Origin: Mariprofundus sp. NF
GTDB taxonomy: Bacteria; Pseudomonadota; Zetaproteobacteria; Mariprofundales; Mariprofundaceae
Assembly: GCF_013387455.1 (NCBI RefSeq)
Contig: NZ_VWNC01000004.1
Span: forward strand, 124,001 to 188,000
Length of the DNA: 64,000 bases
Direction: 5' to 3'
A program made the translations under genes and the position numbers. The notes under the pieces were generated by a model. It did not search any database, was not told the DNA's origin, and saw only the letters and a list, made by a program, of their open reading frames with translations. Positions 1 through 64,000 of this stretch are shown piece after piece; within the stretch, counting starts at the first letter, position 1; every line of letters starts with the position of its first letter.

Positions 1-1
1 G

Positions 2-2023
2 GCCGGTATGCGTGGTCTGATGGCCAAACCGGATGGTTCGATTATCGAAACACCGATTACTGCAAACTTCCGTGAAGGCCTGACCATTCTGCAGTACTTC
101 ATCTCTACCCATGGTGCACGTAAGGGTCTGGCCGATACCGCACTTAAAACTGCGAACTCCGGTTACCTTACCCGTCGTCTGGTTGATGTGGCCCAGGATG
201 CGGTTGTTCGCATTCAGGACTGTGGCACCGATGGTGGCGTATCCCTGACCGCGCTTGTTGAGGGTGGTGAAGTAATTGAGCCGCTGTATGAGCGTATTCT
301 CGGGCGTGTGCTGCTTGAGTCTGCACTTGATCCGATCTCCGGCGTTGAGATTGCACCTGCCGGTGCGATGGTCAATGAGGAGCTGGCTGACAAGATTGAT
401 GATGCCGGTGTTGAGAATGTTCGTATCCGTTCGGTACTGACCTGTGAAGCTGAAGATGGCGTATGTGCCAACTGTTACGGCCGCGATCTGGCCCACGGTA
501 CGCCGGTCTCAATCGGTGAAGCTGTTGGTGTGATTGCTGCACAGTCGATCGGTGAGCCGGGTACCCAGCTGACCATGCGTACCTTCCATGTTGGTGGTAC
601 TGCATCACGTTCTGCTGAGCAGGCGCACGTTGAAGCGAAATTCGGCGGCACTGTGAAACTTGAAGCTGCGATTACCGTAACCGATAGCGTGGGCTCCGAG
701 ATTGTTATTAACCGTCATACTGAAACTGTGATTGTTGATGGTAAGGGTAAAGAGATGGAGCGTCATCGTATCCCATACGGTGCACATCTGCTGATTAAAG
801 ATGGCGATGCAACCAAGGCTGGCGTTAAGCTGGCTGAGTGGGACCCATACACCATGCCTCTGATTGCCGAGACCGACGGTAAGATTCGTTTCGTCGATCT
901 GGAAGAGGGTATCACCATGCGTGAGCAGTCTGATGAGGTAACAGGGCTCTCAAGCCGTGTTGTAACTCAGCAGGCTGATACCCGTAAAGATGCACTGCGT
1001 CCGCAGATTCATCTGGTGGATCCAAAAGATCCGGAAGGCGATCCGATTGTGCTGGAGCGTACCAATACACCGGCCCGTTACTTCCTCTCACCTGGCGCAA
1101 TCCTCAACGTTGAAAACGAGACGGAGCTGAAAGCAGGTGAAGTTCTTGCACGTATTCCTCGTGAAGCAGGCAAGACCAAGGATATTACCGGTGGTCTGCC
1201 ACGCGTTGTCGAGCTGTTCGAAGCACGTAAACCGAAGAACCTGGCATTCATTGCCGGCGCTGACGGTGTGATCTCCTTTGGTAAGGATATCCGCGGTAAA
1301 CGTCGTGTGTATGTTGAGCCGACTGATGGTTCTGATCATCTGGAATACCAGATTCCTAAGGGTTCTCAGATCCTTGTTCAGGAAGGCGACCGCGTACGTC
1401 GTGGTGAACGTCTGATGGAAGGTTCTCCTGCACCACAGGACATCCTTAAGGTTCTCGGTGTTGAAGCACTCTCCGGTTACCTGACTGATGAGATTCAGGA
1501 GGTTTACCGTCTGCAGGGCGTGAAGATCAACGATAAGCATATCGAAGTGATTGCTCGTCAGATGATGCGTAAGGTTCAGATCAATGATCCGGGTCAGTCA
1601 ACTTATGTGGCAGGCGAGCAGCCTGTACGTAAACATGTTCTGCAGACCAACCGTAAACTGGTTGCTGCGGGCAAGGCTCCGGCTACTTTTGAACCGATCC
1701 TGCTGGGTATCACCAAGTCCTCCCTGAATACCGATTCGTTTATCTCTGCGGCATCGTTCCAGGAGACCACGCGTGTGATCACTGAGGCTGCGCTTGCAGG
1801 TAAAGTGGATTGGCTGCTGGGTCTGAAAGAGAACGTGATTCTCGGTCGTCTGCTACCAGCGGGTACAGGTCTTGCAACACGCAATGCACCAAAACCTGCA
1901 GTGGATGAGATTGAGGTGGCTGAAGAGATCGTTGAGAAGGCTCCGGCAGCGGATATTCTCGAAGAGCTCGGTCAGGTTATTGATGATCGTCCTGCTGATG
2001 CAGCAGAGGGTGAGGCGGCATAA
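2..2023 (+). CDS. rpoC: DNA-directed RNA polymerase subunit beta', C-terminal part
   Basis: This is the 3' part of the gene for the beta' subunit of RNA polymerase. The reading frame is open to the left edge, so the apparent ATG at 8 is internal. About 673 residues remain of a protein normally near 1400. It begins in the bridge-helix/trigger-loop region. The second zinc site is visible as a Cys in DCGTDGG (residue 72 counted from the ATG at 8) plus three Cys in the [13 protein letters not shown] stretch (146, 153, 156). The trigger-loop-like [16 protein letters not shown] follows. The C-terminus has the usual acidic tail. A strong terminator lies 22 nt downstream, so this is probably the last gene of an rpoB-rpoC transcript. 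Identity is certain. Confidence 0.97.
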
Positions 2024-2044
2024 GCCTGTTACTCAGAAAATCGG

Positions 2045-2073
2045 AAAAGGGCGCCTCTGGCGCCCTTTTTTTT
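2045..2073 (+). terminator. Rho-independent terminator after rpoC
   Basis: GGGCGCC and GGCGCCC form a perfect GC-rich hairpin around a TCT loop, preceded by an A run and followed by eight T. It lies 22 nt after the rpoC stop. Confidence 0.92.
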
Positions 2074-2223
2074 GCCATAATTCAAAACTATCAGACAGAA
2101 CTAAACATATCGTTCAGGGCTAAAAAGGTTAACGCGGTGGGGCAGAGAGCGCTCTTAGCGATCACTAAATAAAGTGCAGGGCTGATTTAGCGATAGTTTC
2201 AAGTATGAACAACTGGAATAGAG

Positions 2224-2547
2224 ATGAGAATCAAAGACAGTTCTGTTGAGTTATACAGCAGACATAAGTCGTCGCGCAGGATGGGAAGAGAGCAATCCTG
2301 GCCGTTAGCTGTGGATGAGCCCCATGAAGGTGACCATGATCAGCTCGATATCTCTGTAGAGGCACGACAGGTTCAGCATGAGACAGCAGAGCAACTGCCA
2401 CTGTTTGCCAATGAGAGTGCTTTTCTGGCACTGGATCGCGGTAGCAATGGCCGTGTCAGCGGTCGAACTGCGCAGTGCAGCTCCACTGTCTATCTGAACA
2501 GTTCAGACCCGCACGGTTTAATTGAACAGATCGATCTGCTCAGCTGA
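2224..2547 (+). CDS. Small hypothetical protein
   Basis: A 107-residue open frame fills the space between the rpoC terminator and the convergent GST gene. I do not assign a function. It is hydrophilic, has no membrane segment or signal peptide, and is rich in charged residues. The N-terminus (MRIKDSSVELYSRHKSS) resembles the start of short uncharacterised proteins in proteobacteria of the type M(R/K)I-x-S-S/A-x-V-x-L-x-S-x-H, which is the main reason to keep it. The ribosome binding site is weak (only a purine stretch, TAGAG, just before the ATG). No other plus-strand gene is adjacent. It could be a chance frame, and confidence is moderate. Confidence 0.5.
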   Translation: MRIKDSSVELYSRHKSSRRMGREQSWPLAVDEPHEGDHDQLDISVEARQVQHETAEQLPLFANESAFLALDRGSNGRVSGRTAQCSSTVYLNSSDPHGLIEQIDLLS

Positions 2548-2571
2548 TCGGTATTGATTGCAGTCTTACCA

Positions 2572-3207
2572 TTAAAAGAGCAACTGCTCTGTATCACCCG
2601 GATGCCACAGAGCGTGGCGAGTCATCACAGAACTGAACAGGTCACTATCCAACCAGTGCTTTAACCAGGCCTGCAGATGAGGATAGGGACGAGAGACAAA
2701 CCGTTCTGGTTCTACGGAAGCAAACTGGCGGATGAAGGGGAATATAGCGATATCAGCCATCGAGGCCTGTTCGGCGCAGAGATTGCTCTGTCCCGCCAGA
2801 GACTGCTCCAACTCAGCGAGGAACAGTTTGGCCTGCTCTCTGTGAAAAGCAGCATCTGTTTGCGGTTGAAAGCGTTGCGGATATTTATAACGATCAAGAT
2901 GGAATTTGAAGTAGCTGTCGTTGCGATCTATCAGCCTTTCAGCAGATTCATTATCCAACCGGTCATGATGCTGTGCATTGGCCCAGCGCATAATATCCAG
3001 GCTTTCATCGAGCACCTCGCCATCCGGCAACAATAGAACCGGCACAGTGCCCTTGGGCGAAATCTCGAGCATCTCGGCCGGTTTCTCTTTGAGCAGGATC
3101 TCTCTGACAACACACTGGATACCGGCATGGGTCAGTGCCATACGGGCGCGCATGGCGTAGGGGCAACGACGGAAGCTGTAGAGGATCGGTAGCCGTTCAG
3201 GCCTCAA
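2572..3207 (-). CDS. Glutathione S-transferase family protein
   Basis: This 211-residue protein has a thioredoxin-fold N-terminal half starting LYSFRRCPYAMRARMAL. CPYA is a glutaredoxin/GST-like active-site Cys motif, and GTVPVLLLPDG and DESLDIMRW give the cis-Pro and glutathione-binding elements. An all-helical C-terminal domain follows. Such proteins conjugate or reduce substrates with glutathione in the cytoplasm, and the single CPxA Cys suggests a glutaredoxin-2- or omega-like thiol transferase. The start is TTG and overlaps the apaG stop (TTGA), which indicates translational coupling. No in-frame ATG lies close enough to preserve the first beta strand. The substrate is unknown. Confidence 0.85.
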   Translation of the reverse strand: MRPERLPILYSFRRCPYAMRARMALTHAGIQCVVREILLKEKPAEMLEISPKGTVPVLLLPDGEVLDESLDIMRWANAQHHDRLDNESAERLIDRNDSYFKFHLDRYKYPQRFQPQTDAAFHREQAKLFLAELEQSLAGQSNLCAEQASMADIAIFPFIRQFASVEPERFVSRPYPHLQAWLKHWLDSDLFSSVMTRHALWHPGDTEQLLF

Positions 3208-3584
3208 TTCAGGCTGCCGGGCACGGCCAGTGAAAAGAGCGCAACCGGAGCATCAAACTGTTCACCATTTTCACACTGCATCAGGTAGCTGCCCTGCATG
3301 CAGCCAACCGGTGTCTCCAGAATACAGAAGCTGTTATAGAAATGTTCACGGCCTGGTTCAATCACCGGCTGTTCACCGATAACCCCTTCGCCGCGCACCT
3401 CTTCGATCTGGCCGCTGGCATCCATGATTTTCCAGTAGCGGGAGATCAGCTGTACCGGTTCATCCCCATTGTTAACAATACTGATGTAATAGATAAAGAC
3501 GTAGCGATCCTGGGCAGGGTCGGAATGCTCGGCCGCATACTCAGTGCGAACTTCTACTTTAATGGGATGGTCAGTTATATTCAC
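3204..3584 (-). CDS. apaG: ApaG domain protein
   Basis: At 126 residues this has the normal length of ApaG, a fibronectin-III-like beta-sandwich protein historically linked to cobalt/magnesium efflux. The family signatures are visible: YVFIYYISIVNNG, VQLISRYW-I-DA, VRGEGVIGEQP and YLM-CE-GE-F. It is translated first, and the GST-like gene begins inside its stop codon, so the two are co-transcribed. The biochemical role of ApaG is not settled. Diadenosine-polyphosphate and metal-related roles have been proposed, partly from its neighbourhood in E. coli (apaH, ksgA), which is not present here. Confidence 0.92.
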   Translation of the reverse strand: MNITDHPIKVEVRTEYAAEHSDPAQDRYVFIYYISIVNNGDEPVQLISRYWKIMDASGQIEEVRGEGVIGEQPVIEPGREHFYNSFCILETPVGCMQGSYLMQCENGEQFDAPVALFSLAVPGSLN

Positions 3585-3638
3585 AGGCAGACCATAGCAG
3601 GGCAGCAGTCAATTTTCACACCTGTGCGCGTAAGGGTT

Positions 3639-4220
3639 TTATCCGACAAACTGGCTATAAAACATCAGCCCGAAAAAAATCAGTGTGCCCGTACCCATGG
3701 AGTAGAGCACCATAGGTCGCAGTTTGGGCAGACTGATGCCGATGATCACGCCGCTGAACAGGGTCAGCATCATGGCAATCGCCATAGCGACCACGAAATA
3801 GTTGAATGAGTCTTTACCATTGCCTTTGTGCAGGCTCATAAAGCGGCTATAGATGCCGGGGTCGTAGAGTTTCAACACTGCCACATTGGCATTGCTGGAG
3901 GAGGGGCGAATCTTCAGCCAGTGGTTCTCACCGTCCCAGAAGAGATAATCGGATTGTAGATCGGAGTCCCATTTCAATTTGTATCTGCCCAGTGGTTCGG
4001 AGATGTTTCGTCTGGCCAGCTCTTTAGCCGCAACCGCCTTGAGCAGTTTGGCATCAGCCGGAAATGGCTGATCAAGCTCAATACGGAACTCTTCGCTGGC
4101 GACGTCGGGTTTAATCTCCAGGATATAGAGCGCTCCGGTGATGAAGAACATGACCGTGATCGGAAAAACCACCGAAGCAAAGATCATATGCAGCTTCATC
4201 AATGTATAACGTTTGATCAT
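3639..4220 (-). CDS. PepSY-like membrane protein
   Basis: This 193-residue protein has one N-terminal membrane segment (about residues 10-33), a periplasmic-looking domain of about 100 residues, and two C-terminal membrane segments (about 143-165 and 170-190). The layout matches small PepSY-associated transmembrane proteins, with a domain that starts after ALYILEIKP and contains short beta strands such as YKLKWD and HWLKIRPSS. PepSY proteins are often linked to iron-siderophore reduction or peptidase inhibition, but no catalytic residues are visible. It stands alone, upstream of apaG on the same strand with a 54-nt gap. The ATG at 4220 has a GGAG sequence only 2 nt before it, which is unusually close. 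Confidence 0.6.
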   Translation of the reverse strand: MIKRYTLMKLHMIFASVVFPITVMFFITGALYILEIKPDVASEEFRIELDQPFPADAKLLKAVAAKELARRNISEPLGRYKLKWDSDLQSDYLFWDGENHWLKIRPSSSNANVAVLKLYDPGIYSRFMSLHKGNGKDSFNYFVVAMAIAMMLTLFSGVIIGISLPKLRPMVLYSMGTGTLIFFGLMFYSQFVG

Positions 4221-4553
4221 CTCTCCACTCCACTTATGGGCAGAGCGCTTAGAATATAACGGCGCTCACCCGCTGATTCTAAATGCAGAACCGGAATCTG
4301 CCACCCTTGCCTGCAGGTCAAAGTTTCTACAGCAAATTAGCATTGTGCTATCGGGAACTAAGAGCAGGCAGTTGTTTAAGCAATTGTCTCAGTGCCTGGG
4401 TTCGGCGAAGAGGAGATATTCAGAGCACTTCATAAACCAGTGTTGGCCCTCTGCTGATTCAAAACAAAGAGTGGGCGAGTATTTCTACACCTGATGTGAT
4501 GGGGCGTAGCTATACAAGCCGTAAGCGCTGGTGGCTTGCCTGACTTAGGGGCC
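4221..4553. other. Intergenic stretch without a recognisable gene
   Basis: This gap separates the PepSY-like gene from the end of higA. The one open frame across it (4213-4494, plus strand) has no ribosome binding site and no protein-like character, so it is not called. The palindrome TAGGGGCCCTA overlaps the higA stop. I see no tRNA, terminator with a T-run, or repeat. Confidence 0.5.
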
Positions 4554-5753
4554 CTAGATGTGGAATTGGCAACGCACCTGATCTTTACCAATCAGCTTGG
4601 TGAATTTGCGATAGTTGCCCGATTCCTTGCGCTGTCGACCTGCCACAATGGCAGGTGCAATGTGGAGATTCCGAGCAAGATCGAAAATATCAGTCTCGAC
4701 CAAAATCAATGCTCTTGTCCATTCCTCTGCCGGAATGAGTGCTTCGGAAGCCAAGGCATCTGCCTCGCTTTCAACCGAGTCCACTTCGTTGTTGCTATCC
4801 AGATCATCAATGAACACTTTCGTACCATCCAGATGCAGTGCCACATGTGCCAGTTCATGCATCAGGGTAAACCAGAAGTTATCAACCCGATCATGACGAA
4901 GCGTAAGCGCGATGATAGGACGTCCGCTCGCATCAAGCATCACTGCACCATCAAGATAAGTTTTCGGCAAGTGGGGCTCCACAATCAGATGAATGCCATG
5001 ATGGTTGAGTAGTTCGCGGGCACGAATTGGGCCACTTTCAGCCCATGATTCACCCGCCAGACGGCGCATAAAATCAAGATTGATCACACCGGGCTGATAA
5101 GGATTGGCTAACGATTCGGCTGCCGCCTTTTGCTGCACACGGGTTTGCCATGCCCATAAGGCCAGCTCATCGACTTGCTTGTTGTTGCTTCTCTGATGTG
5201 CCGTTGTACGCAGCAGGACGGGTTCGGTTTGAGGGATCCCCGGAACTAAATCCGCGAAGCGTTTGGTCCATTCTACGGCGTATTCTTTCAACTCACTCAG
5301 TTGGCCACCAAACCCATCGAAATAATTGCGTTCCAGCATAGCTTTGAGAACGGTCTGATCCCATTTGTCCGTGGCAACAGGCAGTTCGGCACCCGCCTCG
5401 TGCAGCAGTACTTCCGCCGGGATGCCAAGCTTCTTGTTCAGTTGACGCATCATGTTCACGCTGAGCTGACGCTTGCCGTTCAATACTTCCGATACACGGG
5501 CGGCAGAGCCGAAATAGGGCACCATATCTTTCTGGGTTAGTCCCTGCTGCTCCATGCGATAGCGAATGGCCTCGATGGGGCCAGGCAGATCAACAGGAAA
5601 GTTTTTTTCCTCGTAACGCTCAATCAGCAGAGAGAGCACATCCAGTTGATCGGCCTCATCGCTATTCTCTGCAGGGTTGCCATCCATCAGGGTCAGCAAA
5701 GCCTCAAGGGCCTGCTGGTGCTCAGCTTCATTCTTAATAATTTTAAGATGCAT
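4554..5753 (-). CDS. higA: HigA-type antitoxin fused to ImmA/IrrE metallopeptidase
   Basis: About 399 residues from the chosen ATG. Residues 1-115 resemble the HigA (COG5499) antitoxin: a helical N-terminus, then an XRE-type helix-turn-helix (GLTQKDMVPYFGSAARVSEVLNGKRQLS). The C-terminal half is an ImmA/IrrE zinc peptidase with HELAH (about residues 299-303) and a downstream ESEADALASEALIP segment that can supply the third ligand. Standard HigA is about 100-140 residues, so this antitoxin carries a protease domain. The start was set at 5753 because the TTG and GTG just upstream lie nearer the strong AGAGGAGG site, which is well spaced for this ATG. It follows higB by about 12 nt. It presumably neutralises HigB and represses the promoter at 6081-6109. 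The protease may trigger derepression (inference). Confidence 0.85.
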   Translation of the reverse strand: MHLKIIKNEAEHQQALEALLTLMDGNPAENSDEADQLDVLSLLIERYEEKNFPVDLPGPIEAIRYRMEQQGLTQKDMVPYFGSAARVSEVLNGKRQLSVNMMRQLNKKLGIPAEVLLHEAGAELPVATDKWDQTVLKAMLERNYFDGFGGQLSELKEYAVEWTKRFADLVPGIPQTEPVLLRTTAHQRSNNKQVDELALWAWQTRVQQKAAAESLANPYQPGVINLDFMRRLAGESWAESGPIRARELLNHHGIHLIVEPHLPKTYLDGAVMLDASGRPIIALTLRHDRVDNFWFTLMHELAHVALHLDGTKVFIDDLDSNNEVDSVESEADALASEALIPAEEWTRALILVETDIFDLARNLHIAPAIVAGRQRKESGNYRKFTKLIGKDQVRCQFHI

Positions 5754-5765
5754 CACCAACCTCCT

Positions 5766-6050
5766 CTAGAACTTCATCTTGTCATATTCCGCATGAGTTC
5801 CCACCCATTCGACAGCTACGATGCCGTTCTGGTAGCGCACTTTGACGACCAATCGGTAGTGATTCCCCTTGATGTTGAAGATCACCCGATTGTCAGCCAG
5901 AAAATCTGCGCTGCGATACCTTTTTTTAATGTCCTGTGTTGTTTTCCAATTGCTGATTTCCGCTTCGTGAAACCATGCATCCAAAGCCTTTTTGGCATCA
6001 GCATGCTTCTTCCCGCACTTCAGCAACATCTCCCTGCCGACTATCCTCAT
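5766..6050 (-). CDS. higB: HigB-family toxin (mRNA interferase)
   Basis: 94 residues, matching the HigB_toxin family: an N-terminal helix (MRIVGREMLLKCGKKH), a basic middle (DIKKRYRSADF), then VIFNIKGNHYRLVVKVRY and the C-terminal signature VEWVGTHAEYDKMKF. Members are RelE-fold, ribosome-dependent RNases that cleave mRNA in the A site. It is the first gene of a two-gene operon with the antitoxin-protease downstream, the toxin-first order typical of higBA. The ATG at 6050 is preceded by GGGAG. The promoter with a built-in operator lies directly upstream. Confidence 0.88.
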   Translation of the reverse strand: MRIVGREMLLKCGKKHADAKKALDAWFHEAEISNWKTTQDIKKRYRSADFLADNRVIFNIKGNHYRLVVKVRYQNGIVAVEWVGTHAEYDKMKF

Positions 6051-6080
6051 CGCCCTGTTTCTCCCTCACAGAACACCGGA

Positions 6081-6109
6081 AGCATAGTTACCAAAACGGT
6101 AACAGTCAA
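6081..6109 (-). promoter_or_regulatory. higBA promoter
   Basis: On the minus strand, TTGACT (6104-6109) and TATGCT (6081-6086) match the sigma70 -35 and -10 hexamers with an ideal 17-bp spacer. The -10 lies 30 nt before the higB ATG. The spacer is a palindrome (see 6087-6103). Confidence 0.8.
6087..6103. promoter_or_regulatory. Palindromic operator filling the higBA promoter spacer
   Basis: GTTACC and GGTAAC are perfect 6-bp arms around AAAAC. The 17 bp occupy the -35/-10 spacer exactly, so a bound HigA dimer would block RNA polymerase. HigA-type antitoxins commonly autoregulate through such sites. Binding by this protein is inferred. Confidence 0.75.
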
Positions 6110-6198
6110 ATATTTTACCTTATTGGGATGATTTGTCGTTTGAAATAAACTCAACTTTTAGATTGCTCCTGAAGTTCTGGGACACAATACATAATTAA

Positions 6199-7968
6199 TC
6201 AGGAATAGAGTGATTCGAGGATTTCACCATACTGGTCATAGACTTTGCGGCGTTTGATTTTCATGGTGGGGGTCATCAGGCCGGATTCGATGGTGAAGGG
6301 TTTGTGCAGCAGATGAATGCGGCGAACCTGTTCGAAGGGGTTCAAAGGTTTGAGCATAGTGCTGATCTTGGTCTGCAGATGTTTTTTGAAAATATCTGAA
6401 TCGCAGAGATGGGCCCAGTCGGTCTCCGGCAAGCCCTGTTGCACGGCCCAGGCTTTGCAGGCTTCGGGGTTGGGGATGACCAGCGCCACGAGATAGGGCT
6501 TCTGGTCGCCATAAACCACTACCTGCTCAATTTCCGCATCCCCAATAAGTAAACCTTCGATGCGTTGCGGGGCGATGTTCTCACCACCGGAGTTCACAAT
6601 GATATCCTTTTTTCGGTCGGTGATTTTGAGATAACCATCGGCGTCAAACTCACCGATATCGCCGGTATGCAGCCAGCCATCGATAAGTGACTCTTTGGTC
6701 GCTTTTTTGTTTTTCCAGTAGCCGGGCATGATGTTGCCACCACGGGCAATGATCTCACCATCCTCGGCAATCTTGATCTCTACCCCTTTGCCCGGCAGGC
6801 CAACCGAGCCGATACGTCGGTCAGCCATCGGGTTGGCGGTAAGCAGGGGGGCAGATTCGGTAAGGCCGTAACCTTCAAGAATTGGCAGTTTGAGCGTTTC
6901 AAAAAATTCAAACACCTCGGGACTAAGCGGGGCACCACCTGAGACCATAACGCGCATCCGGCCGCCAAAGCGGGCACGGATTTTTTCTCCCACCAGCTTA
7001 TCGAGCAACTTCAACACTAACCCTTCAACAGGGCCGGTAGTCGCTTTGCGGGCCAGATTGAAATAGCTGTTAAACAGCTTCTGTTTAAAGGCCGATTGCT
7101 TGGCCACCTGTGCCAGAACCCGGCTGCGTACAACCTCCAGCATTCTCGGTACAGAGACCATGATGGTTGGCCTGGCTTCAGTCATGTTTTTGGCCACCGT
7201 GTCCGGGCGCTCAGCAAAGGCGACTGAGATGCCGTAGGAGTAGGCGAGGAAATGGCTGGCGGTACGTTCCAGCGTATGGGCCAGCGGCAGAAATGAGAGC
7301 ATGCGCTCCTCGCGCAATAGGGCGATAACGTTGGGTACGGTTTCAAGATTGGTGAGGATATTGCCGTGAGTGAGCATCACCCCTTTCGGGTTGGCCGTGG
7401 TGCCGGAGGTGTAGACAATCGTGGCCAACTGATCGCGCTCGATTTTGGCCAGTCGCCGCTGCAACCGCGCGTCATCGGGTTCGCCACCCTCAAGCTCGGC
7501 GAGATTACGAATAAGATCGCCATCGTCGGCATCATCTGTGGCATAGATATGTTTGACTGATTTGCACTCAGTCGCCGCTTTTTTCAGATCGCGCAGCAGA
7601 TTGCCGCCGGAGGTGAAAACAAGAGAAGCACCGGAATCTTTCAGCACATAAGCAATATCCTGAGGCCTGTAGGAGCAATAGAGCGGTACGGTCACCGCAC
7701 CAACAGAGAGAATGGCATAATCGATCACAGCCCATTCGGGGCGGTTCTCCATCAGCAGGCCGATACGGTCGCCCGGTTTTACGCCTGCACGCATGAGGCC
7801 GGAGGCAACATGGCGGATGCGCAGAGCCAACTGGGCGTAGGTGATGGGAAGGTATTCGCCGTTTTTCCGGTACCACTGGGCAGGGCGGGCTGCACAAGTT
7901 TTGCTGATGTTGAACATCGCTTCAGGAAGGTTGCGAACACTGTCGATATCGGGCATCTCGAGGATCAT
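6199..7968 (-). CDS. Long-chain fatty-acid--CoA ligase (AMP-forming)
   Basis: This 589-residue member of the ANL superfamily (FAA1-type, COG1022) activates long-chain fatty acids to acyl-CoA via an acyl-adenylate. The P-loop-like motif IVYTSGTTANPKGVMLTH spans residues 184-200. The A5 region GYGLTESAPL, the A7/A8 region GWLHTGDIGEFDADGYLKITDRKKDIIVNSGGENIAPQ (hinge Asp and Arg) and a C-terminal lid domain are all present. It starts at an ATG on the minus strand and diverges from the NDUFA9-like gene. It stands alone, and both fatty-acid degradation and membrane lipid remodelling are possible roles. Chain-length preference cannot be read from the sequence. Confidence 0.9.
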   Translation of the reverse strand: MILEMPDIDSVRNLPEAMFNISKTCAARPAQWYRKNGEYLPITYAQLALRIRHVASGLMRAGVKPGDRIGLLMENRPEWAVIDYAILSVGAVTVPLYCSYRPQDIAYVLKDSGASLVFTSGGNLLRDLKKAATECKSVKHIYATDDADDGDLIRNLAELEGGEPDDARLQRRLAKIERDQLATIVYTSGTTANPKGVMLTHGNILTNLETVPNVIALLREERMLSFLPLAHTLERTASHFLAYSYGISVAFAERPDTVAKNMTEARPTIMVSVPRMLEVVRSRVLAQVAKQSAFKQKLFNSYFNLARKATTGPVEGLVLKLLDKLVGEKIRARFGGRMRVMVSGGAPLSPEVFEFFETLKLPILEGYGLTESAPLLTANPMADRRIGSVGLPGKGVEIKIAEDGEIIARGGNIMPGYWKNKKATKESLIDGWLHTGDIGEFDADGYLKITDRKKDIIVNSGGENIAPQRIEGLLIGDAEIEQVVVYGDQKPYLVALVIPNPEACKAWAVQQGLPETDWAHLCDSDIFKKHLQTKISTMLKPLNPFEQVRRIHLLHKPFTIESGLMTPTMKIKRRKVYDQYGEILESLYS

Positions 7969-8155
7969 AAAAACCTTAAATTCCCTTTGCTGGTTTAGAA
8001 AAATGATATATCAAGAATACGTTACCTCCCTTCCCCTATTTCACAGCATAGACGAAAAATATTTATGTGAAAAGGGTTGCGATGCCAGTATGCGCATTGA
8101 CCTTGCCGGTGTCTGGATCATACTTACCCTGCAAAACAGATCTTTGGGAGGTAGC

Positions 8156-9109
8156 ATGGGACAGCGTCTTTGTATTATTGGCGGTAGCGGCTTTGTTGGT
8201 CGCGCTATTGCGCAGCAGGCAGTTCAGGCCGGGCATAGGGTGACGGTGGCCTGCCGGCATCCGGTCAGAGCACGTGGTCAGCTGGTGGATGGCGTCTCTC
8301 TTGTGCGTGCTGATGTTACTGATGGTTATGGAGTTGATGCTGCGGTTGCAGGCATGGATGTGGTGATCAACCTGGTCGGCCTGCTGTTTGAAAAGGGGTC
8401 TCAGAATTTTCAGGCTGCCCATGTCAAAGGTACAGCGCGTGTGATTGCCTCCTGCAAGGCGGCCGGCGTAAAACAGCTGTTGCATATGAGTGCGCTCGGA
8501 GCCGGTCAGATTGAGGGCAGCAGCTATGCCCGTACCAAAGGCGAGGCAGAACAGCTGGTCTCGGCTTCCGGTCTGAATTTCACCATCTTCCGCCCCTCTA
8601 TTATCTACGGAGCGGGTGACTCCTTCTTTAATAAGTTCAAGGCCATGAGCCAGAGCATGCCGGTATTACCTGTGATCTCGGGCGAAACCCGCTTCCAGCC
8701 GGTATGGGTGCAGGATGTGGCACGCGCTTTTATCGACTCAATAGGCAACCGCCATGTGAATGGTGCCACCTTCGAACTGGGTGGCCCGAAAAGCTACAGT
8801 TTTAGAGAACTGCTGGAGCTGCTGCTTAAAGAGTTGGATATCAAGCGCACACTGATTCCGGTGCCGGGGCTGGCGGCCTCTCTGATGGCGGCTTTTACCC
8901 AGGTGCTGCCAACACCGCCGATCACCCGTGATCAACTGATTCTTCTTGGCCGTGACTCTGTGATTGAAGGGGAGCCGTTCCCTGCACTGTTCGGGCAGCC
9001 CGCTGCGCTTGAAGATGTGTTGCCAACCTATATCTGCGGCAACTGCGCAGATACCAAGCAGCAGGAGTGGGATCAGATGCGCTCGCGCTATCGTAAAGGT
9101 GGCGTTTGA
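8156..9109 (+). CDS. NDUFA9-like NAD(P)-binding atypical SDR protein
   Basis: 317 residues from ATG 8156, chosen because a GGGAGG site precedes it and the Rossmann motif IIGGSGFVGRAIA follows at once. The frame runs open further upstream but lacks protein character there. It is an atypical short-chain dehydrogenase of the type called complex I NDUFA9-like: NAD(P)-binding glycine-rich loop, HMSALGA strand, SSYARTKGEAEQLV (Tyr-x3-Lys) and FRPSIIYGAGDSFFN. A C-terminal Cys pair (YICGNCAD) is of interest. Bacterial members have been tied to quinone or complex I function but are mostly uncharacterised. plsY starts inside its stop codon (TTGA), suggesting co-expression with phospholipid synthesis. 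Confidence 0.85.
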   Translation: MGQRLCIIGGSGFVGRAIAQQAVQAGHRVTVACRHPVRARGQLVDGVSLVRADVTDGYGVDAAVAGMDVVINLVGLLFEKGSQNFQAAHVKGTARVIASCKAAGVKQLLHMSALGAGQIEGSSYARTKGEAEQLVSASGLNFTIFRPSIIYGAGDSFFNKFKAMSQSMPVLPVISGETRFQPVWVQDVARAFIDSIGNRHVNGATFELGGPKSYSFRELLELLLKELDIKRTLIPVPGLAASLMAAFTQVLPTPPITRDQLILLGRDSVIEGEPFPALFGQPAALEDVLPTYICGNCADTKQQEWDQMRSRYRKGGV

Positions 9110-9720
9110 GCATCTATTTTGTATTAACTGTTATTGGGGCCTATCTGATTGGCGCTATCCCGTTTGGATTGCTGCTGAGCAGAGCCATCACCCGGCGGGA
9201 TCCGCGTGATCACGGTAGTGGCAATATCGGTGCCACCAATGCCATGCGTACCGGTGGAAAGCTGGTCGGCATTTTGACGCTGGTTGCAGATATCGCCAAA
9301 AGCATGATTCCCGTGGCAGTAGCAGTTGCCATGGAGCTCTCTGAGATATGGATTGGCGCTATTGCCGCCGCCAGCTTTATCGGCCATATCTTCCCGATCT
9401 ACCTGAAGTTCAAGGGTGGCAAGGGTGTGGCCACCATGCTGGGGGCGATGCTACCGTGGCAACCGTTGGCAGCACTGCTTGGATTGCTGATCTGGGCCGT
9501 GCTTATGTGGGCCACGCGTTATGTCTCTCTGGCCTCGATTGCCGGTGCTCTGGTCCTGCCGCTGCTGGTCTGGATGACGGGCGGTTCAGTGCCGGCATTG
9601 CTGGTTAGCATGCTTTTTGCTTCACTGGTGACAGCCAAGCACGCCAGCAACATTCGCAGGCTGCTTGATGGCACCGAACTGGCGATGGGCAAAACGCGTA
9701 AAACCAGTTCAGATGCGTGA
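9106..9720 (+). CDS. plsY: Glycerol-3-phosphate acyltransferase PlsY
   Basis: 204 residues with about five membrane segments and the three conserved PlsY motifs: GSGNIGATNAMRTGG, KGGKGVATMLGA and, near the C-terminus, AKHASNIRRLLDGTE. It transfers acyl groups from acyl-phosphate to glycerol-3-phosphate in the inner membrane, the first step of phospholipid synthesis with PlsX. The start is TTG, overlapping the upstream stop. AAAGGTGG lies just before it, and no ATG exists before the first membrane segment. Identity is secure. Confidence 0.95.
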   Translation: MSIYFVLTVIGAYLIGAIPFGLLLSRAITRRDPRDHGSGNIGATNAMRTGGKLVGILTLVADIAKSMIPVAVAVAMELSEIWIGAIAAASFIGHIFPIYLKFKGGKGVATMLGAMLPWQPLAALLGLLIWAVLMWATRYVSLASIAGALVLPLLVWMTGGSVPALLVSMLFASLVTAKHASNIRRLLDGTELAMGKTRKTSSDA

Positions 9721-9811
9721 GATATGTTTAAAGGATTTGTGTCGTGCGTGCAGATCATTTTGTATCGGGCATTATCCCGATTAACAGGTTACACAGGCCG
9801 TGGAGGCAGGT

Positions 9812-10858
9812 ATGAAAGGTAGTCCGATTGTTCTGATTTTGGCGATGCTCGCTCTGTTTGCGACAGCCCCGGCTGTAGTGGCTGACGAGCTTGATATGCA
9901 AGGGGTGATCGCGTCCGATGAGTTGAAAGCCGATGTGAATCAACCCTATATCGTCAAGAAGGGTGATACCCTCTGGGATATTGCCGATCACTTTTTCAAG
10001 GACCCCTGGAAGTGGGTGAAGATCTGGGAGCGTAATCTCTATATTACCAATCCGGATCTGATCTATCCCGGCAACAAGGTCTGGTTTGATGGCTCGCGTC
10101 CCGGTGGCCTGAGCAGTGTTAGTCCACAGCCCAAGGTGGTGATTAAACCGGTTGAGCGGCTGGAGGGAGAAATTGATTCATCGATTATAATGACTGCCCT
10201 GATGCGGCAGGACTTTATCAATCCTGCTGAGGTGCAGGGCGTGGGTCATCTGCTCGCCTCAGGTGATGATAGACTCAATTTTGCTGTGCATGATCGTGTC
10301 TATATGAAATTGAATCAGCCGGCCAAAGCCGGAGAACTTTTTGATGTCTTCCGTACCACCGATGCCGTGGTTGACCCTGCCACTGGTGCTGCCGTGGGTG
10401 TGCTGGTGATTCATCTTGGTCAGGTTCGTATTATTTCGCAGGAGGATGGCACCTACCGCGGTATGGTTGAGAAGTCGTTTGAGGAGATGTCTCGCGGCGA
10501 CCGTCTGAAACCTGCTCGCGATCCTGATCTCAAAATCCGGCCACAGGCTGCAGAAAGGGCACTTAGCGGTTCGGTGATGTATATCCGTGATGACGGGCGC
10601 GAAGCAGGCCAGCATCAGGTGCTTGGCATCAGCCTCGGTATCAACGATGGCATCAAGGCGGGTACGGTTCTGTCGATCTACCAGAGTGGTCGCAGCGTCG
10701 AAGATGCAGTAGGTGGCGAGGCTGTAGTGCTGCCCAAAGAGAAGGTGGGTGATCTGATTGTGCTGGTGCCACAGGAGAGGGCTTCGCTTGCCCTGATTAC
10801 CAACTCCACTGCACCGACTCACATTGGCGACGCCGTCCTGAGCAGCGGCCAGCAATAA
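9812..10858 (+). CDS. Secreted LysM domain protein
   Basis: About 348 residues from ATG 9812, which sits behind GGAGG at the right distance (a GTG 12 nt upstream is less likely). Residues 1-24 form a signal peptide ending near VVADE. A LysM domain follows (YIVKKGDTLWDIADHFFKDPWKWVKIWERN), with NPDLIYPGNKVWF completing it. The remaining 230 residues are beta-rich and contain repeated patterns of the form G-I-x-D-G-I-K-A-G-T-V-L. LysM binds peptidoglycan, so this is probably a periplasmic or envelope protein. Similar LysM proteins are often found just upstream of dprA, as here, but their job is not established. Confidence 0.88.
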   Translation: MKGSPIVLILAMLALFATAPAVVADELDMQGVIASDELKADVNQPYIVKKGDTLWDIADHFFKDPWKWVKIWERNLYITNPDLIYPGNKVWFDGSRPGGLSSVSPQPKVVIKPVERLEGEIDSSIIMTALMRQDFINPAEVQGVGHLLASGDDRLNFAVHDRVYMKLNQPAKAGELFDVFRTTDAVVDPATGAAVGVLVIHLGQVRIISQEDGTYRGMVEKSFEEMSRGDRLKPARDPDLKIRPQAAERALSGSVMYIRDDGREAGQHQVLGISLGINDGIKAGTVLSIYQSGRSVEDAVGGEAVVLPKEKVGDLIVLVPQERASLALITNSTAPTHIGDAVLSSGQQ

Positions 10859-10871
10859 CACCTCTTCAACA

Positions 10872-11978
10872 GTGTATGTAACTCCCACTGAACAGGCAGA
10901 GCTATGGCTGCGCCTGTCGCTGGTGCGTGGTGCTGGCCCTATGTTGGGGCACCGGCTTGTCGAATCAGTCGGAGGTGTTGAGGCGCTGTGGCGCGGCGGG
11001 ATTGAAAGCTGGTCAGAGATTGATGGTGTTGGCCCTGCGCTGCTAAAGAGCTTACAGGCCAGTTCTGCTGATTCAATAACCCCTGTTATGAACCAGTGTG
11101 AAGCTGATCAGATCAGAGTGATCTGCCCGGATGATGAGTTCTGGCCCAAAGCCTTGATCGGTATTGATGATGCACCGCTGATCCTGTTTGTGAAAGGCGA
11201 CGTGAAGAGTCTCAATAGTGAAAAGATGCTGGCGGTGGTTGGCGCGCGCAGGGCAAGTCGTGAAGGCAGCCTGATTGCGCGGCGCTGGAGCAGTAACTTC
11301 TCTGATCATGGCATCACCACCATCAGTGGCATGGCTTATGGCATCGATGCTGCAGTGCATGGCGGCAGCCTTGATGGGCTCTCTCCTACGATTGCCGTAC
11401 TGGGTTGCGGACTCTCCGCCGTGAATGAGACGCAGCAGGCTCAGGTGGAGGCGATCTGTAGAGAGGGCTGTGTCATCTCTGAATATCTGCCGGATCAGTC
11501 GGCAAGACCGGAACAGTTTCCGCGCCGCAATCGTATTATCGCCGCGCTTGCGCAGGCTACGCTGGTGATCGAGGCGGATCTGCGTTCGGGTTCGCTGATC
11601 ACAGCCAGGTGCGCAGCCAACTATGGGCGTGAGGTATTGGCGGTGCCGGGGTCGGTGTTATCAAGCAGTCATGCAGGCTGCCATCAACTGATACAGGATG
11701 GGGCAGGGCTGGCCCATGATCCGCTATCGGTGATGCAGCAGCTGGGCTGGCAGGGTGGCCGATCCAAGGCGAACTCGAAGCTAAAACAGTTTCAGCCGGG
11801 CAGTGAAAATGAGGCGAAAATAGTGGAAATATTAAGGCGTGAAAGCCTGCATCTGGATGAACTCACAGAAACTTGCGGGTTGACCCTGCCCGAGCTTTCC
11901 CCCATCTTGCTCGGCCTTGAGCTGCAGGGCGTCATTGAACGCCTGCCTGGCAGCCGTTATCAGTTAAGCGCGGAGTAA
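10872..11978 (+). CDS. dprA: DNA processing protein DprA
   Basis: 368 residues. DprA binds incoming single-stranded DNA in natural transformation and loads RecA. The N-terminal SAM/HhH-like part (LVRGAGPMLGHRL, VDGVGPALL-like) is followed by the Rossmann core with VGARRASREG, SGMAYGIDAAVHGG, SEYLPDQ, FPRRNRIIAAL, VIEADLRSGSLITA and VPGSVLSSSHAGCHQLIQDGA. A C-terminal winged-helix domain (about 300-365) is present. The start is GTG at 10872 with a poor ribosome binding site, 13 nt after the LysM gene. topA follows 8 nt later. Natural competence is possible but not shown by this gene alone. Confidence 0.94.
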   Translation: MYVTPTEQAELWLRLSLVRGAGPMLGHRLVESVGGVEALWRGGIESWSEIDGVGPALLKSLQASSADSITPVMNQCEADQIRVICPDDEFWPKALIGIDDAPLILFVKGDVKSLNSEKMLAVVGARRASREGSLIARRWSSNFSDHGITTISGMAYGIDAAVHGGSLDGLSPTIAVLGCGLSAVNETQQAQVEAICREGCVISEYLPDQSARPEQFPRRNRIIAALAQATLVIEADLRSGSLITARCAANYGREVLAVPGSVLSSSHAGCHQLIQDGAGLAHDPLSVMQQLGWQGGRSKANSKLKQFQPGSENEAKIVEILRRESLHLDELTETCGLTLPELSPILLGLELQGVIERLPGSRYQLSAE

Positions 11979-11986
11979 CAATAAAC

Positions 11987-14245
11987 ATGAGTGCAGTTGT
12001 CGTGGTGGAGTCTCCCGCCAAAGCGAAAACGATCGAAAAATATCTCGGTAAGGGATATAAAGTTCTGGCCTCCTATGGTCATGTTCGTGCGTTTCCGAAG
12101 AAAGATGGTTCTGTTGATCCCGATAACGATTTCGCTATCACGTATCAGATTATTGATGATAAAAAGAAGCGTTTGGATGATATTGGCAAAGCTCTGAAGA
12201 GAGCCGACACACTTATTCTCGCAAGCGATTTGGATAGAGAGGGTGAGGCTATTGCATGGCATGTGGCCGAGGTGATGCGTGATCGTGGCCTGCTCAAGGA
12301 TAAAACCGTTCAACGGATTACCTTTAACGAGATTACCAAGAAAGCCATTACTGAAGCCGTCGAAAATCCGTCTGAAGTGGACATGAAAATGGTGGATGCG
12401 CAGCAGGCGCGTAGTGCACTGGATTATCTGGTGGGTTTCACCCTCTCCCCTTTACTGTGGCGCAAAATTCGCAGTGGGCTCTCGGCAGGACGCGTGCAGT
12501 CTGTAGCGCTGCGACTGATCTGTGAACGCGAACAGCTGATCAGAGATTTCAAACCCAAAGAGTTCTGGACGATTGATAATGAGTGCAGCATTGGCAACGA
12601 TCCATTTCAGGCGCAACTGCATGCGGTCGATGGCAAGACGCTGAGTAAATTCGCCATTACCGATGGAGTTAACGCCAAAGTCATGGCACGGCGTGTGGCG
12701 AAAGCTTCATTTAAGGTCAGCGATGTACAGAAGAAACAGGCCAGACAACAGCCGTCGCCTCCATTTATTACAACCACGTTGCAGATGGATGCCTCTCGCA
12801 AGCTGGGATTTACAGCCAGAAAGACCATGCAGGTAGCCCAGAAGCTGTATGAAGGTATTGAAGTTGATGGTGAACCGGTCGGTCTGATCACCTATATGCG
12901 TACCGATTCGGTAACACTCTCTGAAGATGCCATTGCCGAAATGCGTTCCCATATCAGTAGCGATTACGGTTCCGAATATCTGCCTGAAAAAGCGCGCCGT
13001 TTTAAAACCAAGAGCAAAAATGCACAGGAAGCGCATGAGGCGATTCGTCCCTCTTCAATTTTACGAACGCCTGCAGCAATGAAAACAGTGCTTGATGCTG
13101 ATGCACTGAAATTATACAGCCTGATCTGGAAACGTGCTCTGGCCTCCCAGATGGCTCCTGCCCTGCTGGATCAGGTGCGCGCTGATATTGATTCAGGGGA
13201 TCTGTTGCTCAGAGCTACCGGTTCTACTCTGGCTTTCCCGGGTTTCCGTAAACTCTATATTGAAGGTACTGATGAGCCGGGCAAGGATGATAATGATCGT
13301 TTGCTGCCAGTGTTAGCAGTGGGCGATGCCATTGCCATCAAAGATGCCAATGCCAAGCAGCACTTCACCGAGCCTAAACCTCGTTTTTCCGAAGCGACAC
13401 TGGTCAAAGAGCTGGAAGCCAACGGTATTGGTCGCCCCTCTACCTATGCCTCTATTTTGAATGTGCTGCGTGCACGAGAATACGTGGATATGGAGAAAAA
13501 GCGGTTTGTGCCAACCGATACCGGCGACTGGGTTAATAAATTCCTCGTCGCTTCATTTGGTGCAATTGTTGATCCGAAATTTACAGCTTCAGTTGAAGAT
13601 AAGCTTGATGCTGTAGCGCGTGGTGAGACAGGCTGGAAGCCTGTATTGCGTGAGTTCTGGGGGCCGTTCAAGGAGGCTGTCGATCTGGCGGCTACTGCTG
13701 AGCGCCCATCAGAAGAGTCCGATGAAGTGTGCCCTGAATGCGGCAAGCCGATGGCCATTAAATTGGGTAAATATGGTAAATTCCTGGCCTGCACCGGTTA
13801 TCCGGAGTGCAAAGTGGCCAAGCCGCTGAATGGTACAGCAGAACAGGCCGAACCTGAACTGTCCGACCAGAAATGTGACAAGTGCGGTGAGTTGATGGCG
13901 ATCAAGGCAGGCCGCTACGGGAAATTCCTCGGCTGTTCAGCTTATCCTGCCTGTAAAAACATTCAGCCATTGGAGAAACCTGTTGATACGGGTATCCCAT
14001 GCCCGACTTGTGGCAAGGGTACTTTCCTGGAAAAGAAATCCAGGCGCGGGAAAATATTCTACTCCTGCTCGTGCTACCCGAAATGTACAAATGCGTTGTG
14101 GAACGAGCCGATTGATAAGCCTTGCCCGCAATGCAATGCGCCCTATGTGACGGTAAAGAAAACCAAACGTCGCGGCACCGAACATGTCTGTGTGAGTGAA
14201 GGTTGTGGCTGGAAAGAGCAGGTGGATCTGCCTGAAGCTGCCTGA
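11987..14245 (+). CDS. topA: DNA topoisomerase I
   Basis: 752 residues. This type IA topoisomerase relaxes negative supercoils. The Toprim domain at the start has VVVESPAKAKTIEKYLG and the acidic SDLDREGEAIAWH. The catalytic tyrosine is in GLITYMRTDSV (Tyr303). The C-terminus carries four zinc-ribbon modules: three classic CxxC...C...C units, and a fourth beginning CPQCNAPY and ending in a Cys pair (CVSEGCGW). E. coli TopA has three C4 zinc modules, so the tail is of comparable or slightly greater complexity. The order dprA-topA is common in proteobacteria. rimI overlaps its 3' end. Confidence 0.97.
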   Translation: MSAVVVVESPAKAKTIEKYLGKGYKVLASYGHVRAFPKKDGSVDPDNDFAITYQIIDDKKKRLDDIGKALKRADTLILASDLDREGEAIAWHVAEVMRDRGLLKDKTVQRITFNEITKKAITEAVENPSEVDMKMVDAQQARSALDYLVGFTLSPLLWRKIRSGLSAGRVQSVALRLICEREQLIRDFKPKEFWTIDNECSIGNDPFQAQLHAVDGKTLSKFAITDGVNAKVMARRVAKASFKVSDVQKKQARQQPSPPFITTTLQMDASRKLGFTARKTMQVAQKLYEGIEVDGEPVGLITYMRTDSVTLSEDAIAEMRSHISSDYGSEYLPEKARRFKTKSKNAQEAHEAIRPSSILRTPAAMKTVLDADALKLYSLIWKRALASQMAPALLDQVRADIDSGDLLLRATGSTLAFPGFRKLYIEGTDEPGKDDNDRLLPVLAVGDAIAIKDANAKQHFTEPKPRFSEATLVKELEANGIGRPSTYASILNVLRAREYVDMEKKRFVPTDTGDWVNKFLVASFGAIVDPKFTASVEDKLDAVARGETGWKPVLREFWGPFKEAVDLAATAERPSEESDEVCPECGKPMAIKLGKYGKFLACTGYPECKVAKPLNGTAEQAEPELSDQKCDKCGELMAIKAGRYGKFLGCSAYPACKNIQPLEKPVDTGIPCPTCGKGTFLEKKSRRGKIFYSCSCYPKCTNALWNEPIDKPCPQCNAPYVTVKKTKRRGTEHVCVSEGCGWKEQVDLPEAA

Positions 14246-14690
14246 TCGATTCTCGATTCGTAGCGGCGGCATGGAAGATCTTGCTGCCGTCTACAATCTT
14301 AACCGGCAGGCTTTTGACTCCTGCTGGTCGCTGCAATCGCTCTACTCAGCCCTTGAATCGGGTTATGAGCTGATCATCTGCGAAGCTGATGGTGAGCTGG
14401 CCGGTTATCTGCTGAGTATGACTATCCTCGATGAGACACAGATCATGCAGATTGCCGTAGCCAAATCGTTTCTTCGTCAGGGAGTGGCTGAAGCGATCTC
14501 CCGATTCCTCATCGACTCCAGTTCAGGCGTTGCTGTTGTCCTGCTGGAGGTGCGGCGCTCCAACCTCGCGGCGATAGCCCTCTATGCCAAGCTGGGCTTT
14601 CAAGAGCGTGGTTGCAGAAAAAATTATTATGCGGCTGATGCCAGCGGTTTCTCAGAGGATGCGCTGCTGATGGATCTGAAACTTCATTAG
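14196..14690 (+). CDS. rimI: Ribosomal protein S18 alanine N-acetyltransferase-like GNAT
   Basis: Up to 164 residues with a GNAT acetyltransferase fold: FSIRSGGMEDLAAVYNLN (beta1-alpha1), GELAGYLLS, the acetyl-CoA loop IAVAKSFLRQGVAEAI (motif A; the usual R/Q-x-x-G-x-G/A is RQGVA) and the RimI signature LLEVRRSNLAAIALYAKLGF. RimI acetylates the N-terminus of ribosomal protein S18. The start is uncertain: GTG at 14196 or 14205 lies inside topA (about 40-50 nt overlap). The ATG at 14271 would cut off the first beta strand. Coupling to topA translation is likely. A general GNAT of related function cannot be excluded. Confidence 0.82.
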   Translation: MKVVAGKSRWICLKLPDRFSIRSGGMEDLAAVYNLNRQAFDSCWSLQSLYSALESGYELIICEADGELAGYLLSMTILDETQIMQIAVAKSFLRQGVAEAISRFLIDSSSGVAVVLLEVRRSNLAAIALYAKLGFQERGCRKNYYAADASGFSEDALLMDLKLH

Positions 14691-14846
14691 TTTTGTTCAA
14701 TGCTGTGACTTCAGCCCTGTTGTTCTAAAAGCCTCCAATTCCCCTGTTTTTAACAAGGTTTATCCATTGTGATTCCTTGACCCTCAGGCAAGGCAGGTGC
14801 AGTTTTCCGGTTTCTATTTTTTCCTACTAAGAGCGGTGAAATAACC

Positions 14847-16547
14847 ATGAAACTGAGCGGTGCTGAAATCTTTGTTGAATGCCTCAAACGTGAGGGTGTG
14901 GATACCATCTTTGGCTATCCCGGCGGTTCGGTGCTGCAGATTTATGATGCGATCTTCCAGCAGAGCCATTTCAAACACTATCTTGTGCGTCATGAGCAGG
15001 GTGCCCTGCATGCGGCCAACGGTTATGCGCGCGTATCGGGCAAATGTGGTGTGGCACTGGTGACCAGTGGCCCGGGCGCAACCAACGCGGTTACCGGCCT
15101 TGCTGACTCCCTTGCCGATTCCATTCCAACTGTCTGCTTCTCAGGACAGGTGCCCTCCGCACTGATCGGTAATGATGCCTTTCAGGAGGCCGATGTTGTC
15201 GGTATTACCCGCTCGGCCACCAAACATAATTTCCTGGTTAAACGTGTTGAGGATCTGGCGCTGATTATTCGTCAGGCTTTCCACATTGCCACAACCGGTC
15301 GTCCCGGCCCTGTACTGGTCGATATTCCTAAGGATATCAGTATTGATGTTTGCGAATTCGTATGGCCTGAAGAGGTCAATATGCGCTCCTACCAGCCGGT
15401 CACCACCGGCCATCCGGGTCAGATCAAAAAAGCGGTCAGATCGATGCTGACTGCCAAACGTCCTGTACTCTATAGCGGTGGCGGCATTATGAATTCGATC
15501 GGTAGCGCATCACTGCTGCGTGAACTTTCGCACGCTTTGAATGCACCGGTTACCAATACCCTGATGGGTTTGGGTGGCGTTCCGCACGATGACAAACATT
15601 TTGTCGGCATGCTGGGCATGCACGGTACCTATGAAGCGAACATGGCGGTTTCACATTGTGACCTGCTGGTTGCCATTGGCGCCCGCTTTGATGATCGCGT
15701 AACCGGACGTCTGGATGCCTTTGCACCGGATGCCAAGGTGATTCATATTGATGTCGACCCATCCTCAATCTCGAAGAATATTCATGCTCACCTGCCGATT
15801 GTGGGTGACGTGGGCGTAGTTCTTAAGCAGCTGCTGGAAGAGATCGCCCGCAAAGATGGCAAGCCTGACAGTGAAGCGCTGGATCTCTGGTGGCAGCAGA
15901 TTGATGAGTGGCGGGCTAAGGATTCACTCGGTTTTGATCAGCCTGACGAGGGCGCGATCAAACCACAGACCGTGATTCGCCGGGTACATGAGAAGACTGA
16001 TGGCAGTGCTATCGTAGCAACGGATGTGGGACAGCATCAGATGTGGGCTGCCCAGCACTACGGCTTTAATCGTCCGCACCGCTGGCTCACCTCCGGTGGT
16101 CTGGGCACGATGGGATATGGACTGCCCGCGGCCATTGGTGCGCAGGTCGCCATGCCGGATGAGAAGGTGGTGCTCTTTACCGGCGACTCATCGATTCAGA
16201 TGTGTAGTCAGGAGTTCTCCATGGCTTTCCAGTACAACCTGCCGGTTGTCGTGATTATTCTCAATAACGGCTATATGGGCATGGTGCGTCAGTGGCAGGA
16301 GATGTTCTACGAGTCCCGCTACTCACAATCCTACTTCGATTCGCTGCCCAACTTTGTCAAACTGGCAGAGGCTTATGGCGGTACGGGTATTCGCGTCGAC
16401 AGGATCGAAGAGCTTGATGCGGCACTGGACAGAGCATTGGCTGAGAATGATCAATTTGTCATTGTCGATGTTGCGGTATCCAAAGAGGAGAATGTATTCC
16501 CGATGGTTCCGGCCGGAGCAGCCTTGAACGAGATGGTGCTATCATGA
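14847..16547 (+). CDS. ilvB: Acetolactate synthase large (catalytic) subunit
   Basis: 566 residues. This ThDP- and FAD-dependent enzyme condenses two pyruvates to acetolactate, or pyruvate with 2-oxobutyrate, at the start of valine/leucine/isoleucine synthesis. The catalytic Glu loop region ([12 protein letters not shown], then [20 protein letters not shown]), the ThDP motif GDSSIQM with N-x-NNGYMGMV, and the FAD-binding middle domain are complete. It could equally be named ilvI. The small subunit overlaps by ATGA. ilvC is not adjacent. The 150-nt upstream gap shows no clear leader peptide or attenuator. Confidence 0.95.
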
Positions 16548-17041
16548 GACATACAATTACGGTTCTGGTTGAAAACGAATTTGGTGTTCTGACCCGTGTG
16601 GCAGGGCTATTCTCGGCGCGCGGTTACAATATCGAGACGCTGAATGTGGCGCCGTTGAAAGATAGAACGGTCAGCCGCATGACACTGGTAACCATTGGTG
16701 ATGAGCGTGTTATTGAACAGATTAAGAAACAGCTGAACAAGCTGGTTCCTGTAATCAAGGTTGAAGATATCTCACACGCGGTGCATCTGGAGCGTGGTAT
16801 GCTGATGGTGAAGGTGAAGGTCGGGCCGGACACTTGCGATGCCGTACTGGAATTTGCTGAGAAATATGATGCCAAGGTGGTCGATGATCACATTGACAGT
16901 CATATGATTCTTGAGTTCACCAATACAGTTGATCTGCTGGACAAAATTCTCATGGAGTTGGAGCTCTTCGGTATTATTGAAACGACCCGTACCGGCCCAT
17001 TGGGTATGCGCCGTGGCTCAAAAGGCTTTACTGTCGATTAA
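16544..17041 (+). CDS. ilvN: Acetolactate synthase small (regulatory) subunit
   Basis: 165 residues, the length of IlvN/IlvH. An N-terminal ACT domain ([30 protein letters not shown]) binds valine and confers feedback inhibition, followed by the C-terminal domain with GPLGMRRG at the end. Start and stop overlap ilvB as ATGA, giving stoichiometric synthesis of the two subunits. The name ilvH is equivalent. Confidence 0.95.
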
Positions 17042-17052
17042 ATTTTCCGAAC

Positions 17053-17397
17053 TCAGGCGGGCTTGAAGGTTGCCACCAGTTCGATGATGCGTTCGGGATT
17101 GAACGGCTTCTGCATGAAATGAAGGCCACCGATCTCGCTGTCGATCGGACGTCCTGAAATCACAATCGTATGAACATCTGGTGCATGCGCAATGGTCAGC
17201 TGGTGCAGCTCATAACCGTTCATGCCGGGCATATTATAATCAGTAATCAGTATATGCGGTTTGAGCTCTTGCTCTCGCATATGTGAGAGAGCGTGTTCGG
17301 GGTGTTCGAAGGCGTGTACCTGATAGCCGATATCAGTGAGCAGAAAAGCGAGCAGTTCGTTGATGTGTGGGTTGTCATCCACGATGAATATATTCAT
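17053..17397 (-). CDS. Stand-alone response regulator receiver domain
   Basis: 114 residues comprising only a CheY-like receiver domain. The acidic pocket is VDDN (Asp7, Asp8). The phosphoacceptor is Asp53 in ITDYNMPGMNGYE. Ser81 in ISGRP fills the switch Thr/Ser place and Lys97 in MQKPF is the conserved lysine. There is no output domain, so it acts by protein contact or in a phosphorelay. It converges on ilvN, with only about 11 nt between the stops. No histidine kinase is nearby, so its partner is unknown. Confidence 0.88.
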   Translation of the reverse strand: MNIFIVDDNPHINELLAFLLTDIGYQVHAFEHPEHALSHMREQELKPHILITDYNMPGMNGYELHQLTIAHAPDVHTIVISGRPIDSEIGGLHFMQKPFNPERIIELVATFKPA

Positions 17398-17481
17398 GCC
17401 ACCTCTCCCCAGCCGAGTATAATATCAGAAGCGGAGCCTTTGTAATAGATGAGAGGTAAGCAGGCCTCAATGCAGCAGGTT

Positions 17482-18615
17482 TTAGCCTCGGTGCAGATTG
17501 CGAAGAATCTCGGCAACGGTAATGAATGAGCCTAGCACCAGAAAGGTTCCCTGTGGATGGAGAGCCAGCTGCTCCTGCAGGGCCGATGTGGCATCTACGC
17601 GTTCTGATCGACTTACCACGGTGCTGGCAAAGGGAGCCAATAGCGGCAGGCAATCATCGAGTGAACGATCCTCGCGGGTGAAAACGAGAATGGCATCCAG
17701 AGGATCGGCAAGCTGTGGCAGTGATGGCAGGAGCGCTTCAATGGCATGGCGGTTGTGTGCCGCATCGAGCCAGATGCTGGCGCTGCCAATCTTCACCTTC
17801 TGCAATCTTCCCGGAATCAGACAGCGGTTGATCGCCTCTCTGGCAGCTGTCAGGTCACACGTTATCCGTTTCTCTTTAGTCAGTGTTGTGATGGCGTTGT
17901 AGGCCAGCGATGCATTGATTCTTTGATGCGCTCCCGGCGCAGCAAGCTGTGGCCAGTCGCAGGGCTCAATAAACTTAAGCACAGGGTTAAATGCTGTGAG
18001 CCCGCTTCTCACCTCGGCCAGTTGCGGTGCGGAGAGCGAGAAGTCGCAGCCAAGCATGGCATAGGCCTTCTCGCCGCTGATCTGTGGCAGCGTATCACCT
18101 AACCAGTTCTGATGATCCAGTCCGATCGGGGTGATCAGTGCCATATCAGCAGGCACGGCTGTCGTGGCATCCAGCCGTGCTCCAACACCGGCCTCAAGGA
18201 TTTCAACATCGACAGCCGCCTGGGAGAAGAGATCGAGCGCCACAGCTGTAGCCGTTTCAAAGTAGGAGGTGCCGATGCTAAGCGCATGTGGCATCAGGTG
18301 GTTCAGGCTCTTCTCAATGAGGCTGTTGGCGACAGGCTTGCCGTTGATGCGGATGCGCTCGTTGAATTCAAGAATATGTGGCGAGCTGTAGAGACCAACC
18401 TTCAGCCCACACGTTTGCAGAGCTGCGGCCAGCATGCATGAGGTGGAGCCTTTACCGTTGGTGCCGGCAACGCGAATACGCAGCTTCGGACGATGCAGTT
18501 GCAGCTGTGAGAGCAGAGAGAGTAGTCGTTCATGGCCCGGTTTGTAGTCGCGATCCGCAGAGGGAGCGCCCAACTCCGCCAGCCACTGCTCAATGCTCTG
18601 TGGCTTAACGCTCAC
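17482..18615 (-). CDS. folC: Bifunctional folylpolyglutamate/dihydrofolate synthase
   Basis: 377 residues. FolC adds glutamate to dihydropteroate and polyglutamate tails to folates, using ATP. The Mur-ligase P-loop VAGTNGKGSTSCML, LYSSPHILEFNERIRI, GVGARLDATTAV, the central ITPIGLDHQNWLG and the C-terminal WLDAAHN are all visible. It is shorter than E. coli FolC (422). The start is GTG at 18615, 9 nt after accD, and the accD-folC order is classic. Single-function FolC versus DHFS/FPGS bifunctionality cannot be separated by eye. Confidence 0.93.
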   Translation of the reverse strand: MSVKPQSIEQWLAELGAPSADRDYKPGHERLLSLLSQLQLHRPKLRIRVAGTNGKGSTSCMLAAALQTCGLKVGLYSSPHILEFNERIRINGKPVANSLIEKSLNHLMPHALSIGTSYFETATAVALDLFSQAAVDVEILEAGVGARLDATTAVPADMALITPIGLDHQNWLGDTLPQISGEKAYAMLGCDFSLSAPQLAEVRSGLTAFNPVLKFIEPCDWPQLAAPGAHQRINASLAYNAITTLTKEKRITCDLTAAREAINRCLIPGRLQKVKIGSASIWLDAAHNRHAIEALLPSLPQLADPLDAILVFTREDRSLDDCLPLLAPFASTVVSRSERVDATSALQEQLALHPQGTFLVLGSFITVAEILRNLHRG

Positions 18616-18624
18616 GCAAATAGA

Positions 18625-19500
18625 TCAGGCGCTTTGGCGGAAGGAGCGGTCGGTCAAATGGTTGAAGGCAGTGCTCAGGTAGTCGCGCAGATCAGCTCTG
18701 TCGACAACCGCATCGATCAGGCCGTGCTCAAGCAGGAACTCTGAACGCTGGAACCCTTCAGGCAGCTTCTGACCTACAGTCTCCTGAATCACGCGTGGAC
18801 CGGCAAAACCGATCAGTGCACCCGGTTCAGCAATAATGATATCACCCAGCCAGGCGTGGGATGCTGATACACCACCCATGGTCGGATCGGTGAGCAGGCA
18901 GACAAATGGCAGTTTGGCTTCGTTCAGTCGATTAACGGTGGATGAGGTTTTGGCCATCTGCATGAGTGAGAGCACCCCCTCCTGCATACGTGCGCCACCG
19001 GATGCGGCGATCAGAATATAGGGGCAGCCACGCTCCAGCGCATGTTCCATGCCGCGCACAATCTTCTCACCGGCCACCGAGCCCATGCTGCCGCCCATAT
19101 AGGAGAATTCGAAAATGGAGGCGGAAACAGTACGTCCCTGAATATCACCGATATAGTTGCGAATCGCATCTTCCGGGCCAGCCTTTTTGTTGGCATCGCG
19201 GGTGCGGTCTTTGTACTTCTTTTTATCCTTGAAGTTGAGCGGATCCTCAGAGCGCAGCTCGGTGTCCAACTGCTCAACGGTATCGGCATCAAAGAGAAGA
19301 TCAGCGCGCTGCTGGGCAGACATGCGCAGATGATGGTTGCATTTGGAGCAGACCATGCCGTTGCGCGCCAGCTCTTTATTATAGATCGCCTCAGAACAGC
19401 TCGGGCATTTTACCCACAGCCCTTCGGGCGAACCCGCGTCACTGGCGCTCGACTTGAGAATGTTTTTTGGTGTTTCAATCAGGCGTGTAAACCAACTCAT
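18625..19500 (-). CDS. accD: Acetyl-CoA carboxylase carboxyltransferase subunit beta
   Basis: 291 residues, normal length. The N-terminal C4 zinc ribbon (CPSCSEAIYN...CSKCNHHLRM) and the crotonase-type carboxyltransferase core (GSMGSVAGEKIVRG, ASGGARMQEG, GGVSASHAWLGDIIIAEPGALIGFAGPRVI) are present. With AccA it transfers CO2 from biotin to acetyl-CoA, making malonyl-CoA for fatty-acid synthesis. It sits between the MBL hydrolase gene and folC in the trp-accD-folC string. Confidence 0.97.
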   Translation of the reverse strand: MSWFTRLIETPKNILKSSASDAGSPEGLWVKCPSCSEAIYNKELARNGMVCSKCNHHLRMSAQQRADLLFDADTVEQLDTELRSEDPLNFKDKKKYKDRTRDANKKAGPEDAIRNYIGDIQGRTVSASIFEFSYMGGSMGSVAGEKIVRGMEHALERGCPYILIAASGGARMQEGVLSLMQMAKTSSTVNRLNEAKLPFVCLLTDPTMGGVSASHAWLGDIIIAEPGALIGFAGPRVIQETVGQKLPEGFQRSEFLLEHGLIDAVVDRADLRDYLSTAFNHLTDRSFRQSA

Positions 19501-19520
19501 AGTGGTGACCTCAACCTTCC

Positions 19521-20306
19521 TTAGAAGAGAAATTCATCAACTTGCGTCAACATGCGCAGATGGGGGATGTTTAACTCCTCCACCTCTGCAGCGATCACAT
19601 TCAGCGTTTCCGGCTTCATATGATACAGATAGATCGGAACCCTACCAACTGCATCGAACTTTTGCAGTTCAAGTTTAATGCCCTGGGGTGTCTGGTGACC
19701 ACTGATATCTGCAAGTTTCTGGTAAGCATTGGGAAATGAACAGTCCAAAATCACAGCTTTGAGGTTTGGCTGGGCATTAGCAATCTCCCAGATGCGGTCA
19801 GTGCTACCGGTGTCGGCACTATAGATCAGCTGTTTTCCCTCAAAATCGATCAGAAAGCCGGTGCAGGGTACAGGATGATTCACTGCGATGGGGGTGATAC
19901 GAACACCATCAATTTCAAAGGGGACTTCAGGCTCGATGTTGTGGAGTTTGATGATTGCATCCTCTCTGGATGGAATCGCGGTGAAATCGGGCCAGATATG
20001 ATCGTTTAAAAAATCAGAGCATAGCGTTTCGTGATTCGGGGCAAGACTGTGCACATTGATCGTGCGGTTTGCCTTATTGCCACCAAGGCGCTTGAGCGAA
20101 CGGTTGTCGGCGAGAAAGGCGATATCCTTGATATGATCAAGATGCGTATGAGAGAGGCAGATATGGCGAATACCATGCTGCTCTTCCAGCGACAGTGTTT
20201 CGGTTGGCGAGCCTGCATCCAGCAGAATCGAATCGTTTACCAGAAACGATGTCAGACGGAAGCCAACCAGCTGGCCACCGTAACAGCCAAGAATCTTAAT
20301 TCTCAA
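19521..20306 (-). CDS. MBL-fold metallohydrolase, class II cAMP phosphodiesterase-like
   Basis: 261 residues. The metal-binding motif SHTHLDHIKDIAFLADN (His53, His55, Asp57, His58), VNHPVPCTGFLI and the metal Asp in YSADTG are visible. The HTHLDHI plus following helix is closest to the class II cyclic-nucleotide phosphodiesterase branch (cpdP/PDE1), so cAMP hydrolysis is a reasonable guess, but other phosphodiesters are possible. No signal peptide is present. The start is TTG at 20306 behind AAGGTG. The gene lies between trpA and accD on the same strand, 9 nt after trpA, an unusual insertion into a conserved gene order. Confidence 0.8.
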   Translation of the reverse strand: MRIKILGCYGGQLVGFRLTSFLVNDSILLDAGSPTETLSLEEQHGIRHICLSHTHLDHIKDIAFLADNRSLKRLGGNKANRTINVHSLAPNHETLCSDFLNDHIWPDFTAIPSREDAIIKLHNIEPEVPFEIDGVRITPIAVNHPVPCTGFLIDFEGKQLIYSADTGSTDRIWEIANAQPNLKAVILDCSFPNAYQKLADISGHQTPQGIKLELQKFDAVGRVPIYLYHMKPETLNVIAAEVEELNIPHLRMLTQVDEFLF

Positions 20307-20315
20307 TATGTCACC

Positions 20316-21122
20316 TTATCCTTTACAAATAGCCTTTTGCATGGCCAAAGCGGACTTGTCCAGCGCATTAACGATAGCGTCGGGATTAGAATGGGATGTG
20401 ATTTGGGATACGAAATGGCTGCCAACCACCACGCCATCGGCAAATGCGCCAACCTGCGCCACCTGCTCAGGCGTTTTAACACCGAAACCTACGCATACCG
20501 GTTTATCGGTCATCGATTGAATATGCCGGGTCTTTTCACGGATACCATCCATCGCACCCATCTCTGCACCTGTAATACCAGTCAGTGAAACGTAATAGAT
20601 AAAACCTCTGCCTTTGTCGTTGGCAAGCCGGATGCGTTCATCGGTTGAGGTGGGTGAGAGTAGCAGTATGCGATCCAGCCCGTGGCTGGCGAAGATCGTA
20701 TCGCAGATCTCCCCCTCTTCAGGTGGAATGTCGACAAGCAGGACACCGTCGGCACCCGCATTTTTTGCTCGCTCGGCAAATATTTCAAAACCCATGGCGT
20801 AGGCGATATTGGCATAACCCATCAGCACAATACCCAGCTCGGGGTTGGCACGGCGCAACTCAGCCGTGATGGCGAAAACATCGGCAATTTTTGTGCCGGA
20901 CTCCAGGGCGCGCTCACTGGCCGCCTGAATCACCGGTCCGTCGGCCATCGGGTCGGAGAAGGGCATACCGACCTCAATAATGTCAACGTGGCTGGCCAGT
21001 GTGGCTAAAAGTTTGTGGCTGGTTTCCACATCCGGGTCACCGGCGGTCAGATAGCCGATAAGGGCAGCGCGGCCCTCAGTTTTGCAGCGCTTGAAAACCT
21101 CGCTTAGTCGGGAGCCGCTCAT
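20316..21122 (-). CDS. trpA: Tryptophan synthase alpha subunit
   Basis: About 268 residues. TrpA cleaves indole-3-glycerol phosphate to indole and glyceraldehyde-3-phosphate and channels indole to TrpB. The catalytic Glu lies in [19 protein letters not shown] and the catalytic Asp in [21 protein letters not shown] and [13 protein letters not shown] (phosphate binding) complete it. I chose the ATG at 21122 because it overlaps the trpB stop as ATGA and is correctly spaced from AAGGGGG. The ATG 6 nt upstream abuts that site directly. Confidence 0.96.
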
Positions 21123-22378
21123 TTCCATCCCCCTTCAATCTCATCACCAAGCAGCTCAAAGACGGTGCCCATATCCTTATCGCCGCGACCGGAGAGGTTG
21201 ATCAATACAGTCTGATCAGGATTCATCTCAGCTGCAATACGCATGCCCGATGCCAGCGCATGGCTGGACTCCAGGGCAGGGATAATGCCTTCGCAGCGGG
21301 TCAGCAATTTGAAGGCATCCAGTGCCTGTGTGTCGGTAGCTGTATCAAGATCGAGACGACCCGCCTCCAGCATGTTGGCAAGTTCAGGGCCAACACCGGG
21401 ATAATCAAGCCCTGCAGAGATGCTGTGGGTGCCTTTGACCTGTCCCTCCTCATCTTCAAGCAGATAACTGAGGCTGCCGTGGATAATGCCCGGTTTGCCT
21501 GCAGCCAGTGAGGCCGCATGCTCATCACCATCCAGACCGTGGCCACCTGCTTCAACAGCAACCAGCTTTACATCTGCATCATCGTAAAAGGGGTGCAGGA
21601 GACCAATAGCATTGGAGCCGCCGCCAACACAGGCCACGGCAACATCGGGCAGACGTCCGGTCTGATCGATGCACTGGGCACGCGCCTCCTGACCAATCAC
21701 AACATGGAACTGGCGCACCATCAGCGGGAAGGGGTGCGGGCCAGCGGCTGTGCCGAAGATGTAATAGGTATCTTCACAGCTGGCGACCCATACGCGTAGC
21801 GCCTCATTCACAGCATCTTTGAGTGTGGCTGTACCGGAATCAACCGGCACCACATTGGCACCGAGCAGCTTCATGCGGAATACGTTGGGGGCCTGACGAC
21901 GGATATCTTCACGGCCCATGTAGATGTGGCACTCCATATTGAACATCGCCGCTACTGTGGCGGTTGCCACACCGTGCTGACCGGCACCTGTTTCAGCAAT
22001 CACCTTCTTTTTGCCCATGCGGCGAGCCAGTAGTGCCTGTCCGATGGTGTTGTTCACTTTATGAGCACCGGTGTGGTTGAGATCTTCACGTTTAAGGTAG
22101 ATCTGGGCGCCGCCGACCTCTTTGGAGAGGTGTTTGGCGTGATACAGCGGTGTGCTGCGACCCACATAGTTTTTCAGCAGATCAAGGCGCTCTTCATGAA
22201 AAGCGGGATCGGCCCACGCCTCAAAAAAGGCATCTTCAATCTCCTGCAGCGGCTGCATCAGGGTTTCAGCGGCAAAACGACCACCAAAACGGCCAAAGTG
22301 GCCGCCGGCATCGGGTGCATGTTTGATTTCCAGATTATAGATCGAGGTTAGATCCGGTTTCTGATCTGACAGGCTCAC
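21119..22378 (-). CDS. trpB: Tryptophan synthase beta subunit
   Basis: 419 residues. This PLP enzyme condenses indole with serine to tryptophan. [16 protein letters not shown] at the N-terminus, the PLP lysine in [23 protein letters not shown], the phosphate loop [12 protein letters not shown] and the C-terminal LSGRGDKDM are all visible. The start is GTG at 22378 with AAGGAG before it, 14 nt after trpF, with a 4-nt overlap into trpA. Confidence 0.97.
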
Positions 22379-22392
22379 AGGCTCTCCTTGGC

Positions 22393-23028
22393 TTAGTGGT
22401 TGTTAATGGCTGCGACGAAGGCGCGCATTTTTTCGGCATCTTTCATGCCGGGCGAGATCTCGACGCCGGAGGATACATCCAGTGCAAACCATTGGCGAAC
22501 AGCAAGTGCATCAGCGACATTGTCCACATTCAGGCCGCCGGCAAGGGTTAACGGGAACGGGTGCTCAAAACCATCCAGCAGTGACCAGTCAAACGATTGG
22601 CCGGTACCGCCGTAGACACCGGCAGGGGCTTTGGCATCAAGCAGCAGCGGGCAGTTGTAAGCCGCCGCACGTTTCAGATCCTCAGGGCAGGAGACAGGGA
22701 GTGCTTTGAGAACCCTTCTCCGCTGGGCCTGGCAGAACTCTGGCGTCTCATCACCGTGTAGCTGAATCACACCAAGTGGCACACTCTGCAGCACCTCGGC
22801 AATGAACTCCTGCGTCGGATTGACGAACAGGCCAACAGCAGAAACAAAAGGCGGCAGCTGGCGGATAATGGCGGCGGCTTTGGCCGGTTCAATATAACGG
22901 GGTGATTTCTGATAAAAGACAAACCCGATCGCATCAACGCCGAGGGCTGATGCAGCCAGTGCATCCTCAAGGCGGGTGATGCCGCATACTTTGATACGGG
23001 TGCGAGGTGATGGGTTGCTGCTGTTCAT
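22393..23028 (-). CDS. trpF: Phosphoribosylanthranilate isomerase
   Basis: 211 residues, a single TIM barrel. The catalytic Cys is in [13 protein letters not shown] and the catalytic Asp in [27 protein letters not shown] and [17 protein letters not shown] form the phosphate site. It catalyses the Amadori rearrangement in tryptophan synthesis. It is the first gene of the trpF-trpB-trpA-MBL-accD-folC string. trpC, trpD and trpE are not in the window. Confidence 0.96.
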
Positions 23029-23171
23029 GGCGCCATCCTAACCGGAAAGCAGGTTGATTCCATCATTGCCGTGTGGAAGGACTTGAAGAAAAAGCCTGAA
23101 AGAGCCGTTGTTATGTGCTTTTTTGACAGAAAAAGATGCGAATAGAGTGCTTCTGCCCTAAACTGCTGCCC

Positions 23172-24332
23172 ATGAATGCACTGATGAACACCTATGCCCG
23201 TTTTCCACTGACTCTGGTTCGTGGCCAGGGCTCACGCGTCTGGGACGATGCTGACAACTGTTATCTCGATTTTATCTCCGGTATTGCTGTGGATACGCTG
23301 GGCCATGCCCATCCGAAAATGACGCAGGCGCTGAGCACGCAGGCAGCAACGCTGCTGCACTGCTCCAATCTGTTTAACATTCCCAAACAGCAGCAGTTGG
23401 CAGAAAAGTTGTGCGCTGATTCAGGATTGGATGCAGCCTTTTTCTGTAACTCCGGTGCTGAGGCGAATGAGGCGGCGATCAAGCTGGCCCGTAAATATTT
23501 CTATGATCAGGGTTCTGCCCGGCGCACGGTGATTACTGCAACCCAATCATTTCACGGGCGGCTGCTCTCCACCCTGACGGCAACGGGTCAGGATAAGGTG
23601 AAGGTCGGATTTGATCCGCTGCCACCGGGTTTTATTCATGTGCCGTTGAATGACCTGGATGCACTCAAAGCCGTGATCAGTCGGCAGAGTGCGGCGATTC
23701 TGCTCGAACCGCTGCAGGGCGAGGGTGGTGTGAACATTGCCAACGCCGCTTATCTGCAGGGTGTACGTAAACTGTGTGATGAGCACGGTATGCTGCTGAT
23801 GCTCGATGAGGTGCAGACCGGTATTGGTCGTTGCGGCACGATGTTCGCTTTTGAACAGGCTGGCGTTAAACCCGATATTCTTACCCTGGCCAAAGGGCTT
23901 GGCGGCGGTGTTCCGATTGGTGCCATGCTGGCGACTGATGCGGTGGCTGCTTCATTTGGGCCGGGCACCCACGGCTCTACCTTTGGTGGTAACCCGCTCT
24001 CCTGCACGGCAGCACTGACGGTTCTGGAGGTGATCGAAAATGAATCGCTGCTGGAGAATGTAAAAGCGCGTGGTGCGCAGCTGATGCAGGGATTAAAAGC
24101 CATGCAGGCCCGTTTCCCTGTGATCAAAGAGGTGCGGGGACAGGGGTTGTTGATCGGTGCGGAGCTGAGTATTGAGGCCGGGCCATTGATTGCAGAAGCA
24201 CGGGAGTCCGGGCTGCTGGTTCTCTCTGCAGGCCCCAACGTGTTACGGTTGCTGCCACCGCTGAATGTGAGTGAAGCGGAAGTGGATGAGGCTCTGGTTA
24301 CGCTGGCCTCCGTTATGGAGAGGACGCAATGA
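23172..24332 (+). CDS. argD: Acetylornithine aminotransferase
   Basis: About 386 residues from ATG 23172 (MNALMNTYARFPLTLVRG). Upstream codons in the same frame look non-homologous. It is a class III PLP aminotransferase: FCNSGAEANEAAIKLARKY, SFHGRLLSTLTATGQ, LLMLDEVQTGIGRCG and the PLP lysine in ILTLAKGLGGGVPIGAML. It makes N-acetylornithine in arginine synthesis, and may also act on succinyldiaminopimelate in lysine synthesis (known for the family). It overlaps argF by 4 nt (ATGA). Confidence 0.94.
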   Translation: MNALMNTYARFPLTLVRGQGSRVWDDADNCYLDFISGIAVDTLGHAHPKMTQALSTQAATLLHCSNLFNIPKQQQLAEKLCADSGLDAAFFCNSGAEANEAAIKLARKYFYDQGSARRTVITATQSFHGRLLSTLTATGQDKVKVGFDPLPPGFIHVPLNDLDALKAVISRQSAAILLEPLQGEGGVNIANAAYLQGVRKLCDEHGMLLMLDEVQTGIGRCGTMFAFEQAGVKPDILTLAKGLGGGVPIGAMLATDAVAASFGPGTHGSTFGGNPLSCTAALTVLEVIENESLLENVKARGAQLMQGLKAMQARFPVIKEVRGQGLLIGAELSIEAGPLIAEARESGLLVLSAGPNVLRLLPPLNVSEAEVDEALVTLASVMERTQ

Positions 24333-25243
24333 GACATTTTCTGACACTGCTGGACGTTTCATCTGAAGAGGCCCGTTATATTCTCAAGCGAGCGGCCAAG
24401 ATCAAGCGCAAACTCAAAGAGGGCAAAGCAACCCGCTCTCTGGAGGGCAAAACACTGGGCATGATTTTCGATAAGGCGAGTACCCGCACACGGGTCTCCT
24501 TTGAGACCGGCATGTTCCAGCTGGGTGGTCATGCGCTGTTCCTGCACTCCGGCACCACGCAGTTAGGTCGTGGCGAACCCATTGAAGATTCTGCACGTGT
24601 GCTCTCCAGCATGGTGGATTGCGTCATGATTCGTACCTTTGGCCATGATATTGTGCAGAACTTTTCCGAATACTCCGCAGTGCCGGTGATCAATGGCCTG
24701 ACTGATCTCACCCATCCATGCCAGATTCTTGCCGATGTTTTCACCTATGAGGAGCATCGTGGTTCGATCGAGGGCAAAACGGTGACCTGGGTTGGCGATG
24801 GCAACAATATGGCCCACTCATGGATCAATGGTGCGGTCTCTTTCGGTTACAGCTTGAGAATTGCCAGCCCTGAGGGTTATCGGCCCGATGCCAAGCTGCT
24901 TGCTGCAGCCTGCGCACTCGGTGCAGATGTATCTCTGATCGATGATCCGGTTGCGGCAGTCGATGGTGCTGATCTGGTGACTACCGATGTCTGGGCATCA
25001 ATGGGGCAGGAGCAGGAGCAGGCTGAGCGTGAAGTGGATTTTGCCGGTTATCAGGTCAATGATCGCGTTATGGCGCATGCCAATCCTGATGCACTGTTTA
25101 TGCACTGTCTGCCGGCTCATCGTGGCGAAGAGGTGACAGCTTCGGTGATTGATGGACCACAGTCGGTGGTTTGGGCTGAAGCTGAGAATCGCCTGCATGC
25201 GCAGAAGGGGCTGCTCGATTTTCTACTACGAGGTCAGCAGTGA
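24329..25243 (+). CDS. argF: Ornithine carbamoyltransferase
   Basis: 304 residues. It makes citrulline from ornithine and carbamoyl phosphate. The carbamoyl-phosphate loop is in KASTRTRVSFETGMFQLGG, with TQLGRGEPIEDSARVLSSM, HPCQILAD, WVGDGNNMAHSW and the ornithine-binding FMHCLPAHRGEEV. It is in the argD-argF-argG operon. Confidence 0.97.
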   Translation: MRHFLTLLDVSSEEARYILKRAAKIKRKLKEGKATRSLEGKTLGMIFDKASTRTRVSFETGMFQLGGHALFLHSGTTQLGRGEPIEDSARVLSSMVDCVMIRTFGHDIVQNFSEYSAVPVINGLTDLTHPCQILADVFTYEEHRGSIEGKTVTWVGDGNNMAHSWINGAVSFGYSLRIASPEGYRPDAKLLAAACALGADVSLIDDPVAAVDGADLVTTDVWASMGQEQEQAEREVDFAGYQVNDRVMAHANPDALFMHCLPAHRGEEVTASVIDGPQSVVWAEAENRLHAQKGLLDFLLRGQQ

Positions 25244-25339
25244 TTTCACGCACCTGATGGCGTGTTACTGGCGGCGCGTGTAGTCTGCGCAGCCGCATTA
25301 AAGAAAGAAATTTATTCCAACTATGTTGAGGGCTCAATC

Positions 25340-26557
25340 ATGGCGCATTCCGATGTAAAGAAGGCTGTACTTGCCTACTCTGGAGGTCTGGATACCTCTA
25401 TTATCCTGAAATGGCTGGAGGACACCTACGACTGTGAGGTGGTCACCTTTACGGCCGATCTCGGTCAGGGTGATGAGGTTGAAGACGCACGCGCCAAGGC
25501 TGTTGCCGGTGGTGTGAAATCGATCTATATCGAGGACATGCGTGAAGAGTTTGTGCGCGATTTTGTCTATCCGATGTTTCGTGCCAATGCCATCTATGAG
25601 GGTGAGTATCTACTCGGAACCTCCATTGCACGTCCGCTGATCTCCAAGCGTATGATTGAGATTGCCAATGCTGAAGGTGCTGATGCGGTATCGCATGGCG
25701 CAACAGGTAAAGGTAACGATCAGGTGCGTTTCGAGTTCGGCTTTTATGCTCTGAAACCCGATGTGAAGGTGATTGCACCGTGGCGTGAATGGGATCTGGT
25801 ATCCCGCGAAGATATGCTCAACTATGCCGAGAAACACGGTATTCCGGTTGAGCGCAAGCGTGAAGGTTCCAAGTCGCCATACTCCATGGATGCCAACCTG
25901 CTGCACATCTCCTATGAGGGTTATGATCTTGAAGATCCATGGGCTGAGCCATCAGAAGAGATGTGGCGCTGGAGTGTCTCTCCCGAGGCGGCACCGGATG
26001 TTCCTGAATATATTGAGCTGAAATATCAGAGTGGCGATATCGTGGCGATCAATGGTGTGGCCATGACCCCTGCACAGGTATTGACCGAGCTTAACCGCCT
26101 GGGTGGCAAACACGGTATTGGCCGTATTGATATTGTTGAAAATCGTTACGTTGGCATGAAATCACGTGGCTGCTACGAGACACCGGGTGGCACCATTATG
26201 CTCAAGGCGCATCGTGCTATTGAGTCGCTGACCCTGGATCGTGAAGCGGCACATCTGAAAGATGAGCTGATGCCGCGTTATGCCAAGATGGTTTATAATG
26301 GCTACTGGTTCGCAGCTGAACGTGAGATGCTGCAGCAGGCGATCGATTATACGCAGATCTATGTCAACGGTGATGTGCAGCTGAAACTCTACAAGGGTAA
26401 TGTCATTGTTGTCGGCCGTCGTTCCGAGCAGTCGATGTTTGATGAGCGCCTCTGCACCTTTGAAGATGATCAGGGCGCTTATGATCAGAAAGATGCGGGC
26501 GGCTTTATCAAACTCAATGCGCTGCGTCTGCGCATGAGCGCACTGGTAGGCAAATAG
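25340..26557 (+). CDS. argG: Argininosuccinate synthase
   Basis: 405 residues from ATG 25340 ([20 protein letters not shown]). The frame extends 78 nt further upstream without homology. It is an ATP-dependent ligase joining citrulline and aspartate. The PP-loop [24 protein letters not shown] and [13 protein letters not shown] are present. It lies about 96 nt after argF and ends with a strong terminator, so argD-F-G form one unit. argH is not adjacent. Confidence 0.97.
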
Positions 26558-26575
26558 AGCAGACCCAAGCATCGG

Positions 26576-26600
26576 AAACCGGCTGGCAAAGCCGGTTTTT
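26576..26600 (+). terminator. Rho-independent terminator after argG
   Basis: AAACCGGCT and AGCCGGTTT form a 9-bp perfect stem with loop GGCAA and a trailing T-run, 19 nt after the argG stop. Confidence 0.92.
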
Positions 26601-26669
26601 CCCTGCTAGTTTGAGTCCATTGTTGGCTTGTTCTACTTCTACAGGCTGCCGATCTACAGGGGAGAGAAG

Positions 26670-27137
26670 ATGATCACGCATAACAAGATTCTGGTTCCAT
26701 TCGATTTTTCAGAACAGGCCACTGAGTCAATCAGGCGTGCCGGCGTGATGGCCAAGAAATTTGATGCCGAGGTTCACCTGTTGCATGTGCTGGAGTCCTC
26801 CCTCTTCTTTGAGACAGATATGGTCTCTGTGCCGCCTGTTCATAAGGTGGATGATGCCGCGCATGAGGGGGCTGAACATCGTCTGAATGAGGTGATGAAG
26901 CAGTTTGATTTTGATGTGATAACGCATATCAAAGAGGCGGGTGGAGACCCCTCCCGATATATCTGCAGCTTCGCCAAAGCACTGCCTGCTGATCTGATTG
27001 TTATCGGTCGCCACCATGAAAAAGGGTTGATCGAACATATGATCAAGGGCTCCACCTCAGAACGGGTTGTGGCGCATGCTCCCTGTTCAGTACTGGTCGT
27101 TGTTGCGCATGATCTGCTTGAAGATAGCCAAAGCTAA
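26670..27137 (+). CDS. Universal stress protein (UspA family)
   Basis: 155 residues from ATG 26670, preceded by GGGGAGAG. It is a single Usp domain: NKILVPFDFSEQATESI, LHVLESS, ADLIVIGRHHEKGLIEHMIKGSTSERVVAHAPCSVLVV, which includes the ATP-binding pattern G-x2-G/H-x9-G-S/T. Usp proteins support survival under stress, and their molecular role is poorly defined. It lies 40 nt upstream of arsR on the same strand and may share its transcript. Confidence 0.92.
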   Translation: MITHNKILVPFDFSEQATESIRRAGVMAKKFDAEVHLLHVLESSLFFETDMVSVPPVHKVDDAAHEGAEHRLNEVMKQFDFDVITHIKEAGGDPSRYICSFAKALPADLIVIGRHHEKGLIEHMIKGSTSERVVAHAPCSVLVVVAHDLLEDSQS

Positions 27138-27176
27138 CCCTCTATTATCATTAACATATCAATGCTGGCGCTCTGA

Positions 27177-27491
27177 ATGTTGAATCTGGCCGAGATCTTT
27201 AAAGCACTGGGTGAACCTGTTCGCTTGCGTCTGTTTGCGTTGCTTTCGGCTTCCGGAGAGCAGTGTGTTTGCCATCTTACCGATGCACTTGATCTGCCTC
27301 AGAGTACGATATCCCGTCATCTGGGCGTCTTGCGTCATGCCGGGCTGGTGAGCAGACGTCGAGATGGTAAGTGGATGTATTACCAGCTTGCAGAACAGAC
27401 ACCTGTTGAACTCACAGCTCTGCTGCAGCATCTTGAGCAGACGGATGTACAACAGGATGTGCAGCGACTGCAGCGATCCAGAGGCTGTTGA
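27177..27491 (+). CDS. arsR: ArsR-family transcriptional repressor
   Basis: 104 residues, a winged helix-turn-helix with the classic type-1 arsenic site EQCVCHLTDAL (Cys30, Cys32) and the recognition helix QSTISRHLGVLRHAGLVSRRRDGKWMYYQL. It would release DNA on binding As(III) or Sb(III). A perfect palindrome overlapping the promoter of the next gene (27542-27561) is its probable operator. The C-terminus ends in Cys, a possible third ligand. Confidence 0.92.
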   Translation: MLNLAEIFKALGEPVRLRLFALLSASGEQCVCHLTDALDLPQSTISRHLGVLRHAGLVSRRRDGKWMYYQLAEQTPVELTALLQHLEQTDVQQDVQRLQRSRGC

Positions 27492-27536
27492 GTGTTAAGG
27501 ATAATCTGAATACCGCCTCCTTTTACTCCTCTCTGT

Positions 27537-27564
27537 TTTACATATCCGCATAAGCGGATATAAT
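27537..27564 (+). promoter_or_regulatory. Arsenic-efflux promoter
   Basis: TTTACA (27537-27542) and a perfect TATAAT (27559-27564) are separated by 16 bp and lie about 20 nt before the ACR3 pump start. They overlap the palindrome at 27542-27561. Confidence 0.8.
27542..27561. promoter_or_regulatory. Probable ArsR operator
   Basis: ATATCCGC and GCGGATAT form a perfect inverted repeat of 8-bp arms around ATAA. The site covers the promoter spacer and half of the -10, so binding would exclude RNA polymerase. ArsR is the adjacent upstream gene. No matching copy is seen upstream of arsR itself. Confidence 0.8.
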
Positions 27565-27584
27565 GCTCCTGTTCAGGAGTGATG

Positions 27585-28622
27585 ATGTCTGATTCAAAAC
27601 CGATAGGTCTGTTTGCGCGTTATCTAACGCTCTGGGTATTTCTCGCTATTGTTGCCGGAGTTGTTCTGGGAGCCTTTTTCCCGGGTGCCTTCCAGGCGCT
27701 GGGTGGTTTGGAAATTGCCCATATCAATCTGCCGGTAGCGATTCTGATCTGGGCGATGATCCTGCCGATGTTGCTCAAGATCGATTACGCATCCCTGCAT
27801 GAGGTTTGGCATCACCGGCGCGGTATTGCTGTCACCCTTGGTGTTAACTGGTTGTTCAAACCGTTTTTCATGGCCCTGCTGGGTTATATCACGATTTATC
27901 ACCTGTTTGTCTCTTTTCTTGATGCAGAGATGTTGGACGGTTACTTCGCGGGGTTAGTGATTTTAGCCGCAGCGCCATGCACGGCGATGGTCTTTGTCTG
28001 GTCAAAACTGACCCATGGCGATGCCCAGTTCACACTTTCGCAAGTGGCACTTAATGATCTGGTGATGGTCTTTGCCTTTGCCCCCATTGTTGCCCTGCTG
28101 CTTGGTTTTGCCTCTGTAACCGTTCCCTGGGACACCCTGCTGCTCTCGGTTTTTCTCTACATTGTCGTGCCGGTGACGGTGGCATATTTTTGGAGAGAGC
28201 AGCTGCTAAAGCGGGATGCGTTGGATGTTGTGTTGCAGCGCCTGGACCCACTCTCTATGGCCGCGCTGCTGCTTACCGTGGTCCTGCTCTTCGCGTTTCA
28301 GGGCGAAGAGATTTTAAAACAACCGCTGGTGATCGCCATTCTGGCAGTGCCGATTGTGATACAAGTCTATGCAACGTTTAGTTTTGCCTACCTGTTAAAC
28401 CGCAAACTCGGTGTGCAGCACAGTGTCGCCGCACCATCTGCCTTGATTGGTGCGTCAAACTTTTTCGAACTGGCGGTGGCAACGGCTATTGCACTGTTTG
28501 GCTTTGAGTCGGGAGCGGCACTGGCGACAGTGGTCGGGGTGCTGGTGGAGGTGCCGGTGATGTTAACACTGGTATCTATCGTGAACCGTAGTAAGGGCTG
28601 GTATGAACAGCCGCAGCATTAG
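27585..28622 (+). CDS. arsB: ACR3-family arsenite efflux permease
   Basis: About 345 residues with ten membrane segments, of the ACR3 (not ArsB) family. MLLKIDYASL, the conserved Cys in LAAAPCTAMVFVWSKLTHGD, and ALIGASNFFELAVATAIALFG are typical. It exports As(OH)3 across the inner membrane, driven by the proton gradient. The ATG at 27585 is best spaced from CAGGAG. ATG and GTG codons just upstream are alternatives. It is controlled by the operator-promoter immediately upstream. The symbols acr3 and arsB are both used. Confidence 0.93.
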   Translation: MSDSKPIGLFARYLTLWVFLAIVAGVVLGAFFPGAFQALGGLEIAHINLPVAILIWAMILPMLLKIDYASLHEVWHHRRGIAVTLGVNWLFKPFFMALLGYITIYHLFVSFLDAEMLDGYFAGLVILAAAPCTAMVFVWSKLTHGDAQFTLSQVALNDLVMVFAFAPIVALLLGFASVTVPWDTLLLSVFLYIVVPVTVAYFWREQLLKRDALDVVLQRLDPLSMAALLLTVVLLFAFQGEEILKQPLVIAILAVPIVIQVYATFSFAYLLNRKLGVQHSVAAPSALIGASNFFELAVATAIALFGFESGAALATVVGVLVEVPVMLTLVSIVNRSKGWYEQPQH

Positions 28623-28706
28623 TGTTCATTCGCGGTTCGATTTTGTCTGTTTTTGCACAACTGCTGAATAGTTGCGTATGTTTTATAACGAGAAAGGGGA
28701 GATAAG

Positions 28707-29705
28707 ATGGTCGTAAAGGTTGGTATTAACGGATTTGGACGCATGGGGCGCCTGGGCCTGAGAGCCGGTTGGGATATGGACGGCTTTCAAATCGTGCAGG
28801 TGAATGAAATCGCCTGTGGGGCTGAGTGTTCTGCGCATCTGCTAAAATTTGATTCGGTGCACGGTACCTGGCCCTTTGATTGTGATGCAGATGGCGAGAT
28901 CATGCTGGTTGACGGGCAGAGGATTTCTCACACCCGTAACCGGGCTATTGGTGAAACCGACTGGTCAGGCTGTGATATTGTGATTGAAGCAACGGGCGAG
29001 TTCCGTAAACCAGAGCAGCTGCAGGCCTATTTCGATCAGGGTGTGAAGAAGGTGATTGTGGCTGCACCGGTGGATGGCGCACTGAATATCGTCTACGGCA
29101 TTAACGACCATCTCTATGATCCTGCGCAGCATGATCTGCTCACTGCCGCATCCTGCACCACCAACTGTCTGGCGCCGGTGATCAAGGTGCTGCATGAGAA
29201 GGTCGGCATCAAACATGGCTGTATGACCACCATTCATGATATCACCAATACCCAGACCATTGTTGACAGAGGTCATAAAGATCTGCGTCGGGCCCGCTCC
29301 TGTGGTCAGTCATTGATTCCGACCAGTACCGGTTCTGCCAAAGCGATCACCAAAATTTTCCCTGAACTGGAAGGCAAACTCAATGGCATGGCTGTGCGTG
29401 TACCGCTGCTCAATGCATCACTGACCGATCTGGTGATTGAAACAGAGCGGCAAGTGACTGCTGAAGAGGTCAACGCGCTGTTTCGTGAGGCATCGGAAAA
29501 TGAGCTGAAAGGTATTCTCGGTTATGAGGAGCGGCCGCTGGTCTCTGTCGATTATACCAATGATGCCCGCTCATCGATCATTGATGCACCGAGCACCATG
29601 GTAATCGATGGCACGCAGCTGAAGCTCTATGTCTGGTATGATAATGAGTGGGGTTATGTGAATCGCATGATGGAACTGGCACAAAAGGTTTCGCTAGCGC
29701 TCTGA
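28707..29705 (+). CDS. ArsJ-associated glyceraldehyde-3-phosphate dehydrogenase
   Basis: 332 residues. The NAD-binding [15 protein letters not shown] and the catalytic Cys150 in [11 protein letters not shown] are intact. In arsenate detoxification, this GAPDH forms 1-arseno-3-phosphoglycerate from glyceraldehyde-3-phosphate and arsenate, which ArsJ then exports. The assignment to that role rests on the arsJ start overlapping its stop (TGATG) and on the arsR/ACR3 neighbours. The fold alone would not tell it from glycolytic GapA. Confidence 0.92.
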
Positions 29706-30916
29706 TGGATCAGGGGTTTAAACACTATCTGACCGTCACCGGCGGTTACTGGGCTTTCACGATTACCGATGGTGCCATCCGCATGTTGGTGGTGCTCTAC
29801 TTTCATGGCCTCGGTTATTCGCCACTTGAGATTGCCATGCTGTTTCTCTTCTATGAGTTCTTCGGCATTGTCACCAATCTCGTTGGCGGTTGGCTGGGTG
29901 CACGCGTTGGCCTGAATCGCTGCATGAATATCGGCATGATAATGCAGATCGGAGCACTGTTGATGTTAACCGTGCCCGATGCATGGTTGTCGGTGGCCTA
30001 TGTGATGGTGGCACAGGCGATCTCCGGCATCGCCAAAGATCTGAATAAGATGAGTGCCAAGGCGGGTGTGAAGCTGTTTCTGCCTGATAAATCGGAGAAG
30101 AAACTGTTCCGCTGGGTGGCGATTCTGACGGGATCTAAGAATGCACTGAAAGGTGCAGGGTTCTTTATTGGTGCGCTGCTGCTGGCATGGCTGGAGTTTC
30201 GTGGTGCGCTCATTGCCCTCTCCGCGCTGCTGCTTGTAGCACTGATCATCACCTGGACCCTACTGCCGGGTGGCCTGGGAAAGAGCGCCTCCAAACCAAA
30301 ATTCTCGCAGATCTTCTCCAAGTCACCGCAGGTGAACAGACTCTCTGCCGCCCGCTTCTTCCTGTTCGGGGCACGGGATATCTGGTTTGTGGTGGGGCTG
30401 CCTGTTTTTCTCTATGCAGAGTTGGGCTGGAGCTTTACCGAGGTGGGCGCCTTCTTTGCGCTATGGGTGATCGGGTACGGTTTTGTGCAGGGATCTGCGC
30501 CGGCAATGTTACGCAGTTTTAGCCGTAGAGATCCCGATGGATCTATGGTGGCCGGTGCAGCCTTTGCTCTGCTTGCGGTTCCAGTCGCCATTGCCCTGGC
30601 AATGAGTCAGGGGTGGGATCTGCAGCTTGTTATTATTGCAGGCTTATCCCTGTTCGGCATCGCTTTTGCCATCAACTCGGCTGTGCACTCCTACCTGATT
30701 GTCTCATGGTCGGAGCGTGAACATGTTTCGATGAATGTCGGTTTCTACTACATGGCCAATGCCGGTGGCCGACTGGCCGGCACACTGCTCTCCGGCTGGG
30801 TCTATCAAAGTCACGGTTTAACCGGTTGCCTCTGGTGGTCAGCCGGATTTGTGCTGGCCGCAGCACTGATTTCACTACTGTTACCGAAGCAGGCTGCGCC
30901 TATCGCTCCCGGATAA
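29705..30916 (+). CDS. arsJ: Organoarsenical efflux MFS transporter ArsJ
   Basis: 403 residues from ATG 29705, overlapping the GAPDH stop. It is a 12-segment major-facilitator protein with the ArsJ-type N-terminus (YLTVTGGYWAFTITDGAIRMLVVLYFH) and VGGWLGARVGLNR. It exports 1-arseno-3-phosphoglycerate, giving arsenate resistance together with the upstream GAPDH. With the ACR3 pump, the cell covers both As(V) and As(III). No arsC reductase is seen here. Confidence 0.93.
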   Translation: MDQGFKHYLTVTGGYWAFTITDGAIRMLVVLYFHGLGYSPLEIAMLFLFYEFFGIVTNLVGGWLGARVGLNRCMNIGMIMQIGALLMLTVPDAWLSVAYVMVAQAISGIAKDLNKMSAKAGVKLFLPDKSEKKLFRWVAILTGSKNALKGAGFFIGALLLAWLEFRGALIALSALLLVALIITWTLLPGGLGKSASKPKFSQIFSKSPQVNRLSAARFFLFGARDIWFVVGLPVFLYAELGWSFTEVGAFFALWVIGYGFVQGSAPAMLRSFSRRDPDGSMVAGAAFALLAVPVAIALAMSQGWDLQLVIIAGLSLFGIAFAINSAVHSYLIVSWSEREHVSMNVGFYYMANAGGRLAGTLLSGWVYQSHGLTGCLWWSAGFVLAAALISLLLPKQAAPIAPG

Positions 30917-31075
30917 CTGCTTAATAAGATTGCTCACCTGAACAGGATAACAGCCTCACCCTCACTGTTTTGCACAGGCGTAGTGGTTGCAGTCTAATGG
31001 TTGTTTGCTTTATCATCAGTAGCAGGCAATGTATGCAGCACTATTTTCGCTGGTATGCGGACGGTGGAGGAAGAG

Positions 31076-31525
31076 ATGATCGCTTCGAATGTTATGACAA
31101 CCGATCTCATTACGCTTGGTGAAGATGCGAGGGTAAAGGATGCAATCGTACTGTTTCAGGAGTCGGCTCTGCACGATTTTCCTGTCATTGATGGTAGTGG
31201 CAGACCTCTCGGCATTGTGACTGCCCGCGCTGTACTTCACCACGCTGTACCTGAATATGCGACCGATGATCTGCTGGCTGTGATGCGCGGCGGCCCTGAT
31301 ATCGGTTCGGTGTATGAAATGCTGGCGGCTTCTTCTCAGCATCGGGTAATTGATGTGATAGATCGCCAGTTTCCTGTGGTCAGGCAGAGCATGCCAACCA
31401 GTGCGGTGGCGGCGATGCTGATTAATCTCAAGGGTGACAGTCACAATGTGCTGGTGGTGGATGATGATGGCAAACTGGTCGGTATTATCTCAGCTCGCGA
31501 TATCATCTGCCGACTGCCGGAATAG
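31076..31525 (+). CDS. CBS-domain pair protein
   Basis: 149 residues from ATG 31076 (behind GGAGGAAGAG). The protein is two CBS motifs only: NVMTTDLITLGEDARVKDAI...FPVIDGSGRPLGIVTARAVL and MPTSAVAAMLINLKGDSHNVLVVDDDGKLVGIISARDII. CBS pairs bind adenosyl ligands (AMP, ATP, SAM) and regulate partners, but none is fused here. The frame is open further upstream, without a ribosome binding site there. It is 159 nt after arsJ. The target is unknown. Confidence 0.87.
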   Translation: MIASNVMTTDLITLGEDARVKDAIVLFQESALHDFPVIDGSGRPLGIVTARAVLHHAVPEYATDDLLAVMRGGPDIGSVYEMLAASSQHRVIDVIDRQFPVVRQSMPTSAVAAMLINLKGDSHNVLVVDDDGKLVGIISARDIICRLPE

Positions 31526-31650
31526 GCCGTTTTAAGATTGAGCAAACCTTGATAAGGGTTGCACCAGCCATGATAGTGAGCGCCTCTTTTCTCAAATCGA
31601 TCGATGATTGTTTTGATTACCTGCTCGAGACCGAGGTTTTTAACATCTAA

Positions 31651-32379
31651 ATGTTCAGCTTTTATCGCCACTTCCTTGATGGCAAACCCACCTATCTGGT
31701 GCGCTACTACTGGTGGGCCTATCTCTGGCCGAAGTCGGTCTGGTTCTTTGATCACCAGCCGATCATCAATGCGATCCTCTTTGGTCAGTACAAAAAACTG
31801 ATGAACGCCACCCTTCATCGGCTGAAACAGGCACCGCTTGATCGGGTGTTGCAGCTCACCTGTGTCTACGGCTCTCTTACCCCTCACCTGATCCGGCAGG
31901 TGCATCCGCAACCACTGCATATCACCGATGTCGCAGAGGTGCAGCTTGAGTTGGCAGCAAGCAAGGTGGAGGCGGGGCAAGAGCTTTGTGCCACACGCAT
32001 GAATGCCGAATCTCTCGGCTATAAAAGCAACAGCTTCTCCACCGTGGTGCTCTTCTTCCTGCTGCATGAGATGCCGGCTGAGGCCAGGCGTAATACGCTG
32101 GCAGAGTGCATGCGTGTGATCCGTGATGGCGGGGTTTTGCTGGTAACTGAATATGGCACACTTCCCAAACATCACTGGCTCTATCGCTTTGTGCCGATGC
32201 GCTGGATTACCACAAAGCTGGAGCCGTTTCTGGAGAGTTTCTGGCATGAGGATGTTGAGGCGCTGCTCAATGAGATGGGGGCAGCCTATGAAAAAGAGGT
32301 GAGCATCACATCACACAAGGATATCTTCTCGGCATTCTACCGCGTGACTGAATTCACGATCTCTAAAAAGGAACATTAG
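31651..32379 (+). CDS. rquA: RquA-like rhodoquinone biosynthesis protein
   Basis: 242 residues, SAM-methyltransferase fold. Features I associate with RquA, which converts ubiquinone to rhodoquinone by an amino transfer from SAM, are present. There is an N-terminal YYWWAYLWPKSVWFFDHQ segment, then a motif I that reads VLQLTCVYGSLTPHL (residues 66-80) instead of the methyltransferase E/D-x-G-x-G-x-G, and then VVLFFLLHEMPAEARRNTLAE. Rhodoquinone lets cells run fumarate reduction and reverse complex II flow in low oxygen. The call is from memory of family features, and an ordinary quinone-type methyltransferase is the alternative. The next gene follows 12 nt later. Confidence 0.75.
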   Translation: MFSFYRHFLDGKPTYLVRYYWWAYLWPKSVWFFDHQPIINAILFGQYKKLMNATLHRLKQAPLDRVLQLTCVYGSLTPHLIRQVHPQPLHITDVAEVQLELAASKVEAGQELCATRMNAESLGYKSNSFSTVVLFFLLHEMPAEARRNTLAECMRVIRDGGVLLVTEYGTLPKHHWLYRFVPMRWITTKLEPFLESFWHEDVEALLNEMGAAYEKEVSITSHKDIFSAFYRVTEFTISKKEH

Positions 32380-32391
32380 GACACGAGACTC

Positions 32392-32823
32392 ATGGAAGCT
32401 TTGATAGCACAGATCAGCGATTTTTTTGATGCCTGGGGTTGGTGGGTCGCGGTCGGTTCCGTATTGATGTTTGTCATCAGTCTGGCTGCGATGCCCTATA
32501 TCGTTGCCCGCATTCCGGTGGACTACTTCACCCATGATGGCCGTCACCGCATGAGCCAGAGCTCACGTCATCCGATCATTGAGCTGGTGCTGGTGATCCT
32601 GAAAAACCTGCTCGGTGCCGTACTACTGATTGCCGGAGTGATTATGCTCTTCACTCCGGGACAGGGGCTGTTAAGCATTCTCTTCGGTCTGATGATTATG
32701 AACTATCCCGGCAAATACAGGTTGGAGTGCTGGATCATCCGCAAACCGCTGATATTTGGCGCAGTCAATGCCATGCGTGAAAAGCAGGGTGAACCGCCAC
32801 TTCTCTCTCCAGAACCGGAGTAA
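32392..32823 (+). CDS. PGPGW-type small membrane protein
   Basis: 143 residues with membrane segments near 17-40 and 63-98. The second is a Gly-rich pair with FTPGQGLLSILFGLMIMNYPGK, which resembles the PGPGW family of putative transmembrane proteins (the signature P-G-x-G...). The N- and C-terminal parts are polar. Its function is unknown. It follows the RquA-like gene by 12 nt and is likely co-transcribed, so an association with membrane or quinone physiology is possible but unproven. Confidence 0.72.
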   Translation: MEALIAQISDFFDAWGWWVAVGSVLMFVISLAAMPYIVARIPVDYFTHDGRHRMSQSSRHPIIELVLVILKNLLGAVLLIAGVIMLFTPGQGLLSILFGLMIMNYPGKYRLECWIIRKPLIFGAVNAMREKQGEPPLLSPEPE

Positions 32824-32969
32824 CGCCTGCCTACGCCTTGCTCCAGGCATCAAACTGTTCAAGTTCACTTGTAATGAAAACAGCAGAGGGAGCCTCTAAA
32901 CAGATAACATTATCAAGCAGCGTGATGTATACTGTTGCCGCCAAAAAACTTGGCTAGGGAGAGAAAACA

Positions 32970-33539
32970 ATGAAGATTCTACTGAATCATCGACTAACTA
33001 TAATTGCCGGTTTTGCGTTGGCAGCCATACTTGTCGTGCTTTGCCCGACAGGCGGTGCCAAATTTGCTGAGCACTGGTATGCTGCCACCACACGCTGGGG
33101 CCATTTCCTGGCAGGCATCACCTGGATCGGTATTCTTTACTACTTCAACTTTATTCAGGCGCCATTTCTGAAAAATGCCTCGGCAGAGACCAAGGCGGAG
33201 ATGTTCAGTGAAGGTGGCCTGGTGCGTAATGCACTGTGGTGGTTCCGCTGGAGCGCACTGGTGACGCTGATTCTCGGTCTCAGTCTGTATGGTCAGATCG
33301 GTGGCGCGGCTGCCGGATGGGATCTTCGACTTGGTGCAGGTCTGGGCATTGTAATGTGCTTCAACGTCTGGTTTATCATCTGGCCAGCACAGAAGAAGGT
33401 TGTCGGTATTATACAAGCAAGTGCTGAAGAGAAGCTTGCTGCGGCCAAGAATGCGATGATTGCTTCGCGTATCAATACGCTGTTATCGATTCCGATGCTT
33501 TTCTTTATGGCATCTTCTGCCCACTTCCCAATTTTTTAA
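32970..33539 (+). CDS. Urate hydroxylase PuuD N-terminal-like membrane protein
   Basis: 189 residues with four to five membrane segments. The region around residues 32-60 (HWYAATTRWGHFLAGITWIGILYYFNF) is like the membrane part of PuuD-type urate hydroxylases, with conserved His residues that may bind haem. The cytochrome-c-like C-terminal domain of full PuuD is absent, so the enzyme activity cannot be assumed. ATG 32970 follows AGGGAGAG. The gene stands alone and ends with a strong terminator at 33561. Confidence 0.72.
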   Translation: MKILLNHRLTIIAGFALAAILVVLCPTGGAKFAEHWYAATTRWGHFLAGITWIGILYYFNFIQAPFLKNASAETKAEMFSEGGLVRNALWWFRWSALVTLILGLSLYGQIGGAAAGWDLRLGAGLGIVMCFNVWFIIWPAQKKVVGIIQASAEEKLAAAKNAMIASRINTLLSIPMLFFMASSAHFPIF

Positions 33540-33560
33540 GCGGCGACAGGCAGTTATCTT

Positions 33561-33590
33561 ATGGGGCGCTTCGGCGCCCCATTCTTTTTT
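33561..33590 (+). terminator. Rho-independent terminator with TTCG loop
   Basis: ATGGGGCGC and GCGCCCCAT form a perfect 9-bp stem around a TTCG tetraloop, followed by a T-rich run. It lies 21 nt downstream of the PuuD-like gene. Confidence 0.92.
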
Positions 33591-33653
33591 AGACACAATC
33601 AACGCTGAACTTCAGTGCAGTAAACACCATGCGAGAAAAGCAGGGTGAATGTG

Positions 33654-34541
33654 CTATATAGATAGATGCTCTGAGAGAAAATCGATCAAAACTTTTACTT
33701 TACGGGAGAGATTCCTGTTCGAAGGAAAAAGGGCAGAGATTGAAACTGGTGGCAGGCTATATTCAGAAAGTAGCAAACACAGCTTGTCTTCATCAATATA
33801 ATGCTGGAACAGAATGCTCGGAGCAAAAGCAATTCCAATCCCATCCAGTGCCGCTTTAAGAATCAGGTGCCCATCATTGCAGGCCAGGTTGCCTCGAGTG
33901 TTTACCGTGATCGCTTTTCCATTAGGAAGCCTGAAAGGCCAATGCTGGCTTAGTTTTGAGCTGGCATAAATCAAACAGTTGTGTTGCGTAAGTTCAGCGG
34001 GGCTCTCTGGCTCTCCATGCTGAGCGATATATTGTGGAGAAGCGACCACCTGAAATACGCATTCAGACAGCTTTCTACAGACCAGGGATGAATCCTCCAG
34101 CTGGCCAATTCGCAGTGCCAGATCGAGACCCTCGTCGATCATGTCTGCTGCTGCCCCGCTAGCCATCACCTCAAGTTGAATATCCGGGAATTGCTTTTGA
34201 AATTGCAGAAGAACATCACCAGCACGGGATATAATCAGACTCTGAGGCACGGCGATGCGTATGCGTCCGCGAGGGTTCTGCTGGCTCTCCAGAAGTTCAG
34301 CCTTGGCTTTTTCGGCTTCACTAACGATGAGACGACAGTGTTTGTAAAAGCTGGAGCCTTCATCAGTCAGGCTAAGTTTGCGGGTCGAACGGTGTAGCAA
34401 ACGCACACCCAAACTCTGTTCCAATTGAGATACCTGCTTACTAACAAATGATTTGGATATGCCCAAGTGTTCAGAAGCCTGGGTAAAGCTTTCAGCCTCA
34501 ACTACCGCAGCAAAGGTCTCCATCCAGGTCAAGATTGCCAT
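33654..34541 (-). CDS. LysR-family transcriptional regulator
   Basis: 295 residues. The N-terminal winged helix (MAILTWMETFAAVVEAESFTQASEHLGISKSFVSKQVSQLEQSLGVRLLHRSTRKLSLT) and a periplasmic-binding-like effector domain match the DmlR/YafC-type branch. It diverges from the GST gene, the arrangement used by LysR regulators to control their neighbour. Two palindromes lie between them (34569-34582 and 34594-34607). The gene is AT-richer than the core genes. The effector is unknown. It is complete, with an ATG at 34541. Confidence 0.92.
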   Translation of the reverse strand: MAILTWMETFAAVVEAESFTQASEHLGISKSFVSKQVSQLEQSLGVRLLHRSTRKLSLTDEGSSFYKHCRLIVSEAEKAKAELLESQQNPRGRIRIAVPQSLIISRAGDVLLQFQKQFPDIQLEVMASGAAADMIDEGLDLALRIGQLEDSSLVCRKLSECVFQVVASPQYIAQHGEPESPAELTQHNCLIYASSKLSQHWPFRLPNGKAITVNTRGNLACNDGHLILKAALDGIGIAFAPSILFQHYIDEDKLCLLLSEYSLPPVSISALFPSNRNLSRKVKVLIDFLSEHLSI

Positions 34542-34593
34542 ATTAGCCCCTCACAGGAAACAGTGATTCCACCATTAGGTGGTTTATCCATCT

Positions 34594-34607
34594 TATTGTC
34601 AACAATA
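34594..34607. promoter_or_regulatory. Candidate LysR operator between the LysR gene and the GST
   Basis: TATTGT and ACAATA form a perfect 6-bp inverted repeat around CA. A second perfect repeat, CCACC-ATTA-GGTGG, lies at 34569-34582. Both sit in the 105-nt divergent intergenic space, where a LysR regulator would bind. Function is inferred from position. Confidence 0.5.
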
Positions 34608-34646
34608 GAGTTGCCCCTATACGAAACAGATACCGGAGAAGTTGCC

Positions 34647-35414
34647 ATGGAAACATTCACATTATACCACCATCCCTTATCAGTCTGCTCAATGAAGGTT
34701 CGCCTGGCCCTGGAAGAGAAGGGTCTGACATGGAGTGATCATCAGATAGACATTGTTGAAGCTCAGGAACAGCTGGAGCCATGGTACATCAAGCTCAACC
34801 CGAAAGGCGTTGTACCGACCCTTTCGCATCATGACGGGGATACGAAAGTCATTACCAATTCGGCTGATATTATCCGTCATATCGCATCTCTGGATGAAGG
34901 AAGCTCGCTACTACCGCCAACAGATGAAAAAAGAGCTCTCATGGAAAAGCTTATCTCTTTAGCAGATAACATTGATCTGCAGATCCTGAGTTATGCACGT
35001 CACCCATCGATGGAGAAATCTGAAAAGGTTCTTAATGCGCGAATCGAAAAATCACTGGAACTGGCAAAGCAGCATCCTGATCTTGAAGCGTCATACAAGA
35101 TTTCTGCACAACGCTCACAGAAGAACAAAACTTTCCGAGTTGACCCAGAACATGTTGGTGACATTGAGAAGGGAGCTCGTGAGTCCCTTTCGTTTGCTGA
35201 ACAGCAGCTTGCTCAAAGCAGCTTTCTGGCAGGTGAGCAATATACGCTGGCTGATGTGATCTGGACGGTCATTTTGGCAAGGCTGGAACTACTTGGCTAT
35301 GGGGCGTGGATTTCGGAGGAGACGAGCCCTCTCCTCTCAAGTTATTACCAGAAGATGCAGTCACGAAAAAGTTTCACCACTGCACAAATTCAGAATCAGT
35401 GGTGGAAGAAATAA
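34647..35414 (+). CDS. Glutathione S-transferase family protein
   Basis: About 255 residues from ATG 34647 (METFTLYHHPLSVCSMKVRLAL). It has a thioredoxin-fold N-domain with LNPKGVVPTLSHHDG and NSADIIRHI, then a helical C-domain of about 150 residues with a long insertion before the usual AEQQLAQSSFLAGEQYTLADV. The larger C-domain suggests a GDAP1- or dehaloperoxidase-like type. Ser/Cys near residues 12-14 may act on glutathione. It diverges from the LysR gene. Substrate is unknown. Confidence 0.85.
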   Translation: METFTLYHHPLSVCSMKVRLALEEKGLTWSDHQIDIVEAQEQLEPWYIKLNPKGVVPTLSHHDGDTKVITNSADIIRHIASLDEGSSLLPPTDEKRALMEKLISLADNIDLQILSYARHPSMEKSEKVLNARIEKSLELAKQHPDLEASYKISAQRSQKNKTFRVDPEHVGDIEKGARESLSFAEQQLAQSSFLAGEQYTLADVIWTVILARLELLGYGAWISEETSPLLSSYYQKMQSRKSFTTAQIQNQWWKK

Positions 35415-35478
35415 GTCAAAAGCTATTGCAGACAAAGAAAATCCAGGATTCGAACGGGGATCCAGTAGAGAGGGTATT

Positions 35479-36027
35479 ATGATAAGAAATTCAGAATCAC
35501 AATATGGTATTATTGCCAAAGGGTTTCACTGGCTACTGTTTTTGATGCTCACCTTTTCAGTCATTGCAGGTAATTTTCTTGCCTCAATGCCAAAAGGCGT
35601 GGAGAAATTACAAGCCGCAGGGATGCACAAATCATTCGGTTTAATCATTCTTTCCCTGATATTAATGCGTTTAGCTTGGCGCTTAATCAATACAACACCA
35701 AAGCATCCAGATGGCACAACCCCAGCCAAAGCAGCTTTAGCCAACGCGATGCATTGGGGTCTTTATGCCTTGATGCTTGCGCAACCTATAGCGGGCATAT
35801 TGATGTCACAGGCATTTGGCTATCCGGCCAGCCTGTTTGGCATCGTTGATTTTCCTACGCTGATTGAAAAAAACATCGAACTTGCAAAGCTCTTTAAAGC
35901 GGCTCACGGCTATATATGGATTGTCTTGGTTATTGCAGTGGCTGGGCATGTTGGGGCTGCGTTATATCATCATTTTATCGAAAAAAATGATGTTCTAAAT
36001 CGTATGGGATTCAAAACAAAAGAGTAG
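35479..36027 (+). CDS. Cytochrome b561
   Basis: 182 residues from ATG 35479. It has four membrane helices with haem-ligand candidates: His in KGFHWLLFL, His in MHKSFGLIILSL, His in ANAMHWGLYALM and His in AAHGYIWIVLV, then YHHF. This di-haem b-type fold (YodB/CybB group) passes electrons between quinol and periplasmic acceptors or superoxide. It lies between the GST and the secreted MBL protein on the same strand. Confidence 0.88.
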   Translation: MIRNSESQYGIIAKGFHWLLFLMLTFSVIAGNFLASMPKGVEKLQAAGMHKSFGLIILSLILMRLAWRLINTTPKHPDGTTPAKAALANAMHWGLYALMLAQPIAGILMSQAFGYPASLFGIVDFPTLIEKNIELAKLFKAAHGYIWIVLVIAVAGHVGAALYHHFIEKNDVLNRMGFKTKE

Positions 36028-36114
36028 TGAGAAAGGTCAGGTTGTGTCTTATTCCGGCACCACCTGACCTGCCACTAGCACGGGGAAGTATCAACATTAC
36101 AAAGGAGATTAATC

Positions 36115-37110
36115 ATGAAATTTAAAACATGTATATTGGGTCTGGCAGGCTTTTTCCTTAGCGCCTCATTGACGTTTGCTGCGGCACCTGTCCCTGAGGT
36201 TGCCAAGGGTGTGCCAATCGATCCAACAAAGGGTTATGTCGTTGAAGAAATAAAAGATGGCCTCTATTGGGTGACCGAAGGTGCTTATACTGCAATGTTT
36301 CTTACAACGGGTAAGGGCGTTATTGTCGTTGACGCTCCACCGTCATTTGGTGACAAGATGTTGAAAGCGATAGCTGAGGTGACCAAAGAGCCGATTACAC
36401 ATGTGATATACAGCCATGCACATGCCGACCATATCGGTGGTGCAGGCATGTATCCAAAAAATGCAAAATATATCGCCCATGTTGAAACCAAAGAACGATT
36501 GCAGCGGGCGAACGATTCTAAGAGCCCTTTCCCATATGGCATGTTTGTGGGCGGAAAACCTGTGCCACTACCGACCAATACGTTTAAAGAAAGTTATACG
36601 TTGAAGGTCGGTAACCAAGTGTTGCAACTTGACTACAAAGGTGATGACCATGAACCGGGAAATATCTATGTGTATGCACCAAAGCAAAAAGTATTAATGA
36701 AAATAGATATTGTGTTTCCAGGCTGGTCACCATTTAAAGGGCTTGCGGTAGCAGAAGATGTTGTTGGATACCTGGATGCTCACGATGTTATTTTATCGTA
36801 TGACTTTGATAAATTGGTCTCTGGTCATTGGGGCCGCCTTGCCACTCGTAACGATGTAGAAGTACAAAAACAATACATGCAAGATATTCATGCCAATGCT
36901 GGTAAAGCATTACAAACGGTAGATTTTTATGCCATAGCCGGAAAAGTAGGTTATGCGAATACCAGTCTTTTGTTTGAAACTTATTTAGATGCAGTATCGC
37001 AAGAGTGTGCCAATCTCACTGAGCCAAAATGGATTGATAAACTTGGCGGCGTAGATGTCTGGACCAAAGATCACTGCTATAAAGTTATTATGGCTATTCG
37101 TATAGATTGA
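36115..37110 (+). CDS. Secreted MBL-fold metallohydrolase
   Basis: 331 residues. Residues 1-23 form a signal peptide ending LTFAAAP. The metal site is HAHADHIGGAG (His101, His103, Asp105, His106) with a third ligand His in GDDHEPGN (His179) and a later His in VSGHWG. This is a periplasmic MBL protein. Relatives include SoxH-like and quinoprotein-linked hydrolases, and the substrate is not readable. The C-terminal part carries Cys in SQECANL and DHCYK, possibly a disulfide. AAAGGAG lies before the ATG. The next gene starts 7 nt later. Confidence 0.86.
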   Translation: MKFKTCILGLAGFFLSASLTFAAAPVPEVAKGVPIDPTKGYVVEEIKDGLYWVTEGAYTAMFLTTGKGVIVVDAPPSFGDKMLKAIAEVTKEPITHVIYSHAHADHIGGAGMYPKNAKYIAHVETKERLQRANDSKSPFPYGMFVGGKPVPLPTNTFKESYTLKVGNQVLQLDYKGDDHEPGNIYVYAPKQKVLMKIDIVFPGWSPFKGLAVAEDVVGYLDAHDVILSYDFDKLVSGHWGRLATRNDVEVQKQYMQDIHANAGKALQTVDFYAIAGKVGYANTSLLFETYLDAVSQECANLTEPKWIDKLGGVDVWTKDHCYKVIMAIRID

Positions 37111-37117
37111 GGTTGAT

Positions 37118-37501
37118 ATGATGATGTATCGTATTGGAGCTGTTCTCTATTGTATTTGGGGAGTACTGCATGTTAACGCCGCGATTGCAACATACGAACT
37201 TGGAGCAACATTAGAACCCGGTCTTGTACAAGGCCGGGTTTACCAAGATGCTTGGAATCTACTTTTTGTTGCAATTTCTGTTTCGGTTATCGCAATTTTA
37301 CTGAATTGGAAAAATAGTCGCCTCGGTTTCTGGCTTAATCTAGGCATTGCATCGGTTACGGATATGGGTTTCATTATCCATGTATTAGTTCCCGAATATG
37401 TTCCCTTAATACCAGCAGGTGCGGGTCCTGTTTTATGGGTGTTTGCTGTCATATTTACCGCGATAGCTGTTGGGAAACCAAACAAGGAATTGAGCGTATG
37501 A
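37118..37501 (+). CDS. Small four-helix membrane protein
   Basis: 127 residues, nearly all hydrophobic, with four membrane segments (about 4-25, 45-63, 67-88, 102-120). I do not recognise the family. The N-terminal helix IGAVLYCIWGVLHVNAAI contains a Cys and a His that could bind haem or metal. It sits tightly between the MBL gene and the iron-sulfur protein gene, so it is probably part of the same membrane-associated system. Confidence 0.72.
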   Translation: MMMYRIGAVLYCIWGVLHVNAAIATYELGATLEPGLVQGRVYQDAWNLLFVAISVSVIAILLNWKNSRLGFWLNLGIASVTDMGFIIHVLVPEYVPLIPAGAGPVLWVFAVIFTAIAVGKPNKELSV

Positions 37502-37519
37502 AGGAAAGGGAGAAGATAA

Positions 37520-38155
37520 ATGAGTGATAAAATGACTTATGACGGCAAGGATATTTCAATTTCTTTTGATGGTAGCAAGTGTATTCATTCGCGAAATTGT
37601 GTGCTGGGTCTACCCAATGTGTTTCAAGCTAATGTTGAGGGCCCATGGATCAATCCAGATAACGCAACCTCAGAAGAGATTTTCGCGATTGCTCACGCCT
37701 GCCCATCTGGAGCTATTACGTTTGAGCGACATAATGGAGGGAGAGAGGAAACAGTACCTTTGGTCAACACACTGCATGTTCGCGAGAATGGCGCGTTGGC
37801 CATCCATGCTGACCTGACCATTGATGGAAAGAAGGATGGCTTTAGAGCCACGCTCTGTCGCTGCGGTGCATCAAAAAACAAACCTTATTGTGATGGTTCT
37901 CATCATGAGGTGCAATTCACTGCCTCAGGTGAAATGCCTGTTAAAGAATCCGAACCGCTTAAAGATCGGGATGGCGAGGTTGGTGTAACATCTCTCCCGG
38001 ATGGGCCATTACAGGTAGAAGGCAATCTTGAGGTTTGTTGTGGTACTGGCCGCACGATTGAACGAACGCAAAAGGCTTTCTTCTGTCGTTGTGGAGCATC
38101 AGGGAACAAGCCGTATTGCGATGGTAGTCATGTGAAAATTGGCTTTAAGGGCTAG
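37520..38155 (+). CDS. Ferredoxin-like plus double CDGSH iron-sulfur protein
   Basis: 211 residues with three iron-sulfur-type domains. Residues 15-70 match the divergent 4Fe-4S mono-cluster family (Cys21 and Cys27 in KCIHSRNC, Cys61 in HACPSGAI). Residues 113-128 and 189-204 are two CDGSH units of the form CRCGAS-x-NKPYCDGSH (Cys, Cys, Cys, His ligands for a [2Fe-2S] cluster). CDGSH clusters are redox-active and pH-sensitive and respond to oxidants or nitric oxide. The two CDGSH motifs are nearly identical, suggesting internal duplication. It may carry electrons for the cytochrome b561 or MBL partner (inference). Confidence 0.88.
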   Translation: MSDKMTYDGKDISISFDGSKCIHSRNCVLGLPNVFQANVEGPWINPDNATSEEIFAIAHACPSGAITFERHNGGREETVPLVNTLHVRENGALAIHADLTIDGKKDGFRATLCRCGASKNKPYCDGSHHEVQFTASGEMPVKESEPLKDRDGEVGVTSLPDGPLQVEGNLEVCCGTGRTIERTQKAFFCRCGASGNKPYCDGSHVKIGFKG

Positions 38156-38293
38156 TGGTATCAAGTTGAGGTCTGAATGACCGTTTTGGCCGAAAGCAGA
38201 GAGGCTCAGGAATTAGGAAATTCTCTGAAGTGAGGCTATAATGATATACTTAATGCTCTGAGAGGAGACAGACTTATTAAGTGGAGGGGCAAT

Positions 38294-38836
38294 ATGTCAG
38301 TTGATATAGCATGGTTGGGAAATCAAATATTGGGCAGGAATTTAAATGAAAAGGAGAGCACTCTTCTTGCAACAATAATCAGTGAAAAAACCTACGCCTC
38401 CGGAGAGACAATTATCTCTACAGGTCAGGAGGGTGGCGTGCTTCACATGATGCGCTCAGGCAGTGCAAACATAGAAGTTCTCAAGGATGGCGAGAAACCA
38501 CTTAAGGTGGCTGAGGTTGAGGCAGGGGAGCTGTTTGGGGAATTAACCTTTCTCAATAACAATCCAGCCACAGCTGATGTTGTAGCGACTCAGGATTGTG
38601 TGGTTTATAAGCTTCCCCGCGAACAGTTGGTCAGTGTAATCGATGAAGGGGAGGAGCAGCTTGCCTACCTGTTTTTCAGTTCCATTGTGGAGCGCCAAAC
38701 TAGTGTCATTCATGAGCAGCGAGTCACTCTGGCTCCAGAATTACGCAAACTGAACAATAAGGCAGTGCCGACGTTTGCCAAAGTTGGGATCGTGGCGGCT
38801 CTTATCGTCATAGTTTTGATTATCGCTTCTTCCTAA
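38294..38836 (+). CDS. cNMP-binding domain protein with C-terminal membrane anchor
   Basis: 180 residues. Residues 10-125 form a cyclic-nucleotide-binding fold (SGETIISTGQEGGVLHMMRSGSANIEV, then the phosphate-cassette-like AGELFGELTFLNNNPATADVVA). Canonical cassettes have an Arg in F-GE-x-A-L-x5-PRxA, but here the segment reads NNNPATA without that Arg, so tight cAMP binding is doubtful. A single C-terminal hydrophobic helix (about 161-178) anchors it. There is no DNA-binding domain. It lies upstream of the TetR-efflux-cyclase operon, which encodes a possible cyclase. Confidence 0.82.
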   Translation: MSVDIAWLGNQILGRNLNEKESTLLATIISEKTYASGETIISTGQEGGVLHMMRSGSANIEVLKDGEKPLKVAEVEAGELFGELTFLNNNPATADVVATQDCVVYKLPREQLVSVIDEGEEQLAYLFFSSIVERQTSVIHEQRVTLAPELRKLNNKAVPTFAKVGIVAALIVIVLIIASS

Positions 38837-38917
38837 GAATATGCGCCAAATTATCTCCATACATATAACACTCTGAAAGATAACGCTTGATGTTTAGAGC
38901 CGTGTTCGATTAATGTT

Positions 38918-38930
38918 CGAATATTATTCG
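38918..38930. promoter_or_regulatory. Palindrome upstream of tetR (candidate operator)
   Basis: CGAATA-T-TATTCG is a perfect 13-bp palindrome ending 19 nt before the TetR ATG. TetR regulators commonly bind such sites in their own promoters, so autoregulation of the efflux operon is plausible. Binding is inferred. Confidence 0.55.
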
Positions 38931-38949
38931 TTTTTATGGTGAGGTGAAT

Positions 38950-39696
38950 ATGCAACGGCGAGAGAAGCGTGAACTGCGCGAAAAAGAGATTATTGAGAAA
39001 ACGATCAGGCTGCTATCACAGCGTGGTTTTCTTGATCTGCGTATGGCCGATATTGCCAAAGAGACCAGTTATTCGATGGGTACGATCTACTCTCACTTTG
39101 AGAGTAAAGAGGATCTGCTGGTGGCCTGTGCCTATGCACTGATTGTCGAGCACAAGGTGCTGTTTAACGCCATCGGCAGTCAGCCGATCTCTGCCATTGA
39201 GAAGATTATCACCACCGCCCAGTGCAGCTGGCAGATCTCCATGCGCCACCCCGATCTTATCGAGATCGACAACCTCTCACTGATGCCTTCGGTCTGGCGC
39301 AGGGCGACAAAACAGCGGGCGAATGAGTTGAACCAGCTGCATGTCGAGCTGGCGCAGCTCTTTCTCGGTCTCGTGCTTGAGGCGATTGAGACGAGTCTGG
39401 ATGGTTATGATCAGCTGGATAAAGAGCAGACCGAGCAGCTGGCCAATTACCTTACCCACGGCATGTGGGGCTTATGCGTGGGGCTCTCCAGTACCGCCCA
39501 ATCCGGTTATGCCAGCACACTCTGCCCGGATAGCGGTGATGAGAGTGACAGATATTTCGCCACCAACTACAGCAATTTCCTTAAGGGTTATGGCTGGCAG
39601 GAGGAGAATCCGGAAGCGGTCTTTGCGCAGTGCAAGGGTATCGCACAGGCGTGCATGGATCAGACCACCTGGTTCTCAAGCAGCAGGGAGCAGTAG
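38950..39696 (+). CDS. TetR-family regulator
   Basis: About 248 residues from ATG 38950 (a GTG two codons upstream is possible). The N-terminal helix-turn-helix reads IIEKTIRLLSQRGFLDLRMADIAKETSYSMGTIYSHFESKEDLL. The ligand-binding domain is long and contains several Cys. It is the first gene of the efflux operon, and the outer-membrane-factor gene begins 2 nt after its stop. It probably represses the pump until a toxic ligand binds. Confidence 0.9.
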   Translation: MQRREKRELREKEIIEKTIRLLSQRGFLDLRMADIAKETSYSMGTIYSHFESKEDLLVACAYALIVEHKVLFNAIGSQPISAIEKIITTAQCSWQISMRHPDLIEIDNLSLMPSVWRRATKQRANELNQLHVELAQLFLGLVLEAIETSLDGYDQLDKEQTEQLANYLTHGMWGLCVGLSSTAQSGYASTLCPDSGDESDRYFATNYSNFLKGYGWQEENPEAVFAQCKGIAQACMDQTTWFSSSREQ

Positions 39697-39698
39697 TC

Positions 39699-41192
39699 GT
39701 GAAAATAATGCCGAAAGCCATAACAGCAGCCGTTCTATCATTGTTCATCAGCGGTTGTGCGGTAGGGCCTGATTTTTCATCGCCTGCATCACCATCGGCG
39801 ACTAAATATTCCAATGAGTATCCTGAAGAGAGATCCGATGGCGCATCATCTCAAACAAAGCTGAAAGAGGCTGCTTCAATTCCGGCACTCTGGTGGCAGC
39901 TGTTTGAATCAGAAGCGCTGGAGCAGCTGGTAGCGCTCGGTCTGCAGCAGAGCCCGACCCTTGCCGCAGCCAAAGCCAGACTGAAAGCAGCAGAGGAGAC
40001 ATTCAGTGCCGATCACTCCTCGATTCTGTTTCCGGCCGTAGATGCCAGCCTGAACAGCTCACGTCAGAAGATATCAGGTGCAGCTTTTGGCAATGCCGGC
40101 AACGGCAGCCTGTTTACGGTGCACAATGCATCGGTTAATCTCAGTTACAGTATCGACCTGTTTGGTGGCGGCCAACGCTATCTGGAGTATGGATTGGCGC
40201 AGGTGGAGTTCGAGTCTTTCCAGTTGCAGGCGGCACGCATCACACTGGCCTCCAATATTGTCACAACTGCAATCAGTGAGGCATCCCTACGTCAGCAGAT
40301 AATAGCCCTGCAGGAGATTATCAACGCAGAGGCAGAGCAGCTGAAAGTAGCCGAACTGCAGTTTGAGATAGGGGTGATGGCCAAGGCAGATCTGTTAAGT
40401 CAGCGCACTGCTCTGGCTCAGACACGTACGCAACTACCTGCCCTGCAGAAGGCGCTGGCGCAGACCCGACATCAACTGGCAACACTGACCGGGCGACTAC
40501 CCGGAGAGGCGACTCTTCCCCAATTCACGCTTGGCGCATTGACCATGCCAAAAGAGATTCCGCTGACACTGCCCTCCAAATTGACGCGTCAGCGTCCGGA
40601 TGTGCGCGCTGCAGAGGCGGCACTGCATCAGGCCAGCGCACAGGTGGGTGTAGCTACGGCCAACCTCTATCCCAATATCGGCCTCTCAGGCAGTTATGGC
40701 ACAGAAGCGGTGAAGTTTGGTGATCTGTTCAGTGCCGGCACCGCAATCTGGGGGTTGGGTGCGGGTGTTCTGCAGCCACTATTCAGAGGCGGAGAACTTC
40801 ATGCCAGGAAACGGGCTGCAGTGGCAAAATATGAGCAGGCTGCAGCCGAATACCGCGCCAGTGTGCTCAGCGCATTTCAGGATGTGGCCGATGCGCTGTT
40901 GGCCCTTGAGATGGATGGCAGACAGCTGGAGCTGCAGAAGCAGTCGGAGCAGATGGCATCAGAGTCACTGGATCTGGTGACACTGCAACATAAACACGGG
41001 GCGGTAAGTTCGCTCACCCTGCTTAATGCTCAGCAGCAGTATCAACAGTCACGCATCAGCCTGATTCAGGCACGCGCAACCCTTTATGCCGACACTGCCG
41101 CGCTGATGTATGCACTCGGAGGTGGCTGGTGGGACCCGCAGGGTGATCAGCCCACCCAAACAGACAGGAACAATTCGGAGAAACAGTTATGA
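39699..41192 (+). CDS. RND-type outer membrane lipoprotein factor (NodT/OprM family)
   Basis: About 497 residues. The N-terminal signal ends with the lipobox LFISGC, so the mature protein is a lipoprotein. Repeated TolC-like coiled-coil regions (ALGLQQSPTLAAAKARLKAAEETF, QRPDVRAAEAALHQASAQVGVATANLYPNIGLSGSYG) make the trans-periplasmic tunnel. GTG 39699 is favoured because it gives a Lys-rich n-region, and the ATG 9 nt later is the alternative. It partners with the adaptor and RND pump just downstream. Confidence 0.9.
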   Translation: MKIMPKAITAAVLSLFISGCAVGPDFSSPASPSATKYSNEYPEERSDGASSQTKLKEAASIPALWWQLFESEALEQLVALGLQQSPTLAAAKARLKAAEETFSADHSSILFPAVDASLNSSRQKISGAAFGNAGNGSLFTVHNASVNLSYSIDLFGGGQRYLEYGLAQVEFESFQLQAARITLASNIVTTAISEASLRQQIIALQEIINAEAEQLKVAELQFEIGVMAKADLLSQRTALAQTRTQLPALQKALAQTRHQLATLTGRLPGEATLPQFTLGALTMPKEIPLTLPSKLTRQRPDVRAAEAALHQASAQVGVATANLYPNIGLSGSYGTEAVKFGDLFSAGTAIWGLGAGVLQPLFRGGELHARKRAAVAKYEQAAAEYRASVLSAFQDVADALLALEMDGRQLELQKQSEQMASESLDLVTLQHKHGAVSSLTLLNAQQQYQQSRISLIQARATLYADTAALMYALGGGWWDPQGDQPTQTDRNNSEKQL

Positions 41193-42316
41193 AAAAACGC
41201 ATGATTTGGATGGTAGCTATCGTCGGTTTCGTATTTGCAGCGATTATCGGCTATCAGATGTTTGTGGCCAGTATGATGAAACAGTTTCTGGCCTCCAATG
41301 CCCAGCCACCAGCCACGGTGACCGCTACACAGGTGAAAGCTGAAGCGTGGCAGCCACAGTTGGCGTCGGTGGGAACACTGCGGGCTATTCAGGGGGTAGA
41401 GATCAGTGCCGAGATTGCTGGTCTGGTCAAAAAGGTGCATTTCAGATCGGGTGATGAGGTGAAAAAGGGTGATCTTCTGCTCGAGATGAACAGTGATGAA
41501 GAGGCTGCACAGCTGCTGGCGCTGAAGGCCAACCGCAAACTGGCTGAGATCAATCTCAAACGTGATGAGCAGCAGTTCAAGGTACATGCCATCAGCAATT
41601 CAAAACTGGATGCATCCAAAGCAGAGTTAAGTAGCAGGCGCGCAGCAGAGCAGCAGCAGCAGGCGATCATCGATAAAAAACGGATTCGTGCCCCCTTTGC
41701 CGGGCGACTCGGAATCACTCAGATCAATCCGGGCCAGTATCTGAACCCTGCAGAGCGCATTGTTACGTTGCAGAACGGGCGGGCACTGTATATCGATTTC
41801 AGTATGCCACAAAAATATGTAACGCAGTTGCAGAAGGGGCAGACCATAAGTGTTGATACAGGCAACGGTGCGCAGGCGATCAGCGGAACGATTAGCACCA
41901 TCAACAGTGTTGTTGATAACAGTACGCGTAATGTGCAGGTCGAGGGGTTGATTGATAACAGTAGTGGCGCGCTGCTGCCCGGCATGTTTGTCAATGTGAC
42001 TATTGATATCGGAGCACCGCAAAATCTGCTGACCCTGCCGCAGACCGCAATCAGCTTTAACGCCTACGGCTCCACCCTGTTTGTGGCCAGAGAGGAGCAG
42101 GGCGCTGAAGAGGGTGAAACGCAACTGGTGGCACAGCAGCTGTTTGTTAAAACCGGTGACAAACGTGGTGATCAGGTGGCCATTATTGAGGGGTTGAAGG
42201 AAGGTGAGACTGTTGTCACCTCCGGTCAGTTGAAGCTGAAGAACGGTACGCCGCTGATTATCAATAATGAGGTGCTGCCAGCCAATGAGTCGGCGCCAAA
42301 ACCGCAGGAGAAGTAG
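41189..42316 (+). CDS. RND efflux periplasmic adaptor subunit
   Basis: 375 residues, HlyD/AcrA-type membrane fusion protein. An uncleaved N-terminal anchor (about 6-26) is followed by lipoyl halves (VEISAEIAGLVKKVHFRSGDEVKKGDLLLEMN and IRAPFAGRLGITQINPGQYL), a helical hairpin between them, and beta-barrel and membrane-proximal domains. It links the inner-membrane RND pump to the outer-membrane factor. ATGA overlap with the upstream gene. Confidence 0.93.
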   Translation: MKKRMIWMVAIVGFVFAAIIGYQMFVASMMKQFLASNAQPPATVTATQVKAEAWQPQLASVGTLRAIQGVEISAEIAGLVKKVHFRSGDEVKKGDLLLEMNSDEEAAQLLALKANRKLAEINLKRDEQQFKVHAISNSKLDASKAELSSRRAAEQQQQAIIDKKRIRAPFAGRLGITQINPGQYLNPAERIVTLQNGRALYIDFSMPQKYVTQLQKGQTISVDTGNGAQAISGTISTINSVVDNSTRNVQVEGLIDNSSGALLPGMFVNVTIDIGAPQNLLTLPQTAISFNAYGSTLFVAREEQGAEEGETQLVAQQLFVKTGDKRGDQVAIIEGLKEGETVVTSGQLKLKNGTPLIINNEVLPANESAPKPQEK

Positions 42317-42317
42317 G

Positions 42318-44309
42318 GTGCGCTACACCGATATCTTTATCCGCAAGCCTGTGCTGGCGACCACTATCAGTCTGCTGCTGCTGGTGCTGGGCATGCAGGC
42401 GATCATGAACATGTCGATCCGCCAGTATCCGGAGACGCAGAATGCTGTGGTGACCGTGAGTACGGTCTATTACGGTGCTGATGCAGAGACCATTTCAGGT
42501 TTTATTACCCAGCCGCTGGAGACCGCCATTGCCCAGGCTGAAGGGATCGATTATCTCTCATCAGTCAGTGTCAGTGGTGCCTCAACCATCAGTGCCACCC
42601 TGCGCCTGAACCATGACTCCAATCGGGCGCTGACTGATATCAATGCCAAGGTGAATGCGGTGCTTAATCAGCTGCCTGCTGAAGCGCAGCAGCCGGTACT
42701 CACCGTGCAGGTGGGTGAAACCATTGATTCGATGTACATGGGTTTCTTCAGTGATGTGTTGCCCAATAACAATGTCACCGACTATCTGTTGCGGGTGGTT
42801 AAACCACAGCTTGATGGTATTGAGGGTGTACAGCGTGCTGAGATTATCGGCGCACGCCAGTTTGCCCTGCGTGCATGGCTGGATCCGGCGCGTATGGCGG
42901 CCTACGGCATCTCAGCGACTGAGGTCTACGGGGCACTGGCAGCCAATAACTATCTGGCAGCCCTTGGCAGCAGTAAGGGGCAGATGGTCAGTGTCGATCT
43001 CAATGCTGCGACCAGCCTGCACTCGGTGGAGGAGTTCAAGCGACTGGCGATACGTGAGAAGGATGGTGCGATTGTACGGCTGGAGGATATCGCCAATGTC
43101 GTGCTGGGAGCCGAAGACTATAATCTGGCGACAGCCTTTGATGGCGACAAATCGGTATTTGTCGGTATCAAGGTGGCACCGGATGCCAATGTGCTGGAGG
43201 TGGTCCAGCGTGTACGTGATGCATTCCCGGCGATTCAGGGGCAGATGCCCAACGGCCTGAGCGGCAAGATTGTTTATGACGGCACCAAATTTATCCAAAG
43301 CTCGATTGATGAGGTGGTCAAAACCCTGTTTGAGGCACTGCTGATTGTGGCGCTGGTGGTGTTCATCTTTCTGGGCAACTGGCGGGCAGTGGTGGTGCCG
43401 CTGGTGGCCATTCCACTCTCTCTGATTGGTGCATTTTTCATGATGCAGATGCTGGGTTACACCATCAATCTGCTTACCCTGCTCTCACTGGTACTGGCTA
43501 TCGGACTGGTGGTGGATGATGCCATTATTATTGTCGAGAACGTGGATCGACACATGCATGATGAGGGTAAAAGTCCGTTTGAAGCGGCGATTATGGCGGC
43601 GCGCGAGCTTGGTGGACCGATTATCGCCATGACGGTTGTTTTGATTGCAGCCTATGTGCCGATCGGTTTTCAGGGTGGTCTGACCGGCGCACTGTTTACC
43701 GAGTTCGCCTTCACCCTTGCCGGTGCTGTGACCATCTCCGGTATCGTGGCACTGACACTCTCGCCAATGATGACCTCCAAACTGTTCAAACCCAAACAGC
43801 AAGAGTCCGGACTGGTTGAGTTTATTAATCGTCAGTTCTCTCGCCTGCATGGCAGTTATCAGCGTCGCCTGACCGGCACACTGGAGACCTGGCCGGTGAT
43901 GGTGGTGATGGGCGGGCTGCTGCTGGTCGGTGTCGTTTACCTCTTTGCCACCTCCAAGGCTGAATTGGCACCGGAAGAGGATCAGGGCATTGTCATGGCG
44001 CATCTGGTGGGTGCACCCAATGCCACCGCACAGCAGATGGCTGTTTATGCCGATCAGGCTTATAAACTGGCACGTGATCTGCCTGAATATGATCAGATGT
44101 TCCAGCTCACCGGCATTCCAACCACCAATCAGGGCATGGGCGGTGTACTGTTTAAACCGTGGGATGAGCGGAATCGTAGCGCAGCTGAACTACAGCAGGT
44201 TCTGGAGCACGATTGCCGGTGCGCGAGTGGCCGCCTTCCAGTTTCCCGCACTACCCGGTTCAGGTGGCCTGCCACTGCAGTTTGTGATCAAAACGACCGA
44301 ATCCTTTGA
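42318..44309 (+). pseudogene. RND multidrug efflux permease, N-terminal part (frameshifted)
   Basis: This open frame covers about the first two-thirds of a HAE1-type RND pump (AcrB/MdtB group). It starts at GTG 42318 (MRYTDIFIRKPVLATTIS). The N-terminal half includes the transmembrane charged-relay region GLVVDDAIIIVENVDRHM (Asp-Asp). The homologous sequence runs to about 44210 (LFKPWDERNRSAAELQQVLE), after which this frame becomes nonsense and ends at 44309. The rest of the pump is encoded one frame over (see 44164-45384). A net shift of +1 or -2 nt near 44205-44225 explains this. A sequencing or assembly error or a recent mutation are both possible. Confidence 0.85.
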
Positions 44310-45384
44310 GAACCTCAATGAGATTGTCGGTAAGGTGCTGGCCAAGGCGCAGGCCAGTGGCATGTTCTTCTTTATCGATTCCGATCTGAAGATCGATAAA
44401 CCACAGAGCACGCTGGTGGTGGATCGTGATATGGCCACCGATCTGGGGCTGACTCAGCAGGATATCGGTGCCGCACTCGGTGCTGCCCTTGGTGGTGGTT
44501 ATGTGAACTACTTCGCCATCGGTGGCCGCTCATACCGGGTGATGCCGCAGGTGGCACAGGAGTTCAGGCTCAATCCCGAGCAGGTGCTCGATTATCAGAT
44601 TCGCATTCCATCCGGTGAGATGATCGCTGCATCTACATTTGCCTCGATCACGCATGAGGTAGTGCCGGAGTCGATCAACCGTTTCCAGCAGCTCAATTCA
44701 GCCACCATCTCCGGTGTCTATGCGCCGGGTGTATCCCAGCAGCAGGTGCTCTCGTTTATGCAGCAGGCGCTTAATGAAGCTGCACCGGCCGGTTATAACC
44801 CCGATTATGCAGGCCCATCGCGCCAGTATATGCAGGAGTCCGGCGGTTTTGTCTTTACCATGCTGTTTGCCATCGTGATTGTCTTTCTGGCACTGGCGAT
44901 CCAGTTCAACAGTTTCCGTGATCCGCTGGTGATTCTGGTCTCTGTGCCGCTGGCACTGCTCGGCGCACTGCTGTTTATCAATGTCGGCCTTGCTTCAATC
45001 AATATCTATACGCAGGTGGGGCTGGTGACGTTGATGGGTTTGATCAGTAAACACGGCATTCTGATGGTGCAGTTTGCCAATGAGCTGCAGCTGCAGGGTC
45101 GATCAAAACTTGATGCGATTATTGAGGCTTCATCTGTACGTCTGCGTCCGATCCTGATGACCACTGCTGCGATGGTGCTGGGTGTGTTGCCACTGGTGCT
45201 GGCCAGTGGTGCCGGTGCAGCGGGTCGCTACTCGATGGGACTGGTGATCTTTACCGGCCTCTCCATCGGCACGCTGTTTACCCTGTTTGTGGTGCCTGCT
45301 GTCTACGTGCTGCTGGCTAAAGACCGAACGGCTGAGGTGGTGAGCAGTGAAGAGGAGTTAAATCTTGCGGAGAAGCTGGCATGA
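44164..45384 (+). pseudogene. RND multidrug efflux permease, C-terminal part (frameshifted)
   Basis: The C-terminal third of the same pump, in a different frame. True homology begins near 44214 (TIAGARVAAFQFPALPGSGGLPLQFVIKT) and includes the membrane helices with LVTLMGLISKHGILMVQFANELQ, RLRPILMTTAAMVLGVLPLVLASG and the usual end. ATG 44164 is only a possible in-frame start and does not have a ribosome binding site of note. The coding quality on both sides of the break is good, so the gene looked intact until very recently. It overlaps the cyclase gene by ATGA. Confidence 0.85.
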
Positions 45385-46292
45385 GCCATATCTATTCGGA
45401 GAGTGATCAAAAGCGTATTGAGGTGGCAGATCGGGATACGATTTTAGCCTCATCGCTAAAGGCAGGCATCAACCATACTCACGCTTGCGGTGGCAATGCC
45501 CGCTGCTCCACCTGCCGGGTGCATGTGGTTGAAGGGCTACAGCATTGCCAGCCGAGAAATGGTGCGGAAGAGAAGATGAAGCAGTCGCTCAACTTTCCTG
45601 ATGATATCCGTCTTGCCTGTCAGACCAGGATCACGGGTGATATCAAAATCCGTCGCTTGGTTGTCGATGATCTGGACAGACAGATCATCAGCGATCAATT
45701 GGCCAGCCATGATGAGAACTCACTGGGTCGGGAGAAGGATATTGCGGTGCTGTTTACCGATCTGGCCAACTACACCGCATTTGCCGAATCACTGCCTGCC
45801 TATGATGTGGTGCATGTGCTGAATCGTTATTACATGACGATGAATGACATCGTGACCAAATATGGTGGTGTGATCAGTGATGTGGCCGGCGATGGTATGT
45901 TGATCCTCTTTGGTGCCTGCAAGAAAGAGGATGGCTTGGTGCTTGATGCGATCCGCACGGTGCAGGCGATGCGCAAAGAGCTGAGCGTTTTTAACACCTA
46001 TCTTGAGAGTATGTATGGCCGCTCATTCGGATTAAGGGCGGGCATCCACTATGGATCGGCCATTATCGGCCATTTCAGTACCGGCCCGATGAGTAAGGTG
46101 GCAGCCATTGGTGATACCGTGAATCTGGCGGCCCGGATTGAACAGGCGAACAAACAGTTCGGTTCCCAACTGCTGATCTCGGAAGCGGCCTACCAACAGG
46201 TGGCTGGTGAGATAGAGCAGATCGGCTGCCATGAGGCGCAGCTGAAAGGCAAAACCGGTAGCTACGCGCTCTATGAGATTGAGCTGATCTAG
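45381..46292 (+). CDS. [2Fe-2S] ferredoxin-class III nucleotidyl cyclase fusion
   Basis: 303 residues in two domains. Residues 1-95 are a plant-type [2Fe-2S] ferredoxin: Cys36, Cys42 and Cys45 (ACGGNARCSTCRVHVVEG) plus Cys80 in RLACQTRI. Residues 118-300 are a class III adenylate/guanylate cyclase catalytic domain with both metal Asp residues (FTDLANYTAF, Asp127; SDVAGDGMLILFG, Asp171) and AAIGDTVNLAARIEQANK. The product is likely cAMP, or cGMP, controlled by the cluster's redox state. The start overlaps the RND stop (ATGA), so it is translated with the efflux genes. There is no membrane segment, so it is cytoplasmic. Confidence 0.88.
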   Translation: MSHIYSESDQKRIEVADRDTILASSLKAGINHTHACGGNARCSTCRVHVVEGLQHCQPRNGAEEKMKQSLNFPDDIRLACQTRITGDIKIRRLVVDDLDRQIISDQLASHDENSLGREKDIAVLFTDLANYTAFAESLPAYDVVHVLNRYYMTMNDIVTKYGGVISDVAGDGMLILFGACKKEDGLVLDAIRTVQAMRKELSVFNTYLESMYGRSFGLRAGIHYGSAIIGHFSTGPMSKVAAIGDTVNLAARIEQANKQFGSQLLISEAAYQQVAGEIEQIGCHEAQLKGKTGSYALYEIELI

Positions 46293-46300
46293 TTGATCTT

Positions 46301-46588
46301 TTAACTTTTGGTGTTGGCGGCTATCTCACGCGTAGCCTGCCAGCCCTGTTTAGCCTTCTCGCCACTCCACTGGGCAGCATCTTCAGCTGCTTCGCTGGTC
46401 ACGTGCCAAGCTGAGCGCGATTTCTCTACAGTCCAGTCGACCACATCAGAGGCAAAGGATTTGGTGCTCTGCCATGCCGAGTCTGCGGTCACTTTCGTCT
46501 TCGCCCACATATCCTCTTCGGCAGCCGCGATCTGCGGTGCATTCATCAATCCAAAAATCATCAGGGAAACAATCACTAATTTTTTCAT
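46301..46588 (-). CDS. Secreted helical-repeat protein, LEA-like
   Basis: About 95 residues from ATG 46588 (well spaced from GGAGGT). An N-terminal signal peptide (MKKLVIVSLMIFGLMNAPQIAAAEE) precedes about 70 residues of amphipathic helix with a recurring spacing of about 20 residues: W-x-K-T/S...W-x-x-T-K...W-T-V-E-K-S...W-x-x-T/S...W-S-G-E-K-A...W-x-A-T. It has regularly spaced Trp and Ala and many charged residues. I do not recognise a function. It looks like a late-embryogenesis-type or envelope stress protein. It converges on the cyclase gene. Confidence 0.75.
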   Translation of the reverse strand: MKKLVIVSLMIFGLMNAPQIAAAEEDMWAKTKVTADSAWQSTKSFASDVVDWTVEKSRSAWHVTSEAAEDAAQWSGEKAKQGWQATREIAANTKS

Positions 46589-46755
46589 GCCTAGACCTCC
46601 AATCAATCGGTTCAACCCGATTGCTAAGGAGGAGTCTATTTCGTATCAGTGTTGGCGATCACATTGGTGATTCAGCCAGAGCCCAAGGAGATTGAGGGGG
46701 GGGGATGGCTGAAGTCGGCCAAAACGGACGTTCGAGGCTAATGCCCATAGGTATT

Positions 46756-47877
46756 TTAAACTCGAATGAGCTGCATTAATGGTTCAAATGCGTACAAAGC
46801 AGGGCGACGTCCTGATGCTTCTTCCACAGGCGTGATTAATCCATGCTCTAATAGAACTCTAGTAAATCTAGCGGCGGTTGGTGTTGGAATACCACTATTC
46901 TTCGTGAATTTATTGTTCCGGAAAAGTGGATTGGTGAAGATAAAGTCAAGTGCATTCATGCTATACTTAGAAGCAAGAGTATCTGAAAATACAGTTTTCA
47001 TCTCTTCATATAGCCCTTTGATATTTTCTGCGACAACTAAATTTCTAATTGCTTGCTGTTCAGTAGCCTCTAGAAAGAAAGCACACCAAGATTCCCAATC
47101 ATTATCCTCTGATACTTTTCTCATAGTATCTATATATGCATCTTTGTTATCTTCTAAATAGCTACTGATATAAAAATGAGGAGCAGAGAGTGTGCCCGAT
47201 GACCATAACATAAGGGTGATCAACATACGGCCAATACGACCATTTCCATCTTTAAATGGATGCAATGCTTCAAACTCAATATGGGTCAATGCCGTTTTGA
47301 TTAGTATTGGGTCTGGGCTCTCTTCTACATACCTAAAAAGGACGTCCAATCCTTCCTGGAGCCTTTCAGGGCTAATAGGTACGAACAAGACATTCTTCTT
47401 CGACTTATCAGCCAAATAGTTTTGCTCATCCTTAAATTTACCCGGAGATTTCATCGCGCCACGCCCAAATGAGAGAAGCTGTTGATGAATGGTTTTAATT
47501 AAGGACTGTGACAAGGGGTATCCCTCTTCCATTGCTTTCTGAGCATTCCGCAGGGCCCTTTGATATAAAATTGTTTCAATAACTTCAGACCTAACATTTG
47601 CAGTGCTCTCGCCCCCCTCTTCATGGTCTGCCTCATATTTAAGAATCTCATCCATGGTGCTAACCGTACCTTCCATTCTCGAAGAGATGACGGCTTCTTG
47701 ATTGCGAAGAGGGGCCAGCAATATTTCACTATTATGCATGTTTTTCAGCATCTGATCGTATCGGGCAACTGCATCCGTCGCTTTTATTAATGGAGTTATA
47801 AAGTCTGTATATTCCAATTTTTTCGGAGGAAATTTGGTGTAGTGGTATTGAACAGCATTATCCAGATTAAAACTCAT
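46756..47877 (-). CDS. fic: Fic-domain AMPylation protein (class II)
   Basis: 373 residues. The Fic catalytic loop HPFKDGNGRIGR lies at 206-217, with the conserved His and the phosphate-binding G-N-G-R. The inhibitory helix motif SSRMEG (65-70) matches [S/T]xxxE[G/N] in the N-terminal part, which defines a self-inhibited class II Fic enzyme. A C-terminal winged-helix-like tail (TPTAARFTRVLLEHGLITPVEEASGRRPALYAF) follows. The gene is clearly AT-richer than its neighbours, a sign of transfer, and lies alone. Class II Fic proteins AMPylate or de-AMPylate proteins. The target is unknown. A 70-bp tandem duplication lies upstream. Confidence 0.92.
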   Translation of the reverse strand: MSFNLDNAVQYHYTKFPPKKLEYTDFITPLIKATDAVARYDQMLKNMHNSEILLAPLRNQEAVISSRMEGTVSTMDEILKYEADHEEGGESTANVRSEVIETILYQRALRNAQKAMEEGYPLSQSLIKTIHQQLLSFGRGAMKSPGKFKDEQNYLADKSKKNVLFVPISPERLQEGLDVLFRYVEESPDPILIKTALTHIEFEALHPFKDGNGRIGRMLITLMLWSSGTLSAPHFYISSYLEDNKDAYIDTMRKVSEDNDWESWCAFFLEATEQQAIRNLVVAENIKGLYEEMKTVFSDTLASKYSMNALDFIFTNPLFRNNKFTKNSGIPTPTAARFTRVLLEHGLITPVEEASGRRPALYAFEPLMQLIRV

Positions 47878-47961
47878 CAGGCAGCTCCTACATGGGTTGT
47901 GGCAAATGAAGTGAGCACATATTCACATCAAACCATGTAGAGGTCAATAAATATGCATATA

Positions 47962-48101
47962 TGATACTCAAATCGAGTTGTTAGTAATCTGTGCACAACA
48001 AAAACTTTTGAATATCATTTTGGGGTAAACTTGATACTCAAACCAAGTTGTTAGTAATCTGTGCACAACAAAAACTTTTGAATATCATTTTGGGGTAAAC
48101 T
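47962..48101. repeat. Tandem duplication of a 70-bp unit upstream of fic
   Basis: Two copies of a 70-bp unit (47962-48031, 48032-48101) differ at only two positions, both in the first 20 bases (AAATCGAG versus AAACCAAG). A truncated third start (TGATACTTA) follows at 48102. It starts 85 nt upstream of the fic ATG (47877). The first copy contains a small inverted repeat (ACTC-AAATC-GAGT). The duplication may alter a regulatory region or be a recent slippage/recombination product. Confidence 0.9.
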
Positions 48102-48221
48102 TGATACTTAATCTCTTCTAATCTTCTAGACACTATGAATGTCCAAAAGTGACTAGTTTCAGCCGCTGGATACTGGTTTAGAGTAGGAAATCGATGCTAG
48201 TGAGGAAGAGGCGAACAATAA

Positions 48222-48254
48222 GGGCGGCGCTTCAGTTTCTCTGAAACGCCACCC
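48222..48254 (-). terminator. Probable terminator after katG
   Basis: A 14-bp stem, allowing two G-U pairs, with a 5-nt loop starts 28 nt beyond the katG stop on the minus strand. The sequence after the stem is only moderately T-rich, so termination may be incomplete. Confidence 0.6.
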
Positions 48255-48282
48255 ATGTTTTGCAGGCTCCTATTTGTCTGGA

Positions 48283-50493
<2,211 letters not shown>

Positions 50494-50553
50494 TCAATCT
50501 ATTGTAGTCTAAATCGCTGTAACTTGTTTGGCGTTGCAGCGGACGCAAAAAAA

Positions 50554-50757
50554 TCAAGCCGAAGGTTGCAACGTTGCGGCTGTTTCAGACGCATTTTTTG
50601 ATTCCCAGAACTTCTCGTGAAAGAAGTAGGCGATGGTATTAATGGCCGGTTCCACCAGCGCAATGGCACCACCGACCAGCAGGCTTCCGGTCATCAGATA
50701 AGCCACAGTGAATGCGACGGCCATGTGGAGTACTCCAAATGAAAATGTCTTTTTCAT
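50554..50757 (-). CDS. DUF2061 membrane protein
   Basis: 67 residues from ATG 50757, behind GGAGG. It has one or two membrane helices with the pattern LHMAVAFTVAYLMTGSLLVGGAIALVEPAINTIAYFFHEKFW, typical of DUF2061 (E. coli YebE-like small proteins). Function is unknown. It lies between oxyR and katG, on the katG strand, and might belong to the same regulon. Confidence 0.82.
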   Translation of the reverse strand: MKKTFSFGVLHMAVAFTVAYLMTGSLLVGGAIALVEPAINTIAYFFHEKFWESKNASETAATLQPSA

Positions 50758-50880
50758 GGCAACCTCCTGGTGCATGAACTACTTGTGTGAAGTATAGGCG
50801 CGATACAATTATTAATAAAATTGGATATATCTATTGTAACGATTTATTATTTAGATCGATGGTGGTTCAGGAGGTGCGCA

Positions 50881-51780
50881 GTGACCCCGACAATCAAACA
50901 GTTGAAGTATCTGATTGCACTGGATGAGCACCTGCATTTCGGCAAAGCATCCGCCGCCTGCTTTATCTCACAGTCAGCCTTCAGCATCGCCATCAAAGAG
51001 CTTGAAACAGCACTCAATGTGCAGTTGGTGGATCGTACCAATAAGAGTGTTGTGATCACTGAGGCGGGGCGAGCTGTTATTACACAGGCGCGCCACTGCA
51101 TTCGTGATCTGGATCTGCTGGTGAGTATCGCATCCAGTGAGCAGGAGCCGTTAAGCGGGAAACTGACGCTTGGTGTTATCCCTACCATTGCCCCGTTTCT
51201 GCTGCCGCCATTGATTCCTGAAGTGGTGAGGCAATTTCCCAAACTACAGCTCTTTCTGCGTGAGGATAAAACAGCCGTGATTCACGAGCAGTTGCTGGAT
51301 GGCAAGCTTGATCTGATTCTGGTTGCCCTGCCGTTTCAGATGCGCGGCGTAACGGTGATGCCGCTGTTTGAAGACCCGTTTCTTCTTGCCTGTAGTCGAA
51401 ACAGCAGATGGATTGATGGTAAGTCTACTAGGCTGGAGCTTGCTGCACTGCCAGATGAGAGCGTCCTGCTTCTCGAAGATGGACACTGCCTGCGCGATCA
51501 CGCATTGGCGGCGTGTCACCTGCGCAATGCCGATCAGATCAACCGCTTTGCTGCAACAAGCCTGCAGACACTGCTACAGATGGTTGTCGCTGATCTCGGC
51601 ATTACATTCGTACCTGCGATGGCCAGAGATTCATTAACAGGTGGCAGCTCTGAACTGGAGTTGCATCCGTTGTCTGAACAGAACTGCCGTGAAATCGGCT
51701 TGGCGTGGCGAAAGGGGAGCAGTCGCGGCGATGAGTTCAGCAAAATAGGTGCGTTGATTCAGCAGCTGCATCAACAATAA
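50881..51780 (+). CDS. oxyR: Hydrogen peroxide sensor/activator OxyR
   Basis: 299 residues from GTG 50881, preceded by AGGAGGT. The LysR-type winged helix (TIKQLKYLIALDEHLHFGKASAACFISQSAFSIAIKELE) is followed by the effector domain with the redox pair: Cys203 in LLEDGHCLRDHALAAC and Cys212, exactly 9 residues apart as in OxyR. Oxidation by H2O2 forms the disulfide that activates transcription of katG-type genes. The divergent katG/DUF2061 genes are its probable targets. Confidence 0.95.
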   Translation: MTPTIKQLKYLIALDEHLHFGKASAACFISQSAFSIAIKELETALNVQLVDRTNKSVVITEAGRAVITQARHCIRDLDLLVSIASSEQEPLSGKLTLGVIPTIAPFLLPPLIPEVVRQFPKLQLFLREDKTAVIHEQLLDGKLDLILVALPFQMRGVTVMPLFEDPFLLACSRNSRWIDGKSTRLELAALPDESVLLLEDGHCLRDHALAACHLRNADQINRFAATSLQTLLQMVVADLGITFVPAMARDSLTGGSSELELHPLSEQNCREIGLAWRKGSSRGDEFSKIGALIQQLHQQ

Positions 51781-51798
51781 ATCGTTTGTACCTGAAAC

Positions 51799-53853
51799 TT
51801 AGATAAGCGTTTCGATGCCGGTGAGGGAGAAGCGGACGATCAGAGCGGTGATCAGGGCGACGCCGATGGAGAGGGCGATGGAGAAGAATGCCTCTTTGCG
51901 GCCAATCACCTTCAGCATCACGGCAAAGGTGGAGATGCAGGGGATATAGAAGAGCAGGAAGACAAGGAAGGTGGTGATCTCAATCCAGTCCATCACCAGC
52001 CCCACTTCAAAGGTGCCGAGCGCCTGATAGATCATCACCAGCGATAGCTCTTTACGCAGCACACCAAACAGGATCGGTACACCGAGCGCCACAGGCAGTC
52101 CAAGCGCCCAGACGGTGATCGGGGCGAGAGCTGTATTGATGATCTGATCGGCACCATAGAACTGCAGCAGGGCAAGAATGACGCTGCCACCCACCAGTAG
52201 CGGGGTGACGATGGTGAGAATATCGCTGGTACGGTTCCAGGTGGAGTGCAGCAGCGGCTGCATCTTCGGCCAGCCGTAAGCGGGAATCTCCTGAATCAGG
52301 CCGGGGCTGATCTCCGGATATCGGTGTGATAGCAGGCGACCGAGAATGGCGATTACCAGCAGACTCAGGGCAAAGAGCAGGAAGACACCCAACACACCGA
52401 GATATTTGGCGCCGAGTGCCAGCACAATGGCTGAGCGGGCAGAGCAGGGGACAAAGGTGATCAGCAGTGATGAAACAACGCGGTCACGGCCACTGGACAG
52501 TCCCTTGGTGGCTGAAATGGCTGGAACATTGCAGCCCAGCCCCAGCAGGAACGGTACGGCTACTTTGCCGTGCAGGCCGATGGCGTGGAAAAAGCGGTCC
52601 ACGACAAAAGCGATGCGATGCATGATGCCGCTCTCTTCCAGTGCTACCAGCATCAGTACCAGCGGTAGCATATAGGGAACGACAATGCCGACCAGACCGA
52701 TCAGGCCATCCACCACGGCGCGGCCTACTACGCCGGAAACGTTATCCGGTTGCCAGCCCGAGACCATATCGGCGAGTCGGGCTGCCGTCATGGCATCGAG
52801 TGTGGTACTGACCTCAAAGACCATAAACAGCACAGCGGCAAAGACACCGAGTGAACCGACCAGTCCCCATTTCGGATGCAGGAAGAGCATATCCAGACGC
52901 TCCTCCCAACTGACTTTCGGTTTATGTACAAATTTGGCGACACTCTCAAACAGCCGGACTGCACGATGATGGCGGTCGGCCTCGACCTCTTCAGCCAGAG
53001 AGCGGGGCAGTGCCTGCTCAGCTTCGTGTTGAAGTGCTTCGACCTCCGTAAGTGCATCCGGGAAATGGCTTGCCAGCTCATGCATGAAATAACTGTCCGC
53101 CTCCAGCAGGTGCATGGTCAGCTGGTTTTTCGGCATGGCAAATGCAGTTTGTATTTCAGGAATGTCCAGCCGTTGCTGCATCTTTGCCGCCCACTCCATG
53201 ATATGCGGATTGGGCGATTGCGGTAGCGGACAGCTGCGTTTGCGGGCACAGGCTAATACCGTGTTAAACAGTTCGGTCAGGCCGTGACCTTTAAGGGCAA
53301 CGGTAGGGATGACAGGCACGCCGAGCTTCTCTGAGAGTGCCTCAACATCGATCTCGACACCTTTACGGTGCGCTTCATCCATCATATTCAGTGCTACGAC
53401 AACCGGCAGACCCAGCTCAGGCAGTTCAAGAGCGAGCTCAAGGCTCTGCTGCAGGGCGCTGGCATCAATCACATAGACAAGCACATCAGGTCTGGAGAAC
53501 GGGGCGGGTGGTTCGGAATTTTCATGGCGCGAAACCAGTGGCCGCGCATCACCCCAGAGCAGGTATTTCAGCGCCTCAAGATCATCACCGGCCAGATTGC
53601 GCAGGCAGTGAAGATCGGGCAGATCAACCAGGTGAACCTCATCCACACCGATCTGCACCGGACATTCGGCATAGGGTTTATGGGTGCCGGTCAGTTTGCC
53701 GGTCTGATAGCTGGTGCTGGCCACGGCATGGAAGATGGTGCTCTTGCCGCTGTTGTGCTGGCCGACCAGTGCAACGCGCAGCCGGTTGGCTCCACGGTAT
53801 ACATGGCTATGGAGCGTGATGGGCTGACTGTTATCGGAATCGTGATTATTCAA
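51799..53853 (-). CDS. feoB: Ferrous iron transporter FeoB
   Basis: 684 residues. The N-terminal GTPase domain has G1 GQHNSGKST (31-39) and G4 NMMD (156-159). The G3 motif reads DLPD (77-80) rather than the usual DxxG, which is unusual. The membrane domain has the gate signatures LLGLGCNVPAISATKGL and TFVPCSARSAIVLALG and an ISTF region near the end. The start is a poorly supported TTG at 53853, and no in-frame ATG lies before the G1 motif. feoA and feoC are not adjacent. The protein imports Fe2+. Confidence 0.93.
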   Translation of the reverse strand: MNNHDSDNSQPITLHSHVYRGANRLRVALVGQHNSGKSTIFHAVASTSYQTGKLTGTHKPYAECPVQIGVDEVHLVDLPDLHCLRNLAGDDLEALKYLLWGDARPLVSRHENSEPPAPFSRPDVLVYVIDASALQQSLELALELPELGLPVVVALNMMDEAHRKGVEIDVEALSEKLGVPVIPTVALKGHGLTELFNTVLACARKRSCPLPQSPNPHIMEWAAKMQQRLDIPEIQTAFAMPKNQLTMHLLEADSYFMHELASHFPDALTEVEALQHEAEQALPRSLAEEVEADRHHRAVRLFESVAKFVHKPKVSWEERLDMLFLHPKWGLVGSLGVFAAVLFMVFEVSTTLDAMTAARLADMVSGWQPDNVSGVVGRAVVDGLIGLVGIVVPYMLPLVLMLVALEESGIMHRIAFVVDRFFHAIGLHGKVAVPFLLGLGCNVPAISATKGLSSGRDRVVSSLLITFVPCSARSAIVLALGAKYLGVLGVFLLFALSLLVIAILGRLLSHRYPEISPGLIQEIPAYGWPKMQPLLHSTWNRTSDILTIVTPLLVGGSVILALLQFYGADQIINTALAPITVWALGLPVALGVPILFGVLRKELSLVMIYQALGTFEVGLVMDWIEITTFLVFLLFYIPCISTFAVMLKVIGRKEAFFSIALSIGVALITALIVRFSLTGIETLI

Positions 53854-54014
53854 AACGGAATCACACTGGGAGTCGCAGGCTGCAAGTCAAGAATATCCTC
53901 TAAAATTTGCAGTTTAGCCGATTCTGCAATATGTTAGAGATGGGAGCGCAGTTTTCCGGATTGCGTATAACAAGGGGGACGAGAGAGCGACAGTACGATA
54001 CCAGTGGAGGTGCG

Positions 54015-55664
54015 ATGACCTATAGCTATCTCAATGAAGCGCTGATGATTCTGCTGGCTACGGTGACTGTGGTTGTTCTTTTTCTGCGTGTCGGATTGCC
54101 CCCTATTATCGGTTATCTGGTGGCAGGCCTTCTGGTTGGTCCCTACGGCTTCGCACTGATTCATGATATCGATCATATCAAAACCTTCGCCGAATTCGGT
54201 GTGGTGTTCCTGCTTTTTACCATTGGACTTGAATTTTCCATCTCACTGCTGATTCGCATGAAAGGATTGGTACTGGGATTGGGTGGAGCACAGGTGTTGG
54301 TCACCACGGCGGTGACAACGGCTATTGCCTATTATGCCGGACTGAGCTTTGAGAGTGCGCTGGTGCTCGGCGGTGTGGTGGCAATGTCCTCAACTGCACT
54401 GGTGACCAAGCAGCTGGTGGATCAGGTGGAGCTGCATACCCGCCACGGTCGTAACAGCCTCGGTATCCTGCTGTTTCAGGATATGATGGTGGTACCGTTC
54501 CTGATTCTGGTGGCCAATATGAGTGGCACGGCTATCGAGCTTACCCCTATTGCTGTGCTGATCATCTTTGCCCAGGGCGTGCTGGTGCTGGGCTCGATCT
54601 TTGTCATTGGCCGCTGGGTGCTGCGGCCGCTGTTTCATGAGGTGGCACGTTTCCACTCTGCTGAAGTATTTACCCTGACTGTGCTGCTGGTCGTGCTCTG
54701 CTCCTCATGGCTTACCCATTATATCGGTTTGACCTTTGCACTTGGTGCTTTTCTGGCGGGTGTGATGCTCAGTGAAACCGAATTCCGGCATCAGGTGGAG
54801 TCGGAGATAAGACCGTTCCGTGATGTGCTGTTGGGACTCTTCTTTATTACTGTCGGCATGATGCTGGATATCAGCATGCTTCCTGAGGTTTGGGATACGG
54901 TGCTTCTGCTGCTGGCCGGGTTGATGCTGTTCAAGCTGCTGCTGATTGCCGGGTTGTGCCGCATCTCCGGTTATAACGGCGCGGTTTCTATGCGAACGGG
55001 ACTGATTCTGGCCCATGGCGGTGAATTTGGCTTTGCCATTCTGATTCTGGCGATGGATGGCGGCATCCTCAATACCCCCGAGGGGCAGATAGTGTTGGCG
55101 GTGATGCTCTTCAGCATGGCGCTCTCGCCACTGCTGATTCGCCACAACGGGCAGATGACAGCGCGCCTGTTGCCACAGCAGATGGCACGCAGTCGAGATG
55201 AGATCAAGAGTGAAATTCTCGATGCCACACGTGGGTTGGACCGGCATGTGATTGTCTGCGGCTGTGGCCGGGTCGGGCAACATACGGTGATGATGTTACG
55301 CGCAGAGAAGATCCCCTGCATGGCTATTGAGCTGGATCAGCAGTTGGTACGTGAGGGTAGAGCTGCCGGTCAGCCGGTATCCTATGGTGATGCGGGTAGC
55401 CTTGAGTTGTTACATGCCTGCGGTCTGGCAAGGGCATCGGCGCTGGTGGTCAGCACGATTGATCTGAATACAACGCTTAAGATTCTGGCGCGGGTGCGGC
55501 AGGGCTATCCGAATTTGCCGATTGTGGTGCGCACACGCAAAGAGATTGATCTCTATCAACTCTATCAGGCAGGGGCAACGGAGGTGGTGGCGGATACCTT
55601 TGGCAGTGATCAGATGTTTACGCAGGAGATGATCAGGCGATACAGGTTGAAATCTGAGAGTTAA
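54015..55664 (+). CDS. CPA2 cation:proton antiporter with TrkA-N domain (Kef-type)
   Basis: About 549 residues from ATG 54015 behind GGAGG. Residues 1-390 form a 12-13-segment Na+/H+-exchanger-like membrane domain (ALVLGGVVAMSSTALVTKQLVDQ, GILLFQDMMVVPFLI). Residues 408-549 are a TrkA-N RCK domain (HVIVCGCGRVGQHTVMML) that binds NAD(H) or other nucleotides and gates transport. Most similar in organisation to KefB/KefC/YbaL potassium/proton antiporters. Which cation it moves cannot be read from the sequence. Confidence 0.9.
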   Translation: MTYSYLNEALMILLATVTVVVLFLRVGLPPIIGYLVAGLLVGPYGFALIHDIDHIKTFAEFGVVFLLFTIGLEFSISLLIRMKGLVLGLGGAQVLVTTAVTTAIAYYAGLSFESALVLGGVVAMSSTALVTKQLVDQVELHTRHGRNSLGILLFQDMMVVPFLILVANMSGTAIELTPIAVLIIFAQGVLVLGSIFVIGRWVLRPLFHEVARFHSAEVFTLTVLLVVLCSSWLTHYIGLTFALGAFLAGVMLSETEFRHQVESEIRPFRDVLLGLFFITVGMMLDISMLPEVWDTVLLLLAGLMLFKLLLIAGLCRISGYNGAVSMRTGLILAHGGEFGFAILILAMDGGILNTPEGQIVLAVMLFSMALSPLLIRHNGQMTARLLPQQMARSRDEIKSEILDATRGLDRHVIVCGCGRVGQHTVMMLRAEKIPCMAIELDQQLVREGRAAGQPVSYGDAGSLELLHACGLARASALVVSTIDLNTTLKILARVRQGYPNLPIVVRTRKEIDLYQLYQAGATEVVADTFGSDQMFTQEMIRRYRLKSES

Positions 55665-55731
55665 GGCTCTGTAGTGTTATCTACCCCTAACGCCTTTCAC
55701 CTCACTCCTTACCCCTCACGCCTCACAGAAT

Positions 55732-56691
55732 TTACGCCTGCAGATAGAGCAGGTAGAGGTAGCCGACGAAACCGCTGAGTAGCAGGCCACCCTCAAAACG
55801 ATTGATTTTGCCGCCAACCTTGAAGCCGAGTGAGACAACCAGCAGGGCAATGGTGAAACCGAGCATGATCGGGAAATCACGCATCAGCGCTTCCGGTGCA
55901 AATGCCCCTGGATGAATCAGCGCTGGCATGGCCAGTACGGCCAGCAGGTTGAACATGTTTGAGCCGATGACATTGCCGATCGCCAGATCAGCTTCACCTT
56001 TGAGAGCACCGGCAATGGAGGCGACCAGCTCAGGCAGACTGGTACCGATAGCGACAATAGTCAGCCCGATAATCAGATCGCTGACACCGAAGAAGTGGGC
56101 GATCTCCACTGCACCCCAGACCACCATGCGTGAACTGATGATCAGCACGACCAGACCGACAATAAACCAGAGGATAGAGCTCTTCATGCTCATCCCTTCC
56201 GGGATCGAATCGGTAAACTCCTCGATCATGGGATCATGGCGATCCTTCATGCCGATACGGGTAAGCCAGCCCATCATTAATACCAGCCCAATGATCAGGA
56301 TGATGCCATCGATCTGACTCAGCACACCATCAGCAAGCAGGGCAAAGGCGAGGAAGGTGACCAGCATCAGTACCGGCATTTCACGGCGCAGGGTCATCGA
56401 CTGTACTGCCAGTGGAATAATCAGTGCAGTGACACCAAGCACCAGAGCGATATTGGCGATATTGGAGCCCAGCACATTACCGATGCCCAAGTCGCGATTG
56501 CCATCAAGGGCGGCCATCGCTGCCACAATCATCTCCGGCAGACTGGTGCCGAGGCTGACAATGGTCAGTCCGATTATCATTGGCGGTACACGCAGGTTTT
56601 TTGCTACTGACGCGGCACCATCAACAAAACGATCTGCACCCCATACCAGTAGTGCGATGCCTGTGATTAAAGCTCCAATTGCCAGTAACAT
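55732..56691 (-). CDS. Calcium/sodium antiporter (CaCA family)
   Basis: 319 residues with about ten membrane segments in two repeats. The two alpha motifs are GLTIVSLGTSLPEMIVAA...GNVLGSNIANIALVLG and GLTIVAIGTSLPELVASIAGAL...GNVIGSNMFNLLAVL. It is the length of E. coli YrbG. It exchanges Ca2+ (or K+) for Na+ or H+ across the inner membrane. It lies just downstream of purC on the same strand, with about 38 nt between them. Confidence 0.92.
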   Translation of the reverse strand: MLLAIGALITGIALLVWGADRFVDGAASVAKNLRVPPMIIGLTIVSLGTSLPEMIVAAMAALDGNRDLGIGNVLGSNIANIALVLGVTALIIPLAVQSMTLRREMPVLMLVTFLAFALLADGVLSQIDGIILIIGLVLMMGWLTRIGMKDRHDPMIEEFTDSIPEGMSMKSSILWFIVGLVVLIISSRMVVWGAVEIAHFFGVSDLIIGLTIVAIGTSLPELVASIAGALKGEADLAIGNVIGSNMFNLLAVLAMPALIHPGAFAPEALMRDFPIMLGFTIALLVVSLGFKVGGKINRFEGGLLLSGFVGYLYLLYLQA

Positions 56692-56729
56692 TAAACGCTC
56701 CCCTCTCTATATCTGTACTACCTATCGGT

Positions 56730-57611
56730 TCAACTGGTCAGCGTCTTTAATGCCTCAAGATATTTTTCAGACGTTTTCTCTTTAATTGTATCGGGAATCA
56801 CCGGTCCCGGTGCCTTCTTGTCCCAATCCAGTGTCTCCAGCCAGTCGCGTACGATCTGTTTGTCGAAACTTGGAGGACTCACGCCCGGTTTGTATTCAGA
56901 GATTGGCCAGAAGCGTGAAGAGTCAGGGGTAAGCACCTCATCGATCAGTGCCAGCTTGCCATCGGCATCAAGGCCGAACTCAAACTTGGTGTCGGCAATG
57001 ATAATACCCTTCTCCAGTGCAAAGGCCGCAGCCTCCTTGTAGAGCTGCAGGCTTACATCACGTACCTGAGTGGCTAGGTCTGTTCCGATAATTTCACACA
57101 TACTTTCGAAATCGATGTTCTCATCGTGTTCACCAACCGCTGCTTTGGTGGATGGGGTGAAGATCGGTTCCGGCAGTTGGTCAGCCAGAATCAATCCTTC
57201 CGGCAGCTTGATGCCACAGACTGAGCCCTGCTTCTGATACTCTTTCCAGCCCGAACCGATCAGATAACCGCGCACAATCGCCTCAATCGGCAAGGGTTTC
57301 AGCCGTTTGACGATAATGGCATGACTGCGAACACGCTCGCGCTCTTCTGCATCAGGGATCGCCTCTTCAAGGTCCATCTCTGCAGAGTGGTTGGGCACAA
57401 TGTGAGCGAGTTTTTTGAACCAGAAGTCGGATACAGCGTTAAGCACGGTGCCTTTGCCCGGAATCGGGGTGGGCATAATTACGTCGAAAGCGGAGAGGCG
57501 ATCAGTCGTGACGATGAGCAGGTGATGCTCATCAATCTCATACATATCACGCACTTTACCGCTATGCAGCAGTTTCAGGCTTTTGATGTCGGCATGCATC
57601 ATGGCATTCAT
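56730..57611 (-). CDS. purC: Phosphoribosylaminoimidazole-succinocarboxamide synthase (SAICAR synthetase)
   Basis: 293 residues, the longer form (near the yeast/plant type length). It adds aspartate to CAIR with ATP in purine synthesis. [62 protein letters not shown] and [13 protein letters not shown] are typical. The ATG at 57611 is preceded by GGGAGAA. It is unrelated to the transport genes around it. Confidence 0.96.
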
Positions 57612-57842
57612 GGCAGGTTCTCCCGAGGGTGTCTAATTTACGAAAGCGGCGAAAAATGCCCGAATGTTGCAAAACTGACAAGGTAAAGAGGGTCATAATA
57701 TCACAGGCCATGTCGATATGGTATCTGTTTGCTGGTGCAATCGACTGCTTCTGACTGAGTTAGCATGAAACTTGCTTTCATGATGTAATATGTAAAACTG
57801 ATGCTTTAGAAAGGATTTCTGAACAGATAAAGGATATTTATT

Positions 57843-59012
57843 ATGCACCTTGATCCCATGATGATGAACATCACGATCGTGCTCCTGCTGGCGCTGGCGA
57901 TTGGTTATCTCACTGTACGCATGGGCCTGCCGATTGTTGTGGCCTATATTCTGACGGGTGTTGCGCTCGGGCCATCCATGCTCGGAGTGATTGATGATCA
58001 GCATATGGTCACCCGGGTCGGAGAGATCGGTGTGGTGATGCTGCTCTTCTTTGTCGGTATGGAGGTCTCAATCCCCAAGCTGATGGAGCGCTGGAAAATA
58101 GCTGTCATCGGTACGGCGGTTCAGGTGCTGGTCAGTGTGACGGCGTGCGTGGCGCTGGTCTGGGCATTCTCGATGCCGGTCAGCCTCGGTATTCTCTTCG
58201 GTTTTGTGATTTCTCTCTCCAGTACTGCCGTGGTGTTGAAAGAGCTGCAGGATTCCGGAGAGATGGAGGAGCCCTTCGGGCAAAATGCCGTGGGCGTGCT
58301 GCTGGTGCAGGATCTAGCCATTGTGCCGATGATGATCGTGCTCTCTCTGATGGGGGATGCAGAACTGGAGATGGCAGCTCTGATCAAGCAGGTGGTTGGC
58401 GGTATTGCCGTACTGGCGCTGGTCATCTTCCTTATGCGAACGGGAAGATTTCATATTCCTGCATTTCTTAAGGGCAGTGTTGAAAAGCGTGTATTACTTG
58501 GCCTGCTTCTCTGTCTGGGGGCTGCGACGCTGACCTCATGGCTCGGCCTCTCGCCCGGTTTGGGGGCATTTCTGGCAGGCATGCTGCTGGCCTCCAGCGA
58601 TCAGGCCGACTGGGTGCATGAACATCTGGAGTCGGTGTATATCATCTTCGTCATGATATTCTTCCTTTCGGTCGGCATGATGGTGAATGTCGATTATCTG
58701 CAGTCGCATCTGCTGCTGGTGTGCGGTGCTACAGCACTGGTGTTCCTGTTTAACTCCGGCGTGAATGTCTTTGTGATGCGTGCGCTTGGAGAGGATTGGG
58801 AGCACGCGCTGATCACCGGCGGACTGCTGAGCCAGATCGGAGAGTTCTCATTCCTGCTTGCCACTGTCGGTGTCTTTGCCGGTATCCTGTCGCCGGAATT
58901 GCAAGAGCTGACGGTGATTGTGATTGCCATGACGCTGCTATTCAGCCCCGGCTGGATGATGATGGTGAAACGGTTGGCACGTAGAGACGGTGTTCTGCCA
59001 CGGTCTGAATAG
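57843..59012 (+). CDS. CPA2 cation:proton antiporter without RCK domain
   Basis: 389 residues, 12-13 membrane segments of the Na+/H+ exchanger fold (VGMEVSIPKLMERWKIAVIG, FGFVISLSSTAVVLKELQDSG, VGVLLVQDLAIVPMMIV). Unlike the Kef-type gene 2.2 kb upstream it lacks a TrkA-N domain and ends after the membrane part. AAAGGATA precedes the ATG. It forms a plus-strand pair with nhaD 112 nt downstream. The coupling cation is unknown. Confidence 0.89.
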   Translation: MHLDPMMMNITIVLLLALAIGYLTVRMGLPIVVAYILTGVALGPSMLGVIDDQHMVTRVGEIGVVMLLFFVGMEVSIPKLMERWKIAVIGTAVQVLVSVTACVALVWAFSMPVSLGILFGFVISLSSTAVVLKELQDSGEMEEPFGQNAVGVLLVQDLAIVPMMIVLSLMGDAELEMAALIKQVVGGIAVLALVIFLMRTGRFHIPAFLKGSVEKRVLLGLLLCLGAATLTSWLGLSPGLGAFLAGMLLASSDQADWVHEHLESVYIIFVMIFFLSVGMMVNVDYLQSHLLLVCGATALVFLFNSGVNVFVMRALGEDWEHALITGGLLSQIGEFSFLLATVGVFAGILSPELQELTVIVIAMTLLFSPGWMMMVKRLARRDGVLPRSE

Positions 59013-59124
59013 AAGCCATCTTTAATTAATAGAAGGATTATACGGCCTGTGCAGGCGGTTTCCTGAGTTGTAATGGTTCAAATTGTGAGCGCTCTGGTTT
59101 AATATGCTGCGAAAGGAATAAATC

Positions 59125-60543
59125 ATGACACGAATCTCATTATTAATATCAACGTTTGCGGCCCTGTTGCTGCCATCTCTAGCTTTTGCATCAGCTGATG
59201 CAGCCAGCCCGATTGATATGACCACCACCTGGTTTGGCATCTCTGCCCTGGTCATCTTTGTCTTTGCTTATGCGCTGGTCATTGGCGAAGAGATGCTGCA
59301 TCTGCGCAAATCCAAGCCGGTGATGGTTGCTGCCGGTGTGATCTGGATTCTGGTTGCGCTGGCCTTTAATTCAGTCGGCGATACACACTCTGCGCATACT
59401 TTGGTACAGCACAACATCCTTGAGTATGCCGAGCTGCTGCTCTTCCTTCTTGCTGCCATGACCTATGTGAACACCATGGAAGAGCGGGATGTGTTTGCTG
59501 CACTCAGGGCTTTCCTGGTTTCAAAAGGATTGTCGCTGAAGAGCATCTTCTGGCTGACAGGCCTGCTGGCCTTCTTTATCTCTCCTATTGCGGATAATCT
59601 GACCACCGCACTGGTGATGGCTGCTGTGGTGATGGCTGTAGCCCGGGATAATGTAAAGTTTGTCTCCATTGGCTGTATCAATATTGTCGTGGCGGCCAAT
59701 GCCGGCGGTGCATTCAGCCCTTTTGGTGATATCACAACGCTGATGGTGTGGCAGAGCGGACTGGTTCACTTTCAGGAGTTCTTTGCGCTGTTTTTCCCAT
59801 CGCTGGTGAACTGGCTTGTGCCAGCGGCTATTATGGTGATGTTTATACCTAATGAAGTGCCCGAAGCTGTGACGGAGCAGGTTCAGGTCAAGCAGGGTGG
59901 TTTTGTCATTATCGCCATGTTCCTCTGCACGATTGCACTGGCCGTCTCTTTCCACAGCGTGCTTCACCTGCCATCGATGCTCGGCATGATGACAGGCTTG
60001 GGGTTGCTCAAGCTTTACGGTTACTGGCTGAAAAAATCTGAATTTAACTTTGAAGAGTCGTTCCAGGGTAATACTCAGCTTGATGGTTCTCCACAGGGAG
60101 CCCCATTCGATATCTTCCACCAACTGCAGCGTTCGGAGTGGGATACGCTGATGTTCTTCTATGGTGTCATTCTCTGTGTGGGTGGATTGGGGGCGCTGGG
60201 GTATCTGAATCTTACCTCTCATCTGATGTATGATCAGCTCGGCGCAAGCTGGGCGAATATTCTGGTCGGTTTCCTCTCCGCTATTGTTGATAATATTCCG
60301 GTGATGTTTGCCGTGTTGAGCATGATGCCGGAGATGAGTGTGAATCAGTGGCTGCTGGTGACGCTGACTGCGGGCGTGGGTGGTTCCCTGCTCTCTATCG
60401 GTTCTGCGGCAGGTGTTGCCCTGATGGGTCAGGCGCGAGGAGCTTACACCTTCTTTGGTCACCTGAAGTGGACATGGGCCATTTTCCTCGGTTATGCCGC
60501 ATCCATCGCTGTCCACTACTGGATATCCGGGATGGCGTTTTAA
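59125..60543 (+). CDS. nhaD: Sodium:proton antiporter NhaD
   Basis: 472 residues with an N-terminal signal-like hydrophobic stretch and about 12 further membrane segments. Typical NhaD motifs include WLTGLLAFFISPIADNLTTALVMAAVV, VVAANAGGAFSPFGDITTLMVW and AIVDNIPVMFAVL. It exports Na+ (or Li+) in exchange for protons at alkaline pH and is common in marine bacteria. GAAAGGAAT precedes the ATG. Confidence 0.94.
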   Translation: MTRISLLISTFAALLLPSLAFASADAASPIDMTTTWFGISALVIFVFAYALVIGEEMLHLRKSKPVMVAAGVIWILVALAFNSVGDTHSAHTLVQHNILEYAELLLFLLAAMTYVNTMEERDVFAALRAFLVSKGLSLKSIFWLTGLLAFFISPIADNLTTALVMAAVVMAVARDNVKFVSIGCINIVVAANAGGAFSPFGDITTLMVWQSGLVHFQEFFALFFPSLVNWLVPAAIMVMFIPNEVPEAVTEQVQVKQGGFVIIAMFLCTIALAVSFHSVLHLPSMLGMMTGLGLLKLYGYWLKKSEFNFEESFQGNTQLDGSPQGAPFDIFHQLQRSEWDTLMFFYGVILCVGGLGALGYLNLTSHLMYDQLGASWANILVGFLSAIVDNIPVMFAVLSMMPEMSVNQWLLVTLTAGVGGSLLSIGSAAGVALMGQARGAYTFFGHLKWTWAIFLGYAASIAVHYWISGMAF

Positions 60544-60579
60544 TCGTCTGAGATCGGCTTTATTCTATCTATATAATAG

Positions 60580-60774
60580 TACGATGATTCCGGCAGTGGC
60601 TTTGGTTATATCGCAATTGGTGTAGAGAATATCTATTTCATGTGTGATAGGGTGCGCCGCAATGGCGGTTTAGTCACCCGTCAGCCCGCCCCGATGAAGC
60701 ATGGCACAACCACTGCAGCATTTGTAAAAGAGCCGGATGGTTATGTCATTGAACTGATTGAGAGGGGCCAATAG
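60580..60774 (+). pseudogene. gloA: Glyoxalase I (gloA) C-terminal remnant
   Basis: In this frame the sequence encodes about 64 residues ending at a TAG: a C-terminal half of lactoylglutathione lyase, with GSGFGYIAIGVENIYFMCD, RRNGGLVTRQPAPMK-HGTT and AAFVKEPDGYVIELIERGQ. The second metal-ligand Glu (in the IELIE end) is present. Two stop codons lie directly upstream in frame, and the N-terminal half is missing, with no start signal. It is a decayed fragment between nhaD and rpmE, not a functional gene. GloA detoxifies methylglyoxal in intact form. Confidence 0.85.
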
Positions 60775-60887
60775 CACATTATATGCGTGCAAATTGATCA
60801 ATCAGAGAAAAACCTCGTTTTAGTGCTTGATTAACCGGAGCAGGGACGCTAGAAATCGCGCCCCTTAAAAATTGACGGAGAAATGAC

Positions 60888-61100
60888 GTGAAAGCAGACA
60901 TTCATCCAGAATATCTCGCAGCCAAGGTAACTTGTTCTTGCGGAAACACATTTGAGACGCGCTCTACTAAAGGCGACATCCACGTGGAAGTTTGTTCTTC
61001 CTGCCACCCGTTCTATACAGGTAAGCAGAAGATCATGGACACGGAAGGTCGTGTTGAGCGCTTCTATAAGAAATACGGCAAGCCTGCGGCATCTGCGTAA
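60888..61100 (+). CDS. rpmE: Ribosomal protein L31, zinc-binding form
   Basis: 70 residues from GTG 60888 (ACGGAG 7 nt upstream). The four-Cys zinc form is shown by CSCG (Cys16, Cys18) and [15 protein letters not shown] (Cys36, Cys39). [20 protein letters not shown] is the family signature. It sits on the large ribosomal subunit bridging to the small one. It is the first gene of rpmE-rplU-rpmA. Confidence 0.96.
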
Positions 61101-61115
61101 GGTTCGGAGATTTAT

Positions 61116-61424
61116 ATGTACGCTGTAATCAAAACTGGTGGCAAACAGTACCGAGTTCAGGAAGGTGATGTCCTGCGCGTTGAGAAGCTGGATGTTGAGA
61201 CCGGTAAAAAAGTAAAGTTTGATGACGTTCTGATGGTTGGCGAAGGCGATTCCATCAAAGCTGGCGAAGATGCTGCAAAAGCATCAGTCACCGGTGTTGT
61301 CACTGAAGCGGGCCGCGGGCAGAAGATTGTTGTCTTCAAGAAGCGTCGCCGTAAAAACTATCGTTTGACCCAGGGTCATCGCCAGAGCTTCACCTCTGTG
61401 CGTATCGAAAAGATCAAGGAGTAA
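61116..61424 (+). CDS. rplU: Ribosomal protein L21
   Basis: 102 residues, typical for L21: [25 protein letters not shown] at the start and [17 protein letters not shown] at the end. It binds 23S rRNA. It is separated from rpmE by 15 nt and from rpmA by 3 nt. Confidence 0.97.
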
Positions 61425-61427
61425 ACC

Positions 61428-61676
61428 ATGGCACATAAGAAAGCAGGTGGTTCCAGTCGTAACGGACGCGATTCCAATTCCAAACGCCTCGGCGTCAAAA
61501 AGTATGGCGGCGAAGCTGTAATTGCCGGCAACATCCTTGTGCGTCAGCGCGGCACTAAAATCCGCCCGGGCGATAACGTAGGCTGTGGTCGCGACTACAC
61601 CCTGTTCGCTCTGACCGACGGTAATGTTGAATACTACAAGAGCGCTGGTCGTACGACTGTACGTGTAACTGCCTGA
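61428..61676 (+). CDS. rpmA: Ribosomal protein L27
   Basis: 82 residues: [29 protein letters not shown], then [11 protein letters not shown][17 protein letters not shown]. The N-terminus reaches the peptidyl-transferase centre. It is the last gene before a strong terminator. Confidence 0.97.
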
Positions 61677-61700
61677 GGGTAGTTAAGCTCAAAACTTTAA

Positions 61701-61730
61701 AAAGGGGTGCGCTTGTCGCACCCCTTTTTT
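61701..61730 (+). terminator. Rho-independent terminator after rpmA
   Basis: AAAGGGGTGCG and CGCACCCCTTT form an 11-bp perfect stem with a CTTGT loop and a T-run, 24 nt after the rpmA stop. It separates the ribosomal genes from obgE. Confidence 0.93.
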
Positions 61731-61829
61731 GTTTGTGAAAAATTCACCACGATGCTGCAGATTGAATTTGCCTGGCGGCGAATTTATCTGCTTCCTTTGT
61801 GGTTCGACGTAAATATGGTGTAATAGAGC

Positions 61830-62909
61830 ATGCGATTTATTGATGAAGTAAGGGTTGAAGTACGTGGTGGCAATGGCGGCAAAGGCTGCAGTTCATTCCG
61901 ACGCGAAAAGTATATTCCCAGAGGTGGTCCCGATGGTGGTGATGGTGGTCGTGGTGGCCATGTCATCTTTGTCGCGGCAGCCAGAAAGAACACCCTGCAG
62001 GAGCTCTATCTTCGCAAACGGCTGATTGCCAGGAATGGCCAGTCAGGCATGGGTTCAGACTGCCATGGTAAATATGGCACGGATGTTGTCATTGAAGTGC
62101 CCATCGGCACGATTGTTAAGGATGAGGATGGTCATATCCTGGCTGATATGTCACACGATGGTGAGGAGTTTTTCGTCGCCCGTGGTGGCGCTGGCGGCAT
62201 GGGTAATGCCCGCTTTGCAACCAGCACCAACCGTGCGCCGCGCTACTGCCAGCCCGGCATGGAGGGTGAACAGGGTATCCGTTATCTGGAGCTGAAGCTG
62301 ATGGCTGATGTCGGTCTCGTTGGTCTGCCCAATGCAGGTAAATCCACACTGCTGGCTCGTATCTCCAATGCACGACCGAAGATTGCCGATTATCCGTTTA
62401 CCACGATTAAACCGATGCTGGGGCAGGTATTTATGGATGATGGTGACGGTTTTGTCGTTGCTGATATTCCCGGCCTGATTGAAGGCGCCCATGAGGGCAA
62501 AGGTCTGGGGCATCGCTTCCTGCGCCATATTGAACGCACCGCAGTGCTTCTGCATATGGTGGATGCAGCGTGTGAGGATGGCAAGCCGGTTCGCGAACAG
62601 ATTGAAGAGATCAATGGTGAGTTGGAAGGTTATGGTGACGCCCTGCTCAACAAGCCGAAGTTGTTGGTGTTTAATAAATGTGATGCGCTGCTAGATGAAG
62701 AGCGTGCAGCCATCGAAGAAGAGATTGCCACGATGGGCCTTGAGACCTATTTTATCTCGGCGGTAAGTGGCGAAGGGGTGCAGCTGCTTCTGCATCGTAT
62801 TTATGAGCAGGTATTGAATCTGCGTGCCAGACTGGCCAAAGAGGCTGCTGACAAGGAAGCCGATAGAATAGAGGCGATTGAGGAGCTAAATGATTCGTTC
62901 GAGGAGTGA
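61830..62909 (+). CDS. obgE: GTPase ObgE/CgtA
   Basis: 359 residues. The glycine-rich Obg fold (RVEVRGGNGGKGCSSFRREKYIPRGGPDGGDGG) is followed by a GTPase domain: G1 GLPNAGKST, G3 DIPGLIEGAHEGKGLG, G4 NKCD, G5 SAVSGEG. It acts in late assembly of the 50S subunit and in stress control. The order rpmA-obgE-proB is common. proB begins 19 nt before its stop. Confidence 0.97.
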   Translation: MRFIDEVRVEVRGGNGGKGCSSFRREKYIPRGGPDGGDGGRGGHVIFVAAARKNTLQELYLRKRLIARNGQSGMGSDCHGKYGTDVVIEVPIGTIVKDEDGHILADMSHDGEEFFVARGGAGGMGNARFATSTNRAPRYCQPGMEGEQGIRYLELKLMADVGLVGLPNAGKSTLLARISNARPKIADYPFTTIKPMLGQVFMDDGDGFVVADIPGLIEGAHEGKGLGHRFLRHIERTAVLLHMVDAACEDGKPVREQIEEINGELEGYGDALLNKPKLLVFNKCDALLDEERAAIEEEIATMGLETYFISAVSGEGVQLLLHRIYEQVLNLRARLAKEAADKEADRIEAIEELNDSFEE

Positions 62910-64000
62910 TCTGGGCCTTGCCCGCCGCGTTGTCGTGAAAATCGGCAGTTCACTGCTGGCCGATGAAAAGCATGGCATTCGTCAGGATGTCATTGATCGG
63001 GTGGTGGATGAGCTGCAGAGCTGCATGGGCAGTGGTGTGGATGTGGTGATGGTGACGTCAGGATCAGTTGCACTGGGTCGCGTGCAGTTGGGATGGTTGA
63101 ACCGCACCCTCTCGGTACATGAGAAGCAGGCTGCTGCTGCCATAGGCCAGCCTATGCTGATGAGCGCTTACGCCAAATCATTTGCCAGATACGGTAGAAC
63201 TGTGGCGCAGATGTTACTGACCAAGGATGATCTCAGGCACCGTCGTCGTTATCTCAACACCACCAATACCAGTGAAACACTCTTTTCTGCCGGTGTAGTA
63301 CCCATTGTGAATGAAAATGACACCGTGGTGGTGGCCGAGATCAAGTTTGGTGATAATGACTCACTCGGTGCACTGGTCAGTCTGGTGGTTGATGCCGATC
63401 TGCTGGTGATGCTGACCGATGTCGATGGCCTCTACGATAAAAACCCAACAAAACATGCCGATGCCAAACGTGTCGGTGTGATTGAACATCTCAACGAAGA
63501 GCATGTGGCGATGGCCGGTGATGCAGGCTCCGCATTTGGTACAGGTGGTATGGGCAGTAAAATTTCTGCAGCCCGTGTAGCTACCACAGGCGGTGTATCC
63601 GCAGCCATTATCAGTGGCAAAGAGTCTGGTAAATTAACGCGCCTGCTGGCTGGCGAGGATGAGGGTACGCTGTTTCTCTGCGGCGTGGACAGGTGGACGC
63701 GGCGCAAACACTGGATTCTGGAGGTGCTCTCACCCAAGGGCGAGATTCATGTTGATGCTGGAGCTGAGCAGGCCATTGTGGGCAAAGGCAGTAGCCTGTT
63801 GCCTGTTGGCGTGAAAGCAGTGAGTGGCCGCTTTGATAAGGGTGAGTGCGTAGAGATTGTCGGTGCTGAGGGTGTGATTGCGCGCGGGTTGTGTAACTAT
63901 ACCTCTGAAGAGTTGAAGCGGATTATGGGACATGCCAGTAGTGACATTGAATCCATTCTGGGTTACCGCGATTTCTCAGCGGTGATTCATCGTGACAATC
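62891..64000 (+). CDS. proB: Glutamate 5-kinase, partial at the right edge
   Basis: The frame from ATG 62891 is open to the window end (370 codons). ProB phosphorylates glutamate at the start of proline synthesis. The amino-acid kinase domain shows RRVVVKIGSSLLAD, VMVTSGSVALGRVQLGW, PIVNENDTVVVAEIKFGDNDSLGALV and TDVDGLYDKNP, with GTGGMGSKISAA. A C-terminal PUA domain begins around residue 275 (RRKHWILEVLSPKGEI). It overlaps obgE by 19 nt. The last few residues lie outside the window. Confidence 0.96.

Follow-up and report, generated by a model that had tools for sequence, protein, structure and literature searches.

One open reading frame in the genome of Mariprofundus sp. NF (2.53 Mb, 24 contigs) encodes a ferredoxin domain (Fer2) fused to a class III nucleotide cyclase and begins within the end of an RND efflux operon. 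The original prediction took this arrangement for a circuit in which a redox cluster controls the synthesis of cAMP or cGMP in connection with drug efflux. Two questions arise: which nucleotide such a protein would make, and whether the pump has anything to do with it. The relevant features of the window, the whole 64,000-nucleotide stretch of DNA analyzed here, are as follows.

38294-38836, + strand: protein with a cNMP_binding domain and a hydrophobic helix at its C terminus, just before tetR
38944-39696, + strand: regulator of the TetR family, with which the pump operon begins
39630-41192, + strand: outer membrane efflux protein (OEP) of the NodT family, TIGR01845; translation probably starts downstream of 39630
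41189-42316, + strand: RND membrane fusion protein (MFP), HlyD_D23
42267-44309, + strand: N-terminal fragment of the frameshifted RND permease, ACR_tran profile positions 3-638
43930-45384, + strand: open reading frame that includes the C-terminal portion of the RND permease, with homology from about 44206, profile positions 645-1020
44200-44201, + strand: point at which 11 bp are missing in comparison with the related genomes G015 and G011, which breaks the RND frame
45381-45384, + strand: ATGA overlap between the cyclase start and the stop of the RND C-terminal frame
45381-46292, + strand: Fer2-class III cyclase fusion (Fer2, residues 1-88; conserved linker, 89-101; variable segment, 102-115; cyclase, 116-303)

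Domain structure of the fusion protein

The frame encodes 303 amino acids. Pfam profiles placed Fer2 at residues 9-85 (E = 2e-11, 44.1 bits against a cut-off of 21) and Guanylate_cyc at residues 118-292 (E = 9e-16, 58.5 bits against a cut-off of 21.9). This bears out the predicted fusion, as do the four cluster cysteines (Cys36, Cys42, Cys45 and Cys80, spaced C-X5-C-X2-C-X34-C), the two metal-binding aspartates of the cyclase domain (D127 and D171) and the overlap of the start with the preceding stop, all of which were found as expected. The ferredoxin domain had been described as plant-type and here a correction is needed: it scored 36.8 bits with the fdx_isc profile versus 17.5 with fdx_plant, and its matches in the PDB were an adrenodoxin homologue, E. 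coli Fdx and putidaredoxin. By these comparisons it is nearer to the ISC/adrenodoxin-type than to the plant-type ferredoxins.

The AlphaFold model had a mean pLDDT of 88.4, with each domain confidently predicted and residues 102-114 loose. No 6TM anchor precedes Fer2 in the protein, which begins at that domain and is modeled as two globular domains and a linker only. Foldseek matched the cyclase part to CyaC (1wc1/1wc3), Cya2 (2w01) and CyaB (3r5g) with target-normalised TM scores of approximately 0.83-0.88. In structure the catalytic domain matched CyaC of Spirulina platensis (1wc0-1wc6) best, a canonical adenylate cyclase whose solved chains, unlike the window protein, contain no Fer2; comparison of sequence and structure with the PDB found no solved structure holding both domains. 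The Pfam domain, the matching fold, the metal aspartates and the transition-state residues N248 and R252 together place the protein among class III cyclases. The dN/dS values of the gene against two relatives were 0.13 and 0.10, and it is therefore under purifying selection.

A widespread family with a conserved linker

A scan of GTDB, with an alignment of zetaproteobacterial members, gave 158 relatives, of which 80 were kept; the scan favours proteins that resemble the query. The retained relatives came from Zetaproteobacteria, Desulfobacterales and their allies, Bacteroidota, Cyanobacteriota, Chloroflexota, Nitrosomonadales/Gallionellaceae, Acidobacteriota and Planctomycetota. The family to which the window protein belongs, with members of about 300 amino acids, is widespread among bacteria and has been little studied. 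Our literature search, which most subscription papers lay outside, found no description of this soluble Fer2-cyclase family, only of the membrane-anchored cluster discussed below.

In an alignment of 58 sequences from many phyla (A2) the four cysteines, D127, D171, N248 and R252 were invariant, and so were D96 and D99 of the linker; R91 and R92, also in the linker, were kept in more than 90% of the same sequences. Overall, the linker (residues 89-101) was as conserved as the two domains (0.605 versus 0.611 and 0.591). Conservation of R91, R92, D96 and D99 is what would be expected if Fer2 signals to the cyclase.

Ferredoxin-type class IIIb cyclases have been described as a membrane-anchored cluster, cluster 1 (PMC4821796). 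Members such as CyaC of Sinorhizobium meliloti and Q132R4 of Rhodopseudomonas palustris have the same order of Fer2 followed by cyclase as the window protein, and those examined have the four cysteines and the catalytic residues in common with it. They differ from it by their 6TM anchor, which resembles cytochrome b and is diheme in CyaC, and almost all of the relatives examined have the adenine-selecting lysine where the window protein has Asp. CyaC from S. meliloti is under redox control; its anchor binds two hemes b, and the protein is depicted with a [2Fe-2S] cluster (PMC10463352).

The tie between redox cluster and cyclase drawn in the original prediction is a reasonable one, because the linker is conserved to the same degree as the domains and the CyaC relative is redox regulated. 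The protein would consist of an N-terminal ISC/adrenodoxin-like domain binding a [2Fe-2S] cluster, the short conserved linker and a class III cyclase domain acting as a homodimer. The redox state of the cluster, or its presence, probably alters the linker in such a way that the cyclase dimer opens or closes. Instead of acting as a sensor, Fer2 could donate electrons or have a structural role. With moderate confidence we favour a soluble, stand-alone cyclase gated by its [2Fe-2S] domain, which likely makes cGMP and whose position behind the RND operon is specific to its lineage.

The substrate pocket and the likely product

The canonical adenylate cyclase pair, Lys with Asp or Thr, is absent from the window protein: the substrate-Lys position is occupied by Asp167 and the paired position by Ala241. 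As the lysine has given way to Asp and its partner to Ala (Ser or Thr in related proteins), ATP is probably not the substrate. The original prediction, which was silent on the missing lysine, had left the product as cAMP or cGMP; judged from these residues, the second is probable and the first is not.

The PDB sequence nearest to the cyclase domain is the guanylyl cyclase Cya2 of Synechocystis (2w01). Cya2 is a protein with a CHASE2 membrane sensor and, in contrast to the window protein, no ferredoxin domain. D167 aligns with its Glu and Ala241 with its Gly, both pairs being composed of an acidic and a small residue. In the 6fht chimera the former position is Lys, which matches E488K, an exchange that confers adenylate cyclase activity on Cya2 (PMC5995499). 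Guanylyl cyclases have Glu together with one of C/S/T/H/A/G at the second site (PMC4215837). Ala241 fits the second site; the first is Asp, not Glu. Given the Glu and small-residue pair of Cya2 and other guanylyl cyclases, Asp with Ala, Ser or Thr resembles the pocket of a guanylyl cyclase in which the acidic side chain is shorter. We found in the literature no known guanylyl cyclase with Asp instead of Glu at this site, and the use of GTP is for that reason an extrapolation. An acidic side chain at residue 167 would suit bases that carry an imide N-H, which makes conversion of GTP to cGMP likeliest, with UTP to cUMP as the main alternative. On this basis the protein probably makes cGMP and not cAMP, and cUMP is a live alternative.

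We then compared position 167 in 88 sequences and found Asp in 49, Asn in 23, Lys in 10, Val in 5 and Ser in 1; residue 241 was Ala, Ser or Thr. The sequences with Lys were those of the membrane-anchored relatives and of a sister zetaproteobacterial group, together with L049, another relative. In a tree built without columns 167 and 241, a quick tree with some long branches, all Asp sequences (48 of the 87 included) formed one clade with an SH-aLRT of 97, and four changes at residue 167 were needed. Soluble relatives outside this clade have mostly Asn or Val. The Asn and Val subgroups show that the site is variable, which might reflect relaxed specificity instead of a switch to GTP. The NF genome itself encodes eight cyclases and only this one has Asp at the substrate-Lys site. 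Another of the eight (L004, G000:C8:77986-78483) has Glu/Ala, a guanylyl-cyclase-like substrate pair.

Retention of the metal and transition-state residues would be consistent with an ordinary class III cyclase that forms cAMP despite the change from Lys to Asp, and there are class III enzymes, such as Rv1900c of M. tuberculosis, that still make cAMP although their substrate residues are unusual. Unlike Lys, however, Asp is no donor for adenine N1, and Lys is kept in the membrane-anchored Fer2-cyclases and the sister zetaproteobacterial group but lost throughout the Asp167 clade. Moreover, replacement of substrate residues in Ma1120 lowered adenylate cyclase activity and raised guanylyl cyclase activity (PMC4215837). 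We regard cAMP synthesis as unlikely.

A similarly low probability was given to a pyrimidine cyclase, making cUMP (or cCMP) in the manner of Pycsar PycC, with a housekeeping or defence role. PycC has the class III fold with non-purine substrate residues, and PADLOC models of PycC matched the catalytic domain of the window protein, with 77 bits for the best. The imide N-H is common to uracil and guanine and in both can pair with Asp, and the residues Y50, D94 and R97, which recognise UTP in BcPycC, include an Asp (PMC11224242), likened to D167 by residue type only. However, the PycC models also mirror general class III similarity, and we read the PADLOC matches in this way because no effector partner recurs: no adjacent effector gene was found here, and clusters of neighbouring genes, inspected without an effector-model scan of each, showed no PycTM or PycTIR partner recurring beside the family. 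In overall sequence the family is nearer to purine cyclases, and in sequence and fold it is nearer to Cya2, CyaC and CyaB.

The altered substrate site could also point to a pseudo-enzyme, in which the cyclase fold is a nucleotide-binding or dimerisation module and Fer2, as an electron donor, is the working part. Clustering of neighbouring genes gave no partner or receptor gene conserved with the family, only lineage-specific sets or large promiscuous families, which would agree with such a role. Against it, the metal aspartates and the transition-state N248/R252 are kept although the substrate lysine is lost, and an inactive fold needs none of the catalytic residues that are invariant in all 58 sequences across many phyla. 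A pseudo-enzyme is thus very unlikely.

Returning to the redox-gated enzyme with cGMP as the likely product, we put forward a broader proposal tentatively, as possible but somewhat short of probable: that soluble [2Fe-2S]-gated class III cyclases without the adenine-selecting lysine are widespread in Pseudomonadota, Thermodesulfobacteriota, Bacteroidota, Cyanobacteriota, Chloroflexota, Acidobacteriota and Planctomycetota, where the redox or Fe-S status of the cytoplasm would prompt them to make a signal other than cAMP (cGMP or cUMP). Few bacterial guanylyl cyclases are known experimentally, and the Fe-S-linked cyclases described in the literature searched are of the membrane-bound CyaC type only. 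If the soluble family does make cGMP or cUMP under [2Fe-2S] control, it would represent a common, overlooked redox signalling enzyme found from strict anaerobes to cyanobacteria. The proposal could be tested with one small soluble protein, and if true it would caution against annotating such genes as adenylate cyclases.

Gene order and the efflux pump

The order tetR-OEP-MFP-RND-cyclase was kept in G015, which is of the same genus and the nearest relative as regards this gene, and in G011, and the arrangement of cyclase and pump is conserved in three Mariprofundus species. Together with the ATGA overlap, this would be expected of the predicted redox-cAMP/cGMP circuit coupled to efflux. The pump operon, however, is found without the cyclase: orthologs of tetR (69-84% identity) are present in eight further genomes of the family, and no cyclase follows the pump in G007, G020, G019, G028, G010 and G005, at loci all readable to the end of the pump. 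G020 is an empty site, in which the pump is directly followed by the small gene that comes after the cyclase in the window. This small gene (46301-46670) is probably on the opposite strand, and its counterpart in G015 opens with a likely signal peptide.

Other orthologs of the cyclase stand in unrelated contexts. In G007 the gene lies behind a Memo/AMMECR1/radical SAM cluster (L042:8894-11353, directly upstream), in G038 behind a putative TatD-like gene (assigned by reading the sequence) and in G008 behind a CDGSH/glutamate-synthase-domain gene. The G008 gene (L041:6152-7711), directly upstream of the cyclase ortholog, encodes CDGSH fused to a glutamate synthase-like FMN domain. Among the 80 GTDB loci, at least 66 of which had 2 kb or more of upstream sequence, an RND profile match near the Fer2-cyclase was found in only one, that of Mariprofundus sp. 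KV. Coupling to the pump as a trait of the family was rejected on this count; outside the three close Mariprofundus species the gene has other neighbours.

One locus keeps the efflux idea alive. In G014, another Mariprofundus, a distant sister Fer2-cyclase with the canonical Lys/Thr pair follows a different RND operon at a distance of 386 bp (L048:1428-8388); with about six RND genes per genome this is above chance, though the comparison was made post hoc.

The pump itself is not intact in this genome. The permease is a single gene of 1041/1042 codons in G015 and G011 and is divided between two frames in the window: alignment to these genomes showed that 11 bases are missing near 44200 and that the frame breaks after approximately residue 645. 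The deletion may be a true mutation, which would make the permease a pseudogene, or an assembly error. The downstream frame contains no further stops; the deletion, if real, is therefore recent.

The proposed receiver of the signal is the cNMP-binding protein encoded at 38294-38836, 7 kb upstream of the cyclase. Its location just before tetR and its hydrophobic C-terminal helix were confirmed, and its role was not. The phosphate cassette reads PATADV where PRSATV is usual, so that the phosphate-binding Arg is replaced by Ala, and a paralogue in the same genome retains the Arg. The protein is not found beside the operon in G015 or G011, and on both counts it was rejected as the receiver. Since 17 cNMP-domain matches, in about 15 proteins, were counted in the genome, the presence of one within 7 kb is unremarkable.

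Taken together, these data make the efflux circuit most improbable, and the predicted tie to drug efflux largely fails. Since relatives carry the pump operon without the cyclase and the cyclase in other contexts, their juxtaposition is most simply explained as a lineage-specific, recent and local event in a few Mariprofundus species, with loss elsewhere possible. The RND operon would at most lend its promoter to the stand-alone cyclase. A scan for promoters and terminators gave counts not above those in shuffled sequences.

Farther upstream, the region at 37520-38155 encodes a divergent 4Fe-4S mono-cluster domain (Fer4_19) together with CDGSH motifs and adjoins a metallo-beta-lactamase-fold gene at 36115-37110.
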